The translations under genes were made by a program, and so were the position numbers. Shown in pieces: positions 1 to 64,000 of a stretch of DNA of 64,000 nucleotides (the first letter of the stretch is position 1; every line of letters starts with the position of its first letter). The DNA comes from Oenococcus sp. UCMA 16435 (GTDB lineage Bacteria > Bacillota > Bacilli > Lactobacillales > Lactobacillaceae), in the NCBI GenBank assembly GCA_004010835.2, contig CP030868.2, forward strand, positions 310,001 through 374,000, written 5' to 3'. Under the pieces are notes generated by a model. That model did no database searches and was not told the origin of the DNA. It worked only from the letters and a program-made list of their open reading frames with translations.

Positions 1-188
1 GATCCGGCTGGTAATCCACCAACAATTTTTTTAACACCATTAACAACTTGAACAACACCGCCGGACTTTAGCATAAAGCCATTATTAAAGATAGACCAGG
101 CATAAAACGAACCAGCAGAAATTTGAATCAAAATTGTTCCCAAGATGATAAACCAGGGACTTGTTAATTTATAACTACTTTTTTCCAC
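1..188 (-). CDS. OFA-family MFS transporter, N-terminal part (cut by window edge)
   Basis: Only the first 62 codons lie in the window. The protein starts VEKSSYKLTSPWFIILGTIL and continues through a first membrane helix containing QISAGSFYAWSIFNNGFM, the typical opening of oxalate/formate-antiporter-family major facilitator proteins, which move small organic acids. A GTG start at 188 is chosen because GAGGG lies 8 bases upstream; an in-frame ATG at 233 also exists but its ribosome site is too close. It is transcribed in the same direction as the lytS/lytT pair to its right and could be its target, as LytST systems control organic-acid carriers in some Bacilli (inference). Confidence 0.75.
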   Translation of the reverse strand, partial: MEKSSYKLTSPWFIILGTILIQISAGSFYAWSIFNNGFMLKSGGVVQVVNGVKKIVGGLPAG

Positions 189-423
189 GATGATATCCCT
201 CTTTTCATAATTAAATAGCATTTTAGAAAACATTTCCTTTCAAACCTATCGGCCATGATGCGTAAGCATAAAAATAAATATAAAATTACCAGGCCAATAA
301 TCGGTGTCAGCATTGGAAAATTAATCAAAAAAACAAGCAAAACATACGAAACAGATTCTGATTTTAACTAAATTTGCTACTGATTTTATTTGTTTTTTTG
401 TTTCCCTAGACAAAAGCATTCGC

Positions 424-453
424 TTTTCAAGCCATTTCAAGCCTCTCAAGAAA
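424..453. repeat. Helically phased TCAAG direct repeats
   Basis: TTTTCAAGCC, ATTTCAAGCC and TCTCAAGAAA follow one another with an exact 10-base period. Direct repeats on one face of the helix are the usual form of a response-regulator site. They lie between lytT and the OFA transporter, so LytT binding is a reasonable but untested guess. Confidence 0.4.
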
Positions 454-486
454 TTGTTCCCATGCATACTTATTAACGGTTCAATT

Positions 487-563
487 GTAAGAAAAAAGAT
501 TTCAAAAAAAATGGATTTTGTGCAAGAGGTATCAAACTAAGCGCGAAATACCTTTTTTCTTAC
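487..563. repeat. Nested inverted repeats downstream of lytT
   Basis: GTAAGAAAAAAG at 487-498 is complementary to CTTTTTTCTTAC at 552-563, and AGGTAT at 529-534 is complementary to ATACCT at 547-552. The minus-strand RNA leaving lytT could fold this into a two-tier hairpin. It may be the lytT terminator or a regulatory structure; there is no clean U-tract right after the stem. Confidence 0.4.
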
Positions 564-603
564 TCCAAATACCCAAATAATCAATGGAAATTAATAGTCA
601 TAA

Positions 604-1347
604 TCACATCAACAATGTTTTTTTGACCGTTTTTACAAAAGAACGACTAACCGGAACCTTGGTACCGTTTATCAGTTCCAATTGGTAGGTATGATTAAAC
701 CAAGGTTCAAGTTCTGAAATCGCATTTATATTCACAACAATACTTCTGTGAACCTGCAAAAAATCATTTTTATTAAGACGATCAAGCAACCAGCTAAGAG
801 ATTGGCGGGTGATATAAGATCCTCCACTTGTGATTAAAGTCAAATCGCCACTTTTTACAGTTGCCATAATTAAATCGTGTTGTTTGATAATTTTTGTTTT
901 GTCATCGCAAGTAATTGATATGATTTTTGCTTCTGCTGGTCTAAAATGAAAATTTTTAGTTGCCAAATTATCTTTTCTTTCGCGAACTTTAAAAACTTCC
1001 TGAACTTTTTTTAAAGTTTGATTAACTCGAGACTGCTCAAAAGGTTTGAGAATATAATCAACAGCGTCAACGTCAAAAGCCCTGACAGCATAACTATCAA
1101 AAGCGGTTGCAAAAACGATCAGTGGCGGACAAACGAGTTTTTTTAATTCACTAGCCAGTTGAAAACCATTTTCGTCATTAAGTGAAATATCGATAAAAAT
1201 CACGTCAATTTTTTTTTGTAATAATTTGTCCACTGCTGCTACGATCGAGTCAGCCTGATAAACGGAATCAATTAACTTATTTTGTTTTAATAAATAACTT
1301 AATTCATCACGCGCCAAGGGTTCATCATCCACAACTAAAATTTTCAT
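604..1347 (-). CDS. lytT: LytTR-family response regulator (LytT/LytR)
   Basis: Cytoplasmic DNA-binding response regulator of 247 residues. The receiver domain (about 1-120) has the acidic pair D7-D8, phospho-acceptor D53 in the FIDIS strand and the conserved lysine K101 in ILKPF. The C-terminal LytTR DNA-binding domain (about 140-245) carries the usual QVHRSIVVNINAI segment. The gene overlaps the upstream sensor kinase gene by four bases (ATGA), so the pair is cotranscribed and translationally coupled. In related bacteria the pair controls lrgAB-type or pyruvate-transport genes; here the nearest downstream gene is an OFA transporter. The target is inferred from position only. Confidence 0.93.
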   Translation of the reverse strand: MKILVVDDEPLARDELSYLLKQNKLIDSVYQADSIVAAVDKLLQKKIDVIFIDISLNDENGFQLASELKKLVCPPLIVFATAFDSYAVRAFDVDAVDYILKPFEQSRVNQTLKKVQEVFKVRERKDNLATKNFHFRPAEAKIISITCDDKTKIIKQHDLIMATVKSGDLTLITSGGSYITRQSLSWLLDRLNKNDFLQVHRSIVVNINAISELEPWFNHTYQLELINGTKVPVSRSFVKTVKKTLLM

Positions 1348-3083
1348 ATTGCTTTCACCTTTCTTGGAATGACAATTTTGACATCGGTTCCTTTGGAACC
1401 ACTAATAATTTTCAAGGCGGCTTTTGCTCCATAAAGTCCTATTAAACGGAGATTCAAATTTTCAAGAGCTGTTCCGGTTCCCTCAATAGAATTTACCACC
1501 CGTTTTCCCAAATGTGGTAGCAGTTCCGGAGAAATTCCATTGCCGTTATCACTAACTAGAATATGTAAATAGTGTTCTTTTTCGGTCACTATGACATCGA
1601 CGCGATTATTTTTCTTGCGACCGGAAAAAGCGTGACGAATGGCATTTTCAACTAAAATTTGAATTGTAAAAGGTGGCAATAAATTCATTTCACTACTTTT
1701 AACTGAAAATTGAACATCATACTTATTTGGAAAACGACTTTGTTCCAGGGACAAATAGGCCTGAACGTGTGCTTCTTCTTGTTTTAAAGTAATTTCCGTT
1801 TCGCGAACACTCTGCAGATTAGTTCGAAAATAGGTACTAAGTTCCAATAATAAATTGTGAGCCTGAAAAGTGTTAGTTCTCATCAAAGCCGAAATAGTAT
1901 TGATGGCATTGAAAAAAAAGTGCGGATTAACCTGTGCCTGCAAAGATTTAATTTCCGCATCACGAGCAAGCTTTGATTGTTCCTCGGCCATTCCCAAAGC
2001 CAATTGGCTAGAGAAAATTGATGCAAGACCGGTTGCTAATTGTTCCTCGACTGGCGTCAATTTTCTCGGATCGGTAAAATACATTTTCAAAGTCCCAGCT
2101 ACATGACGATCAACAATTAAAGGAATTACAACTGCAGCTGCTAATGGGCAACTGAAAACTGGACAGCCAATCATTTCTTTCGAATTAGCGACCTCCATCT
2201 TTCCGGAAGCCAAAACTCTTTTTGAAAGATCGGTAAGGACGTGCCGCTCAGGGACATGGTGATCAGAGCCTGGACCAACATGTGCCAAAACATTCTGTGA
2301 ATCAGTAATACCGATTGCATCAAAATTGGTATAGTGTTGAATAATGGTTGCTGCCTGTTTTGCCGAGGTTTCGGTTAAACCGGAGCTGAAATATGGTAAT
2401 GTTTTGTTTGCTAATTCAAGAATATCATGAGTCTGAACTGCTCTTAATTGTTCTTCTTGATGAAGATAAGCACGAATGATCGACATAAAAACCCAAGTTC
2501 CAAAACTATTTAAAATCATCATTGGAAAGAAAATCAGTTTTACAAGTTGGAGACCGGAAACACTAAAAATAAGAATAAAAAGCATTTGGATAAATTCCAT
2601 ACCAAGTCCGGTTAACGCCGCGACACTGGCTGTTGGATAAGTTCGTTTTTTCGAATAACGACGACCAATCATGCCGGATATCCAACCGATAATAATTGAA
2701 CTAAAAATATAAAAGCTGTCGGCACCGTCAGCCTGAAAAACACGATGAACACCGGCAATCAGACCAATTATTGTACCAACAAACGGGCCACCAACCAAAC
2801 CGGCAACCGTGATTACCAAAGTGCGTGTATTTGCTATTGAATCGCTGGAGGGTAAACCAGTAAGAAAAGTAGTTGAAACCAAGTTGTTATTCTTTGTAAT
2901 TTCGACCCCGGTTAGATTGGATAATACCGCAAAAACAGCAAAGATAAGAATTAAATAAAATTTTGTACTTATCTGATTAAGCTTGGGTAGAAGGCTGCGG
3001 AAAAAAGGTACGTTGACCAACAAAAAGGCCAAAATCAAAATAGTTCCGACTCGTTGCATTAATAATAAAAATAGGGTAATCAT
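1344..3083 (-). CDS. lytS: LytS-type sensor histidine kinase
   Basis: A 579-residue membrane kinase. Order of parts: 5TMR_LYT sensor region with about six membrane helices (1-205), a GAF-like domain with a GCPVFSCP cysteine segment (about 230-360), the His_kinase domain with the phosphorylated histidine H388 in NPHFFFNAIN, and an ATPase domain with ILVENAIRHAF and SDNGNGI. GGAGAAAG stands just before the ATG. LytS proteins sense changes at the membrane or pyruvate in studied species; the signal here is unknown. It is divergent from the amino-acid antiporter gene to its right across about 230 bases. Confidence 0.93.
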   Translation of the reverse strand: MITLFLLLMQRVGTILILAFLLVNVPFFRSLLPKLNQISTKFYLILIFAVFAVLSNLTGVEITKNNNLVSTTFLTGLPSSDSIANTRTLVITVAGLVGGPFVGTIIGLIAGVHRVFQADGADSFYIFSSIIIGWISGMIGRRYSKKRTYPTASVAALTGLGMEFIQMLFILIFSVSGLQLVKLIFFPMMILNSFGTWVFMSIIRAYLHQEEQLRAVQTHDILELANKTLPYFSSGLTETSAKQAATIIQHYTNFDAIGITDSQNVLAHVGPGSDHHVPERHVLTDLSKRVLASGKMEVANSKEMIGCPVFSCPLAAAVVIPLIVDRHVAGTLKMYFTDPRKLTPVEEQLATGLASIFSSQLALGMAEEQSKLARDAEIKSLQAQVNPHFFFNAINTISALMRTNTFQAHNLLLELSTYFRTNLQSVRETEITLKQEEAHVQAYLSLEQSRFPNKYDVQFSVKSSEMNLLPPFTIQILVENAIRHAFSGRKKNNRVDVIVTEKEHYLHILVSDNGNGISPELLPHLGKRVVNSIEGTGTALENLNLRLIGLYGAKAALKIISGSKGTDVKIVIPRKVKAI

Positions 3084-3316
3084 GAGCTTTCTCCAAAAAT
3101 TAAACTGTTTTTTACTTTGGTCCAGATTGGATTGCCTAAAAACATCAAAAAACCTAATCAGTCAAGTCCATTGATAATTATAATTAATCTTCTGGAACAT
3201 TAAGAGGCAAACAAAAGGTAGATAAACAAATGTAAATCATCCAGAGAGCAACATTACGAGCAAATGAGCATTAGAATAAAGTGGAACTAATTTAGACGAT
3301 CCTGCGAGGAAACAAA

Positions 3317-4852
3317 ATGAAAAAAAATAAATCCAGCAACTCCAAAATGTCTCTCTTTGGTTTCTTCACTCTGACGGCCGCAATGTTGATGTCTGCCGAC
3401 GAATATCCAGCCTTTGCTCAATCCGGATTACTAGCCGTCCTTTATCTTGTTTTAGCTGGACTATTGTGGTTTCTTCCAATCGCACTTTGTTCGGCAGAAA
3501 TGGCAACGGTTTCCGGATGGGAAGAAGGTGGTGTTTATGCTTGGGTCAAAAATACCCTTGGTAAACGAGCCGGATTCATTGCAGTTTTTTTCCAGTGGCT
3601 GCAAATTACCGTTAATTTTATTACGATGATTTACTTCATAATCGGAGTATTGTCTTTTACGCTTGATCTTTCGATTTTAAATACAAACCACTGGTTGAAA
3701 TGGTTTCTATTCTTGGCAATTTATTGGATGATGACTTTTGTCCAAATGCATGGTATCAACGGTACAGACAAATTAGTCAAAAACACTTTCATTTGGGGGA
3801 TATTGCTACCCGCATTTATTCTATTAGCGGTTTGTGTCATCTATTTAATCATGGGTAATCCGCTTCAATTTAATACAGGTCTGGCGGAAAACTTCAAGAC
3901 ACTGACCAAAACTTTTTCAATTTCAACAATTGTGCCTTTTATTCTAGCCTTTACAGGAATAGAAGCCTCTGCGTCTTATATAAATAATTTAAAAAATCCA
4001 AAAGTAAACTATCCACTAACCTTGATTTTATTGGTTCTCTTTGCAATTATTATAGATTCATTTGGCGGTTTGTCAGTTGCTTCGGTCGTTCCTTTGGACA
4101 AATTGTCTTTGAACCAAGGAATGATCGATGCCATCAGTATCATGTTTACGACAATTAGCAAGTCCGCCTGGGCGAGTTGGATGATCAAAATTGTTGGGTT
4201 GTTGATGGCCTTTGGAATGCTCGGCGAGATTAGTTCCTGGATTGTCGGCCCAGTCAAATCCTTATTAGTTACCGCCGAAGACCGAATTCTGCCCGCTTAC
4301 TTTGATCATGTAAATAAGCAACAGGTTCCAGCTCGTTTAGTTATTTTTCAAGGGATAATCGTTAGTATTATCAGTGGCGTACTTACAGTTGGTTTTGGTG
4401 GCAACAATGATGCCTATAAAATGTCGATGAGTATGACCGTGATGCTTTATCTTGTAACTTATATCTTAATTTTTGTTGGTTATTTAGCATTAACTGCAAA
4501 TAAGAAAGCAATATCTCGTAAATTCAAGATTCCTGGTGGAAAAATTGTTCGTTTTACAGTTGCTACCCTTGGGCTGATTAGTTCACTGGCAGTGTTCGTC
4601 TCGACATTTATTCCAAGCGGAATCAAAGGAATAAGCCTAAATGCTTATGTGATGATTATGCTAACTTTCTTTATTTTCATTTTCGTTTTAACTCTCTTAA
4701 TCTATTCGAGAAGGTCTCAAACCTCCAAACGGAATTACAAGCTGCGTCATAAAACAGTCGAAGAAGTTTCTCCTTTTACTTATTTACGCGGACGAGCAGA
4801 AACCGTTATCGAAGATATTGAAAACGATATTTCGGAGGACAAACATCATTGA
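3317..4852 (+). CDS. APC-superfamily amino-acid antiporter (glutamate:GABA antiporter-like)
   Basis: A 511-residue integral membrane protein with about 12 helices and a charged cytoplasmic tail (about 470-511). SADEYPAFAQSGLLAVLY in helix 1, EEGGVYAWVKNTLG between helices 2 and 3, and the FILAFTGIEASASYINNLKNP segment in helix 6 are typical of the glutamate:GABA antiporter branch of APC exchangers. GAGGAAAC lies before the ATG. No decarboxylase gene is next to it, so the exchanged pair cannot be read from context. It faces lytS and converges on the FemX-type gene. Confidence 0.85.
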   Translation: MKKNKSSNSKMSLFGFFTLTAAMLMSADEYPAFAQSGLLAVLYLVLAGLLWFLPIALCSAEMATVSGWEEGGVYAWVKNTLGKRAGFIAVFFQWLQITVNFITMIYFIIGVLSFTLDLSILNTNHWLKWFLFLAIYWMMTFVQMHGINGTDKLVKNTFIWGILLPAFILLAVCVIYLIMGNPLQFNTGLAENFKTLTKTFSISTIVPFILAFTGIEASASYINNLKNPKVNYPLTLILLVLFAIIIDSFGGLSVASVVPLDKLSLNQGMIDAISIMFTTISKSAWASWMIKIVGLLMAFGMLGEISSWIVGPVKSLLVTAEDRILPAYFDHVNKQQVPARLVIFQGIIVSIISGVLTVGFGGNNDAYKMSMSMTVMLYLVTYILIFVGYLALTANKKAISRKFKIPGGKIVRFTVATLGLISSLAVFVSTFIPSGIKGISLNAYVMIMLTFFIFIFVLTLLIYSRRSQTSKRNYKLRHKTVEEVSPFTYLRGRAETVIEDIENDISEDKHH

Positions 4853-4877
4853 TCTAATTTAGGAACAATTAATCTTT

Positions 4878-6125
4878 TTATTTCCTTCTTATAATTTTTT
4901 TAATAGTTTGTAAAAACTGGTAACGAAGCTTATTGATTGGAAGTATAAAAGCTCCCATATTATCAACCATATATCCCTGAAAGCCTTTTTTAAATTCGTA
5001 GACACCGTCATGCCCGGAACGATCTCCAGAAACCCCATAAAAATTATAAACGGCTACCTTTTTTGTCAAAGCGAACTCGAGCATATCGGCTTGAATTCGA
5101 TATGGACCATAAAAGTTTTTGAATTCTGCGTTCGTATAGCTAAACATATATGAAATTTCCTGCGGCTGAATAAAAAATAAAGCACCGGCTAAATTGATTT
5201 TTTCCCCATACTGTTCAATTAATTTTTTAGCTTGAATAATTCTCTTTTCATGTTGCTCAACCTGACTTCTCAATTCTTTAATCTGCTTGCTTTTTGTTGC
5301 TTTTTCTTTCTTGGAATCAATCAGAGTTAGACGATCAATTCTATTTTTTAGATCGTCGATAATTTCCTGAAAATGATTAATATAATTAGATAATTCAATT
5401 TCAGCAATCATAAATTTTGCATTATCGCCAAATGTTTTGTAAACAGATTGATAATATGAAAGTGTTTTATCATAAAATCCAAGCCTCTCAGCCGTTTTCG
5501 CCGTATTATTGTGGAAGGTCTTTAATTCTTCATATGAAATATTTCTGGTTTTAATTCCAAACTCATATGTTTTTTTAATTGAATATTGGGTCTTTTTGCT
5601 ATAAGACTTAAATAACGTTTTTTTGTTTAATCCTTGAATATTTTTCTGATATTCGTAATGCGGAGTAGCAAAACCATAACCAACCTGTCCAAAAGAACGA
5701 TAAAGAAATCCTGCCATAAAATAGAGCAAACTATAATCTTTCAAATCATAATTAATAATTCTTCCATCGTTTTCTACTCTTTGTGTTTTTTCATTAGGGA
5801 CAATTCTTAAATAATAGGCATGGCGCTTTTTTAAATATTTATGCAATTCATTCAAAAAAAAAGCAATAATTTGCTTATTACTTTCATTGCTTGAATCAAC
5901 CAAAGGTCCGCCCATAATTTCATAAACGTTCCCGGTATGACTTTTAATTTTTCTCATAAGAGCCGTCAAAAGGACCTTACCCTTTTCCTTAATTCCTAAT
6001 AAATAAGAACCTTGATGACTATCGTCGTAATACCTTTTCTGCAAAATGCTCTGATAGAAAGAACCTTTCGGATTTCTTTGCTCGAAACCGTTATACTCCT
6101 CTTCACTTAAATTAACTAATTTCAC
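4878..6125 (-). CDS. FemX/FemAB-family peptidoglycan branching aminoacyltransferase
   Basis: A 415-residue protein of the FemABX/MurM family, which uses aminoacyl-tRNA to add the first residues of the interpeptide branch to lipid II on the inner membrane face. The two GNAT-like halves are visible, with a lysine/glutamate-rich antiparallel coiled coil at about 250-305 (IDDLKNRIDRLTLIDSKKEK and on). The closing region includes YNFYGVSGDRS and YEFKKGFQGYMVDNMGAF, strongly conserved in the family. It stands alone, convergent with the antiporter. Which amino acid it attaches cannot be seen. Confidence 0.9.
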   Translation of the reverse strand: MKLVNLSEEEYNGFEQRNPKGSFYQSILQKRYYDDSHQGSYLLGIKEKGKVLLTALMRKIKSHTGNVYEIMGGPLVDSSNESNKQIIAFFLNELHKYLKKRHAYYLRIVPNEKTQRVENDGRIINYDLKDYSLLYFMAGFLYRSFGQVGYGFATPHYEYQKNIQGLNKKTLFKSYSKKTQYSIKKTYEFGIKTRNISYEELKTFHNNTAKTAERLGFYDKTLSYYQSVYKTFGDNAKFMIAEIELSNYINHFQEIIDDLKNRIDRLTLIDSKKEKATKSKQIKELRSQVEQHEKRIIQAKKLIEQYGEKINLAGALFFIQPQEISYMFSYTNAEFKNFYGPYRIQADMLEFALTKKVAVYNFYGVSGDRSGHDGVYEFKKGFQGYMVDNMGAFILPINKLRYQFLQTIKKIIRRK

Positions 6126-6255
6126 ACCTTTATTATCAACTATCTTTGTCGTAATTTAATATAAATAATTTAATTCTTGTCTAATTGACGATTTGCTTTG
6201 TTTTGTTTTAAACTTAATTGTTACAAAAAATAATACAAGATAAGGAAATAACTTC

Positions 6256-6891
6256 ATGAGTAAAGTTTTAGTTATTCAAGCCCACCCTAAAAGTATCGAT
6301 CCATCAAAGTCTTTAAAAATAGGCAAAGCTTTCATTGAATCCTATAAAAAATCCCATCCAAAAGATCAAATCACAATTAGAAATGTTTACACTGATCGTG
6401 TCCCTTTAATCAATGATGAAAATTTTGATATTTGGAAGAAATTAAAATTCGGTAATGATTTTTTTGATCTTCCAAAAGATCAACAGCAATTAATGAAGCA
6501 CCATGTCGACTGGCTAAATGAATTTTTGGAAAACGATAAATACGTTTTCATTAATCCCATGTACAATTTATTCCTGCCGGCAGAATTAAAACAATATATC
6601 GATGTAATCGCCGTTGTTGGCAAAACTTTCAAATATACCGAAAACGGTCCAATTGGTTTGTTAAAAAATAAAAAAGTTTTTCATATTCAATCAGCTGGCG
6701 GTATTTATCATGCTAAAGACAGCAAAGCTCAAGATCTGGGTGATATTTATCTTCAGTCAATCATGAAGTTATTTGGAATAAACGATTATCAATCAATTTT
6801 GCTTGAAGGTGTCGATAACTTCCCTGATAAAGCAGAAACAATGGTAAATGAAGCTTCTGCCAAAGCCGAAGAAAGTGCCAAAAGTTTCTAG
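6256..6891 (+). CDS. azoR: FMN-dependent NADH-azoreductase
   Basis: A 211-residue flavodoxin-fold oxidoreductase. The N-terminal phosphate loop region (QAHPKSIDPSKS, 8-19), the NPMYNLFLPAELKQYID stretch (100-116) and the SAGG loop (146-149) match the AzoR/AcpD family, which reduces quinones and azo compounds with NADH through FMN. AAGGAA is placed 8 bases before the ATG. It is a single-gene unit with an AT-rich upstream promoter region and is followed by the separately promoted csbD-like gene. Confidence 0.9.
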   Translation: MSKVLVIQAHPKSIDPSKSLKIGKAFIESYKKSHPKDQITIRNVYTDRVPLINDENFDIWKKLKFGNDFFDLPKDQQQLMKHHVDWLNEFLENDKYVFINPMYNLFLPAELKQYIDVIAVVGKTFKYTENGPIGLLKNKKVFHIQSAGGIYHAKDSKAQDLGDIYLQSIMKLFGINDYQSILLEGVDNFPDKAETMVNEASAKAEESAKSF

Positions 6892-6978
6892 AATTGAATC
6901 ACAACTCCTAACGCGACATTCCTATGCAAAATTATGGGCAGCGCCTATTATCAGACAAAACTATCAGATCGTTTCTAT

Positions 6979-6987
6979 TGATATAAT
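6979..6987 (+). promoter_or_regulatory. Extended -10 promoter of the csbD-like gene
   Basis: TGATATAAT, a perfect TGn plus TATAAT extended -10 element, lies 57 bases upstream of the csbD-like start. There is no good -35 match at 17 bases, which fits the extended -10 class. Confidence 0.65.
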
Positions 6988-7044
6988 AGTCGATAGGGTT
7001 AGTGAGCCTTTTCTGCTAATCCAAAACTCTCCAAGGAGGAACCA

Positions 7045-7254
7045 ATGTCATTAAAAGATAAAGCCGATTTAATGAAAAATAAAGTCTCTGGTAAAGCAAA
7101 AAAAACTGAAGGCAAAGTATCCGGCGACAAAGTTCGTGAGAGCCAGGGTAAAGCCGAAGAAGCAATAGGCGAAGCTAAAGAAAAGATTTCAAAAGCCAAA
7201 GACGCTATTAAAGACAAGGTTGATGATTTCAAAGACAATTTATCAAACAAATAA
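7045..7254 (+). CDS. CsbD-family stress-response protein
   Basis: A 69-residue, lysine- and glutamate-rich, probably natively disordered or helical protein. KDKADLMKNKVSGKAKKTEGKVSGD is the classic CsbD pattern (alternating K, A, G, E). CsbD proteins accumulate under general stress; the molecular role is unknown. The ribosome site AAGGAGGA is near perfect, and the gene has its own extended -10 promoter and a long terminator, so it is probably a strongly expressed single-gene unit. Confidence 0.9.
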   Translation: MSLKDKADLMKNKVSGKAKKTEGKVSGDKVRESQGKAEEAIGEAKEKISKAKDAIKDKVDDFKDNLSNK

Positions 7255-7258
7255 AATT

Positions 7259-7312
7259 ATAATTTAAAAATAAGAACCGTTCCTTAGTGAGCGGTTCTTA
7301 TTTTTAAATTAT
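7259..7312. terminator. Bidirectional terminator between csbD-like and nrdH-like genes
   Basis: Perfect 21-bp stem, arms 7259-7279 and 7292-7312, 12-base loop. The stem has a GC core (GAACCG) flanked by A/T tracts so it supplies U-runs on both strands. It serves the two convergent genes. Confidence 0.9.
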
Positions 7313-7313
7313 C

Positions 7314-7535
7314 CTAGTTAATTAATAAAGCCAATTTATTTGGTCTAAAACCAGACCAATTCTCATGATCAGTTACCACATAAGGAGTTTGTTTGACACT
7401 TTTTGATTTTAGATAATCAATATATTTCTTATCTCGGCTAATATTGATTTCTGTATATTTAAGTTTATGTTCATTCAACCATTTTTTTGTCATATAGCAT
7501 TGAAGGCAATCATCTCTCGTATATATTTTTATCAT
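7314..7535 (-). CDS. nrdH: NrdH-type glutaredoxin-like protein
   Basis: A 73-residue thioredoxin-fold redoxin that in its family reduces class Ib ribonucleotide reductase. The active-site pair is C10-L-Q-C13 after the first strand (MIKIYTRDDC), with the cis-proline in QTPYVV and the WSGFRP segment typical of NrdH. The ATG at 7535 is chosen because AAAGGAG lies 8 bases upstream; an upstream in-frame TTG would place the ribosome site inside the coding region. No nrdEF genes lie nearby. Confidence 0.88.
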   Translation of the reverse strand: MIKIYTRDDCLQCYMTKKWLNEHKLKYTEINISRDKKYIDYLKSKSVKQTPYVVTDHENWSGFRPNKLALLIN

Positions 7536-7940
7536 TTCAGAACTCCTTTCCAACAATTACTAGGATAAAGTTACCAAATTATAATGTATTTTTTTAAGTA
7601 TAGCATCGGATCAATAACATTTAATTTTCTCCAGAGAGATGGTTTTGCTTAAATTAAATACCTCCACCATATTGGTAGAGGTATTTAATCAAGGTTTCTT
7701 CAATTATAAAAACAAATTTCAAAATAACATTATTCTTTTTTAATCGTAGCATTCATTCCAGTGCTTAAGAAACACGTTTTAAATACCGCTTCTCATAATT
7801 TATAGGCCTGATTCCTTTTAAGGGTTAGTGGTAACTATTTACATTAATATTGATTAACTAACTCTCCTTGTATTATAAGGCATGCAATTTAAAAAAATTA
7901 TTCAAAAATTAAAATCGTTTTGCTACATAATTTCAGAAAA
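7536..7940. other. Intergenic region, about 400 bases
   Basis: No gene seen. AT-rich; contains one hairpin at 7653-7689 and the presumed promoter of the nrdH-like gene. Confidence 0.6.
7653..7689. terminator. Hairpin, possible terminator of the phosphoesterase transcript
   Basis: 17-bp stem with one G-U pair (ATTAAATACCTCCACCA paired with TGGTAGAGGTATTTAAT) and a 3-base loop. It lies about 250 bases beyond the stop of the minus-strand phosphoesterase gene. The U-tract is weak in either direction. Confidence 0.5.
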
Positions 7941-8795
7941 CTAATCATCAGCAGAAGAATTTATTTGATTTAAAAATTCTTTTGCTATTGAACGATACCG
8001 ATGTTTTTTGTTTTCAATAATTAACGACTTGTCATCATGGGTAAATCCCCGTCCCGTTTTAATCAAGCGTTCATAAAGATTGGCATAAGGTAAATTTCGT
8101 GAATAAGCTAAATCAATTTCCTTTTCCAGATTATAGTTTATGTGCTTAAACTCAAGATTAGATATACCACCGTGATCAATATCCATTAAAAGATAATTAG
8201 CTCGTCGATTGAGCAGCAAATTGGCTGAAACAGCCCATGGTTCACCAACTGATCCGGGATTCAAAATTAGCTGTCCTTTGTCTGTATATCTCAGCAATTG
8301 TTGATGAATATGAGCATAAATGATTATGTCCGCATCTGTATCTTTAGAAAACAGATCAAAATTTTCCTGTCGGTTGGTTGGAAGCATTTGATGGCCGTGA
8401 TCCGAATAAGGACTGTTGTGATATAAAGCAAATTTAATTCCTTCGAGTGAAAATTCTTGTTTAAAAGGAAGACCGGCAATTTGTTTTCTAATATTTTCAG
8501 AAAAATGTATTTCATCAAATCTGACTTGCATCACTGCAGCAATATCTTCTGGATCATCAAGATTAACGAGGTTTTTCTCTCTGACTTGCCCATAAGTATC
8601 TTCCCAATTGCCTCTAAGGAAATGTGTAGTATTTATTTTATTTAGCAGTCTGTAACAGTCTTCTGAGCCAGGACCAGTCAGGGCGATGTCACCAAGAGAC
8701 CAAAACTGATCTACATGATTTTTTTGTGCGTCTTGAATTACACTCGCTAAAGCAGTGGCATTCCCATGACTGTCAGAAACAATCGCAACTTTCAT
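7941..8795 (-). CDS. Calcineurin-like metallophosphoesterase (YfcE/MJ0936-like)
   Basis: A 284-residue cytoplasmic phosphodiesterase-type hydrolase. All metal-binding motifs are present: D8-S-H10 in the first strand, G35-D36, G62-N63, the lone histidine H126, H162-x-H164 and the closing NPGSVG loop (179-184). It is longer than the usual 160-250 residues because of a C-terminal helical tail (about 210-284). AGGAGG lies 7 bases before the ATG. It stands alone. The natural substrate is unknown for most members of this group. Confidence 0.88.
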   Translation of the reverse strand: MKVAIVSDSHGNATALASVIQDAQKNHVDQFWSLGDIALTGPGSEDCYRLLNKINTTHFLRGNWEDTYGQVREKNLVNLDDPEDIAAVMQVRFDEIHFSENIRKQIAGLPFKQEFSLEGIKFALYHNSPYSDHGHQMLPTNRQENFDLFSKDTDADIIIYAHIHQQLLRYTDKGQLILNPGSVGEPWAVSANLLLNRRANYLLMDIDHGGISNLEFKHINYNLEKEIDLAYSRNLPYANLYERLIKTGRGFTHDDKSLIIENKKHRYRSIAKEFLNQINSSADD

Positions 8796-9274
8796 ATTCC
8801 AACCTCCTAAAACAAATATTGCCTAATATTAACAAATTATTTGGTAATTTTATAAAGAATTTATTTTATTAAAAAAAAATTTTAAACAAGAAATTACAGC
8901 CATTGAAATGCATTATTTACTCATTTCTATTTGTTGTACAAGAAAAACTGTGGCCTTACTTTAAAAAAATTAAAAAATGAATTTATTTGGTTTCATTAGC
9001 CATAATTAACCAGAAAACATCAAAAAATATACTGAGACAAATTTTAAAAAATAAAAATTATTCGTGATCGAAATTCAAGGAAAAATAAATCGAGTGGTTT
9101 TTATAATACTTATGACGATCAGTTTCCCATTTAAACAACGAAATAAAATATAGGTATGCAAAAAAAATATCATACAAAAAAGAACTATCTTTATCCAAAC
9201 CACACTCGAATCGAGAATGTAGTTAAAACAACGTTTACAAAACAAAAAAATTAATGATAAAATAACAGCCGATT
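8796..9274. other. AT-rich intergenic region, about 480 bases
   Basis: No gene found in six frames. A TATAAT at about 9103-9108 on the plus strand lacks a matching -35. Nothing else stands out. Confidence 0.55.
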
Positions 9275-9733
9275 TTAATGAAGTTCAAATTTGGTACCCT
9301 TTTCGGTAACGCTAGCAAACAAATGTTTAGTATCTTGAGGATCAAAAACACCAAGATCGATCAAAATACACTTTTCTTCTTCTTGAACATTCTCCAACCG
9401 ATCAAAAACCATTTTTTTAATAGCCCGAATCATTGTTGAATGTCTTTTTGTGTGTTCAACAGCTGATGCCAAGGTGAAACCCTCATCTTGGTATTTTTTT
9501 ATCATCTGAACCAAGAAGACAGTGCCATAACTAAACTTCTTTTTCTTTTCAGTTCCACTGCTTTTTAGATACCCCTTTTCCAACCAGTATCGTAATTGCG
9601 TCTGGGAAACTCCCGTGGCATCAGAAAGATCCGATATACCAATCAAAACGTTATCGTCTCGGACCATCGAATGAATAATATGTTGAAAATCAACCAATTC
9701 GTTAAATTTTCGGGATTTTAATTCTTCATCCAT
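9275..9733 (-). CDS. MerR-family transcriptional regulator
   Basis: A 152-residue regulator. The winged helix-turn-helix (about 35-75) reads IGISDLSDATGVSQTQLRYW and then LEKGYLKSS, typical of MerR proteins; the rest is a short helical region that may take part in dimerisation rather than a clear ligand domain. The ATG at 9733 is preferred because AGGTGA sits 8 bases upstream; an in-frame GTG four codons earlier has no ribosome site. It is divergent from the DHA2 exporter gene, so it most likely controls that exporter and itself. Confidence 0.85.
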   Translation of the reverse strand: MDEELKSRKFNELVDFQHIIHSMVRDDNVLIGISDLSDATGVSQTQLRYWLEKGYLKSSGTEKKKKFSYGTVFLVQMIKKYQDEGFTLASAVEHTKRHSTMIRAIKKMVFDRLENVQEEEKCILIDLGVFDPQDTKHLFASVTEKGTKFELH

Positions 9734-9775
9734 TCTCGTTCTCACCTATCGTTTATATGATAGCACGCAATGATT

Positions 9776-9855
9776 GTTACGTTTCCTAGAATTAATATAT
9801 TTTTCGTAACTATGTTATTAAAAAAGTTTACAATGATAAATCAAAGAGTTATATT
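9776..9855 (+). promoter_or_regulatory. Promoter and candidate operator of the DHA2 exporter operon
   Basis: TTTACA (9827-9832), a 17-base spacer and TATATT (9850-9855) form a good sigma-A promoter facing the exporter. Upstream, GTTACG (9776-9781) and CGTAAC (9805-9810) form an inverted repeat in the shared intergenic space, a candidate site for the divergent MerR protein. Confidence 0.6.
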
Positions 9856-9907
9856 GGATAAGTTCGTTTTTTGACGCAAATTTAAATTATTGAAAGAAGG
9901 AAAAAAT

Positions 9908-11398
9908 ATGTCAAAAGCTATCGACAGTAATGGCAAAGAATACAATCGAATAATGCTGATTGCTGTTCTGCTTATTGGTACTTTTTGTACCGTTTTAAAC
10001 CAGACAATTTTGGCGACAGCCTATCCAACTTTAATGAAGGCATTCGACATTTCGACTTCAACCGTTCAATGGTTGACGACCGGATTTTTAATGGTCAACG
10101 GAATTATGATCCCGGTTTCTGCTTGGTTATCGAGTCGCTTTAATTCAAAATGGCTCTATATTACATCAATGGGAGTATTTGAAATTGGAACAATCATGGC
10201 TTGGGCCGCACCGAATTACGGTGTCCTTTTAGCCGGTCGTTTGACTCAGGCACTTGGTGTAGGTGTTGCAATGCCACTTTTGCAAACCATTATGCTATCA
10301 ATATTCCCGGTTAACAAACGTGGTACCGCAATGGGCCTTGCCGGTGTTGTTGTTGGCGTTGCACCCGCAATTGGTCCAACTCTTTCAGGATGGGTAATCG
10401 ATACATGGCAATGGCGTGATTTATTTGGAATGATTATTCCAATCATGGCTGTAGTTCTTGTATTAGCATTGTTCTTTATGAAACCTGTAATTGAAACCGG
10501 AAAACCAAAACTCGATTGGCTCTCATTGGCCTTATCAACGGCCGGCTTCGGTTCTTTACTTTACGGGTTTTCATCTGTTGGAGACGACGGTTGGGGATCT
10601 GCAGTCGTTATGGCTTCTTTGATTGTCGGGACCATTTTAATTGCCTTATTTGTTTGGAGACAATTAAAAATGGAGAAACCATTTTTGCAATTACATGTTT
10701 TTGCTTCCAAAGACTTTACCATTGCAACTATTTTAAGCTCTGTTGTGATGGTTGCAATGGTTGGTGTTGAAATGGTAGTTCCTCTTTACCTACAAATTGT
10801 GCATGGTATGAGTGCCTTTCATTCAGGATTAACCTTACTTCCAGGCGCTCTAATGATGGCTGTTATGAGTCCAATTACCGGTCAGGCTTTTGACCGAATT
10901 GGCGCTAAACGTCTATCAATCGCCGGATTATTCTTATTGACTGCCGGAACATTATCTTTTGTTATGATTACAAAACAGACACCAGTCATATACGTTACTT
11001 TCTTATATGCTGTTCGTTTGTTTGGAATATCAATGGTTATGATGCCGGCAACAACTGCTGGAATGAACGCCTTGCCAACCAATTTAATTTCGCATGGTAC
11101 AGCCGTTAACAATACAGTTCGACAGGTTGCCAGTTCAATCGGAACAGCTATTTTGATTTCCGTTCTATCGAATGTGACCAAAAACCAAATGCCCAGGAAA
11201 GGCCTCTTAACATCCGCTCCCTTGAAATATAAGGTTAAAGCATTCGATGCAACAATATCCGGTTATCATGCAGCATTTTTGATTGCAGTTATCTTTTGTT
11301 TAATCGGCTTTATAATCGCCTTCTTTATGAAAGACAAAAGTAACAACTCTCAGGTTGCCGAAGCTGAAACGGAAAATATTCAAGGAGGTAAAGCATAA
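9908..11398 (+). CDS. DHA2-family MFS multidrug exporter (EmrB/QacA type)
   Basis: A 496-residue, 14-helix proton-coupled exporter. Motifs seen: NQTILATAYPTLMKAFDIST in helix 1, the AGRLTQALGVG loop, and the antiporter motif C region VAPAIGPTLSGWVID in helix 5. The ATG at 9908 follows GAAGG by 7 bases; an upstream in-frame TTG at 9890 would overlap the ribosome site. Its stop overlaps the start of the DUF4811 gene by one base (TAATG), so the two are coupled. The divergent MerR protein is the likely regulator. Its substrates cannot be read from sequence. Confidence 0.92.
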   Translation: MSKAIDSNGKEYNRIMLIAVLLIGTFCTVLNQTILATAYPTLMKAFDISTSTVQWLTTGFLMVNGIMIPVSAWLSSRFNSKWLYITSMGVFEIGTIMAWAAPNYGVLLAGRLTQALGVGVAMPLLQTIMLSIFPVNKRGTAMGLAGVVVGVAPAIGPTLSGWVIDTWQWRDLFGMIIPIMAVVLVLALFFMKPVIETGKPKLDWLSLALSTAGFGSLLYGFSSVGDDGWGSAVVMASLIVGTILIALFVWRQLKMEKPFLQLHVFASKDFTIATILSSVVMVAMVGVEMVVPLYLQIVHGMSAFHSGLTLLPGALMMAVMSPITGQAFDRIGAKRLSIAGLFLLTAGTLSFVMITKQTPVIYVTFLYAVRLFGISMVMMPATTAGMNALPTNLISHGTAVNNTVRQVASSIGTAILISVLSNVTKNQMPRKGLLTSAPLKYKVKAFDATISGYHAAFLIAVIFCLIGFIIAFFMKDKSNNSQVAEAETENIQGGKA

Positions 11399-12126
11399 TG
11401 ATTCTTGCATTATTAGTCATCTCCGCAATCGCCTTCTTTATGAGCTTCATCTATATTGATAACCCAATTTCTCGAACAATTATGACACTTCTTTCCGGAG
11501 CCGTTGTCATTCTTTCTCTGTTTGCAATTGTGGCAAACTATCACGATCATTACGGCTTGCAGAAAGTATCAGTTACAAGCACAAAGAAGATTTATTCAGC
11601 CGATCAAAGTAGTTCAATGCAATTGATTTTATATCAAGCAATTGGAACAAGTGGCAAAGAAAATGTTTATATTTATTCTACAAAGCTCAATCAGAAGACA
11701 CCTCAACATACTCAAGCTGATGAATACACAACAAATAAAGTAAAAAGTATTAATGGCGATACAGCAAAATTAAAGACTACAAAAACCTATTGGGAATATA
11801 AATCCAACACATTCAAATTTTGGTTTGGAATAGCCGGAAATGGACATGAACTGATAAAAAGAGTCAACGACTTTGAACTACCAAAGTCATGGATTCGTTT
11901 ATCAACTGATCAAGCCAAAAAATTGAAAAAGGAATTAGCTAGTTCTCAATTTAAAGCACAAATTAAAAAAGAAGCTACTGCTTACGTGGAAGAAAAAATG
12001 AAGGCGGTAATTGTAAAAGAACCTAGTTTAGCAACTAATAAGGCTGAACAAGCAAAAATGGAAAAGCAATTTGCGGCTCAATTCCAATCCCAAATGATCA
12101 AGAAACTTATTTCAAAATTAAAGTAG
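11398..12126 (+). CDS. DUF4811 membrane protein, partner of the DHA2 exporter
   Basis: A 242-residue protein with two N-terminal membrane helices (about 1-18 and 27-47), an extracytoplasmic beta-rich region and a lysine-rich helical C-terminus (about 175-242). It matches the DUF4811 family, which repeatedly follows DHA2 exporters in lactobacilli, suggesting a role as an accessory or stabilising subunit (inference). A strong CAAGGAGG site is inside the end of the exporter gene, and a terminator follows the stop. Confidence 0.8.
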   Translation: MILALLVISAIAFFMSFIYIDNPISRTIMTLLSGAVVILSLFAIVANYHDHYGLQKVSVTSTKKIYSADQSSSMQLILYQAIGTSGKENVYIYSTKLNQKTPQHTQADEYTTNKVKSINGDTAKLKTTKTYWEYKSNTFKFWFGIAGNGHELIKRVNDFELPKSWIRLSTDQAKKLKKELASSQFKAQIKKEATAYVEEKMKAVIVKEPSLATNKAEQAKMEKQFAAQFQSQMIKKLISKLK

Positions 12127-12132
12127 ACTTTT

Positions 12133-12170
12133 AAACTATTAGATATTATCATCTCTAATAGTTTTTTTAT
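12133..12170 (+). terminator. Terminator of the DHA2/DUF4811 operon
   Basis: 11-bp stem AAACTATTAGA with TCTAATAGTTT (arms 12133-12143 and 12154-12164), followed by a run of T. Confidence 0.85.
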
Positions 12171-12254
12171 ATCCAAAATCATATAATATAAGCTTCTTCT
12201 GGCAATTATTCCGCTTTTTAATTACCATATGTCTTGTTTTATTTGAAAAATTCA

Positions 12255-12288
12255 TAAAAAAAGAACGAAATATTCGAATATCTCATTC
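12255..12288 (-). terminator. Terminator of the FMN reductase gene
   Basis: On the minus strand an imperfect palindrome centred on ATATTCGAATAT (12263-12288; 12 pairs including two G-U) runs into seven T residues (12255-12262). Confidence 0.75.
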
Positions 12289-12298
12289 ATTTAAAAAA

Positions 12299-12856
12299 TT
12301 AATCATCAAAACGATCAATTAAATCGACAAAAGTATTCATGGCAGTTTGCAAAAATTTAATCGTTCCTGGATTTGTTATTTTTAAATTATAATCAAGAAT
12401 ATTTTTAACGTTGCCAATATAAACTTCGGGTTGAGAAACAACAGGCATATCTAAGAATACCAACGATTGACGTAAATGATGGTTGGCACCAAAACCACTG
12501 ATTGCGCCAGTAGAAACACTTAAAATTATTGCCGGTTTTTTCTCCCAAACACTTTTGCCATATGGCCGTGAACCGACATCAATTGCATTTTTTAAAGCTC
12601 CAGGAACTGACCGGTTATACTCCGGGGTCGCAAAAATAACCGCGTTTACTTGACTCATTTGCTGACGAAATTCCTTCCAACTTCTAGGAACACGATTTTC
12701 ATCGTCCAGATCTTGATTATACAAATCAAGATCTCCAATATTAATATCGATTACTTGATATTTGTCAGGCAGCAGTTCGGAAGCTTGTTTAGCAACTGCT
12801 TTTGTATATGAGCCCTTTCTTAAACTACCTACAATCAATCCAACTTTTATCGTCAT
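12299..12856 (-). CDS. NADPH-dependent FMN reductase family protein
   Basis: A 185-residue flavodoxin-fold quinone/FMN reductase. The phosphate loop GSLRKGSYTKA (10-20) and TPEYNRSVPGALKNAID (about 77-93) are the two FMN-binding signatures of the NADPH-dependent FMN reductase family; the SVSTGAISGFGA loop closes the site. AAGGAG lies 6 bases before the ATG. A single-gene unit with its own terminator, likely in redox or quinone defence. Confidence 0.9.
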   Translation of the reverse strand: MTIKVGLIVGSLRKGSYTKAVAKQASELLPDKYQVIDINIGDLDLYNQDLDDENRVPRSWKEFRQQMSQVNAVIFATPEYNRSVPGALKNAIDVGSRPYGKSVWEKKPAIILSVSTGAISGFGANHHLRQSLVFLDMPVVSQPEVYIGNVKNILDYNLKITNPGTIKFLQTAMNTFVDLIDRFDD

Positions 12857-13184
12857 TTAATTCTCCTTACTTTTAATAAGTAAATGATAAAGCATTCTGA
12901 AAACATTGGCAAGCAAATAATTTATTGATTTAAATTTTTTAGTTATTATATTATTTTTTTAAAAAGAATTATCATGGGATATCTTATTTTAAACACGATT
13001 CTCAAAGCAAAAAAGTATTGCTGCATTTTATTATATAAAGCAATAATTTAAATAATGATTTTTATAAATCCTGCTAGAAAAAAATGTCAGACGTTTTTTA
13101 AAAAAATCATAAAAAATTATAATAGAAAAACAATTAAAGCTCGAAATTAACAAAGATGCAACATATAAGACGTATGATTAAAAC
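12857..13184. other. Intergenic region before the RHH gene
   Basis: Very AT-rich. It contains a 7-bp inverted repeat TATTGCT/AGCAATA near 13017-13050. A TATGAT -10 box at 13173-13178 sits exactly six bases before the next ATG. No other gene seen. Confidence 0.5.
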
Positions 13185-13331
13185 ATGAAGCAAGAAACTA
13201 CATTTACCTTAGAGGACAATCTAGTTCAAAAATTGAATACAATTTCAAAAGAGACATCCATTCCAAGATCTGAATTGGTAGAAAAAATGTTGGAAAATTT
13301 GACCAAAGAATATGAAAAAAAGAGCAATTAA
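13185..13331 (+). CDS. Small ribbon-helix-helix DNA-binding protein
   Basis: A 48-residue protein. It begins MKQETTFTLEDNLVQKLNTI, a beta strand followed by helix A, then a turn (KETSIPRSE) and helix B (LVEKMLENLTKEYEKK): the MetJ/Arc ribbon-helix-helix fold used by antitoxins and small repressors. There is no ribosome site, but TATGAT ends exactly six bases before the ATG, so the mRNA is predicted to be leaderless. It converges on a tiny membrane protein gene with 31 bases between the stops. Whether it is an antitoxin, with the neighbour as partner, is unproven. Confidence 0.65.
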   Translation: MKQETTFTLEDNLVQKLNTISKETSIPRSELVEKMLENLTKEYEKKSN

Positions 13332-13362
13332 GCCCTTTTAGATAATTTAAATATCCAATTTA

Positions 13363-13497
13363 TTATTTATATTTGAAACTTTTGAAACATTGCCATAAGA
13401 CAAATAAAAGACAGATTGATAAGAATGCTAAAGCAGCTACTATAGCAACTTTTGTGAACATCAAAAAGAAAAAATATAAAGGTAATGCGATTTCCAT
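13363..13497 (-). CDS. Very small membrane protein, 44 residues
   Basis: Starts MEIALPLYFFFLMFTKVAIV, stays hydrophobic to about residue 36 and ends with a basic tail (FKSFKYK). AGGTGG is placed 7 bases before the ATG at 13497, which supports translation. The layout (one or two membrane helices plus a basic tail) is that of small membrane peptides such as type I toxins or transporter helpers, but no family is recognised. It converges on the RHH gene. Confidence 0.5.
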   Translation of the reverse strand: MEIALPLYFFFLMFTKVAIVAALAFLSICLLFVLWQCFKSFKYK

Positions 13498-13703
13498 TTT
13501 CTGCCACCTTTCGATATCATGTTTCGTTGCATTGATATTATGTTTTAGTAATTAAACCAATATATAAAGTAGTCTAAAAGAAGATTAAATTAGACTAATA
13601 GAAAATCAATAGCTCGTCTTTTTATTCGGTAAACACCTCTCCTTGTAGTAATCTATTCAAATACAGATTAGCAAAGTACAATTAATCTGAAGGAGAATTT
13701 ATA

Positions 13704-13931
13704 ATGTTTGATGTTATAAAAAGTTTATTAAAAGTAAATGATCATGTTGTCATTAACTTTACTAATTCAAGTTCTAGGGAAATAAAGAAAATCGAACGTT
13801 TTCCTGGAAATATGGATATATTGGTTGGAACAGATACAGCGAATTTTTCAGTCTATTTTAGTGCAGATAAAATAGTCACCGTCGTACCTGATGTGCACGC
13901 AACCCATATTGACCCGCTTAATATAGAATGA
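13704..13931 (+). CDS. Small protein of unknown function, 75 residues
   Basis: Not recognised. AAGGAG lies before the ATG at good spacing. The protein looks like a compact beta-rich domain (DHVVINFTN, IKKIERFPGNMDILVGTD, FSVYFSADKIVTVVP) with no membrane segment or cysteine. It is followed at 14100 by another small gene of similar size and orientation, each with its own ribosome site; they may share a transcript. Confidence 0.6.
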   Translation: MFDVIKSLLKVNDHVVINFTNSSSREIKKIERFPGNMDILVGTDTANFSVYFSADKIVTVVPDVHATHIDPLNIE

Positions 13932-14099
13932 GAATTATCATTTTAAGCATCTTTAAAACTTTTAATATTTTTCATAAATTGAACTATCCAATTTATTAAA
14001 TTCAATATATTAACTTTTATTAGGCCAATTTAATCTTCGTTTTACCTAAAAACAATATGATATTTCCATCAGCAATTAACTGATGATAGGAGATAGAAA

Positions 14100-14330
14100 A
14101 TGAAATTAACAAACACAATCAAATTGCTAAATAGGTTTCATAAAGAAAGTAATTCAAAAGTCGATCTATCTAAAAAAGAAATTGTTAATCACCAGTATGT
14201 TAAGAAAATAGAATTATTAATCGAAGTTATCAAAAATAAAATTTATATTGTACCCATCAGTACTTTATATGCTTATGAACCAGCAAGAATAGAAGTTAGA
14301 AATACTAGCAATCACAACAATCGTGGTTAA
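14100..14330 (+). CDS. Small protein of unknown function, 76 residues
   Basis: Not recognised. AGGAGA lies upstream of the ATG. The N-terminus is basic (LLNRFHKESNSKVDLSKKE), followed by a strand-helix-strand pattern (KKIELLIEVIKNKIYIVPIS). The stop codon lies inside the left arm of the long hairpin that ends the transcript. Confidence 0.55.
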   Translation: MKLTNTIKLLNRFHKESNSKVDLSKKEIVNHQYVKKIELLIEVIKNKIYIVPISTLYAYEPARIEVRNTSNHNNRG

Positions 14331-14376
14331 CAGTAATTAAAAACCAGCGGAAAGCTGGTTTTTAATTACTGTTAAC
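14326..14376. terminator. Perfect 23-bp inverted repeat, bidirectional terminator
   Basis: Arms 14326-14348 and 14354-14376 are perfectly complementary with a 5-base loop GGAAA. The stem includes AAAAACCAGC/GCTGGTTTTT, so both strands offer a U-tract. It overlaps the stop codon of the 76-residue gene and lies downstream of the convergent thrE-like gene. Confidence 0.85.
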
Positions 14377-14494
14377 TTCTCTTTAAAGAACAACAAGCAT
14401 TCCTAAGTTACGATCCGCTGTTAAGAAATCATTTTATCATTGATATAGCAGACATGAAATCTAAAATTGTAAAATGATAAAATATTGTTCCTAA

Positions 14495-15877
14495 TCAGTC
14501 GCTATAACGCCATTTTTTGTCCATAAGAAAACGTGCCACAAAAAGACCCATTGGCAGAAACATAATTATAAGAGCAGCCTTTGTCAGCCACAGCATGCCG
14601 GCATTAATTGAATCAAGCCCAATATAATAAACTGCCCGATAGATATACAATCCGGGAACCATGATGACTATGGAAGGAACAGTTAGACTGATACGAGGAT
14701 AACCAGTTTTTCGGTTAATAAAAGAAGCAAGAATGCCAGCCACTAGCGATCCAAAAAAAGCTGCAGCTGCGGCGGGTATATTGGTTAGATCAACCAATTC
14801 CAGCCTTAAAGTATTTGCAACAGCTCCAATACAACCAGATAAAACGGCCATTTTCCAAGGACTATTAAACATCATAGAAAATCCATAGACTCCACAAAAA
14901 CTTGCCGGTATCCTAAGAAGCATTAAAGCCAAAACTCCCAATCCTAATGGTAGAAAATTTCCTGGTTTAAAATTAACCAATAAAGCGACTAACCATCCAA
15001 CTAGAGTCGCGACAATTGTAATCATTAAAGCATAGGATAAACGTTCCAAGCCGGATCGCATGTCTGATTTAGATAAATCGAGCATACTCGTTATAAAAGG
15101 AAAACCCGGAACAACAAAAAGCATTGCCCCAATATAACCAACTTCATGTTGAGGAGCTATTGCAAAAGACAATTCAAGTAATTTAAAAATAAAAAGATAC
15201 GACAAACATGCAACAGCAACACCAGATGCCGTACATACCAATGTAGTTATCTGATGATCGATCATTTTTCTGCGGGTTAAATTACCAAACCCAGCACCAA
15301 TAAAAGAACAAAGCATCTCTATCAAGCCACCACCTAACAAAAATACAAAGGCGCTACATGCTAAAGCAGCCCCAAAAGCAGCTGAAAAAGTCGAATAAAT
15401 AACCGGCTTCTTTTGGACTTCGTCTAATTTATTGTGTATTTGGCGGATAGTCAGTGAAGAACAATCTTTTCCAAAGTCTTTGACGAAACGCTCCATTTTA
15501 TCCAGTTTGTCTGTATTTACACCAGTTTTTGGAAGTGAAAGAACTTGAGTATAACTAAGATTATTGCTAAAACACGTATATTCAATGGAAATCAGGCCAA
15601 TATCTGCAGAACAAGTTATGCCGAGATTCCTGGCAATCGTGTTCATACCTTCTCTGACCCTCCATGCACCGGTTCCACATGAAAGCATTAATATTCCAAC
15701 TCGCCCCACGATTGAAGCTTTTTCTTCAAGGCTCGCTCCTAATGATAAAATGTCCCGTTTTTGAATGAACTTCCCCCAATGTATCGTCATATGGTGATTA
15801 TGTGACTGCTTGACTTTACTTTGCGGATTTATATTTTTTTTGATAATCTCTCCTTTTCGAAATAATAATATTGGCAA
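14495..15877 (-). CDS. Threonine/serine exporter ThrE family protein (fused two-domain form)
   Basis: A membrane protein of up to 460 residues. It has the ThrE N-terminal cytoplasmic domain (about 50-145, EKASIVGRVGILMLSCGTGA and REGMNTIARNLG) and then 10 membrane helices made of the DUF1212-type half (155-280) and the ThrE2/DUF3815 half (290-455). It exports threonine or serine, or related amino acids, in studied relatives. The start is unclear: a strong AAAAGGAG at about 15852-15859 has no ATG, GTG or TTG at proper distance; candidates are the TTG at 15877 and an ATG at 15790. Confidence 0.85.
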   Translation of the reverse strand: MPILLFRKGEIIKKNINPQSKVKQSHNHHMTIHWGKFIQKRDILSLGASLEEKASIVGRVGILMLSCGTGAWRVREGMNTIARNLGITCSADIGLISIEYTCFSNNLSYTQVLSLPKTGVNTDKLDKMERFVKDFGKDCSSLTIRQIHNKLDEVQKKPVIYSTFSAAFGAALACSAFVFLLGGGLIEMLCSFIGAGFGNLTRRKMIDHQITTLVCTASGVAVACLSYLFIFKLLELSFAIAPQHEVGYIGAMLFVVPGFPFITSMLDLSKSDMRSGLERLSYALMITIVATLVGWLVALLVNFKPGNFLPLGLGVLALMLLRIPASFCGVYGFSMMFNSPWKMAVLSGCIGAVANTLRLELVDLTNIPAAAAAFFGSLVAGILASFINRKTGYPRISLTVPSIVIMVPGLYIYRAVYYIGLDSINAGMLWLTKAALIIMFLPMGLFVARFLMDKKWRYSD

Positions 15878-16803
15878 TTAAAATTTGTCCCTTAAATTTT
15901 AAAAAATAGACAAATTACCATACGTTTCCTATTAATTAATTCAATTAAAATTTAAATATGGCCCCTTAGTTATCGTTTAAAATCCCTGCATACCAGCAAA
16001 AATAAATCTTATCCATTAAACTACTTAAACATGTTTATGTTTTCAAAGCCTGCAAACTTTAAAATCCGAGCGTAAAAAACATTTTTTAACCCAAACCAGG
16101 ATTAAATATACTTATTAAAACATTCACTGAATGGAATTTAAGCTACGGCTAGGCATCAACATCTTATCACGAAGGAAATGATAGCTAATATTTTTGATAA
16201 CATAAATGGCTGGTTATTAGAAAATAAATTTAAAACTAAGCAAACATGCTCTAATTTACAAAAAAATAGTCAAGATATCAAGTGGCAATGATTGATTCGA
16301 ATGATAATGCTCCCCTTTAATAAAAAATATTTGTTTTTTTATACAAATTATCGTTAATTACTATATATTAAGGTAACTTAAGCACATAAAAACCACCACT
16401 AAATAAATAGTGGTGGTCATGCAATGTGAATTAGTTACAACTCAAATGTTCAATTTAAAGTTATTTTATGTTTTATGTAGTCGCCTACCGGCTACATAAA
16501 ATAATATATTTCAAAATTATTAAGCGAACATAAAAGAAAAATTAAAGGAAAATAAAAACATAAATTAATATTCTTATTCTTGCGTGTAACTTCGACTTAT
16601 GATTTTATGTTTATTGTACAAAACAAAGGAAACCTGGCCAATCTTGAATAAATTAGTAGCCGTTTTCACAATTACAAGTTCCCAGCTATAGAACGGGAAA
16701 TACTCTAGTTGGGACAAAAAATAATTATTATTTGTTTCCTTTACATAAGATTTATACTTAAAAAAGTTTTTTATTTATTACGTTTGTTATAGAGGAGATA
16801 ATA
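15878..16803. other. Gene-poor region of 0.9 kb
   Basis: No gene with good support. A 37-codon frame at about 16180 (MIANIFDNINGWLLENKF...) has AAGGAA too close to its ATG. The region contains a minus-strand small RNA candidate (16388-16494) and the promoter of the MFS gene. Confidence 0.5.
16388..16494 (-). ncRNA. Candidate small RNA A (about 107 nt)
   Basis: On the minus strand TTCGCT (16523-16528), a 16-base spacer and TATTAT (16501-16506) predict transcription from about 16494. The RNA starts at a hairpin (GTAG...CTAC), has an AT-rich middle containing TAACTAATTCA, and ends in a 10-bp terminator ACCACCACTA/TAGTGGTGGT (16392-16417) followed by T residues. A second locus near 22.1 kb has the same plan and shares the CTAATTCA block and terminator type. 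No peptide is obvious. Confidence 0.55.
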
Positions 16804-17988
16804 TTGGTCAAATATAAGATTCAAACAGTGGTTCTTGTTTTGATTGCTTTCGCATTGGGCTGCAACGAATTCATAATCGTCGGAATTCTAAGTGATATTT
16901 CAAAACAACTTGCCGTGTCAACATCACAGATTGGCTATTTAGTCACATTATTTGCTCTAGTTTACGCAATTAGCACGCCGATTATTACAATTTTTGTCAG
17001 TTCTTTTAATCGTTTTAAAACTTTTATTGCCCTTTTAATTTTTTTCATTATTAGCAATACGTTGAGCGGTTTAGCAAACAGTTACACTTTTTTGGCCTTT
17101 TCACGTATCATTACAGCTTTAGTTGCCGGAGTCATTATTTCCATTGCAATGACTTTTGCCAGCGTTATTGCTGGTCCAGAAAAACGCGGCATGATTATAT
17201 CTTGGATTTTTTCTGGTTTCAGCATTGCCTCCGTCTTTGGTGTTCCAATGGGAACGATGATTAGCAGTATGCTTGGTTGGCGTTTTGCTTTCTATGCAAT
17301 TAGTCTAGTTAGTATCGTTACTCTAATTCCAGCAACTTATCTGCTCCCAAGAAATATAAAAAAAGTAAAAAGTTCATTAAAATTGCAGGTTTCCTTAATT
17401 CGAGATCCCAGGATATATATCAGTATGCTTTTGCCCATGTTTAGTTTGGCAGCTGTATATACGGTTTACACATACATTCAGCCACTTCTATCTATAAACC
17501 TTCATTTCTCGATTGCTGGTATAACTTGGATGCTTTCAGCTTATGGAATTGCAACGATTATCAGTAACCAACTTTCTGGAAAACTGGTTACGCATGGGGG
17601 CCTTAAAAAAATGCCCGTTATTTATCTGATTCAAACTTTTATTCTTTTAGCCCTGTCGATTAGTCTAAAAACACAGTTGGCCGGTGTAATAAATATCATC
17701 TTTATCGGTATAACTATGTATTTAATCAGTTCTCCGGTTCAAATTCATTTTCTAAATATTGCCGAACAGGATTATCCGCAATCAATGGTTTTGGCTTCTT
17801 CATTAAATTCTATTTTTGCCAATTTTGGAATTTCACTCGGTTCAGCCAGTGGTTCGATCATGGCTTTTAAAGTCGGACTGAATAATCTTGGAATGATCGG
17901 AGCTGTTTATGCTGTAATATCAATGCTATTAACGATTCGATTGAATAAAATTGTTGAAAATTATCAAATAAGCAAAACAAAAGAGTGA
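16804..17988 (+). CDS. MFS exporter, DHA1 family
   Basis: A 394-residue, 12-helix major facilitator protein resembling the AraJ/SotB/PbuE sugar, purine or drug efflux group: ALGCNEFIIVGILSDISKQL in helix 1, the FASVIAGPEKRGMIISWIFSG loop and FSGFSIASVFGVPMGTMISS in helix 5 (motif C). A TTG start at 16804 is supported by GAGGAGA 5 bases upstream. It stands alone. The substrate is unknown. Confidence 0.85.
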   Translation: MVKYKIQTVVLVLIAFALGCNEFIIVGILSDISKQLAVSTSQIGYLVTLFALVYAISTPIITIFVSSFNRFKTFIALLIFFIISNTLSGLANSYTFLAFSRIITALVAGVIISIAMTFASVIAGPEKRGMIISWIFSGFSIASVFGVPMGTMISSMLGWRFAFYAISLVSIVTLIPATYLLPRNIKKVKSSLKLQVSLIRDPRIYISMLLPMFSLAAVYTVYTYIQPLLSINLHFSIAGITWMLSAYGIATIISNQLSGKLVTHGGLKKMPVIYLIQTFILLALSISLKTQLAGVINIIFIGITMYLISSPVQIHFLNIAEQDYPQSMVLASSLNSIFANFGISLGSASGSIMAFKVGLNNLGMIGAVYAVISMLLTIRLNKIVENYQISKTKE

Positions 17989-18590
17989 AATAATTTTGTT
18001 TTCGCCAAAAATAAAATACTTTTCAAAAAATCTATCTAATTAAGCAAAAACGGATTATGTCAGCAGAACCAATTATATATAAATTGGACTATCAACGATA
18101 AAACTAGAATAGTCAGGTGGATGAGCAAAAAAATCAACCCTGTATGCCAACCACGAAGCATCTAAAACAGGTATTTCCTTATTCGTTAGACAGGAAAACA
18201 ACTTTAAAATGTGTTTCTATACAGTCACCTGACAGACTCAAGACAAAATAAATGACTTCAATTCAACATGCACACTCGAATATACAGAATCGAAGTCATT
18301 TATTATTAAAAAACTTTAATTAACTAAATATATGCCATAGTTATCAGGTGAACAGATATCCAAAGATCAGATCGCATTTTTCGACAAAACACCATTGAAC
18401 GTTTTAAAAGAAAAGCATGTTATAACATCACGAACGAATGACAAAATCACCTTATTTTTCTAATTATTGTTTATTTGGTACTCGGACAGATTCATAAGCG
18501 CTTTAATATCACAAAAATACTTATAATTTTATGGATTACAGTCTCCATGCACTAATGGCAATCCAAAAGGACTTAATGACTACTAATTAT
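17989..18590. other. Gene-poor region with inverted repeats and an open-frame remnant
   Basis: GTCAGGTG (18112-18119) is complementary to CACCTGAC (18226-18233); TCAGGTGA recurs near 18345. A 13-bp inverted repeat AATAAATGACTTC/GAAGTCATTTATT spans 18247-18303. Between about 18337 and 18461 a plus-strand frame reads LSGEQISKDQIAFFDKTPLN and on to a stop; it looks protein-like but has no start and no known family, so it may be a relic. Confidence 0.45.
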
Positions 18591-18911
18591 TCAACTTTCA
18601 TTTTCCAATTTATGAGTATTTTTACGTAGATAGTTAATTTTCTTCTCGTAATCATCGACAATTGCTTTTATATTTTGCTGTCCTCGCCACCCTGCATAAC
18701 CAAACAGTAACATGCCAAGTGCACCAAGTATAAATAAGACAATTCCTAAAATGTTCAGCCACAGGCTTTTAGTATGAAAGAAGTAGACTGAAACAATTCC
18801 AATCCCACTCACAGCCGTACATAGTTGAAACCAATACCCTAGATTCTTCAGCATGTGCTTTTGGTAAGTAACTTCTTTCTCATACCCTATACGCATTTCT
18901 TCGATTGTCAT
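18591..18911 (-). CDS. Small two-helix membrane protein linked to PTS IID
   Basis: A 106-residue protein with a charged N-terminus, two membrane helices (about 24-45 and 50-75) and a charged, helical C-terminal tail (IKAIVDDYEKKINYLRKNTH). It lies 33 bases after PTS IID on the same strand, so it is part of that transcript. It is not the usual ManO (DUF956) accessory protein. Function unknown. Confidence 0.6.
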   Translation of the reverse strand: MTIEEMRIGYEKEVTYQKHMLKNLGYWFQLCTAVSGIGIVSVYFFHTKSLWLNILGIVLFILGALGMLLFGYAGWRGQQNIKAIVDDYEKKINYLRKNTHKLENES

Positions 18912-18944
18912 CCGACTAAATCCTTTCTCAGTATCTGTTTTATT

Positions 18945-19790
18945 TTAGTAAGACAAACCTGGATTGAAGAAACCAACTAATACACCAATAAATGAGATAA
19001 CAACAAGAAGAACCATAGTCCAAATTGCCGACAAATGTTTCTTTGACATCAGCCACCAACAGAATAACGTTACGGCAACGGTTAGTAGTCCCGGATAAAT
19101 GCTATCAAGTTTGCTTTGGAGGTTAAGAAAAACCTTACCGTTTGTACCAGTTAATTTAAGTGAAGTAGTAACACTAACCCATGTGGCAAGAACGCCACCA
19201 ACGACCATGCTACCTACGACTCCAATAGCGTGTCTGATGGCGGCACCTTGTTTCCCAACTAGAAAGCTAACGGCAGTGTCACCAAGTTTATAACCTCGAA
19301 AATAAAGAAAACGCTGACCAAAATAAGCAATTAAAACCCATGCAATGATATAAAATATTGCACCAATTGGCGAGCCTCCTGAAGACATACCCAAGGAAAT
19401 ACCCAATAGTATAGGGATTAAAGTACCATCGATTAATGAATCACCAATACCAGCAATCGGGCCCATTAAACCCGCTCGCATATCGTTAATCGTTTCGCCA
19501 TCAATGTCTTTTCCGCTAGACCGAGCTTCTTCCATGCTGGCAGTGGTTCCTATAATAACTGACCCCAACATTGGATTGGTGTTAAAGAATGCGGTATAAG
19601 CATGAATAGCTTTGACTTGATCTTCGTGTTTAGGATACAATTTTTTAATAATTGGCAGCATCGAAGCCATATAGCCAAATGTCTGCATGTGTTCCTGAGA
19701 AAAGCAAGTCAAGGCACCCCAAAACCAAAGATGAAATGAATGGCTGAGTGTCTTATGATCGAGTCGCTTTACGTCTTGAGTTTTTTCCAT
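18945..19790 (-). CDS. PTS mannose/fructose/sorbose family IID component (orphan)
   Basis: A 281-residue membrane protein of the mannose-type phosphotransferase system. SFHLWFWGALTCFSQEHMQTFGYMASMLP, FFNTNPMLGSVIIGTTASMEE and GPIAGIGDSLIDGTLIPILLGI are conserved IID segments; the length is normal. IID works only together with a IIC subunit and IIA/IIB enzymes, and none is encoded here. Instead the upstream gene keeps just the IIC tail fused to another protein, and AGGAGG in that tail serves as the ribosome site of IID. It is therefore probably a leftover of a deleted operon, though its own frame is intact. Confidence 0.9.
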   Translation of the reverse strand: MEKTQDVKRLDHKTLSHSFHLWFWGALTCFSQEHMQTFGYMASMLPIIKKLYPKHEDQVKAIHAYTAFFNTNPMLGSVIIGTTASMEEARSSGKDIDGETINDMRAGLMGPIAGIGDSLIDGTLIPILLGISLGMSSGGSPIGAIFYIIAWVLIAYFGQRFLYFRGYKLGDTAVSFLVGKQGAAIRHAIGVVGSMVVGGVLATWVSVTTSLKLTGTNGKVFLNLQSKLDSIYPGLLTVAVTLFCWWLMSKKHLSAIWTMVLLVVISFIGVLVGFFNPGLSY

Positions 19791-19792
19791 AA

Positions 19793-20182
19793 TTAGATAT
19801 CCTCCTCATCATCGCTACCTGCTCCTTGAGTTACAGCAGTATTACCACCTGACGGTCCGGAACCCTTCTTTCTATATGAAGGTGAAATATCGTAGCCTAT
19901 ATTTCCGCCAAATTCTAGTGCTTGTCTACGAATTCTCGTAACGCCCAAAACGTTTGATTTATCGTCAACCAACCAAAAAGTCGACTGGGCTACCCAACCT
20001 TTGGGTAAATTAATTCCTTGACCTTGTTTCTCCAAAGTATTTATATATTGGTCAAAATTGCCTAAAGCTAATCTATATTTTTTGTAATAAGATGGTTCGC
20101 CATCTGTTAAATAAGACTCAACATACTTATGAAAGCTTTGTTGATATTCAATTTTTGGTTTGTCTAAAAATAATTTTGTCAT
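19793..20182 (-). CDS. Chimera: GNAT acetyltransferase N-terminus fused to PTS IIC C-terminal tail
   Basis: A 129-residue open frame. Residues 1-106 are the first part of a GNAT-family acetyltransferase (FWLVDDKSNVLGVTRIRR, then GGNIGYDISPSYRKKG), which stops at the point where the acetyl-CoA loop (normally G-x-G-T) should follow. From about residue 107 the sequence becomes SGPSGG...SDDEEDI, a glycine-rich stretch with an acidic end like those at the C-terminus of mannose-family IIC proteins, two bases before the IID start. This looks like a deletion that removed the rest of the acetyltransferase and IIA, IIB and most of IIC. AAAGGA precedes the ATG. It is unlikely to be an active enzyme. Confidence 0.75.
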   Translation of the reverse strand: MTKLFLDKPKIEYQQSFHKYVESYLTDGEPSYYKKYRLALGNFDQYINTLEKQGQGINLPKGWVAQSTFWLVDDKSNVLGVTRIRRQALEFGGNIGYDISPSYRKKGSGPSGGNTAVTQGAGSDDEEDI

Positions 20183-20225
20183 CGTATTCCTTTAAAACTA
20201 AATAATAAATGAATAGATCAAGGAA

Positions 20226-20441
20226 TTAATTGTTTTCGTTTTTAGAAAATTTAATTGTTTTATTTTTTAAAGATATTTTATTAACCGAATAACCATAATC
20301 GAGTAATTCTTTTTTATAATTCAAAAAAGAATGATCGATCTCAAATCCAAGAATCTGTTTTATATGATCAAAAGACAAAAAGAAATCTTCTTGATCTAAC
20401 TTTTTTATGTGATCCCAAAGAGGCGTATACTTGCTTGTCAT
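20226..20441 (-). CDS. Small protein of unknown function, 71 residues
   Basis: Begins MTSKYTPLWDHIKKLDQEDF, continues FSFDHIKQILGFEID and ends in a lysine-rich strand (KISLKNKTIKFSKNE). The PLWxxI opening and the HIKQILGF helix recall a widespread group of small uncharacterised bacterial proteins (DUF7662-like, from memory, unchecked). No strong ribosome site. It lies between a GNAT gene and the GNAT/IIC chimera, 39 and 43 bases from them, so it is probably cotranscribed. Confidence 0.55.
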   Translation of the reverse strand: MTSKYTPLWDHIKKLDQEDFFLSFDHIKQILGFEIDHSFLNYKKELLDYGYSVNKISLKNKTIKFSKNENN

Positions 20442-20480
20442 CTATATTATCCATTCCCTGTTAATAATTATTTAAAAGTT

Positions 20481-20984
20481 CTAATTGTCAAAGATTTTTG
20501 CCATGTATAATTCGTTAATATAATTCTGTTTTTGAAAAATGGAATCTTGGCGTATTCCTTCAACAACAAAACCATGTTTTTTATAAAGCTTTTGAGCGAT
20601 TAAATTATCCTGCATAACGGTTAGTTCTAAGCGGTGAAGATGATTGTTAAATGCCCATCGATTCATCGAACTAAAGAGTTGGTCACCTATGCCCTTATGC
20701 CTTGCTTCTTTCAAAACACCAACAACAACATATCCAAGGTGCTGAATTTTTTTAAAATAAGGTCTATCAACAGTTAAATTACCGACAATTTTACCAGTTT
20801 GATCTTCAGCCAGCAGCCACAGTCCTTGATCTTTGTTTAATTGTTTAATTTTATTTTCGATGTCCAAACAATCATCTTGGCGTTCCTCAGGGTATAAAAG
20901 CATTAAATCAGTTTGCCAATCTAATTCTTTTTGAAATTCCAATATTTCTTGCGCATCAGAAACAACTGCCTGCTTAATTAACAA
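20481..20984 (-). CDS. GNAT-family N-acetyltransferase
   Basis: A 167-residue enzyme that moves an acetyl group from acetyl-CoA to an amine. The core reads GYVVVGVLKEARHKGIGDQL (acetyl-CoA loop RHKGIG) and then HRLELTVMQDNLIAQKLYKKHGF, typical of the RimI/RimJ-like branch. A TTG at 20984 is the best start because GGAGTG lies just upstream; an earlier in-frame TTG at 20996 would overlap that site. It opens a possible operon that runs through the 71-residue gene, the chimera, PTS IID and the two-helix protein. Confidence 0.85.
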   Translation of the reverse strand: MLIKQAVVSDAQEILEFQKELDWQTDLMLLYPEERQDDCLDIENKIKQLNKDQGLWLLAEDQTGKIVGNLTVDRPYFKKIQHLGYVVVGVLKEARHKGIGDQLFSSMNRWAFNNHLHRLELTVMQDNLIAQKLYKKHGFVVEGIRQDSIFQKQNYINELYMAKIFDN

Positions 20985-21132
20985 AATCCACTCCAAATCA
21001 ATTTAAAAAACTTTAATTGCATAAAATTATAACAAATCATTTCTCAAAAATAGGAATTATCTAAAATAAAGATAAATCATATCATTGAACAAAAATATGT
21101 AAACTGTTTTAAAAAATTGTCATTTTTTCAAT

Positions 21133-21203
21133 AAAAAAAGCCTTTTGCAGAGTTGTTTCAAACAACAAGGTTTATTATAATAACTCAGTGTAAGCGCATA
21201 CAA
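21133..21203. promoter_or_regulatory. Two-faced promoter, copy 1
   Basis: Plus strand: TTGTTT (21153-21158), 17 bases, TATAAT (21176-21181). Minus strand: TTGTAT (21203-21198), 18 bases, TATAAT (21179-21174). The two -10 boxes overlap in ATTATAAT. The minus transcript would be only about 35 nt, a hairpin with GTTGTTTCAAACAAC ending in seven T residues (21133-21139). Confidence 0.55.
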
Positions 21204-21395
21204 TATATGTCGCTTACAGTTTTAGTTTCATGTGTTTCAAATTTAAATTGTAGTAGTTGTAAGTGTTTGTTTAAATAACCATTGTTGATGATAAAGGTAG
21301 TGGTTATGAATATTCAAATTGTACTATTTTAAATAATCAAAATAATCTAATGAAAATAAAATTGCTCCTGATTTAATCTATCAGGAGTTTTATTT
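21188..21395 (+). ncRNA. Candidate structured small RNA, copy 1 (about 208 nt)
   Basis: Predicted to start at about 21188. Hairpin 1 at the 5' end: GTAAGCG (21190-21196) with CGCTTAC (21211-21217). Hairpin 2: TAACCATT (21276-21283) with AGTGGTTA (21299-21306), loop containing GATGA. A terminator CTCCTGAT/ATCAGGAG (21365-21387) ends in T-rich sequence. An 8-codon frame after GGTAGTGG is possible but too short to judge. A second unit 330 bases downstream has the same order of elements with different stem bases. Confidence 0.55.
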
Positions 21396-21410
21396 TATAA
21401 ATCGATTATT

Positions 21411-21537
21411 AAAAAACAGCCATTTTAACGGCTGTTAATCATAGGAAAAACGGATTTTTAAATAAAGGAGAACCTCTGCGAGGGCGTTGTTTCAAGCGCC
21501 AAGTTCTATTATAATACATTAATGTAAGCGCATACAA
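21411..21537. promoter_or_regulatory. Two-faced promoter, copy 2, with minus-strand RNA
   Basis: Plus strand: TTGTTT (21487-21492), 17 bases, TATAAT (21510-21515). Minus strand: TTGTAT (21537-21532), 18 bases, TATAAT (21513-21508). The minus transcript would run from about 21501, through a hairpin GGCGCTT...GCGCC-type stem, to the terminator AACAGCC/GGCTGTT (21415-21436) with six T residues, about 91 nt. Confidence 0.55.
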
Positions 21538-21704
21538 AATATGTCTTACAAAGTTAGTTTTTGATTAAAATCTCTAAATTAAAACCGCTGCCAATGATGA
21601 CAGCGGCTGTAGCAAAAAATACCTTCTCAGGATTTTTTGTGTGTCATTTTGACACAAATCAATTATACAAAAACTCTTGGTTTTCGTTCACCGGGAGTTT
21701 TTTG
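21522..21704 (+). ncRNA. Candidate structured small RNA, copy 2 (about 183 nt)
   Basis: Hairpin 1: TGTAAG (21523-21528) with CTTACA (21545-21550). Hairpin 2: CCGCTG (21585-21590) with CAGCGG (21601-21606), loop containing GATGA as in copy 1. A third hairpin TGTGTC/GACACA lies near 21640-21656. Terminator ACTCTTGG/CCGGGAGT (21673-21698) with six T residues. Stems differ from copy 1 in bases but keep pairing, which supports an RNA rather than a protein product. Confidence 0.55.
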
Positions 21705-22033
21705 TTTCTAAACTTTATTTTTGTTTTTTATTAGCTTCCATTTAAATCAATAAGTAAATCTTTTCGCCAATTTCAGATATCTTGTGGATTCGATCCCCTC
21801 AACAAGTGTTGTCTTAGATCTGTTGAGGCCAATCAAAACGGTAACATTAACTAGCCGAAATTCTTTTAAAAACAACTGCCGACGTTATTGATTATCAGAC
21901 CCTAGTTCCAGAAAATAGTCGAGTCCTGTCTTGGCAGATGATTATAATGATTAAAATTTCCCTGTTAGATTAGAACAAAAACCAGACAAGTTATAACTTG
22001 TACTTGATATATGTATTCTTAATATTAAGCAAT

Positions 22034-22152
22034 AAAAAACCGCTACTAATTAAATAGTGGCGGTCCCAATATCGATCTTTTCATTAACCGATATCACATG
22101 AAAACTGAATTAGTCAATAAGAATAATTTAGTTTTAGGTATCAAAGATACCT
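22034..22152 (-). ncRNA. Candidate small RNA B (about 119 nt)
   Basis: On the minus strand the extended -10 TGGTAAAAT (22167-22159) predicts a start at 22152, which is the first base of a perfect hairpin AGGTATC-TTT-GATACCT (22136-22152). The middle holds GACTAATTCAG and an ATATCG/CGATAT stem; the end is the terminator ACCGCCACTA/TAGTAGCGGT (22039-22064) with six T residues. Same plan as RNA A at 16.4 kb. The terminator could also serve the acyltransferase gene that ends at 22243. Confidence 0.55.
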
Positions 22153-22242
22153 ACAGTAATTTTACCAAATCAATTAAAGATATGAATATTTTTGCAATGA
22201 AAAATTAAACCAAACTACATGAATTTTGTGGGACAAATAAAA

Positions 22243-23481
22243 TCATCTTTCGAAAGTCGATGATCCGGACAAGCGTGCACTAATAGCCTGAAACGGATGC
22301 CAATTCGGTCGGCCCACTAAAAATCCAAATGGTGGTATCTTGTAGCAGAACCAGGCAATCATAAATGAGATAGCGATCACGATCACCCAACCAACCGGAA
22401 TTAACGCTATCATAATCCAATCAGGAAGCGATAATACAGATAATAACCAACTAAGTACTAATAAACCAAGTGTTTGATTAAGGTACATACCAAAACTAAC
22501 TTTCACTGCCCTGTTTATAAAGTTTTCAAGCCATTTAGGAAAACCACGTTGGCGAAAAGAGGCATATTTTTTTCCGAGCCAAAAAATAAGGCTAAGCATT
22601 ACAATGTCATAACAAGCGATATAAGGTTGATGAAGGGACAACGAACTATCACTATTAATTCCAAGAATTTGTTGATCCCAAATACGATAATAAGCAATCA
22701 TACCAATAGCCATAACTATGGCAAGAGGAATAATTACTCGAATATATCGTTGCAAAAACGAGTAAATTCCTCGATAATGCAAGCAGGTATAAACACCATA
22801 AATCATGTAGAATTGATACGCAAAAATGTTGATGCTTGTGGCTTTAAACCAATAAGGCCAGTTGGAAATATCTATTTGTGGCATAGCAAATTTAACAAAG
22901 AAAACTAAAATCAATTGGCAAATAAAACTAATAAACAAAATTTTGTTGTGAGAATGCGGCCATTTTTTAAAAAACCAAACAATTATTGGAAACAGCAGGT
23001 ACAGTTGCATTACTAATAACATATAGTACATATAGAAACTACTTCCGTGCATAATTAGTGTTAAATATTTGTTTCCAAAATTACTCAGTTGGTAATTGGG
23101 ATCACCTAAAGCAATCATTAGTAGCATTAGCAAGGCATTCCATGTTAAATATGGCCATAAGCTGCCATTAAATCGTTTTTTAAAAAAAGCCGGCCAGTCA
23201 TTGCGATTGAAATAAGTTAGGGTTAAAACAACTCCACTGATAAATATAAATCCCATACGCGTGTAGTGAAACATGACGCGTAAACTGCGAATGGTATAGT
23301 ATGTATCGCTTTGCGACATTGCAAGGGTAAATTTATTAACTGTATGATTAAATAAAACTCCAAAAGTAAAAAAAATTCGCATAAAATCAATTTCATGTAA
23401 ATGAGTTCGGTGAGATTGCTTCGATGTATCGGTTTGTGTCAAAGAATCATCTTCTTTCGTGGTTTGTTTTGATAGCCACAA
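22243..23481 (-). CDS. Acyltransferase 3 family membrane protein (OafA-like)
   Basis: About 412 residues with 10 membrane helices. HEIDFMRIFFTFGVLFNHTVNKF contains the conserved first-helix region with the catalytic-type histidine, and LTYFNRNDWPAFFKKR supplies the arginine motif. This family O-acylates surface sugars, peptidoglycan or other extracellular targets. The start is uncertain: the upstream TTG at 23481 has no ribosome site, and the first 27 residues are polar and may be untranslated. The product acceptor cannot be inferred from neighbours. Confidence 0.82.
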   Translation of the reverse strand: MWLSKQTTKEDDSLTQTDTSKQSHRTHLHEIDFMRIFFTFGVLFNHTVNKFTLAMSQSDTYYTIRSLRVMFHYTRMGFIFISGVVLTLTYFNRNDWPAFFKKRFNGSLWPYLTWNALLMLLMIALGDPNYQLSNFGNKYLTLIMHGSSFYMYYMLLVMQLYLLFPIIVWFFKKWPHSHNKILFISFICQLILVFFVKFAMPQIDISNWPYWFKATSINIFAYQFYMIYGVYTCLHYRGIYSFLQRYIRVIIPLAIVMAIGMIAYYRIWDQQILGINSDSSLSLHQPYIACYDIVMLSLIFWLGKKYASFRQRGFPKWLENFINRAVKVSFGMYLNQTLGLLVLSWLLSVLSLPDWIMIALIPVGWVIVIAISFMIAWFCYKIPPFGFLVGRPNWHPFQAISARLSGSSTFER

Positions 23482-23825
23482 TTGTAGGCAATTACTAAGA
23501 ACTTAAATTTAAATGTAGATTAATTTTAGAATTGAAAAATTTGAATATAAGCAAAAGCTAACAGTAAAATTATTAAAAAACAAAAACAAAAATCATAACA
23601 AAATTAGTTTCCTCTTTTTCACATACTGATAATTTTTAGACCAATTAGAATTTGAAGAATATTATTTATAATTGTGGTTTTTGTATTAAGAACAAAGATC
23701 GGCCTGCTTAAATATATAAATACATTGACCTTAGTTTTATTCCAAAGCCAAAAAGATAATATGTCCTGAAAATAAAAATTGCATCCAATCATAAGACTGA
23801 ATGCTGTAATAAATCATTAAATAGA
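23482..23825. other. AT-rich intergenic region, about 340 bases
   Basis: No gene, repeat or hairpin of note was seen. It should contain the acyltransferase promoter and the end of the 279-residue gene transcript. Confidence 0.5.
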
Positions 23826-24665
23826 TTAAAAAATACCAGGAAAATTCGTTTTTATATACTTCACAGCAAAAGACTTTCCGGACTCGGAAATAATTTGGAT
23901 GATCGTATCAAACCCTTTTTTTAAATTTGGATGTCCATTTAAAAAACTTTTTAATCTCGTTCTATCAAAATTCCCATTTTCCGAAATTGAATTTAGAAAG
24001 CCCCTAAGCTGCAAAATATCATCATCAGAAAGACTAATTAAATTTTGACTGAATTCACTTAGCACCTTATTTCTTTGTATTTGTATACTGATATTTTTAT
24101 TAATGTATTTAAAAATAATTCGATTGTTATTATTACCAATTTGACCATTTCCGACTATTGCAGAGTTAATAATACTTGGATTGGAAAAATCTTTTTTATT
24201 TTCATTAAAGTAATTATTTATCTCAGTCAAATTAGTTGCAGACAAAATGTTGTAGCCCTTATCAGTGACTAAAATGCTTTCAGGCTTATAAATAATTATT
24301 CCTTTTTTGGTAGCCTTTGTTTTCTGATTGAAATTTATTAAGTCGTTGTCATTCAAGTAATTTAATAAATTTAATTTTGTTTGAGTAATAGTGGATAATT
24401 TATTAAATTCGCTATTAAAAATTTCTTCTAAAACTTCAAACGATTCAAGGCGTATCAAAAATTCTTTTCCCTTTGACGTAAGTTTGGGATTTAACCAATA
24501 AGAGTACCAATTTCCACCAAAATTTGGTTTTCCAACAAATAATTGTTCACCAGAAAGGCTATTGATATTATCTTTATATCGGTTTAGAAAAGCAGCTTCA
24601 ATTTGTGTTTTTCCAGAATTGAACTCTCTCAAAATTTTCAGATCATTGATCAAATCATTAGTCAT
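23826..24665 (-). CDS. Protein of unknown function, 279 residues
   Basis: Not recognised. Soluble, with no membrane helix. The N-terminal half looks like two winged-helix-type units, each ending in a K-G-x-x sequence (LNPKLTSKGKEFLIRLE at about 57-73 and ILVTDKGYNILSATN at about 131-145). A linker with SAIVGNGQIGNNNNRIIF (168-185) resembles the beta-helical GN-repeat linkers of some surface- or effector-like proteins. The C-terminus is helical. AAGGGATG precedes the ATG. A stand-alone accessory gene. Confidence 0.6.
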   Translation of the reverse strand: MTNDLINDLKILREFNSGKTQIEAAFLNRYKDNINSLSGEQLFVGKPNFGGNWYSYWLNPKLTSKGKEFLIRLESFEVLEEIFNSEFNKLSTITQTKLNLLNYLNDNDLINFNQKTKATKKGIIIYKPESILVTDKGYNILSATNLTEINNYFNENKKDFSNPSIINSAIVGNGQIGNNNNRIIFKYINKNISIQIQRNKVLSEFSQNLISLSDDDILQLRGFLNSISENGNFDRTRLKSFLNGHPNLKKGFDTIIQIISESGKSFAVKYIKTNFPGIF

Positions 24666-24741
24666 TTAAATGACATCCCTTATATTTTTTAGCCAGATAA
24701 TTCCGACAATTAAATTTTATTATTTTTGATTATCAAATGAA

Positions 24742-24766
24742 ACAAAAAAACAGCTTTACAGCTGTT
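24742..24766 (-). terminator. Terminator overlapping a stop codon
   Basis: Minus-strand hairpin AACAGCT/AGCTGTT (24749-24766) followed by seven T residues. It includes the last codons and stop of the 92-residue gene. Confidence 0.8.
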
Positions 24767-25034
24767 CTAATGCTTCTTTATTTAGCCTCGCCTGCAGTCT
24801 TTCTATCGTTTCATGATCCTTGTCATAGACCGTGTAAACTGCAAACAAATGTGTTTCCCCATCGGCTAAAGCGGCAATGCTGCCACTATCTGCAATCGAT
24901 ATTTGATCATTGCTAAAATCCATATCGACAACATCATCATCGCTTTCTTTAGCTTTTAAGATTATCTCCTTAACGGCTTTCTGAATTGTAGGATTTAGTT
25001 CATTAATGCTTGCTCTTAAATTATTCACAATCAT
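24756..25034 (-). CDS. Protein of unknown function, 92 residues
   Basis: Not recognised. Small, acidic, soluble: an N-terminal helix (LRASINELNPTIQKAVKEII), an acidic turn (ESDDDVVDMDF) and a probable sheet (DETHLFAVYTVYD-like region, residues 62-74) ending in a helix. The stop codon lies inside the terminator hairpin. Its ribosome site is weak. Confidence 0.5.
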   Translation of the reverse strand: MIVNNLRASINELNPTIQKAVKEIILKAKESDDDVVDMDFSNDQISIADSGSIAALADGETHLFAVYTVYDKDHETIERLQARLNKEALEQL

Positions 25035-25257
25035 TCATTGTAGGACAGATATTTCTATCTTTAAGTTAACGAATACTATTTAATAATTAATCATTAAGAA
25101 TCCTCAAGTTAATGCGAGGTTTATTAATCAGGGATGAGATTAAATATAATAAACAGTATATTTTATTTTCTATTCCGGTGTTCCGTTAAAATAGACTGAG
25201 GATAAGCTTTAATCATATCGAGTTTATGACTAATAAAAAAAAGGAGAATCACCTTAG

Positions 25258-25545
25258 ATGAAACACGAGATCGTAGCCATCAAACTTTCCAAAAACAATC
25301 AACGAATTATCGGAGTGAAAATTAAACAAAGCAAATTAAAGCAAACCTTTGGAGTGCCGGATATAGTTGAAGCTTTTGATGTAACCAACAGAATTAAAAA
25401 AAGTGATAAATATTTTTATAAAGATCAGCAGGGCCATGAAGCCGAAGTAGAATTCGTAGACAGACACGATATATTAAAAGCCTATATAAAAACTGCTGGT
25501 GAACCAACAAAAACTGATAATCTGAGAAATTTACCCACTTTTTAA
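25258..25545 (+). CDS. DUF3892 domain protein
   Basis: A 95-residue protein matching DUF3892: opening EIVAIKLSKNNQRIIGVKI, a central region ending in KYFYKDQQGHEAEVEFVDR and the closing TDNLRNLPTF motif. A second member lies at 29544-29870. AAAGGAG stands 11 bases before the ATG, a somewhat long gap. Function is unknown for the family. Confidence 0.8.
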   Translation: MKHEIVAIKLSKNNQRIIGVKIKQSKLKQTFGVPDIVEAFDVTNRIKKSDKYFYKDQQGHEAEVEFVDRHDILKAYIKTAGEPTKTDNLRNLPTF

Positions 25546-25970
25546 AGACTGGAAAATTCTTAGATATTATATGTTAGTCCTCATCGTAAATAAAATAATT
25601 GCAAGAGCCATATAAGTTAAAAAAGACAAAAAAGCTTAAACTGATCGGCTGGTACTTTTATTCAAAAAAACTATTTTGATTGAAAATAAATAAAAACTGT
25701 TGAATCATTCAACAGTTGAAACTCACTTTTTAGATTTGAGCTTTATTGATTTTAAAGACCAATAAATATTATACAAAAAAACACTCACCAAAATAATCCA
25801 GCTTGTTGAAACAAATTAATAATATATTAATGCAAACTGTATTTGAATATTGATCTTTAGTACCCACGAACATTATATGTAATTGCTTTACAACCTTATT
25901 GACTGCAAATTGATTAGGACCATTTATAATCTTGCCAAATTTTTAATTGAATAAATATAAAATAACTGTC
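25546..25970. other. Intergenic region with a possible short minus-strand transcript
   Basis: On the minus strand TTCAAA, 17 bases and TATTAT (about 25855-25825) predict a start near 25818, and the transcript would end at the terminator at 25695-25717. It includes a frame encoding a hydrophobic stretch with a basic tail (WIILVSVFLYNIYW...KLKSKK) but with no ATG and no good ribosome site. Confidence 0.35.
25690..25717 (-). terminator. Terminator on the minus strand
   Basis: AACTGTTGAAT paired with ATTCAACAGTT (25695-25717), near-perfect with a one- to three-base loop, followed by TTTTTATTTATTTT on the minus strand. It may end the frameshifted hydrolase transcript or a short RNA. Confidence 0.7.
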
Positions 25971-26525
25971 TTAATTGAGCAATCTGTTCAACTCTTCATA
26001 GACTATTGGCAATTTAGTAATATTATCGCGATCAATAAAATGTTTGCCCATAGGCATCAAAATGGATTTACAGTTAATATGTCTGGCCAAGGTTTGCGAA
26101 TAAGGAAATGGCACAATATCGTCATCAAAAGCAGAAATAACTACAGCCTGATTAATTTTCGGCAGAATCTTAGCATAATTCAGCGGACAATCGGCGAATT
26201 CATCCAGTTCCGGTAAAGCGTAGCTTTTTTCGTCAAAGCCTGAAACCAAAATCAGATTAACATTACTAACACGATGTTGCTGGATAAAACGTAAAGCTTC
26301 AATACAACCCAAGCTGTGCCCGACCAACGTTAAACCATCCACTTCAGAAATTTGTTCATTGCAATATTTGTCCCATTCAGATACTTGGGGATGTGGTGAA
26401 TTGGGCATTTTTTAAAACCTCAATCGACACATTCATTTTTTTCTTTAGCATTTTTTTAACCATGGGTGCCATTCGGATGTCGGACTGGAATTATATCCTT
26501 GAATTAAGTAAACTCTTTTGCTCAT
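25971..26525 (-). pseudogene. RBBP9/YdeN-family serine hydrolase, interrupted by a frameshift
   Basis: The intact-looking part (25971-26408) has the catalytic serine in GHSLGCIEA, the aspartate in SAFDDDIVPF and the histidine in GKHFIDRDN. The missing N-terminus is encoded just upstream in another frame: ATG at 26525 after AAAGGAAAC gives MSKRVYLIQGYNSSPTSEWH and continues to VSIEVLK, which should join MPNSPHP. The join lies in a run of six T at 26408-26413, where one base too many shifts the frame. It is a broken gene, a phase-variable one or a sequencing error. Confidence 0.8.
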
Positions 26526-26612
26526 TAAGGTTGTTTCCTTTGCATTATTGTTTTGACATTAGAAAATGTTTAACTTGACTAAAAGACACTTTGGCAATTG
26601 AATGAAACGAAA

Positions 26613-26855
26613 TTATTCCACAATCTTATAGAGATCAAGGATTTGCCCGGTGTTATTCACTACTTCGCCAGTCTCTTCATCGATATAAGCATAGAAATTA
26701 AAATGATACTTAACTGCTAGTTTTTGCATGGCAATAATAAAATCAATTTCTTCTAAATTGGTTAGAGATAATAATTCATTATATTCAATTGCATGTCCTT
26801 TAGTTCTTAAGGGAAGCTTTTTAATGGTTTGGATAATTACCTGTTCAGCTGTCAT
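26613..26855 (-). CDS. Small SOS-controlled protein of unknown function, 80 residues
   Basis: Starts MTAEQVIIQTIKKLPLRTKG; the family is not recognised. The N-terminal half is helical and the C-terminal half (HFNFYAYIDEETGEVVNNTG) forms strands. Its promoter contains a LexA-type operator between -35 and -10, and the -10 box ends six bases before the ATG, so the mRNA is predicted to be leaderless and DNA-damage inducible. No ribosome site is present. Nearby genes give no hint of function. Confidence 0.7.
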   Translation of the reverse strand: MTAEQVIIQTIKKLPLRTKGHAIEYNELLSLTNLEEIDFIIAMQKLAVKYHFNFYAYIDEETGEVVNNTGQILDLYKIVE

Positions 26856-26861
26856 AGATTA

Positions 26862-26890
26862 ATTATACGAACAGGTGTTCGGGAGAGCAA
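26862..26890 (-). promoter_or_regulatory. SOS promoter with LexA (Cheo-type) box
   Basis: On the minus strand TTGCTC (26890-26885), a 17-base spacer and TATAAT (26867-26862). The spacer contains CGAACAGGTGTTCG (26868-26881, plus-strand reading), which fits the Gram-positive LexA consensus CGAACRNRYGTTYC in all but the last base. LexA bound here would block RNA polymerase. Confidence 0.8.
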
Positions 26891-27019
26891 GGATAAAAAA
26901 ATTATTTATTGATCTTTAAACGGCTTCAGCATCTCCCTTTTCTCTTTATTTTTATTATTTATCTAAATATGTAAGAAAGAATATTTCTCAGACTAAACCA
27001 TCGATATAAATCTTTATTT

Positions 27020-27778
27020 TTAAAACAAGGTTTTAAAACCTAATAAGACCAAAAAAAATGCAATTACTGGTTTAATATATTTACCAACTTTACTCTTAGT
27101 CAACCTTGTTAACAATCTAGGACCAATAGCCGCCCCGATTAAGGCCCCAACCATTAAACTAATACCGGCATTCCAATCAACTTGGCTTCCTACAATATGA
27201 AAGACAGTTCCAATTGCCGACATGAATACGAGTACGTAGGCTGAAGTTGCTACAGCATTCACAGTTGACAGGCCTATTAAAAAGAGACCGGCAATAATTG
27301 GAGCGCCACCACTCATTCCAGCAACTCCAACCATTAAGCCACCAATGATACCGAATATGCCAGCTTTAAACCGGTCTTTTCGATTAATTTGCTTCGACAT
27401 AACAGGATCAACCTGTGATTTCTGTTTTTGGAACAGCATATTAATACCAAGTAAAATTAAAATAATTCCAACTATCCATTTATATAAATTATCCGGAATA
27501 TAAGAAGAAATTAATGAACCGATAATGACCGCTGGAATTGCTGTGATAAGCATCTGATTTCCCAATCTCGTCTTAATCGTTCCTTGCCGATAATAAGTCC
27601 AAACTCCTAAAATTAAAGATGGTAAGACTGTCACTAGTGACGTAGAAGCTGCTGTGGATGCATTCAAGCCAACTACCCCCGTCAAAATTCCTAAATAAAT
27701 AGCCGCACCACCACCACCAAATAAAATCACAAAGGTACCAACGATTAATCCAATAACAATTAAAAATACAACGTTCAT
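27020..27778 (-). CDS. TauE/SafE-family membrane transporter
   Basis: A 252-residue protein with about eight membrane helices in two related halves. GGGGAAIYLGILTGVVGLNASTAASTSL and GGLMVGVAGMSGGAPIIAGLFLIGL are the paired family motifs. Members export sulfite, sulfoacetate or related anions, or carry unknown substrates. AAAGGAG precedes the ATG. The gene is divergent from a TetR regulator, which probably controls it. Confidence 0.88.
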   Translation of the reverse strand: MNVVFLIVIGLIVGTFVILFGGGGAAIYLGILTGVVGLNASTAASTSLVTVLPSLILGVWTYYRQGTIKTRLGNQMLITAIPAVIIGSLISSYIPDNLYKWIVGIILILLGINMLFQKQKSQVDPVMSKQINRKDRFKAGIFGIIGGLMVGVAGMSGGAPIIAGLFLIGLSTVNAVATSAYVLVFMSAIGTVFHIVGSQVDWNAGISLMVGALIGAAIGPRLLTRLTKSKVGKYIKPVIAFFLVLLGFKTLF

Positions 27779-27947
27779 TTCAAAATCTCCTTTTTCTATA
27801 AAAGCCTTAAAACAATCGGAAAATAAGCAGCCAGAATGGTATAAAAATTCAATAATCGTTATTATTTATTTGGTGGAGCTCACTCTTAGAGCTGCTTTTA
27901 AGTTGTTTATAAATGTAAGTGCTAATTTTCAAAGATTGGATAATCAT

Positions 27948-27995
27948 ACATTTACAATGTGTAATTATAAATGATAATATGTAATTGTCAATTAC
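27948..27995. promoter_or_regulatory. Candidate operators in the tauE/tetR intergenic region
   Basis: Two palindromes lie upstream of the TetR gene: ACATT-TAC-AATGT (27948-27960) and GTAATTG-T-CAATTAC (27981-27995). The second directly follows a GATAAT -10 element, so a bound repressor would block the tetR promoter. Autoregulation and control of tauE are inferred. Confidence 0.55.
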
Positions 27996-28021
27996 CATCA
28001 TTTAATTAAGGAGATTTTTAT

Positions 28022-28603
28022 ATGCCACATCAAATTTTGACATCTGAAAAAATTGTTCAGGCCGGCGTGAACATAATCGAAGCTGATAAAGTTTTGACAT
28101 TTTCAACGATTGCTCACAATTTAGGTACACATTCTCAAGCATTATATGTGTATTTCGATAACCAAAAACAATTAAGTTACGCCATAGTTGGCTGGGCGGT
28201 TACTCAAGTAATAGAATCATTGAAGACCAAGGTATTCGGTCATTCTGGAAAACAAGCGATAATTATTTTTGCAACAGAACTTAGATCAATAGCATTAAAG
28301 CATATACAATTAAGCCGTTTTGTTTTGACTGTACAAAGAGACGACCAAAATCCAGAAGTTCAAACTGCTTTTGAAAATTTGCGTGATCTCTTGCATCGAC
28401 TGATTAATAGTATTTTTTATGATTCGGATAACCGTATCCTAGCTAGCCGTTGTATACGTGACTTAATAGTTGGCGATATTTTAAATGTTGGTAGCGGTTG
28501 GTTTGCGGATCCTACAATTTCTCCGGACGATAGTTTTCAAGAATCGCTTAACTTGTGTTTGACAATAATTATTCAGAATGAAAACAAAAATAAAAATAAG
28601 TGA
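28022..28603 (+). CDS. TetR/AcrR-family transcriptional regulator
   Basis: A 193-residue regulator. The N-terminal helix-turn-helix (about 25-55) reads LTFSTIAHNLGTHSQALYVYF; the rest is the all-helical ligand and dimerisation domain, of the WHG type. AAGGAG lies before the ATG. It is divergent from the TauE transporter gene with palindromic operators between them. The effector is unknown. Confidence 0.88.
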   Translation: MPHQILTSEKIVQAGVNIIEADKVLTFSTIAHNLGTHSQALYVYFDNQKQLSYAIVGWAVTQVIESLKTKVFGHSGKQAIIIFATELRSIALKHIQLSRFVLTVQRDDQNPEVQTAFENLRDLLHRLINSIFYDSDNRILASRCIRDLIVGDILNVGSGWFADPTISPDDSFQESLNLCLTIIIQNENKNKNK

Positions 28604-28936
28604 GATAGATTCCATTCGAAATCATTTAAAACTATATTAACGACTAGTACGATAAATTTTCTCATGGCTGCTTAATAATAATTAGATCCAAAGCTTAATA
28701 TAAAAAACACCCACCAGTAATTACCAAATGCTGCTCAACATCTCTCGCAACCAGATAAAGCCCTTTATAACGGTCATTTTGAAAAACGAGGAAAAAGCAG
28801 GCTGCGCAAATCTAGGTTAATTAGTGCGGAATATCATGTCTTAGTTGCTAGACAAGAATATGCTTTCAGATCATACTTTGTTGTGTAAAATATTAAATTT
28901 ACACATTTAAAAACTGAAGAAAAGAGAAAATAAGAA
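28604..28936. other. Intergenic region with an open-frame remnant and an XRE operator
   Basis: From about 28716 to 28888 a plus-strand frame with no start reads NAAQHLSQPDKALYNGHFEK and on to FRSYFVV; no family is recognised and it may be a relic. The right end carries the inverted repeat described for the XRE gene. Confidence 0.4.
28882..28905 (+). promoter_or_regulatory. Inverted repeat operator upstream of the XRE regulator
   Basis: TGTGTAAA (28882-28889), 8 bases, TTTACACA (28898-28905): a perfect 8-bp inverted repeat covering a TAAAAT -10-like element, 31 bases before the XRE start. It is the expected form of an autoregulatory site. Confidence 0.6.
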
Positions 28937-29305
28937 ATGTCCAAATTCCCAGAACAGTTAAAAAAATACCGTAATAAAAAAAGCCTGTCCCAAGAAGATT
29001 TGGCAGGAAAATTATTTATCTCTCGTCAAGCCATCTCTAAATGGGAAAGTGGCGAAGGAACACCCGACTTGAATAATCTAATTAAATTATCTGAGCTTTT
29101 AGACGTGAGTTTGGATACTTTGGTGATAGGTACCGAAGAACAGAAGTCCAAAGTAGATAGTCAATCATTTTCATTTGATCCAACCAGAGGTATTTATAAA
29201 AGAAAATACGGTCAAATGAATGTTTGGGATTTTCTAGCTCGGTTTTGGTGGTTAATATTTCCAGTTGGAGCTTTTATTGCCTGGATTATAAGAGGCGGAA
29301 ACTAG
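28937..29305 (+). CDS. XRE-family regulator with a C-terminal membrane helix
   Basis: A 122-residue protein. The Cro/C1 helix-turn-helix (about 5-62) reads LSQEDLAGKLFISRQAISKW then ESGEGTPDLNNLIKLSELLDVSLDTL. The C-terminus has a short linker and one membrane helix (FWWLIFPVGAFIAWII, about 103-118). A membrane-attached repressor of this build is common in Lactobacillales. A perfect inverted repeat precedes it. The ribosome site is weak (AAGAG). Confidence 0.85.
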   Translation: MSKFPEQLKKYRNKKSLSQEDLAGKLFISRQAISKWESGEGTPDLNNLIKLSELLDVSLDTLVIGTEEQKSKVDSQSFSFDPTRGIYKRKYGQMNVWDFLARFWWLIFPVGAFIAWIIRGGN

Positions 29306-29363
29306 AGTTTAAATTAAATCTTTCGTAGAAATATTTAATCTCACCTTCATCTTACTTTCATAT

Positions 29364-29510
29364 TTAATGCATAGTCATTCCGCAAATAGCTTTGGCTGCT
29401 TGCTTTAATTTATTATTGGCGTGCTCATCATTAACCGCTTCAGATTTTTTACGTAAATTAAAAGTAATCGCAAATAGGATGATTGACAGCAGCAAATAAA
29501 ATATATGCAT
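29364..29510 (-). CDS. Small membrane-anchored protein, 48 residues
   Basis: Starts MHIFYLLLSIILFAITFNLR: one N-terminal membrane helix, then a charged helical tail (KKSEAVNDEHANNKLKQAAKAI). The ribosome site is poor (GAAG). It is divergent from the DUF3892 gene at 29544, with 33 bases between the starts. Coding potential is plausible from the clear helix-tail layout; no family recognised. Confidence 0.45.
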   Translation of the reverse strand: MHIFYLLLSIILFAITFNLRKKSEAVNDEHANNKLKQAAKAICGMTMH

Positions 29511-29543
29511 GTTTACTTCAATAAAAATTTGTAAAATTAAAGT

Positions 29544-29870
29544 ATGGTAAAAAAGAAAGCAAAACTTAAAAGAGAAATAGTCGCTGTTAAATTGTTTGTA
29601 GATTCAAAAGGAAACAAAAGAGTCGCTGCAGTGGAACTTTCTAATCCAAGAATAACAAAGGATTATCGAATAAGTTACCTTGAAAGTGTCTACGAAATAG
29701 CTGATGAAATAAAAAATAATGTTGGCTATTTTTATATTGATCCTTCTAAACAAAAGAAAGCAAATAAAGTTAAAGTCGTTACCAAAAAAAATCCAAAGAA
29801 AAGCTATATAGTAACCAAGGACAGCAACTCGGAAAACGACAATCTTTTAAAACTCCCACATTTCCAATAA
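29544..29870 (+). CDS. DUF3892 domain protein, paralogue
   Basis: A 108-residue paralogue of the protein at 25258: opening REIVAVKLFVDSKGNKRVAA, a central IKNNVGYFYIDP and the closing SENDNLLKLPHF motif, with an extra basic insert (about 72-88). It has no ribosome site; TAAAAT (29532-29537) ends six bases before the ATG, so a leaderless mRNA is predicted. Function unknown. Confidence 0.75.
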   Translation: MVKKKAKLKREIVAVKLFVDSKGNKRVAAVELSNPRITKDYRISYLESVYEIADEIKNNVGYFYIDPSKQKKANKVKVVTKKNPKKSYIVTKDSNSENDNLLKLPHFQ

Positions 29871-30291
29871 TAAAAACCAGCCTTTACTAAATTCTTCAAA
29901 CCTTCAATCTTTCGTTATATATAAGAATTACAAACACAAAAGACAAAATATTTAATCAAACAAAATTAATAAGAATTTGGATTATTTGACAAAAAAATAT
30001 ATATTAAATCAGTTGTCTATTATGTCTTAAGGTATACACTTCAATACTGTTAATCCACAATGTTTCTATTAAATATACTTAAGTGAGCGTTTGGGACATG
30101 CGAATATTGCAATCACCAAATCTGTCTATGCTGATCTACTGGATGATCGCAAATAAGAAGAAAGCAAGATCGTGAACATTTTTTAGTGTGATAATTTGTA
30201 CCAAATATTTAAAACTAATCAAAAGAAACGATAAAATTTAAATAGTTTAAAAAATGTCTATAAACCCTAGTATAACAACGTTCGAACAAAC
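29871..30291. other. Region next to tRNA-Leu with integrase relic
   Basis: AT-rich stretch between a DUF3892 gene and the tRNA terminator. The only recognisable item is the integrase C-terminus at 30073-30156. No copy of the tRNA 3' end was found by eye, so the second attachment site is missing or outside the window. Confidence 0.55.
30073..30156 (+). pseudogene. C-terminal fragment of a phage-type tyrosine integrase
   Basis: A 27-codon frame ending in a stop: SERLGHANIAITKSVYADLL followed by DDRK. LGHANI with the tyrosine in KSVYADLL matches the catalytic C-terminus of tyrosine recombinases of Gram-positive phages (the LGH and Y residues). The rest of the gene is gone. It lies 176 bases beyond the 3' end of tRNA-Leu, the place where an integrase would be left by an element inserted at that tRNA. 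Confidence 0.75.
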
Positions 30292-30325
30292 AAAAAGCTC
30301 TATATCAACTTTTGTCAATATAGAA
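30292..30325 (-). terminator. Terminator of tRNA-Leu
   Basis: Minus-strand hairpin of 12 pairs (three G-U), arms 30314-30325 and 30298-30309, loop AAAA, followed by TTTTT. It starts 7 bases after the tRNA. Confidence 0.75.
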
Positions 30326-30331
30326 CCTAAA

Positions 30332-30415
30332 TGCCCCAAACAGGAGTCGAACCTGCACGAGATTTCTCTCACAGCGACCTGAACGCTGCGCGTCTGCCAA
30401 TTCCGCCATTGGGGC
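30332..30415 (-). tRNA. tRNA-Leu, anticodon CAG
   Basis: 84-nt tRNA with a long variable arm. The acceptor stem GCCCCAA pairs with TTGGGGC, the discriminator is A, the D-arm is GCGGAATTGGCAGACGC, the anticodon stem-loop is CAGCG-TTCAGGT-CGCTG (anticodon CAG, reads CUG), and the T-arm contains GGTTCGACTCC. CCA is not encoded. Confidence 0.95.
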
Positions 30416-30470
30416 TTAAATGAATGCGACTAATCTATTATCGCAAAAAACTAGTCAAAAGTTCAAATTT

Positions 30471-30481
30471 TTTGCTATGAT
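30471..30481 (+). promoter_or_regulatory. Extended -10 promoter of mscL
   Basis: TGCTATGAT (30473-30481) is an extended -10 element, 34 bases upstream of the mscL start. The -35 region is poor. Confidence 0.5.
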
Positions 30482-30515
30482 TTTCAAGAAAGTTTTTTTA
30501 GGGGGAGAAATTTAA

Positions 30516-30905
30516 ATGTTAAATGAATTTAAGCAGTTTATTATGCGTGGAAACGCAATAGACTTAGCTGTTGGGGTTGTTATGGGAGCTGCTTTTACCA
30601 ATATCGTTAACTCAATCGTTACGAATCTGATTGGTCCGATTATTGGTATATTCGCCGGCGCAGTTGATTTATCATCGCTTAAATTCTCAGTTGGTACAGC
30701 CGTTTTCAAATATGGAGCTGTTTTAAATCAAGTGATCAACTTTATTATCGTTGGTTTTATAATCTTCTTGATTATAAAGGGCATCAATAAATTCTTTAAA
30801 AAGAACGAAAAAAAAGAGGATGCCGAAGCTGAATCAGAAGTTAAAATATTGACCGACATTAGAGAAGAATTAAAAAAATCTAATCAATCTGCGAACGAAG
30901 TTTAA
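30516..30905 (+). CDS. mscL: Large-conductance mechanosensitive channel MscL
   Basis: A 129-residue homopentameric membrane channel that opens on osmotic downshock. The N-terminal FKQFIMRGNAIDLAVGVVMG with the gate helix, the second helix VINFIIVGFIIFLIIKGINK and the C-terminal charged bundle (EVKILTDIREELK) are all present; the length is normal. AGGGGGAG precedes the ATG. Single-gene unit between tRNA-Leu and the nucleoside kinase. Confidence 0.97.
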   Translation: MLNEFKQFIMRGNAIDLAVGVVMGAAFTNIVNSIVTNLIGPIIGIFAGAVDLSSLKFSVGTAVFKYGAVLNQVINFIIVGFIIFLIIKGINKFFKKNEKKEDAEAESEVKILTDIREELKKSNQSANEV

Positions 30906-30931
30906 AGATCGTATAATTTTTATAATATTTT

Positions 30932-30957
30932 AAAGCGCCGCTAAGACGCTTTTTGTA
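30932..30957 (+). terminator. Terminator of mscL
   Basis: AAAGCG (30932-30937) paired with CGCTTT (30947-30952), loop of 9, followed by TTTG. A short but GC-cored stem. Confidence 0.6.
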
Positions 30958-30979
30958 TACAACAATTTTATTTTTATTA

Positions 30980-31000
30980 AAAATCCACAGACTTATCCAC
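30980..31000. promoter_or_regulatory. Paired DnaA-box-like sequences
   Basis: AAATCCACA (30980-30988) and TTATCCACC (30992-31000) match the DnaA box TTATCCACA in 7 and 8 of 9 positions, same orientation, 12 bases apart. They lie 60 bases before the deoxynucleoside kinase start. Confidence 0.35.
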
Positions 31001-31059
31001 CCATTTTTGTTCCCCTAGATGCTAAATTAGCTAAAGATAAATTGTGAAAGTGGGGAAAC

Positions 31060-31719
31060 ATGGTGATAATAACAGCAGGAATGATTGGTGTAGGGAAAAC
31101 AACATTAACAAAGTTGATCTCCGAACACTTAGGTACAGAGCCATTTTATGAGCCGGTAGCGGACAATCCAGTTTTGCCTTTATATTACTCGGATCCCAAA
31201 CAATATGGCTTCTTACTCCAAATTTATTTCTTAAATCGACGATTCAGCATGATCAAAGCAGCCTTAGCCGATGACAACAACGTTTTAGATCGTTCAATAT
31301 ATGAAGATGCCCTTTTTACAGAACAAAACCATTTAGATGGAAATATTTCTGACCAGGAAATGAGTGTATATAATGAACTCTTAAATAATATGATGTCCGA
31401 ATTGAAAGGTTTAAAGAAAAAAGCTCCTGACTTGATGATTTATGCAGATACCGATTTTGAGACAATTCTGTATCGAATTAAAAAACGAGCACGTCCTTAC
31501 GAACAATTCGATAATAATCCGACTCTTCGCGATTACTATCACAAAATGTGGGCCGCTTATAAGCAATGGTATGAAGAATACGATAAATCTCCTAAAATGA
31601 AAATCGATTTGCAACGTTGGAATTTAGAAGATCCAAAAAACCAAAAAGTTGTTCTATCAATGATTGACGATAAACTCGCTGATCTGCGTGGAAAATCTTT
31701 TAGGATGAGAATCGCCTAA
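31060..31719 (+). CDS. Deoxynucleoside kinase (dAK/dGK family)
   Basis: A 219-residue cytoplasmic enzyme that phosphorylates deoxyadenosine and/or deoxyguanosine with ATP for dNTP salvage. The P-loop GMIGVGKTT (7-15), EPVADNPVLP (31-40), the catalytic DRSIYED (77-83) and the lid arginines in IKKRARPYEQ are present. Lactobacilli often carry a tandem dAK/dGK pair; here there is only one gene. A promoter region with two DnaA-like boxes precedes it and a strong terminator follows. Confidence 0.9.
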   Translation: MVIITAGMIGVGKTTLTKLISEHLGTEPFYEPVADNPVLPLYYSDPKQYGFLLQIYFLNRRFSMIKAALADDNNVLDRSIYEDALFTEQNHLDGNISDQEMSVYNELLNNMMSELKGLKKKAPDLMIYADTDFETILYRIKKRARPYEQFDNNPTLRDYYHKMWAAYKQWYEEYDKSPKMKIDLQRWNLEDPKNQKVVLSMIDDKLADLRGKSFRMRIA

Positions 31720-31734
31720 ATAGTTTAAAGCATT

Positions 31735-31762
31735 AAAAAAAGCTTGTTAACAAGCTTTTTTT
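31735..31762. terminator. Bidirectional terminator between the kinase and uppP
   Basis: Perfect palindrome: seven A, GCTTG, loop TTAA, CAAGC, seven T. It serves both convergent genes. Confidence 0.93.
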
Positions 31763-31765
31763 AAT

Positions 31766-32602
31766 TTAATTAATTATGCCAATGGTACCAAGAATAATAA
31801 CTAAAATACCAAGAATTATGCGGTACCAACCAAAGACTTTAAAATCATGGGTCTGAATAAACTTTAGTAACCATTTGATAACGATATAAGCAACTACAAA
31901 CGAAACAAACATGCCGACTAACAAGATAACAATCTGTTCCCCACTAAACATTCCATGAGAGTGAAGATAGCTCCCAATCTTAAGAACCGAAACGCCAAGC
32001 ATAGTTGGAATTGACAGGAAAAAAGAAAATTCCGCAGCAGCTTCACGACTAACACCAATTGAAAGTCCGCCAAGAATAGTCGCGCCAGAACGTGAAGTTC
32101 CCGGCACAATACTCAAAACTTGAAAAAAACCAATTTTTAAAACATCACCAAAAGTTAAATGATTAACAGTTCTAACTCTCGGTCTCTTATTTTTTTGATA
32201 ATTCTCGATGAAAATAAAAGCAATTCCATAAACAATCAGAGCGATTGAGACAACTAACCAATTCATTAAATGTTTGTCCATCCAATCATTAAGCAAAAAT
32301 CCTATCACAATTGAAGGGATCACTCCAACAACAACTTTTACCCAAGTTGCCCAAATATTAAAACGCTGTTTTTCTGTTTTATCGCTTCCAAAGGGCCACA
32401 ATCTTTTCCAATAAAGCAGAACAACTGCAATTATTGCTCCTAATTGGATCACATATTCAAAAGTTGTCGTGAAATCTTTATTAGAAGAGATTTTAACAAA
32501 CTGGTCAACGATAATTAGATGGCCGGTTGAAGAAATCGGTAAGAATTCAGTAACTCCTTCGACGATTCCTAAAATAATTGCTTTTAAAATTCCAAAAAAC
32601 AT
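31766..32602 (-). CDS. uppP: Undecaprenyl-diphosphatase (UppP/BacA)
   Basis: A 278-residue membrane enzyme that removes a phosphate from undecaprenyl diphosphate so that the lipid carrier of cell-wall synthesis can be reused; overproduction gives bacitracin resistance. Both conserved motifs are intact: EGVTEFLPISSTGH (15-28) and PGTSRSG (166-172). AAGGGG precedes the ATG. It follows pepV and the flippase gene on the same strand with a 10-base gap, so it is likely in one transcript with them. Confidence 0.96.
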   Translation of the reverse strand: MFFGILKAIILGIVEGVTEFLPISSTGHLIIVDQFVKISSNKDFTTTFEYVIQLGAIIAVVLLYWKRLWPFGSDKTEKQRFNIWATWVKVVVGVIPSIVIGFLLNDWMDKHLMNWLVVSIALIVYGIAFIFIENYQKNKRPRVRTVNHLTFGDVLKIGFFQVLSIVPGTSRSGATILGGLSIGVSREAAAEFSFFLSIPTMLGVSVLKIGSYLHSHGMFSGEQIVILLVGMFVSFVVAYIVIKWLLKFIQTHDFKVFGWYRIILGILVIILGTIGIIN

Positions 32603-32612
32603 ATTTTTCCCC

Positions 32613-34031
32613 TTAGTCTAAGTTTGCTATTTCATAAATTGCTTGAGCATAAATCGAGGTCGCTCGCGCCAAGTCAGCAATACGGAAATTTTCATTTGCC
32701 TGATGCATCGTTGCTTCAGCGTCAGGTAACAAAGCTCCATACCCAACTCCCCTTTTCATTAAGCGGCCAAAGGTTCCACCACCAATTACTTTATCATAGG
32801 CTGTTTCACCAGTCTGCTTTTGATAAATGTCCAAGAGTGTTTTAACCAATGGGTCATCTGGAGAAACATAATGTGGTTCTTGTACGAAACCCTTGTTAAC
32901 GTATTTTTCTTTAATGGCTTTTGGTTTGCTGAAGTTTAAGCCCTTTAGAATTTGGTTGTTATTTGTACTCTTCGGAAAACGAATATTAAAATTAATGAAG
33001 CTGTCTTCTTGATCACTAAAATGCATAATGCCAACATTCATTGACAAGTTTCCCATAACATGATCAGATGAAGCGATGCCGAGACCTTCACCTTTTGGAT
33101 CTTGATGTGCAATTGTACCTAAATAAGTCAAAAAACTTTCAGCGTTATCAGAAAAAGAAAAATCTTTTAAAAATTTAGCAAGATAAGTTCCGGCATTTTC
33201 ACCTTGTTCCGGCCAAGCCCCATGAGCTTGTTTCCCGTTTAACGTAATTATCAACCGATCCTTTTCCAAAGAAACGGTGCCAGACAATAAAGCTTTGTCA
33301 GACAAATATTTTTTGAATTTATTGATTAAATCGCTAAGTTCATTTCCTTGAACAACAGCAGTAGCCTTGCCAGGAACCATATTAGTCCGATAGCCGGATT
33401 GAAAATTCAATAATTTCAAACTTCCATTATTACAGCCGGTAAAATGAAGCTCATACTGTGCCAAACCTTTTTCACCATTAATGATCGGAAAATCTGCATC
33501 CGGCGAAAAGCCTAATAATGGTTTCGGCTGATTTTTAAAATAGTAATTAACTCCGGTCCAATCATTTTCTTCATCGGTGCCAAGAATGAAACGGACCTTA
33601 TGTTTCAACGGCAGGGCAAGATCTCTAACAATTTTGAGGCCATAATAGCCAGCTAACGCCGGTCCTTTATCATCGGCTGTTCCTCTACCAAATATTTTGT
33701 CGAAACGCTCGACGGCTGTAAATGGGTCCGTTTCCCAACCGTCTCCAGCTGGCATAACATCGACATGAGCAATGATTGCCACATATTTATCATCAGCATT
33801 CTTTGGCGCGTATTCTAAGTAGCCAACGACGTTTTTTAAGATTTTAAATTGAAATTTATCTCGTCCAGCCAATTCGGAAAATTTATATAAACCATCACGC
33901 GGCCCGGGTCCCAATGGTGCATCTTTATTGCTGTTGCTATCATCACGGACAGACTTTACAGCAATAAGTGTTTTTAAATCATCTAACAATTGTTTTTGGA
34001 CTTTACTTGATTCATTTTTCCAATTGATCAT
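32613..34031 (-). CDS. pepV: Dipeptidase PepV (M20 family)
   Basis: A 472-residue zinc dipeptidase that cuts dipeptides brought in by peptide transporters. Metal and catalytic residues: H89-x-D91 (AHVDVMP), D120-D121 in GRGTADDKGP, E154-E155 in GTDEEND, D178 in GFSPDADFPI, and a late histidine in ATMHQANE. A lid domain separates the two halves of the catalytic domain. The start overlaps the flippase gene by four bases (ATGA). Placed next to the Opp locus, it fits intracellular peptide use. Confidence 0.94.
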   Translation of the reverse strand: MINWKNESSKVQKQLLDDLKTLIAVKSVRDDSNSNKDAPLGPGPRDGLYKFSELAGRDKFQFKILKNVVGYLEYAPKNADDKYVAIIAHVDVMPAGDGWETDPFTAVERFDKIFGRGTADDKGPALAGYYGLKIVRDLALPLKHKVRFILGTDEENDWTGVNYYFKNQPKPLLGFSPDADFPIINGEKGLAQYELHFTGCNNGSLKLLNFQSGYRTNMVPGKATAVVQGNELSDLINKFKKYLSDKALLSGTVSLEKDRLIITLNGKQAHGAWPEQGENAGTYLAKFLKDFSFSDNAESFLTYLGTIAHQDPKGEGLGIASSDHVMGNLSMNVGIMHFSDQEDSFINFNIRFPKSTNNNQILKGLNFSKPKAIKEKYVNKGFVQEPHYVSPDDPLVKTLLDIYQKQTGETAYDKVIGGGTFGRLMKRGVGYGALLPDAEATMHQANENFRIADLARATSIYAQAIYEIANLD

Positions 34032-35695
34032 CGTTTTTGTTCCGCTCCTTTAAAAAATCTAGCTGGTATAAAACGTCTTAGAAGTTCATCAGCAACATTA
34101 AATTTAATCAAGAGTAATATTCCAACAATTCCGCCGAAAAAAACCGCCACAAGAAGAACGATAATTTGAGCAAAACGCGTCAACGGAAAAATTAATTCAA
34201 GCAATTCTACAACTATTGAAGCAGATATCAAAACCGCAATTCCAATCAAAATTGTCTTGAATAAATTAACACTAGTATCAAGAATACTGACTTGATAATT
34301 CTTTTTAATTTCATTTAGCAAATAACAACTGCTGAAAACAAAACCTATTAAAGTACTGAGCATCGCTCCAGTTGCCTGCAACATATAAATCATCGGCACC
34401 TGAAAAACAATCTTTAGAAGAAGACCGTAAATCAAAGCTTTCATTGCAATTCGAGCATGTCCAAGGCCCTGAATGATAAAAGACAAAATAGTAAAGTATC
34501 CGAAAAAAATGGCAACAACCGCACTGACTCTCAATAACTGAACCCCTGCAAGCAAATCTGGATCGCTAGTACCGTAAAAAACCGTATACATTGGCAAAGC
34601 TACGGCATAAAGACCAAATGCACTTAAAAGCATAGCAACATAAAAAAGCCGGTAAATATTCTTAATTTGCTTTCGAATACTATCCCAATTGTGATTAGCA
34701 TAGGCATTTGAAAGCATCGGTAAACTTGTCTCTGCAATTGCAATGGCAAATGGAACGATGATCAGTACTAATTTATTGGCATTGGCATTGAAACGAGCGA
34801 ATTGAACAATCAACTGTTGGTCAGAAAAATCAAAAAAACGATTCATTGAGGCAAAATAAGTGAATTGATCAATTAATTGATAAAAAGTAACAGCAGAAGC
34901 GACAACAACAAAAGGAACCGCTTGTTTTAAAATTCCAAAAATCAGTTCCCTAGCATCAACACGCTCTTTACGATATGATTTTTTAGCAGCGTCCATAAAA
35001 CGTCCACGATGAGCCGAAAAAGCGTAAAGAAGATAAAGCATTCCTAATAGAGCACCAATAAATGCAGCAAAAGTCGATTGTACAACTGCTCCCTGCCAAT
35101 TTAAAGGATTTGCTCTCATAACTACAAAAGTTCCAGCCAACATATAAATAACACGGGCAACCTGTTCGAAGATCTGGCTGATAGCCGACTCTTTCATCAT
35201 TTGGTTACCTTGAAAGAACCCGCGAAACATCGACATAAAAGGAAAAACAAATACAGATGGTGCCAAAGACCAAAGAACTGGCGTTAAAAACCGGTGTCCG
35301 GCAGCTAAAATAGGCGCTGACAATCCTAAAATTAGAGCTGAAGCCAAACCGGTTAGCAAAGCGATTTTCAAACCCTGCCATAATAGTTTCATTGAAGTTT
35401 GAGCTTCATTAATTGCGTTGTAATGAGCAACTAAATTACTTATCGCCGTCGGAATTCCAGCCGTTGCGATCATCAAAAACAGAGCATATATGGAATATCC
35501 CATATTAAAAAGGCCATTTGCTTCGGTTGAATATCTACCGATAATAATGGTCCAAGGGATAATATAAAGTGCTCCAAGAATTCGAGAAAAAAAGTTTCCA
35601 AAAGTGAGCCAAACCGAGCCACTAACTAATTGGTTTTCAATACTCTCTGTTTTCTGGACATAGCTATCCTCAGATTGTTTATGAATATTTGTCAA
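34028..35695 (-). CDS. MurJ/SpoVB-like polysaccharide or lipid II flippase
   Basis: About 555 residues, 14 membrane helices, MATE-like MVF fold. VSGSVWLTFGNFFSRILGAL, GLFNMGYSIYALFLMIATAGIPTAISNLVA and FPFMSMFRGFFQGNQMM are typical of the YtgP/SpoVB group that flips lipid II or similar lipid-linked sugars. The start is a TTG at 35695 without a visible ribosome site; no better in-frame start was found, and an SD-like GAGGA nearby is followed by an out-of-frame ATG. It is coupled to pepV. Confidence 0.85.
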   Translation of the reverse strand: MTNIHKQSEDSYVQKTESIENQLVSGSVWLTFGNFFSRILGALYIIPWTIIIGRYSTEANGLFNMGYSIYALFLMIATAGIPTAISNLVAHYNAINEAQTSMKLLWQGLKIALLTGLASALILGLSAPILAAGHRFLTPVLWSLAPSVFVFPFMSMFRGFFQGNQMMKESAISQIFEQVARVIYMLAGTFVVMRANPLNWQGAVVQSTFAAFIGALLGMLYLLYAFSAHRGRFMDAAKKSYRKERVDARELIFGILKQAVPFVVVASAVTFYQLIDQFTYFASMNRFFDFSDQQLIVQFARFNANANKLVLIIVPFAIAIAETSLPMLSNAYANHNWDSIRKQIKNIYRLFYVAMLLSAFGLYAVALPMYTVFYGTSDPDLLAGVQLLRVSAVVAIFFGYFTILSFIIQGLGHARIAMKALIYGLLLKIVFQVPMIYMLQATGAMLSTLIGFVFSSCYLLNEIKKNYQVSILDTSVNLFKTILIGIAVLISASIVVELLELIFPLTRFAQIIVLLVAVFFGGIVGILLLIKFNVADELLRRFIPARFFKGAEQKR

Positions 35696-35743
35696 AAGAA
35701 ATACTGTTTACATTCTACTAAATTAAAGCAATAAAAAAAGCAG

Positions 35744-36664
35744 TTAACCCCTTGCGAATTCCGCTGCTTCCTCGTCGGTTGAAAAAACAAAATGGCCAGG
35801 CGTAATTTCATGCATTTCACGTTTTTTGCCATCAGTCTCGCTAGTCGGATCGTAATCAATCGGCTTTCGTACAAGCTCCTCTTGAGGATCCGGAATGGGA
35901 ATAGCACTCAAAAGACTTTTAGTATAAGGATGAATTGGATTTCCATAAACCTCATCAGAGGTACCAATTTCCAATATCTTGCCCCAATGCATTACTCCAA
36001 TTCGATCAGAAATATATTTCACCATCGACAAATCATGAGCAATAAATAAATAAGTCAATTTTTCCTGTTTCTGAAGTTGTTTCATAAGATTAACAACCTG
36101 TGCCTGAATGGAAACATCCAAAGCTGAAATTGGTTCGTCGGCAATAATGAATTTTGGTCGAACTGCCAGTGCTCGGGCAATACCAATACGTTGTCTTTGC
36201 CCGCCCGAGAATTCGTAAGGATAGCGACTGGAGTGGTCTTTATTTAAACCAACTAATTCAAGTAAACTTTCGACTTGATTATCCCGATCTTCCTTATTTT
36301 TTGCCAAATGGTGAATATCGATACCTTCGGCAATAATATCTTTGACTTTCATTCGGCCATTAAGGCTCGCTTGAGGATCCTGAAAAATCATTTGAGCATC
36401 TTTTCGGAAAGTTCTCAATTCAGAAGATTTCATTTTAAGAACATCTTCACCGTTAAAATGAATTTCTCCGGATTGTGGTTCATAAAGTTTTAGAATCGTA
36501 CGCCCAATTGTTGTTTTTCCAGAACCGGATTCACCAACTAATCCAAAAACTTCACCCTCATATATATCAAAACTGACGTTATCAATTGCCTTGACCTCGT
36601 TTGCCTTGCCAGGATTAAAAGCCAGATTAAGATTTTTAACCTCAAGTAATTTCTTATCTGTCAT
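35744..36664 (-). CDS. oppF: Oligopeptide ABC transporter ATP-binding protein OppF
   Basis: A 306-residue ATPase of the Opp importer. Walker A GESGSGKT (44-51), Q-loop FQDPQAS, signature SGGQRQR (153-159), Walker B IIADEP (173-178) and the C-terminal oligopeptide-transporter domain with NPIHPYTKSLLSAIP. Its start overlaps the oppD stop by four bases. It forms the nucleotide-binding pair with OppD on the inner face of OppB/OppC. Confidence 0.95.
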   Translation of the reverse strand: MTDKKLLEVKNLNLAFNPGKANEVKAIDNVSFDIYEGEVFGLVGESGSGKTTIGRTILKLYEPQSGEIHFNGEDVLKMKSSELRTFRKDAQMIFQDPQASLNGRMKVKDIIAEGIDIHHLAKNKEDRDNQVESLLELVGLNKDHSSRYPYEFSGGQRQRIGIARALAVRPKFIIADEPISALDVSIQAQVVNLMKQLQKQEKLTYLFIAHDLSMVKYISDRIGVMHWGKILEIGTSDEVYGNPIHPYTKSLLSAIPIPDPQEELVRKPIDYDPTSETDGKKREMHEITPGHFVFSTDEEAAEFARG

Positions 36665-37815
36665 ATATCATCCTTTCCAGTTACTTTACCCCCGCTTTTT
36701 GAGACGGCAGTTTCCTTAGCTGTTTTCGTTTTCCCTGCAGCTCCAAATTTTGAGATCTTTGGAAGACTGCTTTTACTTCCGAGTTTTTTCCATTTTTCCC
36801 AACGCTTTAAAATTTCTTTTGGAGGAGTAACTTTGGGTGCACGTTTATCTAAAAGCCAAGTAGCAGCATAGTGAGTATCACTAAGACGGAAAAACGGAGG
36901 TTCTTCCTCGTAATCAATATCCAAGGCATAATGATTTCTTGGAGCGAAAGGGTCGCCTTTGGGCAAATTAAGCAAATCCGGAGGTGTTCCAGGAATCGAA
37001 GAAAGCTCATCAGTATCAATATCGGTCGTCGGCATTGAATTTAAAAGACCCCAAGTATAAGGATGCTGAGGATTATAAAAAATCTCTTCAGTCGTACCAT
37101 ATTCAACAATTTGGCCAGCATACATAACAGCTACTTTATCAGCCATGCCGGCAACAACGCCAAGATCATGAGTAATAAAAATAATCGACGAGTCGATTTC
37201 GGATTGAATTTCCTTCATCAAATGAAGAATTTGAGCTTGAATAGTAACATCCAAAGCAGTAGTTGGCTCATCAGCAATCAAAACATCAGGATTGCCAGCC
37301 AAAGCAATTGCAATAACAGCACGTTGTCGCATACCACCGGACCATTGATGTGGATAATCCTGGAAATGTTCTTCGGCATTCGGAATACCAACTTTTTTCA
37401 TCAATTCCAATGCCTGCGCAGCAGCCTGCGCTTTTTCAACGTCTTCATCATGAAGAAGGATAACTTCCATAATCTGCTTGCCGATTTTCATAGTCGGATC
37501 AAGACTGGTCATTGGATCCTGAAAAATCATCGCTACTTCACCACCACGAAGTTCCTCAAATTCCTCTTCACTGAATTTTAGTAAATCTTTGCCTTTATAG
37601 AAAATATGGCCAGCAGAAATTGTCGCATTGCTTGCATTGAGCCCCATTAAAGTATGCGTTGTAACGGATTTTCCAGATCCTGATTCACCAACAATTGCTA
37701 AGGTCTCACCTTTATTAAGTTCAAAAGAAACATTTCTAATTGCCTTAATAGTTCCAGCGTAGGTATGAAATTCTACTGATAAATTTTTAACTTGTAAAAC
37801 TGGTTTTTCAGTCAT
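36661..37815 (-). CDS. oppD: Oligopeptide ABC transporter ATP-binding protein OppD
   Basis: A 384-residue ATPase with Walker A GESGSGKS (43-50), signature SGGMRQR, Walker B LIADEPTTALDV and the C-terminal NPQHPYTWGLLNSMP region. It is longer than usual: after the normal end comes a lysine-rich tail of about 50 residues (KRWEKWKKLGSK ... GKVTGKDDI). Separated from oppC by two bases. Confidence 0.95.
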   Translation of the reverse strand: MTEKPVLQVKNLSVEFHTYAGTIKAIRNVSFELNKGETLAIVGESGSGKSVTTHTLMGLNASNATISAGHIFYKGKDLLKFSEEEFEELRGGEVAMIFQDPMTSLDPTMKIGKQIMEVILLHDEDVEKAQAAAQALELMKKVGIPNAEEHFQDYPHQWSGGMRQRAVIAIALAGNPDVLIADEPTTALDVTIQAQILHLMKEIQSEIDSSIIFITHDLGVVAGMADKVAVMYAGQIVEYGTTEEIFYNPQHPYTWGLLNSMPTTDIDTDELSSIPGTPPDLLNLPKGDPFAPRNHYALDIDYEEEPPFFRLSDTHYAATWLLDKRAPKVTPPKEILKRWEKWKKLGSKSSLPKISKFGAAGKTKTAKETAVSKSGGKVTGKDDI

Positions 37816-37817
37816 TG

Positions 37818-38831
37818 TTAGTCTCCACTATTACTGCTTTTTGGATCAAACGCATCTCTGAGACCATCACCAAACAGATAAAAGGCCAAAGAAATCAATA
37901 CCAGAAAAGTACCTGGGATCAAGACCAAGTATGGATAATACTGAATCTCATCACGCGCATCATTGATCATCGAACCAAGAGAAGAAGTTGGTGGCTGAAC
38001 ACCTAAACCAAGAGCCGAAAGAACGGCCTCAGAAGTAATTGCTTGAGGAATCGTCATCATTAGCTGAACAATAATTGTCGAACTTATGTTAGGAATAATG
38101 TGTTTCATAGCAATTTTAAAGGGTCTTTCTCCCAAAACAGTTGCTGCCAAAACATAATCCTGTTCTTTAACCGAAAGTGTTTGAGCACGAATCTGCCGAG
38201 CCATGTTAATCCAGCCACTTAAGATCAAAGAGATTATAACAGACCAAATACCAGCTCCAAGCAATAACGTAAATAGCGTAACAATAACAATAAAAGGAAC
38301 TGAACTCAAAATTTCAATAAAGCGTTGAAGAACTAGATCAACCCAACCGCCTTTCCAAGCAGAAAAAACACCAAAGCTGACACCAATGATTAGGTCGCCA
38401 AGAGAAGCAACGATTGCAATTGTTAGAGAAATTCTGATTCCGACAATTACTCTTTTAGCAACGGAACGACCAGTATCATCGGTTCCTAAAATAAAATTCT
38501 TGCCAACGGGAACGTTCTGGTCTGCATAAAGATTATCGCCATCATGTTTACCTTCCCAACCAGGAATCGGCAAACCAGATTTTGGCGGTAAATCTTTATA
38601 AATTGAGATCTCATTTGGATTAAACTTATTTGCCTGTTGTTGGCTTAAGAAAGGAACCATCACAATAGTGAAGACAGATATTGCAATTAAAAACCACATT
38701 GAAACGACAGCGACCTTGTTTAACTTTAAACGGCGCCATGCATCCTGCCAGAAAGTCAATGATGGTTTTTGGATTTTTTCGCTATCGGAACTTGACTCGA
38801 TTCCAACAACTTGAAATGTTTTTTCAGCCAT
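37818..38831 (-). CDS. oppC: Oligopeptide ABC transporter permease OppC
   Basis: A 337-residue permease with six membrane helices: one near residue 40-62, an extracytoplasmic loop (65-135), then five. The EAA coupling motif is in QDYVLAATVLGERPFKIAMKHIIPN. GTDDTGRSVAKRVIVGIRISL is the conserved entry to helix 2. Its ATG overlaps the oppB stop by one base. Confidence 0.94.
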   Translation of the reverse strand: MAEKTFQVVGIESSSDSEKIQKPSLTFWQDAWRRLKLNKVAVVSMWFLIAISVFTIVMVPFLSQQQANKFNPNEISIYKDLPPKSGLPIPGWEGKHDGDNLYADQNVPVGKNFILGTDDTGRSVAKRVIVGIRISLTIAIVASLGDLIIGVSFGVFSAWKGGWVDLVLQRFIEILSSVPFIVIVTLFTLLLGAGIWSVIISLILSGWINMARQIRAQTLSVKEQDYVLAATVLGERPFKIAMKHIIPNISSTIIVQLMMTIPQAITSEAVLSALGLGVQPPTSSLGSMINDARDEIQYYPYLVLIPGTFLVLISLAFYLFGDGLRDAFDPKSSNSGD

Positions 38832-39754
38832 TAGTCTTTACCTCCTAAGCGAATTCTTGGATCTGCTATTGCCGTAGTAATATCACCAAGCAAAATCATA
38901 ACTTGCAATAAAATCGTATAAACAACCGTCGTACCCATAATGACTGGATAATCCTTTGAAGAAATTGAGGAGACAAACTGATTCCCTATGCCGGGAATTG
39001 AAAAAATTGTTTCAATCAATGCCGAACCCGTTAATAAATTAGCAGTTAAGGGACCAAGCAAAGTCAAAACAGGAATCAAAGAATTTCGAACCGCATGCTT
39101 CATAATAACTTCACCTTCATCAAGTCCCTTGGCATAGGCCAATTGAATCTGATCAGAATCCAAAGTTTCCAAAGTCTGAGACCTTGTAAACCGGGCAACA
39201 AAGGCAATTACGCCCATTCCCAAAGCCAGGGTCGGTAGTACACTAGACATCCAGGAACTCCAACCGGTTATTGGAAAAATTGGCATATCAATAGCGAAGA
39301 AAAGCATTAATAGCATCCCTAACAAAAAGTCTGGTAAAGCGGTGAAAAAAAGAGTAACAATACTTAAACTATAATCACGAACTGTGTTCTTTCTCATTGC
39401 CTGGTAAGTACCAATATACATTCCCAGTGGAACACCAAGTATCAATGCTTGAAGGCCCAATTCCATTGAGACTGGCAAACGCTGGCTTATCATCAAGCTA
39501 ACACTTTGACCAGTGTTAATATATGAAGTGCCAAAATTGAAGTGAGCTGCATTAACTATATAGTTGAGAAACTGCTGCCAAATCGGCTTATTTAAACCAT
39601 ATTGTTTGCTTAACTGAGCAATTTGTGATGCTGAAAGTTTTGGGTTATTAAAAGGCGAACCCGGCATCCATTGCATCATGACGAACGTAAGTGCGGTAAC
39701 AATGAAGATCGTAAGAATCATCATGAGTATTCTTTTTAAGATGTATTTTGCCAT
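38831..39754 (-). CDS. oppB: Oligopeptide ABC transporter permease OppB
   Basis: A 307-residue permease with six membrane helices. The opening MAKYILKRILMMILTIFIVT and the EAA-type motif LAYAKGLDEGEVIMKHAVRNSLIPV are conserved in DppB/OppB. It pairs with OppC as the channel. The gap from the preceding oppA gene (74 bases) holds a short CCGG/CCGG hairpin with four T residues, perhaps a partial stop that lowers permease relative to binding protein. Confidence 0.94.
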   Translation of the reverse strand: MAKYILKRILMMILTIFIVTALTFVMMQWMPGSPFNNPKLSASQIAQLSKQYGLNKPIWQQFLNYIVNAAHFNFGTSYINTGQSVSLMISQRLPVSMELGLQALILGVPLGMYIGTYQAMRKNTVRDYSLSIVTLFFTALPDFLLGMLLMLFFAIDMPIFPITGWSSWMSSVLPTLALGMGVIAFVARFTRSQTLETLDSDQIQLAYAKGLDEGEVIMKHAVRNSLIPVLTLLGPLTANLLTGSALIETIFSIPGIGNQFVSSISSKDYPVIMGTTVVYTILLQVMILLGDITTAIADPRIRLGGKD

Positions 39755-39828
39755 ATTCCTTCACTTTTCTATAAGTTTCATATGTACGAGAAAACCGGGA
39801 TTAACCGGATTTCCTAAAATATAATTAA

Positions 39829-41496
39829 TTACTTCTTTGAACGGTAAGCATTCCAGAAATAATAAGGAGCACCAGATGAGAAGTATTGAACACCTTTAAC
39901 CTTTGGATTTGAAAGAATAGCAGCATTCATCCAATCGATTGGATCAACAGCCGAATCATCATACAAAGTTTTCTCAGCCTTAACTTCATCAGCAGTCCGC
40001 TTAGTATCACTCAAAGCGTCTTTATCAGAAGCATTATCGATCAGAGTGTCATATTGCTTATTCGACCACTTTCCATCATTATTTGGCCCATTAGTAACAA
40101 ACATGTTCAAGAATGTTAATGGCTCGGCATAATCAGCACCCCAAGCGGTAAGAAGAACATCGAAATTCTGATCAATAGCATCTTGAAGACGTTGCTTGAA
40201 GGGAACGTATTTCTCTTTAACCGTCAAGCCAGGAAGCTCTGACCACGATTGTTGAATTGTATCCAAAGTTGGTTTAGTAGTTGACGAATCTGAAGTAGCT
40301 TCAACTGTTAATGTCAGTTTCTTCAAACCGGCTTCCTTCATACCTTCGGCAAATAGTTTCTTAGCTTTTTTGATGTTATAAGTATACGCCGTTTTCTCCG
40401 CTGCTGCTTTAGCAAAATCTCCACCAGTAGATGTCTTAGCCAAACCAGCCGGAGTCATTCCAGTTGGGATGCCATCGAGACCTTCAGAAATAGACTGAGA
40501 AATAGACTTTCGATCCGTTGCCAAGTTCAACGCTTGACGAATCTTGGCATTGGTCAGGCCTTTAACCTTACCGGTTTGGTTATATTCGATATAATCAGTT
40601 CGAGAATCATTATAAATCTTTAGGTTCTTGGAACTCTTATACTTTTTAATTTGTTGAGCAGTAGTCAACGAAACCTGGTCAAGTTCCCCTTTATTATAGA
40701 GAGCTAGAGCAGCTGTTGAATCAGTTACAACTTGGAAATCAACACCTTTGTTTTTAACAGCTTTGGCATCCCAATAATTCTTGTTTGGAACCAACTTGAA
40801 TTTCTTGTTTGATCCATTCCAACCTTCAAATTTATATGGGCCGCTATAAACCTGCTTAGAAGAACTGGTACCAACCTTCTTGCCCAAAGTCGACTCGAAC
40901 TTCTTGTCTTGAGCGAAGAAGACTGGAAAGGCCATTAGGTTCTGGAACTGAGGCATTGGATGTTCCAAAGTAACAACAAGCGTTGTCTTATTCTTTGCCT
41001 TAATCCCCAAAGAACTCAAATCCTTATCTTTACCGGAATTAATCGCATCAGCGTTTTTAATTCCAGAATAAATATAAGCATACTGACTGGCTGTCTTAGG
41101 ATTAACAGTCCGCTGCCAGGCATAAACGAAGTCTTTAGCTGTTAAAGCATCACCATTGGACCATTTCAATCCCTTACGCAAATGGAAGGTCCAAGTCAAT
41201 CCATCTTTAGAATGTGACCAAGTCTTAGCCAAGCCGGCCTTTGGCGCGCCACTGGATGTCCGAGAAAGCAAGCCTTGTTGAACGTTAGCTGCAATCGTAA
41301 AAGCATACTGATCAGTCATTTGCGACAAATCCTGAGTCGTCATATCAGTAGGCAAGTATTCATTTAAAACATTTGAACTTGCACTTGAACTACTACTAAT
41401 TTTACTAACACCAATAACTCCGCCAATAACAATCACAGCTGCTAAAGCCGTGATACCGACTTTTTTACCGGTTGACATCTTTTTCTTTCTTGCCAT
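39829..41496 (-). CDS. oppA: Oligopeptide-binding protein OppA, copy 1 (membrane-anchored, no lipobox)
   Basis: A 555-residue SBP_bac_5 family binding protein. After a basic start (MARKKKMSTGKKVG) comes one hydrophobic helix (about 13-31) but no cysteine, so the usual lipoprotein anchor is absent. The family hallmark is in KTWSHSKDGLTWTFHLRKGL and KWSNGDALTAKDFVYAWQR. It is 90% or so identical by eye to copy 2 over long stretches. AAGGAGAG precedes the ATG. No promoter of the copy 2/3 type is seen upstream, so it may be read through from copy 2. Confidence 0.93.
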   Translation of the reverse strand: MARKKKMSTGKKVGITALAAVIVIGGVIGVSKISSSSSASSNVLNEYLPTDMTTQDLSQMTDQYAFTIAANVQQGLLSRTSSGAPKAGLAKTWSHSKDGLTWTFHLRKGLKWSNGDALTAKDFVYAWQRTVNPKTASQYAYIYSGIKNADAINSGKDKDLSSLGIKAKNKTTLVVTLEHPMPQFQNLMAFPVFFAQDKKFESTLGKKVGTSSSKQVYSGPYKFEGWNGSNKKFKLVPNKNYWDAKAVKNKGVDFQVVTDSTAALALYNKGELDQVSLTTAQQIKKYKSSKNLKIYNDSRTDYIEYNQTGKVKGLTNAKIRQALNLATDRKSISQSISEGLDGIPTGMTPAGLAKTSTGGDFAKAAAEKTAYTYNIKKAKKLFAEGMKEAGLKKLTLTVEATSDSSTTKPTLDTIQQSWSELPGLTVKEKYVPFKQRLQDAIDQNFDVLLTAWGADYAEPLTFLNMFVTNGPNNDGKWSNKQYDTLIDNASDKDALSDTKRTADEVKAEKTLYDDSAVDPIDWMNAAILSNPKVKGVQYFSSGAPYYFWNAYRSKK

Positions 41497-41595
41497 TAAA
41501 ATTTTCTCTCCTTAAACTCTTCATTCATTTCATTAATTCCCATTTTTTCTTTGTTTCAAATCAAATGAGCAAGTATTCAATCATCTTCTAACTCT

Positions 41596-43254
41596 TTACT
41601 TCTTATAAGCCTTCCAGAAGTAATATTGAGCACCAGATGAGAAATACTGAACACCTTTAACCTTTGGATTTGAAAGAATCGCTGTGTTGACCCAATCAAC
41701 AGGATTAGCGCCAGCATTTTTATAAAGAACTTTTTCAGCCTTAACTTCATCAGCAGTCCGCTTAGTATCACTCAAAGCATTTTTATCAGAAGCATTGTTA
41801 ATAAGCGTGTCATATTCTTTATTTGACCAACTGCCATCATTGTTGGAACCACCGGTAACAAACATGTTCAAGAATGTTAATGGTTCAGAATAATCAGCAC
41901 CCCAAGCTGCTAGCACAACGTCGAAATTATGATTTTCCTGATCAAGCAAACGCTGTTTGAATGGAACCAATTTCTCTTTAACCGTCAAACCAGGTAATTC
42001 TGACCATGATTGTTGCAGTGTATCAAGAGTCGACTTAGTCGATGTTGAATCAGATGATCCTTCAATTGTCAAGGTCAGCTTCTTCAAACCAGCTTCCTTC
42101 ATACCTTCGGCAAATAGTTTCTTTGCCTTTTTAATGTTGTAAGCATAAGCGGTCGCCTTAGCTGCTGCTTTAGCAAAATCTCCACCAGTAGCTGTCTTAG
42201 CCAAACCAGCCGGAGTTAAACCAGTAGCAGCCGAATCAAGCCCTTCGGAAATCGAACTGGCAATTGTCTTGCGGTCAGTAGCCAAGTTCAACGCTTGACG
42301 AATCTTAGTATTGGTCAAGCCCTTCACTTTACCGGTCTGATTGTATTCAACATAAGCAGTTTCAGATTCGTTATAAATTTTTAAATCTTTTGACTTTTTA
42401 TACTTCTTGATCTGCTGTGGCGTAGTTAACGAAACCTGGTCAAGTTCCCCTTTATTATAGAGAGCCAAGGCTGCAGTTGTATCAGTTACAACTTGGAAAT
42501 CAACACCTTTGTTTTTAACAGCTTTGGCATCCCAATAATTCTTGTTTGGAACCAACTTGAATTTCTTGTTTGATCCATTCCAACCTTCAAATTTATATGG
42601 GCCGCTATAAACCTGCTTAGAAGAACTGGTACCAACCTTGCTTCCCAAACTCGATTCAAACTTCTTATCTTGAGCGAAGAAGACTGGAAAGGCCATTAGA
42701 TTCTGGAACTGAGGCATCGGGTGCTCCAAGGTAACAACCAATGTAGTTTTGTTGGTCGCTTTAATCCCCAAAGAACTCAAATCCTTGTCTTTACCAGAAT
42801 TAATTGCATCAGCGTTTTTAATTCCAGAATAGATGTAAGCATACTGACTTGCGGTTTTCGGATTAACAGTTCGCTGCCAGGCATAAACGAAATCTTCAGC
42901 CGTTAAAGCGTCCCCATTAGACCATTTCAAACCCTTACGCAAATGGAAGGTCCAAGTCAATCCATCTTTAGAATGTGACCAGGTTTTGGCCAAACCAGCC
43001 GTTGGTGCACCACTGGATGTCCGAGAAAGCAATCCCTGTTGGACATTGGCTGCCACTTCAAATGCATAAGTATCAGTCATTTGTGACAAATCCTGAGTTG
43101 TCATATCAACTGGTAAATATTCATTTAGAACATTAGAAGTAGATGATTTCTTGCCCAAAGTCGCATATCCCGCAACTCCGCCAACAACAATCACTGCCGC
43201 CAGAGCCGTGATACCGACTTTTTTACCGGTTGACATCTTTTTCTTTCTTGCCAT
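41596..43254 (-). CDS. oppA: Oligopeptide-binding protein OppA, copy 2 (membrane-anchored, no lipobox)
   Basis: A 552-residue paralogue of copies 1 and 3 with the same basic N-terminus, membrane helix and no cysteine. The peptide-binding domains differ mainly in the variable loops (for example residues 45-75 and 330-400), as expected for paralogues with different peptide preference. GGGGAGGA precedes the ATG. The leader carries a TTCTCATT/AATGAGAA hairpin, and a TTGATT-18-TATAAT promoter lies upstream. Confidence 0.93.
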   Translation of the reverse strand: MARKKKMSTGKKVGITALAAVIVVGGVAGYATLGKKSSTSNVLNEYLPVDMTTQDLSQMTDTYAFEVAANVQQGLLSRTSSGAPTAGLAKTWSHSKDGLTWTFHLRKGLKWSNGDALTAEDFVYAWQRTVNPKTASQYAYIYSGIKNADAINSGKDKDLSSLGIKATNKTTLVVTLEHPMPQFQNLMAFPVFFAQDKKFESSLGSKVGTSSSKQVYSGPYKFEGWNGSNKKFKLVPNKNYWDAKAVKNKGVDFQVVTDTTAALALYNKGELDQVSLTTPQQIKKYKKSKDLKIYNESETAYVEYNQTGKVKGLTNTKIRQALNLATDRKTIASSISEGLDSAATGLTPAGLAKTATGGDFAKAAAKATAYAYNIKKAKKLFAEGMKEAGLKKLTLTIEGSSDSTSTKSTLDTLQQSWSELPGLTVKEKLVPFKQRLLDQENHNFDVVLAAWGADYSEPLTFLNMFVTGGSNNDGSWSNKEYDTLINNASDKNALSDTKRTADEVKAEKVLYKNAGANPVDWVNTAILSNPKVKGVQYFSSGAQYYFWKAYKK

Positions 43255-43311
43255 TAGTAATTTATCCTCCCCGTTCTCATTAATTTAATTAAATGAGAAT
43301 AAAACTGAATT

Positions 43312-43341
43312 ATTATATGCGCTAATCTTTTCGGAAATCAA
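43312..43341 (-). promoter_or_regulatory. Promoter of oppA copy 2
   Basis: On the minus strand TTGATT (43341-43336), 18 bases, TATAAT (43317-43312). The same boxes and spacing recur upstream of copy 3. Confidence 0.75.
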
Positions 43342-43397
43342 GCAAGATGTTAGTTTTTTTGACAATAATCTTCGGCTTTTCCGACCGATTTCTTAAT

Positions 43398-45065
43398 CTA
43401 TTTCTTCGAAATATACGCATACATGTAATAACTGCCTGCGCCAGAAGAGAAATTGAGAATTCCCTTAACTTTTGGATTCGTTAGAACCGGTGAATTAACC
43501 CAATAAACAGGATTAACGGCAGAATTCTGATAAAGAATCTTTTCCGCCTTAACCTCATCAGCAATTCTCGCCTTACTATTCAAAGCATCTTTGTTCTCTG
43601 CATCATTAATTGCTTGATCATAATCTTTGTTAACCCACTGGCCGTCATTATTCGGCGAATCGGAAGTAAACAAACCAAGGAAAGTAGTTGCCTCAGCATA
43701 ATCAGCAATCCAATCGCTTAACATAACTTGAAAATTTCCATTGGCTGCATCTTGTAAACGCTGCTTAAATGGAACGAATTTTTCTTTAACAGTCAGACCA
43801 GGAAGTTCCGACCACGATTGTTGAATTGTATCCAAAGTGGATTTCGAAGTAACTGAACTCGAAGTACCTTCAACTGTTAACGTCAGTTTCTTCAAACCAG
43901 CTTCCTTCATACCTTCGGCAAATAGTTTCTTTGCCTTTTTAATGTTGTACGTATAGCCAGTAACTTTTGCTGCTGCCTTGGAAAAATCGCCACCAGTTGA
44001 AGTAAGTGCTAAACCAGCCGGAGTAATTCCAGTAGCAGCAGAATCGAGGCCTTCGGAAACTGCTTTCGCAATTCCTTTACGATCAGTAGCCAAGTTCAAC
44101 GCTTCACGAATCTTGGCATTAGTCAAGCCTTTGACCTTACCGTTCTGGTTATATTCCATATACAACGTTTCCGATGAATTGTAAATTTTCAAATCTTTAG
44201 AATTTTTATATTTTTTGATCTGCTCAGGGGTCGTTAGAGAAACCGAATCCAGTTCGTCTTTTTTATACATTGCTAAAGAAGCGGTTGGATCAGTGATAAC
44301 TTGAAAATCGACACCTTTGTTTTTAACAGCCTTGGCATCCCAGTAGTTCTTGTTTGGAACTAATTTGAACTTTTTGTTCGAGCCATTCCAACCAACAAAC
44401 TTATACGGACCATCATAGACTTGTTTGGAAGAACTGGTACCAACCTTCTTGCCCAAAGTTTTCTCAAATTTTTCATCTTGAGCAAAGAAGACTGGGAAAG
44501 CCATTAGGTTCTCAAATTGTGGCATTGGATGCGACAATGTGACCACGATAGTAGCCTTGCCCTTTGCTTTAATTCCAAGTGAACTTAAATCTTTATCTTT
44601 GCCAGAATTAATTGCATCAGCATTCTTTATTCCGGAATAGATGTAAGCGTATTGACTGGCTGTCTTTGGATTAACGGTTCGCTGCCAGGCATAAACGAAA
44701 TCCGATGCGGTAAGTGCATCGCCGTTAGACCACTTCAACCCCTTGCGTAAATGGAAAGTCCAAGTAAGACCGTCTTTAGAATGTGACCAAGTCTTTGCAA
44801 GACCAGCTTTTGGCGAACCATTGCTCTTTCGAGAAAGCAGCCCTTCTTGAGAATTGGCTGCAATCAGAAATGCATAACTATCTGTCATCTGTGACAAATC
44901 CTGAGTCGTCATATCTTCCCCAAGATATTCATTCAACACATTCGTATTAGATGAGCTGCTTTTAAGCAGCGCACTCGATCCAAAAATGCCACCGATAACT
45001 ATCACAGCTGCTAAAGCTGCAATACCAACTTTTTTGCTGGTCGACATTTTTTTCTTTCTTGCCAT
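43398..45065 (-). CDS. oppA: Oligopeptide-binding protein OppA, copy 3 (membrane-anchored, no lipobox)
   Basis: A 555-residue paralogue, the most divergent of the three adjacent copies (SSNTNVLNEYLGEDMTTQDL, and a changed C-terminal half around residues 430-480). Basic start, membrane helix, no cysteine. GGAAGGAG precedes the ATG, with a TTTTCAT/ATGAAAA hairpin just upstream. It is the first gene of the Opp locus in the direction of transcription and has its own promoter. Confidence 0.93.
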   Translation of the reverse strand: MARKKKMSTSKKVGIAALAAVIVIGGIFGSSALLKSSSSNTNVLNEYLGEDMTTQDLSQMTDSYAFLIAANSQEGLLSRKSNGSPKAGLAKTWSHSKDGLTWTFHLRKGLKWSNGDALTASDFVYAWQRTVNPKTASQYAYIYSGIKNADAINSGKDKDLSSLGIKAKGKATIVVTLSHPMPQFENLMAFPVFFAQDEKFEKTLGKKVGTSSSKQVYDGPYKFVGWNGSNKKFKLVPNKNYWDAKAVKNKGVDFQVITDPTASLAMYKKDELDSVSLTTPEQIKKYKNSKDLKIYNSSETLYMEYNQNGKVKGLTNAKIREALNLATDRKGIAKAVSEGLDSAATGITPAGLALTSTGGDFSKAAAKVTGYTYNIKKAKKLFAEGMKEAGLKKLTLTVEGTSSSVTSKSTLDTIQQSWSELPGLTVKEKFVPFKQRLQDAANGNFQVMLSDWIADYAEATTFLGLFTSDSPNNDGQWVNKDYDQAINDAENKDALNSKARIADEVKAEKILYQNSAVNPVYWVNSPVLTNPKVKGILNFSSGAGSYYMYAYISKK

Positions 45066-45124
45066 TAATAAAACTTCTTCTCCTTCCTTTTCATCAAATA
45101 ATTAAATGAAAATAAAATTGCGTT

Positions 45125-45154
45125 ATTATATGCTCTATTCGCGCTTAAAATCAA
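45125..45154 (-). promoter_or_regulatory. Promoter of oppA copy 3
   Basis: On the minus strand TTGATT (45154-45149), 18 bases, TATAAT (45130-45125), about 60 bases before the start codon. Confidence 0.75.
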
Positions 45155-45211
45155 GGGAGATGTCAGCTTTATTAACAAAAATATTCGGATTTCAGACTCA
45201 AAAAAGAAATA

Positions 45212-45236
45212 AAAAAGCCGATATAATCGGCTTTTT
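45212..45236 (-). terminator. Terminator of leuS
   Basis: AAAAAGCCGAT paired with ATCGGCTTTTT (45212-45222 and 45226-45236), loop of 3, T residues on either strand. It separates leuS from the Opp locus, both on the minus strand. Confidence 0.9.
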
Positions 45237-45332
45237 CGCGTTTTTGAATACTTTTATTACAATTTCAAAAAACAAATAAATTTAGCCATAAAAATAAAAA
45301 AATAACAATTTTATTTGTAATCTTTTAAAAAA

Positions 45333-47765
45333 TTATTTAACGACTATATTAATAATTTTTCCTGGAATTGCGATAATTTTAACAATAATTTTATCGATAA
45401 TTTGTTTTTTAACTTCAGGGTTGTCAGTTGCCATTTTAGCCAGATCATCGCGAGAAATATCAATTGGCGTGTCAATCTTCGCTCGAACCTTTCCATTAAT
45501 CTGAACAGCCATCTCAATCTGCTTTTCAACAATTTGGCTTTCATCATAAGTTGGCCAATTTGCATAAGTAATTGTTTCTTGATGTCCCATTCGTTGCCAA
45601 AGTTCCTCGGTTATATGCGGAGCGACAGGATTAAGCAGCTGCAAGAAGGCATTCATATATCTTTTCGGCAATTTTTCAGCTTTAAAAGTCTCGTTAATGA
45701 AAACCATCATCTGTGAAATAGCTGTATTAAAATGCATTGCTGCATAGTCTTCGGTAACCTTTTTAACAGTCTGGTTGAAAACCTTGTCAAGTCGATGATC
45801 GTTCTCGTTAACGATTATCGGATTAATACCATCTCCATCATTAGTAAAAATTCGCCATACACGATCCAAATAACGCCTTATACCAGCCAGACTGTCAGTA
45901 TTCCAAGGTTTTGACTGCGTCAACGGGCCCATAAACATCTCATAAACACGCAAAGCATCTGCACCATAGGTGTCGACTATTTCATCGGGATTAACAACAT
46001 TTCCTTTTGATTTAGACATCTTTTCATGGTTCGTACCAAGAATCATCCCTTGGTTGACAAGCTTTTGAAAGGGTTCTTTAGTTGGCACAACACCTAAATC
46101 ATATAAGAATTTATGCCAAAAACGCGCGTAAAGCAGGTGCAAAACAGCATGTTCCGCTCCGCCTACATAAAGATCGACATTCATCCAATACTTTAATTTT
46201 TCTGGATCAGCAAGGACTTGATCGTTATGTGGATCAATGTATCTTAAGAAATACCATGACGACCCGGCCCATTGAGGCATTGTATTTGTCTCGCGGCGCC
46301 CCTTCATTCCGTCTTCACGAGTAACCTCTAACCATTTTTTATCATTAGCCAATGGTGATTCACCAGTACCAGATGGCTTCATTTGTTCCTTACTCAAATG
46401 CGGTAATCGTAATGGCAATTTGTCTTCTGGAATTAATGTTTGCGTTCCATCTTCCCAGTGAATTACAGGAATTGGTTCACCCCAATAACGTTGGCGAGAG
46501 AAAATCCAGTCACGAAGTTTGTAATTAATTTGTTTATGGCCAAAATGACGTTCTTCCAGCCAATCAATAATCATTTCAATCGCCTGTTTTTTATTCAAAC
46601 CATCCAAAAAAACAGAATTTACATGGGTTCCATCCCCTGTAAAAGCTTCTTTTGAAATATCGCCGCCCTTGATGACTTGCTTAATTGGTAAATTAAATTT
46701 TTTTGCAAATTCGTAATCACGTGTATCATGAGCTGGAACGGCCATTATCGCACCAGTCCCATAACTTGACAAAACATAGTCAGCAATCCAAATCGGTATT
46801 TTTTCTCCATTAACCGGATTAATTCCATAAGCACCAGTAAAGGCTCCGGTCTTTTCTCGATTAAGATCGGTCCGCTCCAAATCAGATTTTGAAGCAATCT
46901 TCGCTTTGTAAGCGTCGACATTGGCCTTACATTCGCTAGTTGTAATTCTATCGACCAAATCATGCTCAGGGGCTAAAACCATGTAAGAGGCACCAAATAA
47001 TGTATCTGGACGTGTAGTATAGACCTCCACTTGATCATCGGTTTTTCCGTCAACTTTAAAAAATACTGCCGCACCGACTGACTTGCCAATCCAATTCCGT
47101 TGCTGTTCTTTAATGGCATCGGGCCAATCAAGATCATTCAAATCAGAAAGCAGGCGTTCGGCATATTTGGTAATTCTTAAAACCCACTGCTTCATCGGAA
47201 CACGGTATACCGGATAACCGCCACGTTCGGTTTTTCCGTCAATGACCTCTTCATTGGCAACAACGATTCCACCGCCAGGAAAATCAGGTGCCCAATTGAC
47301 CATAATCTCATCTTCGTAAGCAAGGCCCTTTTTATAAAGCTGTTCGAAAATCCACTGAGTCCATTTGTAATACTCTGGATCAGTTGTATTTATTTCACGG
47401 TCCCAATCATAAGAAAAACCAAGCGATTTAACCTGTTTTTTAAAATGTTTAATGTTTTCATTTGTAAAATCAGCCGGATTATGGCCGGTTTTAATCGCAT
47501 ATTGTTCGGCAGGAAGCCCAAAAGCATCCCAACCCATGGGCTGCAGAACATTAAAGCCGCGCATTCGATTAAAGCGGGCCATAATATCGGTAGCTGTATA
47601 CGATTCAGGATGCCCGACATGCAAGCCCTGCCCTGAAGGATAAGGAAACATATTCATAACATAATACTTTGGTTTTCCAGAACTTTCCGGGGCCGTTTTA
47701 AATGTTTTATGTTCGTCCCAGTATGTTTGCCACCTTTTTTCAATTGCTTTGTGATCGTAACTCAT
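45333..47765 (-). CDS. leuS: Leucyl-tRNA synthetase
   Basis: An 810-residue class I aminoacyl-tRNA synthetase that charges tRNA-Leu. It has the HIGH-type motif (HVGH in [13 protein letters not shown]), a CP1 editing domain with [18 protein letters not shown], the KMSKS motif ([15 protein letters not shown]) and the anticodon-binding C-terminal domain. The ATG at 47765 ([13 protein letters not shown]) follows GGGAG by 5 bases and is where the family starts; a longer frame from 47867 runs back into the leader RNA. A T-box leader controls it. Confidence 0.97.
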
Positions 47766-47800
47766 AAAAACTCCCATTTTATTTCTAAGATTGATGGACA

Positions 47801-47985
47801 AAAAAATCCGCCTGTAAAAACAACAGGACGGATTTCCGCGGTACCACCTGAATTCGCTAGAGCGCACTCAATATAAATTAATTAAAATCATCAGCCGAGT
47901 TCAACCTAAGATCTTGTAAACTTCCATCTAACGTTTACTTTCTGTAAAAACCTCTAATCTACTACTGCTAATTGTGTTTATTATA
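47801..47985 (-). promoter_or_regulatory. T-box leader of leuS
   Basis: On the minus strand the T-box sequence AGGTGGTACCGCGG (47849-47836) is followed at once by a terminator (stem AAATCCG...CGGATTT, 47804-47835, then six T). TATAAT lies at 47985-47980. Uncharged tRNA-Leu would pair with the T-box and allow read-through. A CTC in GAACTCGG (about 47897-47899) is a candidate specifier codon; that assignment is tentative. Confidence 0.92.
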
Positions 47986-47987
47986 GC

Positions 47988-49154
47988 TTAATTTGCCATA
48001 AGAGCTTTAATTTTTTCAACTTGATCAAGTTTCTCCCAAGGAAGATCCAGATCAGATCTACCAAAATGACCAAAAGCAGCCGTTTGTAAATAAATAGGAC
48101 GCCGTAAATCAAGTTGATTAATAATTGACAAAGGCCGAAAATCAAAAACCTGTTCGACAATTGAATAAATTTTATCAAGTGAAACTTTTTCTGTTCCAAA
48201 AGTATCAAGATCAATCGAAACTGGTCGAGCCACACCAATTGCATAGCCAATCTGAATTTCAAGCTTATCAGCTAAACCAGCTGCCACTAAATTCTTAGCA
48301 ACATAACGTGCGTAATAGGCACCTGATCGATCAACCTTTGTAGCATCCTTGCCGGAAAAAGCACCACCACCATGATGAGCAGCTCCGCCATATGTATCAA
48401 CAATTATCTTTCTTCCTGTTAAACCAGAATCTGCTTGTGGTCCACCCAACGACCATAATCCGGACGGATTAATGAAAAACTTTGTATTTTCATCGACTAA
48501 TTCCGTTGGCAGCACAGGAGCAATAATATCTTTACTAATGCGTGCACGCAAATCTTCCAACTCCATACCTTCGACATGTTGTGCAGAAAGGACAACCGCC
48601 GAAATACGTTTTGGACGATCATCGTCACCGTATTCAACAGAAACCTCACCTTTTCCATCAGGACGTAAATAACTTGTCGATCCGCCCGCTTCACGGACAG
48701 TCTTAAGTTGTTTCATCAACTTATGGGAAAGCTGTAATGCTAATGGAATGTAGTCGCTGGTCTCATTATTTGCATAACCATAAATAATTCCTTGATCGCC
48801 AGCTCCAATTTGATCTGGATCATCTTCCGCCTGGTCGACAGCGCTTGAAATTTCTGCTGATTGTTCAACAATTTTATTAGAAATATTTACAGAATCATAA
48901 GTGAAACCTAATTTCGGTTCAACATAGCCAATTTTTCTAATGGTATCAGTAGCAACATCTCTAACGTTTACATAAGCTTTCGTCGATAATTCACCAAAAA
49001 TAGAAACGTCCCCGGTCGAAACAGTAACCTCGATTGCGCTTCTCGCCAAGGGGTCCTGCTTTAGGACCTCATCTAAAATTGCGTCTGCAATCTGATCGGC
49101 AATCTTGTCCGGATGGCCAATTGCGACCGACTCGCTCGTAAAAAACTTTTTCAT
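47988..49154 (-). CDS. metK: S-adenosylmethionine synthetase
   Basis: A 388-residue tetrameric enzyme that makes SAM from methionine and [23 protein letters not shown] holds the catalytic histidine H14, [15 protein letters not shown] the ATP-binding hexapeptide region, and [19 protein letters not shown] the P-loop-like motif. The ribosome site is weak. A SAM-type riboswitch precedes it. leuS follows on the same strand but has its own promoter and T-box. Confidence 0.97.
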
Positions 49155-49164
49155 AAATCAAAAT

Positions 49165-49300
49165 TCACTTTCTAACAAAAACAGGCCGATAGGAGTCTGT
49201 TTAGACTTAGACCCATCGCTTACCACTGGGGCACCTTGCGAAAACGCAGGTTGTCGGTAGTTCATCGGGTGGTATCCCTCACTACACTCTGAATAGGTTT
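49165..49300 (-). promoter_or_regulatory. SAM-I-type (S-box) riboswitch of metK
   Basis: Minus-strand landmarks in order: AGTGAGGGA, CCCGATGAA, ACCGACAACCTGCG, CGCAAGGTGCC and a CCCA/TGGG helix. These fit the S-box core (GAGGGA ... GATGAA ... GCAACC ... AAGGUGC). It ends in AAACAG/CTGTTT with TTTTTG (49202-49179), a terminator. It does not resemble the SMK (SAM-III) box usual on metK in lactic acid bacteria. SAM binding is inferred from the motif match. Confidence 0.75.
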
Positions 49301-49352
49301 TAACTGCAATTGTTAATTAAATTGTAGCGAATTTATTTTATAATTGCAGATT

Positions 49353-50099
49353 ATGAATAATATTCCTGTAAAAAAATCAGCCGATCTGCCTTTTTTGACA
49401 ATCTCATTCGCCTTGACAACAGCTATTTTCAACTTTATTTGGTGGTTTTACTTAAATATAAACAATGATCAACAAAACTTATTCAGTCAGGGTCAACAAA
49501 CAGAATTAAGTTTGCTATATACAATAAGTTTATCTACATGTATTTTTATCGGATTGAATAAAATTATTTCGACTCGCTGGCAATTAATTCCGATTTCTGT
49601 TGCTTTGGCCGTTGCATACTACATTGGCAGTCAGCAAAACTGGAAAGTGCTGTTCTTACTGCTATTATTTCCTCTTTTTTTAATTCTGCTGCCCCTAAAA
49701 AAACTAGGTTTAATATCTATCTACGGTCTAATAGATATTAGTTTCATGGCCGGTTTTGTTCTGCCATCAGTACTTCTTTATTTGCAAAACGGTCATTTTA
49801 CAAAAACTTTTCTTAATAACTTGTTTTTGTTAACCCTGACTTTTGCCTTTTTTCTGGTCGGAATATTTATTCCATCAAAAACACAAAAACTTTTGATCAG
49901 CTCTGCAAGCGGCATTGCTTTAATAGCTGATTGTTCCATAAACGATCTTAACGTCTGGTTTTTTGGAAATTTCATTCTAATCGTACTAACTTGGCTGTTT
50001 TTAAACAAATTAACTCTTCGCCAAAAATATCGATTACCCTTCTTTTCAATAATAATGATGTTTTCAAACTGTCTGACGATTTTCCAAATAAATGCTTAG
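49353..50099 (+). CDS. Multi-spanning membrane protein of unknown function
   Basis: A 248-residue protein with about seven or eight membrane helices and almost no soluble loops; family not recognised. The ATG at 49353 is preferred over a TTG three codons earlier. TATAAT (49339-49344) ends 8 bases before this ATG and there is no ribosome site, so the mRNA has a leader of about two bases. It is divergent from metK, and its stop touches the end of the convergent HAD gene. Confidence 0.6.
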   Translation: MNNIPVKKSADLPFLTISFALTTAIFNFIWWFYLNINNDQQNLFSQGQQTELSLLYTISLSTCIFIGLNKIISTRWQLIPISVALAVAYYIGSQQNWKVLFLLLLFPLFLILLPLKKLGLISIYGLIDISFMAGFVLPSVLLYLQNGHFTKTFLNNLFLLTLTFAFFLVGIFIPSKTQKLLISSASGIALIADCSINDLNVWFFGNFILIVLTWLFLNKLTLRQKYRLPFFSIIMMFSNCLTIFQINA

Positions 50100-50921
50100 T
50101 TAATTTTCACTCAATAGGCTATCAATCATATCCAAAACTCCATCGTGATTATTATCAAGCCGGGTTTTTAATTTGATTTTTTTATGCATCGAAGGTTCCG
50201 AATTAATCATTAAATAACTTTTCGGATAGTTCTTCAACATTTCCAAATCATTTTCATTGTCACCAAACGTGACAATTTGTTGGTCGGAGATCTTCCAACG
50301 CTTTTGAAGAAATTTTAGGCCAGTTGCCTTATTAGTGTTAGCTGCCAAGACATCGACATTACCAAAACCAGAACCGGTCGAATGAACTTCATCGCCAAAA
50401 ACTTGGCGTAAACGACTGACTTGTTTGGCAACATCGGCATTTTCCCAAAGAAAAGTAACTTCAAGAATTCTTTCATTGGTTTCCATCAATTTATTAATCT
50501 GTTCGATATCGTGATACCATTCGGAAATTTCCTTAATTAATTCCGGCGTCGCATGATTGGAAACATATGATTTTTTTAGTCCGGTCAAAATAACGAAATT
50601 ATTATCGGAATCAGGATTTTCAGCATTCCAATCAATTACTTTTTGGATCTGTTGGTCGGAAAGAAAAGCGGCGTGCACCAATTTATCGCAATCATAGGAA
50701 ACAGCACCATTTGAAGCGACATAACTAATTTGAAGGCCCTTTTCCAAAATTGGTTTAAAAATCTCTCTTAAATGAGAAATTTTATTTCCGGAAGCAGCAA
50801 CAAATCTTATATCGCGGCGTTGCATTTCTGATAGTTGCTCAGAAAAACGATCAATGTTGTAATTTTTGTCGTCACTCAAAAAAGTGCCATCCATATCACT
50901 TGCAATTACTTTTAGATCCAT
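50100..50921 (-). CDS. Cof-type HAD phosphatase
   Basis: A 273-residue HAD-superfamily hydrolase of the Cof/IIB group, which dephosphorylates small metabolites such as sugar phosphates or flavin precursors. Motif I is ASDMDGTFLSDD (8-19), motif II VAASGN, motif III a lysine near KATGLKFLQKR, and motif IV TFGDNENDLEML. The IIB cap domain lies between. GGAGG precedes the ATG. It stands alone. Confidence 0.9.
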   Translation of the reverse strand: MDLKVIASDMDGTFLSDDKNYNIDRFSEQLSEMQRRDIRFVAASGNKISHLREIFKPILEKGLQISYVASNGAVSYDCDKLVHAAFLSDQQIQKVIDWNAENPDSDNNFVILTGLKKSYVSNHATPELIKEISEWYHDIEQINKLMETNERILEVTFLWENADVAKQVSRLRQVFGDEVHSTGSGFGNVDVLAANTNKATGLKFLQKRWKISDQQIVTFGDNENDLEMLKNYPKSYLMINSEPSMHKKIKLKTRLDNNHDGVLDMIDSLLSEN

Positions 50922-51010
50922 ACCAGACCTCCAAAAAATGCCTCGGACAATTTTAACATACGCATAAGCAATACTTCAGAACAAATAAAACCAATGAGTT
51001 TTTAGAAAAA

Positions 51011-51964
51011 TCAAAACAGTTTAATCAAAGCAATTCCAATGATCATTGAAATAATTCCAAGAACTTGGACCGGAATAATCGGATTTCGCTTAGCAGCGAA
51101 CCAACCAAATTGATCAACAAGCATACTACCGACAATTTGACCAAGCAGAACGATAACGACTGTAAAACCAGTTCCGATCAAAGGCACCAGATATGCATTG
51201 CCAAGAACAAAAAGTGCCCCGATTAAACCACCAATCCAAATCCACCACGGAAATTTCCGAGTAAAAGCCGGTGCAAAATGATAACCATGTTCAACAACAG
51301 CAACAATTATCCAAAGTGCGATCGCACCAATTAAAAAGGAAACAAAAGCGGCTTTAACCGCCGAATTCAAAACTGTCCCTAAATGACCATTAATAGCTGT
51401 TTGCGATGCGCTGAACATCCCAGTAATAACACCACTTATCCTCCAAAACCATTGAGAATTTTTCTCAGGATTCTTTAAAACCGAATTATCAGAAATTATT
51501 TCTTTGCGGGCAAAAAATAGTTTTTGAGCGGAAATAGCTAAAAAAACACCAACCAAAACCATAAAAGCACCTAAAATACGTATTATATTGAGAACGTGAA
51601 TTGGTGAATTGAACCAACCAAAATTATCAATTAACATGCTCATAATGATTTGGCCGACAATCGGCATAATAACAGTCTGAACCCCACCGAGGTGTGGGAA
51701 AAGAAGAATATTACCGGTTAAATAAATAACACCAAGCAATCCGCCAATCCAAATCCACCAAGGTTGACTTTTAATTAAGCTAGCACTAACTCCTAACGAA
51801 TGAGTTGCCAATAAAGTAACGATGGCTAAAAAAATTGCTCCAATCGTAAATGAAGTCATCGATGAAAGCAGCGGTGAAGAAAAAGCATTGCGCAAGCGGG
51901 AATTTATCGCCGTTTGCATTGGTAGGCCAATCCCAATAGACAAACCAATAATAATTGAAAACAA
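51011..51964 (-). CDS. YdcZ/DUF606-type DMT transporter, two fused repeats
   Basis: A 317-residue membrane protein with about 10 helices made of two DUF606 repeats. The repeats share WWIWIGGLLGVIYLTGN / WWIWIGGLIGALFVLGN and VGQIIMSMLIDNFGWF / LGQIVGSMLVDQFGWF. Many DUF606 proteins are single 140-residue units, so this is a tandem duplication and fusion. A TTG start at 51964 is supported by AGGAG 8 bases upstream. Substrate unknown. Confidence 0.85.
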   Translation of the reverse strand: MFSIIIGLSIGIGLPMQTAINSRLRNAFSSPLLSSMTSFTIGAIFLAIVTLLATHSLGVSASLIKSQPWWIWIGGLLGVIYLTGNILLFPHLGGVQTVIMPIVGQIIMSMLIDNFGWFNSPIHVLNIIRILGAFMVLVGVFLAISAQKLFFARKEIISDNSVLKNPEKNSQWFWRISGVITGMFSASQTAINGHLGTVLNSAVKAAFVSFLIGAIALWIIVAVVEHGYHFAPAFTRKFPWWIWIGGLIGALFVLGNAYLVPLIGTGFTVVIVLLGQIVGSMLVDQFGWFAAKRNPIIPVQVLGIISMIIGIALIKLF

Positions 51965-52112
51965 TTTATGTACTCCTAATCTTTAATACTTACTTTTTAA
52001 CAGAAAAAGCTTCTGCCATTTTAACATTGATTCAAAAGATATTCTAAATTTGCTTAACGATAAAAATATTGAGATAACTTAACATCAATATAATGGATCT
52101 ATTCAAATAAAC

Positions 52113-52670
52113 TTATCTTAATTGCAGCTGCATGTGATGATATTCGTGACTGCAAATCATAAGATTGCAAATTATCTTAAAGCCAAAAGATCGATAGAGT
52201 TTTAAAGCCCTTGTGTTTTTTAAATCAACATTTAATCCCAAAAGCGTTTCCCCTTCTTGAGAGGCCTTTTTTTGCGCTGCTTTTAAAAGTTCTGTCCCAA
52301 TTCCCAAACCTCGAGAGTCTTTTGCAACGGAAATAGAATCGATATACCATTCATTATCGAAACTTTCTCGGTCAGGGAAAACAATTTTATTTTGTTTGTA
52401 TTTCTTGGCAAGAATTTTTTGTAAACCATAATCAAGTGTTGTTTCTTCTTTACCCGGATAACCAAAAAGAACTCCAACCACTTTTCGATTATTGCGTGCG
52501 ACCAAAGCTTTTGAAAAATGATAACGGGTACGATCATCCATCTCGGAAGCCAAATAATAAGCTTCAACCAATTTATCTTCTTCTAATTTAATTTCCATAT
52601 CCTGAAATATTTGTCGTTCCAAGTCAAGTATCTCTACCTGATCATTCTGCTTAGCGCCTTCAATTAACAA
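52113..52670 (-). CDS. GNAT-family N-acetyltransferase
   Basis: A 185-residue acetyltransferase: WYIDSISVAKDSRGLGIGTE contains the acetyl-CoA loop (SRGLGIG), and the LGLNVDLKNTRALKLYRSFGF segment the final strand-helix pair of the fold. A TTG at 52670 fits AAAGGA 7 bases upstream better than the earlier TTG at 52691. It stands alone; the acceptor is unknown. Confidence 0.83.
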   Translation of the reverse strand: MLIEGAKQNDQVEILDLERQIFQDMEIKLEEDKLVEAYYLASEMDDRTRYHFSKALVARNNRKVVGVLFGYPGKEETTLDYGLQKILAKKYKQNKIVFPDRESFDNEWYIDSISVAKDSRGLGIGTELLKAAQKKASQEGETLLGLNVDLKNTRALKLYRSFGFKIICNLMICSHEYHHMQLQLR

Positions 52671-52787
52671 AATTTTTTCCTTTCCAGACAATTGTTAAAA
52701 ATTGTCAAGTACCTTTCTACTACTTACTTTTTGAATATAATGTTAACAAAGCCTGTATGCCAAATAATCTATATCTAAGGCAAAAAT

Positions 52788-52814
52788 AAAAACGCCTTTG
52801 GGGTGGCGTTTTTT
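52788..52814. terminator. Bidirectional terminator-like hairpin
   Basis: AAAAACGCC (52788-52796) with GGCGTTTTTT (52805-52814). It can stop transcripts in either direction; no gene on either side clearly requires it, so it may end a short unannotated RNA from the right. Confidence 0.75.
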
Positions 52815-52941
52815 GGGATTAATTATTATGAAGAGAGTTTTTAATTTATTTGGAAGGGATATTTTATTATTGGAGAGTGTTCGTCGGGACTTGTTTTTTT
52901 ACTAACTTGTCCTTTGGAACAGTTTTAATTATTCAATTGAC

Positions 52942-52985
52942 AGATTAAAGGAAGATAAAAGAGAGATAAAACGAAGATAAAGTTA
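52942..52985. repeat. Four AGATAAA-type direct repeats with an 11-base period
   Basis: AGATTAA, AGATAAA, AGATAAA and AGATAAA begin at 52942, 52953, 52964 and 52975, exactly 11 bases apart. They lie about 50-95 bases upstream of the 136-residue membrane protein gene at 53037, a likely place for an activator. Confidence 0.6.
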
Positions 52986-53036
52986 ATTTATGCATAAAAA
53001 CAGCAGGAAAGGCGATTTTTTAGGATAATAAGAGAT

Positions 53037-53447
53037 ATGTATGATGGAAGACCTTTTTTTCAATTGTTTTTGCTTCTCAAGAAAGGAATGATAGCAACAA
53101 TTGCAATGATAATTACGATGGTTTTAATGCTGAATGATATAGAAAACTATCCTATCTCAAAAATGGACGGAAACATGTTGATAATTTCCATATATGGGGC
53201 AATTACAGTAGCTTTATTAAATGTTTTTCAGGCGATCTGCATATTTATTTATTTAAACAATGCTTTTCGATTAGTCTATGTAATAAGCAGTTACATAAGC
53301 AATGCTTTATTAGTAATTATTTGTACAAGTCGTGTTAATAATTATTCGTTTATGTACTTGGGGATTTTTGCTGGTTTATTGGGAATTTTCTTATTGACTT
53401 ATCAAATATGGACCGAACATCGATATTATCTTGTTAACCATTCTTAA
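53037..53447 (+). CDS. Four-helix membrane protein of unknown function
   Basis: A 136-residue protein with four predicted membrane helices (about 16-32, 45-66, 70-94, 100-122) and polar ends (MYDGRPFF..., WTEHRYYLVNHS). Family not recognised. It precedes the ECF transporter genes by 90 bases in the same direction and has phased repeats upstream. Ribosome site weak (AAGAGA very close to the ATG). Confidence 0.6.
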   Translation: MYDGRPFFQLFLLLKKGMIATIAMIITMVLMLNDIENYPISKMDGNMLIISIYGAITVALLNVFQAICIFIYLNNAFRLVYVISSYISNALLVIICTSRVNNYSFMYLGIFAGLLGIFLLTYQIWTEHRYYLVNHS

Positions 53448-53537
53448 AAATTTCAGAAAAGAAATAAAAAATACTTAGTGGCATTTGTACGATAATATAC
53501 TTCGAAATTTAATATTTTTTAAAGAAAGAGTTTAATT

Positions 53538-54137
53538 ATGATACATAAAACAAAGGCGTTTCGCTTATCGATATTGGCATTATTTATTGCATTTATCATT
53601 ATTCAAAATTTTGTGCCACTACTTGGTTACATACCTGTCGGGCCATTAAGTTTAACAACAATCCAGATTACCGTTATCATAGCCGCGGTTATATTCGGGC
53701 CCATCGACGGAGGGATAGTTGGTGCTGTATGGGGAATTCTTTCCTGTATTAAAGCATTTACTGCACCTTCCAGTCCAGTAGAACCGTTAATCTTTACAAA
53801 CCCTTTAATAGCTGTGATCCCAAGAATTGTCGTTGGAATAGTTGCTGGCTACTTGTTTATCTTTTTAAATAAATTAAAAGTTAAAAAAACAATTTCAATG
53901 GTTCTTTCGGGATTAGCCGGTGCACTCACGAACACTATATTGGTTCTCGGACTAATTTACATTTTTTACCGTACTCCAGCAGTGGCACACGCATATGGTG
54001 TTTCGGACCCGAAATATTTAGGGGGCCTTTTACTGGTAGTCATCGCTACAAACGGTATCCCCGAAGCTATTTTATCTTCGATTATTACACCGATTATCTC
54101 TCTTCCTTTGGGACACTATATCAACAGAGATGAATGA
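53538..54137 (+). CDS. ECF transporter substrate-binding (S) component, possibly pantothenate (PanT-like)
   Basis: A 199-residue integral membrane protein with six helices. ALFIAFIIIQNFVPLLGYIPVG, VIFGPIDGGIVGAVWGI and IPRIVVGIVAGYLF are typical of ECF S components that capture vitamins. The pattern is closest, from memory, to the pantothenate carrier PanT, but ligand identity is an inference. It opens an operon S-A-A'-T; the next gene starts inside its last codons. Confidence 0.82.
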   Translation: MIHKTKAFRLSILALFIAFIIIQNFVPLLGYIPVGPLSLTTIQITVIIAAVIFGPIDGGIVGAVWGILSCIKAFTAPSSPVEPLIFTNPLIAVIPRIVVGIVAGYLFIFLNKLKVKKTISMVLSGLAGALTNTILVLGLIYIFYRTPAVAHAYGVSDPKYLGGLLLVVIATNGIPEAILSSIITPIISLPLGHYINRDE

Positions 54138-55017
54138 AATAAATTTCAAAAAAATTATCTCAGTGGAGGATTTTTTGTCGAATAAAGCTCTTCAAATAAA
54201 AAACTTATCTTTTAAATATCGTAATAATTCAAAAACGGTACTAAAAAATATTAATTTAACTCTTGAAAAAGGAAAATGGCTTTCTATTCTTGGCCGTAAC
54301 GGAAGCGGTAAAACAACTTTGATTAAATTAGCCACCGGCCTACTGGAAAACACTTCCAAGGGTTCAATTAAAGTTTTTGATCAAGAAGTAAACGAAGCAA
54401 ACTTTGGTTTAATTAAAAAACATATTGGGATGGTTTTCCAAAATCCAGAAAATCAGTTTGTCGGGCCAACAGTCCAAGACGATGTTGCTTTTGGTTTAGA
54501 AAATAAATCCGTTGATCGTCAGGAAATGATTGTAAGGGTCAACTCAGCATTAAAAGATGTTGAAATGATTGAATTCGCTAATCGCGAACCAAGCAGTTTA
54601 TCAGGAGGCCAAAAACAACGTGTCGCTCTTGCGAGCGTAATTGCATTACAACCGGACATCATAATTTTAGATGAAGCAACAAGTATGCTTGATCCAAATG
54701 GTCGAAAAAATCTGCTGAAATTGGTTCAAAAACTACATTGCCAATATAAAATTACTGTTATAGCAATCACTCATGACATTCAAGAAATCGAACAATCAGA
54801 CCAGGTAATAATAATTGACAACGGTAAAAAGGAATTAGAAGGAAAACCTGCGGATATCCTTGTTAAAGATGAAAAACTCGAATCTTACGGACTTGAAGTA
54901 CCTTTTACAAGACGCATCAGAAAAAAACTCTGCAAATTAGGAGTAATCTTACCAGACTATTACGAATCAAAAGAAATGGTAGTTGATCAATTATGGAAAT
55001 ATTATTCGAAAATGTAA
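54130..55017 (+). CDS. ecfA1: ECF transporter ATPase EcfA1
   Basis: A 295-residue ATPase with Walker [11 protein letters not shown]-loop [23 protein letters not shown] (ECF-type), signature SLSGGQKQR and Walker B IIILDEAT. The annotated ATG at 54130 overlaps the S gene by 8 bases, but a TTG at 54175 ([15 protein letters not shown]) has GGAGGA just upstream and matches the usual family start, so it may be the true one. It pairs with EcfA2 to power EcfT and the S protein. Confidence 0.93.
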
Positions 55018-55868
55018 ATTATATTTATCAGCCGGACTCCCCTTTTCAATTCAAAGCTTTGACAGGCATCAATCTAAAAATCAAGAGCGGATCTTTTACA
55101 GCTATAATTGGAAAAACCGGTAGTGGAAAATCAACTTTGATACGGCATTTAAATGGCTTGTTAAAACCAAGTTCCGGTCGGGTTAAAATTGGTAATCTCA
55201 TAATCACTTCCTCAACAAAAGAAAGCCAATTAGCTGATCTAAGAAGAAAAGTCGGAATGCTTTTTCAATTTCCCGAGCAACAATTATTCGCCGATACAGT
55301 TGAACATGACATCGAATTCGGACCAATGAATTTTGGAATAACCAAAGAAAAAGCAGAAAAAATTGTTAGAGAAACTTTAAAAATCGTCGGTCTAAGTGAA
55401 GAATTCTTACAGCGTTCGCCCTTAGAATTATCCGGCGGACAAATGCGAAGAGTTGCTTTAGCCGGCGTGCTGGCGGCAAAACCGGATATTTTGGTACTGG
55501 ACGAGCCAACTGCCGGTTTAGACTTTGCCGGAAAACAAGAAATAATGAGACTGATTAAAAAAATTCAGTTAAATGAACATACAACTATTATTTTGATCAG
55601 CCATTCAATGGAAGATGTTGCAGATTATGCAGAACAAGTGATTCTTTTGAACAACGGGAAAATAATCGAACAAGCTTCACCAACCGAAGTTTTCTCAAAT
55701 AGAAGGATAACTAAGGATTTAGAAATTGAGATTCCGCAAACAACAGATTTCGCGGAATCTTTAATTGAGAAAGGTGTTGATTTTAAGGATTCTTTACCAA
55801 TTAATGAAGAAAGCTTAAATATTTTCTTCAAAAAAATTTTTAAGGCAAAGAAAAAAGCGAGAATTTGA
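54993..55868 (+). CDS. ecfA2: ECF transporter ATPase EcfA2
   Basis: A 291-residue ATPase: Walker [11 protein letters not shown]-loop [21 protein letters not shown] (typical of EcfA2), signature ELSGGQMRR, Walker [12 protein letters not shown]. It overlaps ecfA1 by 25 bases and ecfT by four, showing tight coupling. Confidence 0.94.
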
Positions 55869-56659
55869 TGAACATAATATTTGGAAGATATGTACCGGGA
55901 GATTCATTCATACATAAACTCGATCCAAGAGATAAGCTCATTTCCACAATTCTAATAATAATTATTAGTTTTTTGGCAAACAGTCTGCTATCTGCTTTGA
56001 TTCTTGGAGTATTATGCCTGCTGGCTTTACTAATGTCTGAAATTAGAATAGTTTTTTTCTTTCGCGGAATAAGATTTTTTTTAATTATGATCGCGCTCAC
56101 AGCTCTTCTTCAATTGGCATTTGCAAACAGTGGCGAAGAGTTATTTTCAATTGGTCCGATCAAGATCACTGATTTAGGAATTAAAATAGCTCTACTGACT
56201 TTTTTTCGCCTTTCAATTGCAATCATAATTGCAACACTTTTTACTCTCACAACCTCAATGATTCAAATTTCTGATGCAATCGGGTATTTAATTCGGCCAT
56301 TAAAAGTATTTAAATTACCGGTTGATGATATTGTCCTGACACTTTCAATAGCTTTGAGATTTATTCCAACAATGATTCAGGAAATTTCAACTATTAGCGA
56401 TGCTCAAAAAGCACGTGGATCTTCGCTAAACAGCAGATCAGTCACTAAAAAAATTAAAGCAATCATACCAATTCTGCTGCCACTATTTATTGCTTCAGTT
56501 AAACGTGCCGAAGATTTGGCAACTGCCATGATCATGCGTGGATATACAGATGGAAAAAATAGAACAAAATTCAGAATAATGAAATGGAAAAACAAGGATA
56601 CCTTTACTATCCTATTTTTCTTATTCATATTAATTTTCTTCGAAGCCATAAAAAAATAA
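55865..56659 (+). CDS. ecfT: ECF transporter transmembrane component EcfT
   Basis: A 264-residue membrane protein with about five or six helices. [19 protein letters not shown] is the standard opening. The two coupling-helix motifs, KARGSSL and MRGYTDG, hold the ARG/MRG arginines that contact the ATPases. It completes the S-A-A'-T module. No gene follows in the operon. Confidence 0.94.
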
Positions 56660-56803
56660 TTCAATCATTCTGTTACAAAGAGATTGTGATTTATATATAT
56701 AGTTGCAGATGTTTAATCAATGTTAAGATTGTGGATCTTGTTTTTTAAATCGACACTATAATTGTTTTCTACAGACTTTCGTAAAGGACAAAAAATAAAA
56801 GTA

Positions 56804-58099
56804 ATGGATTTAAAAAGCAACCCCTTAACAAAAACAAGAATCAATCTTAGTACACAAACTAAAAATGAAAACAACAAAGTTAAAAAAAGCAGTTTTCTAA
56901 AAGTTTGGGGTCCTGGACTGATCGTTATGTTGGCCGATACCGATGCCGGCTGTTTAATCACGGCTGCTCAATCAGGGGCACAATGGGGATACACAATGGT
57001 CCTCCCCCAACTGCTTTTAATTCCGATTCTATATATGGCTCAAGAAATGACAGTCCGCCTTGGGATCGTTACAGGAAAAGGCCACGGGGAACTAATCCGA
57101 GAAAACTTTGGTCTTGGCTGGGCTTGTTTATCAGCGGGTACCTTGGCCCTTTCGGTGGTCGGAGCCCTCTTAACTGAATTTGTTGGCATAGCCGGCGTTG
57201 GCGAATTATTTGGTATATCAAAATGGATTACGATCCCGATAGCGACAATCATTCTCGTTGGAATCGCTTTTAGTGGCAGTTACAGACGAGTTGAAAAAGT
57301 TGGAATAATTGTTGGCTTGGCAGAGCTGGCTTTCGTTGTTGCAATGGTAATGGTTCATCCACGGATGAATGAACTTTTGTCAGGATTGACTTCAATTCCA
57401 TTAGGAGAATCATCTTACATATACTTGGTTGCAGCAAACGTTGGCGCCGTAATCATGCCGTGGATGATCTTTTATCAGCAGGGAGCCGTCGTTGACAAAG
57501 GACTAAGCAAAAAAACAATTAAAAAAGAACGTCACGATACAGCTGTCGGAACTTTAATAACTCAAGGAATCATGATTGTTGTCGTGGTAACTTTTGCAGC
57601 GACTATCGGCCGACTGGGCAGGCATCCCTCGCTAAATACTGTTGGTGAAATCGTCCATGCTCTAGTTCCCTTTATTGGATCGTGGCCGGCTAAAATTTTG
57701 ATTGGTGCAAGTATGCTAGGCGGATCTTTAGTTGCAGCCCTAGTTGTCGCTTTAGCGGGTACCTGGGGAATCACCGAAGTTCTGGGGTGGAAGCATAGTC
57801 TTAATGAACGTTTGAATAAGAAAAATTTTGGTTTCTATACAATTTATGCCTTGGCTCATATAATCGGAGCAGTTTTGGTTCTTGCAAATGTCGGCCTTGT
57901 TTCTTTGGCCATAACCGTTGAAGTAATGAATGCTCTTCTATTACCAATTGTTCTCGGTTTTTTACTGGCATTAGAAGCAAAGGCGTTACCAGACAAATAT
58001 CGCATGCATGGCTTTTATAAATGGCTCGTTACGATCCTCTGCCTTTCGGTAATGGCTTTTGGCTTATATATGATTGGTCCTGCAACCAATCTTTGGTAA
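56804..58099 (+). CDS. Nramp-related divalent metal transporter with altered motifs
   Basis: About 431 residues and 11 helices in the Nramp/SLC11 fold. The helix-1 metal motif reads DTDAG instead of the usual DPGN, and helix 6 reads AVIMPWMIF instead of AxxMPHN, so the substrate site differs from Mn/Fe carriers. GIVTGKGHGELIRENFG is conserved in this branch. Related branches include Mg-type carriers (NRMT); which metal is moved is unknown. The ATG at 56804 is taken; a TTG at 56762 is in frame and AAAGGA lies rather far from the ATG. Confidence 0.85.
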   Translation: MDLKSNPLTKTRINLSTQTKNENNKVKKSSFLKVWGPGLIVMLADTDAGCLITAAQSGAQWGYTMVLPQLLLIPILYMAQEMTVRLGIVTGKGHGELIRENFGLGWACLSAGTLALSVVGALLTEFVGIAGVGELFGISKWITIPIATIILVGIAFSGSYRRVEKVGIIVGLAELAFVVAMVMVHPRMNELLSGLTSIPLGESSYIYLVAANVGAVIMPWMIFYQQGAVVDKGLSKKTIKKERHDTAVGTLITQGIMIVVVVTFAATIGRLGRHPSLNTVGEIVHALVPFIGSWPAKILIGASMLGGSLVAALVVALAGTWGITEVLGWKHSLNERLNKKNFGFYTIYALAHIIGAVLVLANVGLVSLAITVEVMNALLLPIVLGFLLALEAKALPDKYRMHGFYKWLVTILCLSVMAFGLYMIGPATNLW

Positions 58100-58100
58100 T

Positions 58101-58135
58101 AAATAAACCCGGTATTTTATATACCGGGTTTATTT
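58101..58135. terminator. Bidirectional terminator between the Nramp-like and aldo/keto reductase genes
   Basis: Perfect 15-bp stem AAATAAACCCGGTAT/ATACCGGGTTTATTT with loop TTTAT, followed by A/T-rich sequence. Serves both convergent genes. Confidence 0.9.
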
Positions 58136-58158
58136 ATTAATATGTTTAAAAACAAATA

Positions 58159-59010
58159 TTAATCAAATTCTTCGTAAGTATTTGGATCCTGTCCATCAAC
58201 ACGACCATCAGGACGATTCAAAGCATTAATTTGGTCTATCTCAGATGAGGTTAAAGAAAAATCAAAAATATCAATATTGCTGCGTTGATGAGTTAGACTA
58301 CTTGATTTCGGCAAAGGTATGATTCCTCGTTGCGTATGCCAGCGAAGAATAATTTGACCAGTATTTTTACCGTATTTATCCGCCAAACTTTTAATAGCAT
58401 CTTCTTTAAGAGCTGCACTGCCTCTACCAAGCGGGCTCCATGCTTCGCTAACGATACCACGTGACTTGTTAGCAGCGAGCATATCTTCTTGAACCCAATA
58501 AGGATGAACTTCAATCTGATTGACGGCTGGCGTAACGCCTGTTTCATTGATAATCCGGTCCAAATGTTCCGGAAGAAAATTTGAAACACCAATTGAACGA
58601 ATCAAACCAAGTTTTTGGGCATCCACCAAAGCCTTCCAAGCCTCAACGTAATGATCACGTTTTGGCAGTGGCCAATGAATTAAGTAAAGATCTAGATAAT
58701 CGATTCCCATTCGAAAAATAGACTCTTGAATCATCATCATGGCATCCTGATAATGGTGATATTTGCCAGGTAATTTAGAGGTAACGATAAATTCAGAACG
58801 AGGAATGCCTGAACGGCGGATAGCCTCGCCGACAACTCCTTCACTGTCATAATTGGTCGACGTGTCAATCAAACGATAGCCATCTTGAATGGCAGATAAA
58901 ATTTGGTCAACCCCTTGACCGCCCCTGACTAAATAAGTTCCTAAACCGATCATTGGCAACAAGTGACCGTCATTTAAAGCAATATTTGGAACGGAATGCA
59001 ATAATACCAT
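58159..59010 (-). CDS. Aldo/keto reductase
   Basis: A 283-residue NADPH-dependent reductase with a TIM barrel. Catalytic tetrad D49, Y54, K79 and H112 (LIDTSTNYDSEG, VTSKL, LYLIHWP) is complete. IPLPKSS in the C-terminal part contacts the 2'-phosphate of NADPH. GAGGAG precedes the ATG. It belongs to the 2,5-diketogluconate/glyoxal reductase group; the real substrate is unknown. Confidence 0.92.
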   Translation of the reverse strand: MVLLHSVPNIALNDGHLLPMIGLGTYLVRGGQGVDQILSAIQDGYRLIDTSTNYDSEGVVGEAIRRSGIPRSEFIVTSKLPGKYHHYQDAMMMIQESIFRMGIDYLDLYLIHWPLPKRDHYVEAWKALVDAQKLGLIRSIGVSNFLPEHLDRIINETGVTPAVNQIEVHPYWVQEDMLAANKSRGIVSEAWSPLGRGSAALKEDAIKSLADKYGKNTGQIILRWHTQRGIIPLPKSSSLTHQRSNIDIFDFSLTSSEIDQINALNRPDGRVDGQDPNTYEEFD

Positions 59011-59127
59011 GTATTTTCTCCTCTCTTTTCATAACACCATAAATCAATTTTAATTCTTTGAAACTATAAATAATTAAAATAAATATCAAATTCAAGCCAA
59101 TTGATAAAATTAAACAACGGAACTAAT

Positions 59128-60777
59128 TTATTTGATTAAATAAGCAGATTTATAATATTCGCTCCCATCGTTTTGAATCAAAATTCCCTTTAATCGAGAA
59201 TTACGTAGATATCCCTCAGTAACGGAATAAAGAGGACTAATAACTGTTTGTTGACTCAGTATCTTTTCTGCCTTTATTTCTTGGCTATTCCTATAAGTAG
59301 GATCGCTATTGCCCTTATTAATAGCATCTTCAAGCACTTGATCGTAAGCTTCATTAGACCAACCGGTATAATTATTATTCTGTCCACTTGCAAACATATT
59401 CAGATAATTCAAAGGTTCCGAATAATCAGCACTCCAACTGGTCAAAATAATATCAAAATTTTCATTTTGCATGTCTTGCTGCCACTTACCTTGCGGAACA
59501 ATTTTTTCCTTGATCGTCAATCCCGGTAGACTTGACCAAGATTGAGCCAAATAATCCAAAGTAGATTTAACTTGTGGAGAATCCGAAACACCTTCGAGAT
59601 TCAAAACAATTGATTTTTTCCCAGTCTCTTTTAAAACTTGAGAAAACATTCTCTTAGCTTTAGCTAAACTAAAACTATAGGAAGTAACTTCGCCAGTAGT
59701 AGTTGCAAAATCATTCCCGCTCGGAGTTTTAGAAAGATTGACAGGAGAAACAGTTTTCAGTGGTTTATAGAGTCCGTGTGAAATCTCTTTTGCTAAAGCT
59801 TTACGATTAATTGCTAAATCCAAAGCTTTACGCAGTTTTTTATCTTTTAAAAGACTAGTAGATTTACTCTGGTTATAATCCAGCCAATACGAACGCGCCA
59901 AATTGATTGTGTGAAAATCATTTCGATTTTTATTTTGAGCAACCTGCTGGGAGGTCGCTAAAATTGCTTGATCAATTTTCCCTTGTTTATAAGCAGAAAG
60001 AACTGCAATTGGGTCTTTAATTACTTGAAAGTTTATTCCGTTATTTTTAACAGCTTTTTTGTCCCAATAATACTTATTAGGGATTAATTTAAAATGATCA
60101 TTAGATCCATTCCAACCAGTTAAAACAAATGGTCCATCATAAACCTGTTTTGTTGAACTTGAACCCAGTTTTTTCCCATACTTTTCAACTATCTTTTTGT
60201 TTTCCGGGAAAAAGAAAGGCATCGTCAACAATTGCTTAAATTGTGGTTCAGGATGCTCAAGAGTAATAACAATCTTGTAATGGCCGACCGCTTTAATTCC
60301 TAAAGAACTTAAATCCTTAATTTTTCCATTAACAATCGAGTTGGCGTTCTTGATTCCCGAAAAAAGATAAGTTAATTGCGATCCGGTTTTAGGATTAACA
60401 ACGCGCTGCCAACCATAAACATAATTCTGAGCAGTGACCGGATCCCCGTTTGACCATTTTAAATTCTTACGCAATTTGAAGGTCCAGGTTAAACCATCTT
60501 TCGATTGATGATAATAAGTTGCCTGAGCCTTAACCGGCTGGCCTTTTTCGTTAAGTGTCAACAAGCCTTCTCCGGTATTTTTAGCAATTAGATATGAACT
60601 ATTATCAATGATTTTAGCGTTATCAGTCGTATCAATTTCAGATGGCAAATAATCATTAATTAAATTATCGTTACCAGTATGAGAATCATTCCTTTTAGAA
60701 ATAACAAAGATCGCCGAGATTATAATAATCAGAACGATAATTACTCCCCAAAACTTTTTCTCCCTATTCTTATTCAT
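59128..60777 (-). CDS. Oligopeptide-binding protein, OppA-like copy 4 (membrane-anchored, no lipobox)
   Basis: A 549-residue SBP_bac_5 protein about half identical to the three OppA copies at 40-45 kb. KDGLTWTFKLRKNLKWSNGD and NPKTGSQLTYLFSGIKNANS mark the family. The start is MNKNREKKFWGVIIVLIIII, a basic stretch and one membrane helix, again with no cysteine. It has no permease or ATPase genes beside it, so it probably works with OppBCDF at 36-40 kb (inference). Confidence 0.9.
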   Translation of the reverse strand: MNKNREKKFWGVIIVLIIIISAIFVISKRNDSHTGNDNLINDYLPSEIDTTDNAKIIDNSSYLIAKNTGEGLLTLNEKGQPVKAQATYYHQSKDGLTWTFKLRKNLKWSNGDPVTAQNYVYGWQRVVNPKTGSQLTYLFSGIKNANSIVNGKIKDLSSLGIKAVGHYKIVITLEHPEPQFKQLLTMPFFFPENKKIVEKYGKKLGSSSTKQVYDGPFVLTGWNGSNDHFKLIPNKYYWDKKAVKNNGINFQVIKDPIAVLSAYKQGKIDQAILATSQQVAQNKNRNDFHTINLARSYWLDYNQSKSTSLLKDKKLRKALDLAINRKALAKEISHGLYKPLKTVSPVNLSKTPSGNDFATTTGEVTSYSFSLAKAKRMFSQVLKETGKKSIVLNLEGVSDSPQVKSTLDYLAQSWSSLPGLTIKEKIVPQGKWQQDMQNENFDIILTSWSADYSEPLNYLNMFASGQNNNYTGWSNEAYDQVLEDAINKGNSDPTYRNSQEIKAEKILSQQTVISPLYSVTEGYLRNSRLKGILIQNDGSEYYKSAYLIK

Positions 60778-60802
60778 ATTTTTCCCATTCCATTATTAAC
60801 AA

Positions 60803-61144
60803 TTAAGAATATTTAAGTGTAGATCGATACCAAGTAAGAACATCGGCCTCTTTGAGTGCCTGTCCATCCCCATAGTAAGTGATATATTTCCCATCTTCAT
60901 ATAAAACAAATTTTGGCATTGAATGAATATTTTGTTCTTTTGCAATTTTAATATTCGCGTCGCGATCGACATCAAACCACTCAGCAGTTTGAGAGACCTC
61001 ATTTTTAATTTGCCTAATAAAAGGTTTAATCATTTTGCATTCTGGACACCAGGTCGCTGAAAGAAACATTAAATGGCGTCCCTCACCATTAATCTCTTTT
61101 CTAATACTTTCATCATCTTGAATTTTCGGTTGATAAAACTCCAT
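60803..61144 (-). CDS. Thioredoxin-family protein with WCPEC active site
   Basis: A 113-residue thioredoxin-fold protein. The active site is C33-P-E-C36 (ATWCPECK) instead of the usual CGPC, and the cis-proline loop is HSMPKFVLY. The ATG at 61144 is chosen because GGGAGG lies 5 bases upstream; the in-frame codons before it would include that site. It follows the reductase/OppA genes on the same strand by 25 bases before oppA copy 4, so it may be cotranscribed. Probably a disulfide reductase or a thiol-exchange helper. Confidence 0.85.
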   Translation of the reverse strand: MEFYQPKIQDDESIRKEINGEGRHLMFLSATWCPECKMIKPFIRQIKNEVSQTAEWFDVDRDANIKIAKEQNIHSMPKFVLYEDGKYITYYGDGQALKEADVLTWYRSTLKYS

Positions 61145-61314
61145 TTTTTCCTCCCGAAATAAATATTTAGACATAATAAAAAGAAAAAAATCTAATATTT
61201 TTATTTATCGAATATTAGAATTTTAATTCGAAATTAAAAATGTTGCTTACTATTAATAAGTAACTTGCCTAAGTTTAGCACCAAAAAATAAAATAGAGAA
61301 ATTATATAAAACAA

Positions 61315-61989
61315 TTAGTGAAAATTCTGATACTCGATAATAATATTTGCCTTTAAGTTATCAATCTTTTCACTCCACTCGGAAAAACTGCTAGTTGGTT
61401 TAGCAGAAAGCCTATAGAACTCGCTTGCCTGATCAACGAATTTTTTTGTGGAAATATACTTCTTGTCAATGTATGAAATGTTACTGAATTTTTCATGTAA
61501 TTTTTTTAAAAGAAATAATTTGTGTTCAGAATCAACTAGATTAGCTTGAGCTAAAGTAAGATTACGCATTTGCGATCTCACTGCACCATTAACTAAACTA
61601 GTTATCTGAGCATTATCACCACTTCCGTTAGGAAAATTCTGCCAGCTTTCATAAATAGCCTTACTTGCTTTTCCAGATCCTTCTGTTGATTCAAAGGCAC
61701 TTTCAACGGCGGTCTTCTGATATGTCACAGCTAAAGATTTTGCTGTTGATACTTTTTCTTGCCGATCTTTTTTATTTTCAATTAAACGTTCTTGATGCAG
61801 TTCATTTTTAAATCCAATCGTACTGAATGTCAAAGCAATAGCAGAAATTAAAAAAAGGATTGACGAAAAAAGCAATGTTATACGAATAACTTTGCTCTTC
61901 TTTTTAAGTATTAGCATTATCGTACCTGCCGCTAAGACTATAAAAAAAATCAACGATAAAACAAGTGTTAAAATAAATATTCTTTCCAT
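61315..61989 (-). CDS. Membrane-anchored protein of unknown function
   Basis: A 224-residue protein with two N-terminal membrane helices (about 3-27 and 36-57), a basic/acidic linker (KNELHQERLIENKKDRQEK) and a helical C-terminal region outside the membrane (60-224) with no cysteines. Not recognised. No neighbours on the same transcript. Confidence 0.6.
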   Translation of the reverse strand: MERIFILTLVLSLIFFIVLAAGTIMLILKKKSKVIRITLLFSSILFLISAIALTFSTIGFKNELHQERLIENKKDRQEKVSTAKSLAVTYQKTAVESAFESTEGSGKASKAIYESWQNFPNGSGDNAQITSLVNGAVRSQMRNLTLAQANLVDSEHKLFLLKKLHEKFSNISYIDKKYISTKKFVDQASEFYRLSAKPTSSFSEWSEKIDNLKANIIIEYQNFH

Positions 61990-62151
61990 TTTTCTCGCTT
62001 AAACGATATTAAAAAATAAAGTTTAAAAATATAAATCCTTCTGTATTTTCCAGCCAATTACAAATCCCTTCCAAGAATTGGAATGACTAAGTTCATTATA
62101 AGGTTAAAAAGAAATCAATTCAGCTATTTGCTTAGCTATTATTAAACATTA

Positions 62152-62580
62152 CTATAAATTTTCATTAATCCGATTCGCCATATAAACGGCAAATTCTTTA
62201 AGTTTTGCTTGTTCATATTTTTGATTCACAAAGGTCAGACCCCTGCTTCGATATTTCCCAATAGCCTGTTGAATAACATTAGAGAATACTTTCGGAAGAT
62301 TATCTAAAACTCATAATCCACCAGATAATTTTGAAGTTATTAAACGATCTTTTTTATACACTGGAGCACGACACAGATTTAAAATTATGCACATCGGCTC
62401 ACTAGTTATTTCGACAATAGCGGAATTAAAATCGTAAAGTATACTTGTTTTTTTATTATAGCAACCAAGGATATAAGAACCATGTAAATAGATTCCGATT
62501 AATTTTTCCGCCAAGATTTTTTTATAACCAATCTTAAGCAATGATAATAATTCATCAGTTCTTGTCATCAAAGAAATCAT
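62152..62580 (-). pseudogene. Nucleotidyltransferase (aminoglycoside adenylyltransferase-like), degraded
   Basis: The first part reads ELLSLLKIGYKKILAEKLIG followed by IYLHGSYILGCYN, the start of an ANT/DUF4111 nucleotidyltransferase. The catalytic region after it is lost by an internal deletion, so NLCRAPVYKKDRLITSKLSGG follows too soon. Then a TGA (62313-62311) interrupts the frame where a tryptophan is expected (GG-W-L-LP motif), and the same frame continues to a natural end: LDNLPKVFSNVIQQAIGKYR through to RINENL. It cannot be active. Confidence 0.75.
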
Positions 62581-62901
62581 ACCAAATATTTTAAAATCAT
62601 AAATATAAAAAGAATCGATATAAAAATATTGTTGTTAAGTAATTATAATCCCTTATAATACTTGTTGCCCACTCCTGAAGCACGTTTCTAATTCTTATAA
62701 ATTATCAAGGGCAAGAATATCGCCTTTTCTTGGATCACAAGCCTTCTAGCAAATAAACAAGCACCGTAGAAACAAATTAAAATTTGTCAAAATTTTAGTA
62801 AAAGGAAGCGTTTTCTAGTAATTGAAAGCGATTCCTTTATCTTTTGATATAGAAATCACAGAATCTTCCATTTATAATTATTTCAGGGAGAACTGATAAA
62901 C
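62581..62901. other. Intergenic region with two cre-like sequences
   Basis: AGGAAGCGTTTTCT (62803-62816) and TGAAAGCGATTCCT (62823-62836) each match the CcpA cre consensus TGWAANCGNTNWCA with two or three mismatches, 20 bases apart. No gene was seen here. Confidence 0.35.
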
Positions 62902-63445
62902 ATGCCTTTACTGGGAGCTTTTAGTTTAATCTTTGCGATTTTTGCCGCTTTGTTCTGCTTAAGTTATGAACTGTTAGAAAAGGATCAAAGACATAAATTA
63001 ATTACTTTGCTATAGTCCTAATCAGCATGATAATACTGATAATTTCAGTATCAATATCAGGCACAAAAACTAAATTTACAGAAATAACTTTCAATAAAGA
63101 AAAAATAGCAAGTATAAAGAAAATCATTGAAAAAGAAAAATTTTATCAAAAGATGTAGTCAATTCAGATAGCAATGTAGAAAATAATCAAATCAAGATTA
63201 ATTCTGATGAACAATCTTTAAATTTATCTTACAAAGAAGTGTCCGGCCAAAATTTACGCAATGAATAAATGACTGATATGTTATCTGTTCAAGGACTAAC
63301 AACTAAGTATGAGAAAACTTGCATGATGAGATATTTCATAAACGAAGAAATCAACAAATCAATTGCATATTCAATGAAAAATATTTCCAAAAAACAAGCT
63401 GAAGAAATAAGTACAACAATGACTTATGGAGTTTTCGGATACTAA
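62902..63445 (+). pseudogene. Membrane-anchored protein gene broken by several frameshifts
   Basis: Starts ATG at 62902 after GGGAGA: MPLLGAFSLIFAIFAALFCL ... EKDQRHKL, then stops. Another frame carries on with YFAIVLISMIILIISVSISG and a lysine-rich stretch, a third with LSKDVVNSDSNVENNQIKIN to a stop at about 63266, and a last frame from 63269 (MTDMLSVQGLTTKYEKTCMM) to 63445. Joined, they give one plausible protein with two N-terminal membrane helices and a soluble domain, so it is a decayed gene. Its family is unknown. Confidence 0.6.
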
Positions 63446-63469
63446 ATGTTATCTTTAAACAGATTGAAA

Positions 63470-63528
63470 AAGGTTACTGTACTCTAATAATTATGGAACA
63501 TCCATAATTATTAGAGTACAGTAACCTT
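63470..63528. repeat. 28-bp perfect inverted repeat
   Basis: Arms 63470-63497 and 63501-63528 are perfectly complementary with the 3-base loop ACA. The arms begin AAGGTTACTGTACTC and end at the central TGGA/TCCA. There is no U-tract after it, so it is not a plain terminator. Confidence 0.85.
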
Positions 63529-63597
63529 GTATTCGAATTCCAATAGGAATATAGATTGATTTTAAAGTTAAAAAATAAAATTTTAAGGATCATAACA

Positions 63598-63873
63598 ATG
63601 GAAAAGACTGATTTTAACAAATTCATGGAAGAAGTTAGCAAATTGAATGATGATCAAGACAAAATTTTTTTGGCTTCTGATCTAAGAAAACTCGAAAGTG
63701 CTGGTCAAAGCGAAGAAGCATTAATAAAAAACTTAAAACATGCGATCAGCGAAAACTTAATTAAAATTGTTGAAAAACAAGAAAATTGGCATCCTGAAGA
63801 TTATCTTGAAAAATACGATATCAAAATAACAAAATCCGGGCAAAATTTTATTAATTCAATTAATGATAATTAA
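63598..63873 (+). CDS. Small protein of unknown function, 91 residues
   Basis: The ATG at 63598 follows AAGGAT by 7 bases; codons before it belong to the leader. Sequence MEKTDFNKFMEEVSKLNDDQ with a helical N-terminus, an acidic middle (LESAGQSEEALIKNLKHAI) and a C-terminal KITKSGQNFINSI like the wing of a winged-helix protein. No family recognised. It is the last gene of the window; nothing is seen in the 127 bases after it. Confidence 0.55.
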   Translation: MEKTDFNKFMEEVSKLNDDQDKIFLASDLRKLESAGQSEEALIKNLKHAISENLIKIVEKQENWHPEDYLEKYDIKITKSGQNFINSINDN

Positions 63874-64000
63874 AGAATTTTAAAAAAATAAGTTTTTCAG
63901 TCAATCTAATAAAATTGTTGAAAAAATTATTTTTATTGTGATTAGGCTCAAAAGACAGCTTATTTTGAGATATTGATAAATAGACAATTTTACAGGAATT

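Follow-up and report, generated by a model that had tools for sequence, protein, structure and literature searches.

The genome of Oenococcus sp. UCMA 16435 (2.03 Mb), a bacterium closely related to Oenococcus oeni from wine, contains five loci (U1 to U5) that are best explained as a clade-specific family of small non-coding RNA genes with promoters readable both ways and repressed by CcpA. We give this reading a probability of roughly 0.72; the transcription, the repression by CcpA and the antisense action that it includes are predictions from sequence. Conserved RNA would leave in both directions at two of the five promoters (U2 and U3) and in a single direction at the rest. U1 and U2 lie in the window, i.e., the whole analysed stretch of 64,000 nucleotides (positions 310,001 to 374,000 of contig CP030868.2), and coordinates below are those of the window unless stated otherwise. 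An earlier note on this DNA had described U1 and U2 as twin structured RNAs, each with a two-faced promoter. The structured RNAs and the two-way promoters are supported, but there are five loci and not two.

At U1 the plus promoter (21153..21181, + strand) consists of a -35 box TTGTTT at 21153-21158, a 17-nt spacer and a -10 box TATAAT at 21176-21181, and the minus promoter (21174..21203, - strand) of TTGTAT at 21203-21198, an 18-nt spacer and TATAAT at 21179-21174. The same arrangement is seen at U2, with the plus promoter at 21487..21515 (+; TTGTTT 21487-21492, 17-nt spacer, TATAAT 21510-21515) and the minus promoter at 21508..21537 (-; TTGTAT 21537-21532, 18-nt spacer, TATAAT 21513-21508). 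Reading and a script agree on all four, so the overlap of the two directions in a palindromic TATTATAATA is as first described, and the distance between the units, given as about 330 bases, measures 334 nt. The palindrome, found at 21507-21516 in U2 with the minus -10 inside it, is perfect at U1, U2, and U3 and in six of the 10 copies overall (the five loci plus their O. oeni orthologs). A symmetric -10 with overlapping -10 elements on both strands is the hallmark of a bidirectional promoter, and the predicted divergent starts are 21 bp apart (18 bp with TATTAT as the -10). Near-symmetric -10 boxes read from both strands have likewise been described for bacterial bidirectional promoters, where a regulator site can cover both directions (excerpts of PMC12825309 and PMC10268837); in the first of these excerpts the starts are most often 18, but also 10 and 23 bp apart, compared to the 21 bp (or 18 bp) seen here. 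Both types of -35 box match TTGACA at only three of six positions, i.e., they are weak, which explains why a consensus promoter scan did not list the promoters of U1 and U2. The -35 TTG stands 17–18 nt before the -10 in all 10 copies, and at U1 the O. oeni ortholog retains it together with the plus TATAAT. Overall, TATAAT is kept in the minus direction in 10 of 10 copies and in the plus direction in eight; at U4, which keeps the minus RNA only, the plus -10 reads TATAGT.

Seven nucleotides past the plus -10, at the predicted +1, each unit carries a box that the earlier note overlooked at the start of the 5' hairpin, its promoter facts being otherwise correct. This is GTGTAAGCGCATACAA at U1 (21188..21203, +), with 15 of the 16 positions of WTGNAARCGNWWWCAW, and ATGTAAGCGCATACAA at U2 (21522..21537, +), an exact match (16/16) lying over the minus -35. 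We take WTGNAARCGNWWWCAW to be the CcpA cre consensus and read both boxes as cre on that basis. A cre-like site begins 6–7 nt downstream of the -10 in all 10 copies (16/16 in six, 15/16 in three and 14/16 in one), and thus a WTGNAARCGNWWWCAW-type site is present at the promoter in every copy, as in operators of the CcpA regulon. The pattern is over-represented genome-wide, with 26 strand matches (22 places) against two for the reversed pattern. The genome also encodes a CcpA-like protein, which scores 361.6 bits with the ccpA family (under the curated cut-off of 442.35) and 174.9 with the next family. An exact cre pattern at 488508-488523 of contig CP030868.2, 65 bp upstream of the listed match of this gene, suggests self-regulation. 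A cre at a start site usually means repression. Repression is also what PMC8414754 attributes to cre sites overlapping promoters; it describes the 6S RNA of lactic acid bacteria, likewise a non-coding RNA gene with a cre at its promoter, as raised 3-fold in L. lactis when ccpA is mutated. 6S RNA as the identity of our loci was set aside, with no 6S match from Rfam in the window or in 12 kb around U1, U3, U4, and U5.

The cre box is the source of both the 5' arm of the first hairpin and the minus -35 (at U1 the latter is part of the box), so that neither fact alone demonstrates an RNA or a minus promoter. With the minus -35 explained by cre and the minus -10 by symmetry, the minus promoter alone is not strong evidence either. 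These loci could accordingly be one-way genes, with one purposeful strand each (plus at U1, U2, U3, and U5, minus at U4), the second promoter being a by-product of -10 symmetry and cre, and the upstream hairpin and terminator belonging to the operator or to a neighbour. We consider this rather unlikely, although it is favoured by TTGTAT being the complement of the cre ATACAA and by spurious divergent starts from symmetric -10 boxes being common in bacteria, as far as the excerpts of PMC10268837 and PMC12825309 go.

A module pattern, TATWAT-N8-GTAAGCGCATACA, was searched with its reversed form as control. At one mismatch or fewer it occurs at five places in this genome and four in O. oeni, against zero for the control in both. 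The five are, in genome coordinates, U1 at 331176 (+), U2 at 331510 (+), U4 at 470869, U3 at 1839746 (-), and U5 at 1840915 (-). Such recurrence with an empty control excludes chance, which two copies alone would not do. At three mismatches or fewer there are 10 places (control 0), and of the five additional ones two were inspected and neither resembles a family member. In O. oeni DSM 20252, U2 to U5 come from the same search, and U1, whose spacer is shorter by one base, was identified by reading at the syntenic place. All five loci have orthologs in matching surroundings, which argues against the promoter being a chance passenger of a mobile or repeated DNA element. Five partial copies in two close pairs (U1/U2 and U5/U3) are what such an element might leave; still, the paralogs have little in common beyond the core and nothing similar appears in 50,697 phage and 72,556 plasmid records, making this origin barely plausible.

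The distribution is narrow. Three other Oenococcus genomes (98–99% complete) have no module match at two mismatches or fewer, and two more (65 and 68% complete) each have a single match, with two mismatches, before an apparent protein gene. Neither the pattern nor the covariance models described below gave a family member in these five genomes, two of them being only 65–68% complete. Among 60 genomes, 14 have the module at two mismatches or fewer, and the exact pattern retrieves seven stretches from a collection of 84,980 species that may omit the genome of the window itself: three from O. oeni, two from Paenibacillus, one from Bacillus and one from Priestia. We assume that the matches outside the genus are ordinary cre sites, and the family is best explained as specific to the clade of this genome and O. 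oeni.

Comparison with O. oeni separates the two directions. Identities of the minus segment and the plus body are 57 and 87% at U1, 91 and 86% at U2, 73 and 93% at U3, 97 and 36% at U4, and 23 and 86% at U5, from which plus RNAs appear to be kept at U1, U2, U3, and U5, minus RNAs at U2, U3, and U4, and both at U2 and U3. The two-way output originally proposed for both units is thus supported by conservation at U2, where the predicted minus RNA is kept, and not at U1, where 57% identity lends no support to a functional minus RNA. The flanks are hardly alignable to the right of U2 (45%), U3 (31%), and U5 (25%) and to the left of U3 (46%) and U5 (29%). Alignable flanks are those to the right of U1 (87%, running into U2) and U4 (77%), to the left of U4 (90%), and to the left of U1 and U2 (82–88%, corresponding to coding DNA and to U1 itself). 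Coding DNA beside the units is, where aligned, mostly 70–95% identical per 40-nt window. The left flank of U4 past the minus RNA also reaches 90%, so conservation there is not RNA-specific. Minus segments left unconserved at U1 and U5 are what one-way genes would show. Against them, the minus segments of U2 (91%) and U4 (97%) are conserved as much as or more than the plus bodies.

The predicted plus RNA of U1 (21188..21398, +) has hairpin 1 at 21189-21218, hairpin 2 at 21275-21307 and a terminator at 21364-21388 with a T-rich tail. That of U2 (21522..21705, +) has hairpins at 21523-21550, 21585-21606, and 21640-21656 and a terminator at 21669-21702. Both terminators appear in a terminator scan, and the identities to O. 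oeni given above (87% for U1, 86% for U2) hold beyond the core. The hairpins and terminators first noticed by eye are hence present in both units, but U1 folds weakly against shuffles (first 133 nt, z -1.23, 20 of 200 shuffles as good); the first 99 nt of U2 give z -2.25, and the U5 RNA -3.92 here and -2.41 in O. oeni. A cre hairpin opens the plus RNAs of U1, U2, U3, and U5, U4 being without the GCTTAC arm. U1 and U3 have in common a structure with a second hairpin containing a 12-nt loop segment, UUGAUGAUAAAG (21285..21296, + at U1), and a CTCCTGAT-ATCAGGAG terminator. The loop segment does not vary between U1, U3, and the corresponding O. oeni sequences. The GATGA loop ascribed to both units is likewise invariant in these four sequences, but it is absent from the O. 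oeni ortholog of U2.

Covariation between U1 and U2 had been advanced for a real RNA family, and it is weak evidence because the 5' arm of hairpin 1 is held by DNA binding. The comparison of U1 and U3 with their O. oeni orthologs is better. In these four sequences the structure pairs 99.2% of cells (16 of 500 shuffles as high), dropping to at most 54.9% when slid, and the stem has four two-sided pairs, a number reached by six of 500 shuffles; further pair types are not in excess (125 of 500 as high). Homologues keeping the pairings, on which the earlier note had staked its proposal, do exist as O. oeni orthologs. Relative to O. oeni, U2 shows compensating changes in a hairpin (TGTGTCA/TGACACA vs. 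TGTGCC/GGCACA) and in the terminator (CTCTTGG, CCGGGAG vs. CCAAGAG). With a covariance model (R2) trained on the plus RNAs of U1 and U3, U2 scores E 0.008 in this genome and 0.012 in O. oeni, and U5 scores 0.17 and 0.019, respectively; we assume that these weak matches come mostly from the cre hairpin. R2 also gave one match (E 0.34) at U1 in the opposite orientation, and nothing at E ≤1 in the other five Oenococcus genomes. Past their 5' hairpin, the plus RNAs of U1 and U2 thus do not clearly belong to a single family.

The plus RNA could also be a cre-controlled mRNA for a short hydrophobic peptide, perhaps toxin-like, starting from the GATGA loop (MIKIVVILILLLDCN at U3). All four U1/U3 sequences have an ATG-led frame of 14–20 codons, identical in both U3 orthologs. 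None of the four, though, has a Shine-Dalgarno sequence ahead of the ATG, the U1 frames differ in length (14 vs. 20 amino acids) and at several residues, and sequence changes preserve the stem; the longer open frame of U2 (21561-21734) is not kept in O. oeni, whereas the hairpins are. Taken together, a peptide gene seems very unlikely, and we return to non-coding RNAs.

The predicted minus RNA of U2 (~91 nt, 21411..21501, -) comprises a hairpin at 21500-21483, a CU-rich linker GGUUCUCCUUUA at 21474-21463, and a terminator at 21436-21415, a layout that is the same at U3 and U4 (~91–94 nt). The hairpins of U2, U3, and U4 are GGCGCUUGAAACAACGCC, GGCGUUGAUAACAACGUU, and GGUGUUGAAAAACAACACC, and the linkers UUCUCCUUUA, UUCUCCUAAA, and AACUCCGUUU, with CUCC in five of the six sequences from both species (missing in O. 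oeni U3). All six beat dinucleotide shuffles (z -2.07 to -5.23), the whole 91 nt of U2 with its terminator giving z -2.38. A layout common to three loci and folds better than shuffles in six of six sequences speak against one-way genes. Scores for partial stretches (+0.52 at U1, -0.57 at U2 without the terminator) count against a structured minus RNA. The hairpin and T-run said to end both minus sides are confirmed at U2; at U1 there is a hairpin with a T run 12 nt on, but with z +0.52, no entry in the terminator scan and 57% identity it is not confirmed as a terminator.

Pair counts on the minus alignment revealed no two-sided change and did not exceed those of shuffles, in part because U4 is shifted by one column; by eye there is one two-sided change, GGCG/CGCC vs. 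GGUG/CACC. A covariance model (R1) built from the six minus sequences recovers these at E ≤2.1e-10, as expected of training sequences, and every other match in seven Oenococcus genomes has an E of 0.038 or higher. Searched with stricter filters in 151 genomes of the family, with 27 candidates scored per genome, R1 matched other genera at E 0.004 and 0.007, which is chance level for that many genomes.

No known RNA family had been recognised by the earlier note, and Rfam 15 has no match for these RNAs. In the window it finds only one tRNA, elsewhere, with 6S included among the families without a match. In 12 kb around U1, U3, U4, and U5 no match to the RNAs appears at E ≤0.5, and in 21000-22200 the 13 matches at E ≤5 are all below the gathering score (best E 0.47). 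The closest analogues differ from our loci in their regulator or their number. The streptococcal csRNAs of the CiaRH regulon, also from lactic acid bacteria (excerpt of PMC3091779), are several sRNA genes with a common regulator site beside the -10 and then a terminator, as here. They are proposed to act at ribosome-binding sites, and have two stem-loops and an unpaired stretch able to pair with the Shine-Dalgarno sequence, features also found in the minus RNAs of U2, U3, and U4. Their CiaR site is TTTAAG-N5-TTTAAG instead of cre, and this exact pattern occurs in none of the 94 loci searched; no anti-AUG CAU was noticed before the anti-Shine-Dalgarno stretch here, and our promoters are two-way. 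RsaI of Staphylococcus aureus follows the scheme that we propose, being CcpA-repressed in glucose, released on starvation and pairing with the Shine-Dalgarno sequence (PMC9266662, in the part available). It is experimentally shown, in contrast to our sequence-based prediction, and differs also in being a single locus, against several here with two-way promoters and without an Rfam match. The RNAs of U1 to U5 would thus work like csRNAs or RsaI and are a member of neither. Divergent RNA from known bidirectional promoters is often described as antisense and non-coding in the accessible parts of PMC12825309 and PMC10268837, whereas at U2 and U3 the predicted RNAs of both directions have the appearance of conserved sRNAs. 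The parts are already known, namely a CcpA-controlled sRNA, a bidirectional promoter, and groups of sRNAs controlled by a common regulator. The fusion of these parts and the arm-by-arm retention were not found in the literature searched, and no title among the Oenococcus papers retrieved from the open PMC library concerned base-pairing sRNAs.

As to the mode of action, an Hfq gene was found in none of seven Oenococcus genomes by a search that was positive in five of 14 control genomes, and four short-pattern searches of this genome and O. oeni gave no conserved mRNA target. TAAAGGAGAA precedes an ATG at eight places here (control 1) and five in O. oeni (control 0). Three of these places have O. 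oeni counterparts (by eye fabK-like, L35-like, and a third with a differing frame), but strong ribosome-binding sites alone would explain them and they are not convincing targets. The loop complement CTTTATCATCAA was found at five places in each genome, two in each being the sRNA loci themselves and the other three and three sharing no locus. AAACGGAGTTA (two places here and two in O. oeni, reversed control 7 and 2) and AGGAGAAGAAC (two and one, control 3 and 1) share none outside the sRNA loci. Pairing between plus and minus RNAs, examined in 12 pairs against 100 mononucleotide shuffles each, reached at best z -2.7 (U4 minus with U2 plus), unconvincing among 12 tests.

U1 and U2 are placed between a GNAT acetyltransferase gene (20481-20996, -) and an acyltransferase gene (22243-23481, -), both on the minus strand, so their plus RNAs enter no same-strand gene. 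The same holds for all five plus RNAs, none of which runs into an ORF on its own strand in the stretches read. The GNAT gene lies in the direction of the U1 minus promoter, which could drive its expression. U3 and U5 are flanked by genes for an iron-containing alcohol dehydrogenase and a signal peptidase, and U4 by genes for a MIP-type channel and a TetR-type regulator. Several other features were observed nearby. An ORF at 19793-20182 (-), with no Pfam match at E ≤0.001, has by eye an acetyltransferase-like start and a short tail like the end of a PTS IIC; it directly precedes a mannose-type PTS IID gene (18945-19790, -; PF03613) and is possibly a deletion fusion that removed IIC. An intergenic hairpin block at 22028-22150 (ccgctactaattaaatagtggcgg onward) is 80–98% identical in O. 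oeni, the DNA ahead of it (~21740-21940) not being alignable. The 10-kb stretch containing U4 includes a TPP riboswitch (63.4 bits, positions 367-456, +) about 110 bases ahead of a membrane protein resembling a transporter (PF09819). Non-coding DNA past the terminator of the U4 minus RNA, at ~4500-4770 of the same stretch, is 80–98% identical to O. oeni (offsets -360 to -100) and contains a hairpin, ATCTTGTAGC-GCTACAAGAT; it may be a further RNA.

The mechanism that we propose begins with a preferred sugar, in the presence of which CcpA together with HPr-Ser-P would occupy cre and shut off transcription either way, one box stopping plus initiation and covering the minus -35. When glucose falls the promoter would open and the -10 become usable from either side, releasing two unrelated structured RNAs in opposite directions from U2 and U3, the plus RNA only from U1 and U5, and the minus RNA only from U4. 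The released RNAs would work in trans, with ribosome-binding sites as their probable point of attack, in the manner known from RsaI and proposed for csRNAs. The minus RNAs would most likely pair with the ribosome-binding sites of mRNAs independently of Hfq, and the plus RNAs of U1 and U3 would probably act via their invariant loop. More tentatively, at somewhat less than even odds in our view, cre fused to a palindromic -10 may be a two-way sRNA switch, in which one CcpA site sets both outputs, the polymerase picks one direction per firing, duplicates retain both arms (U2, U3) or, after a loss, a single one (U1, U4, U5), and unrelated sRNAs are released together at sugar exhaustion.

If this is true, O. 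oeni and its relative possess a set of sugar-exhaustion sRNAs, which would be of interest because malolactic fermentation proceeds as sugar gets low. They would also offer a natural collection of duplicated two-way promoters, with one arm, the other, or both retained by selection, in which the question of noise or function in the second direction would be directly testable.
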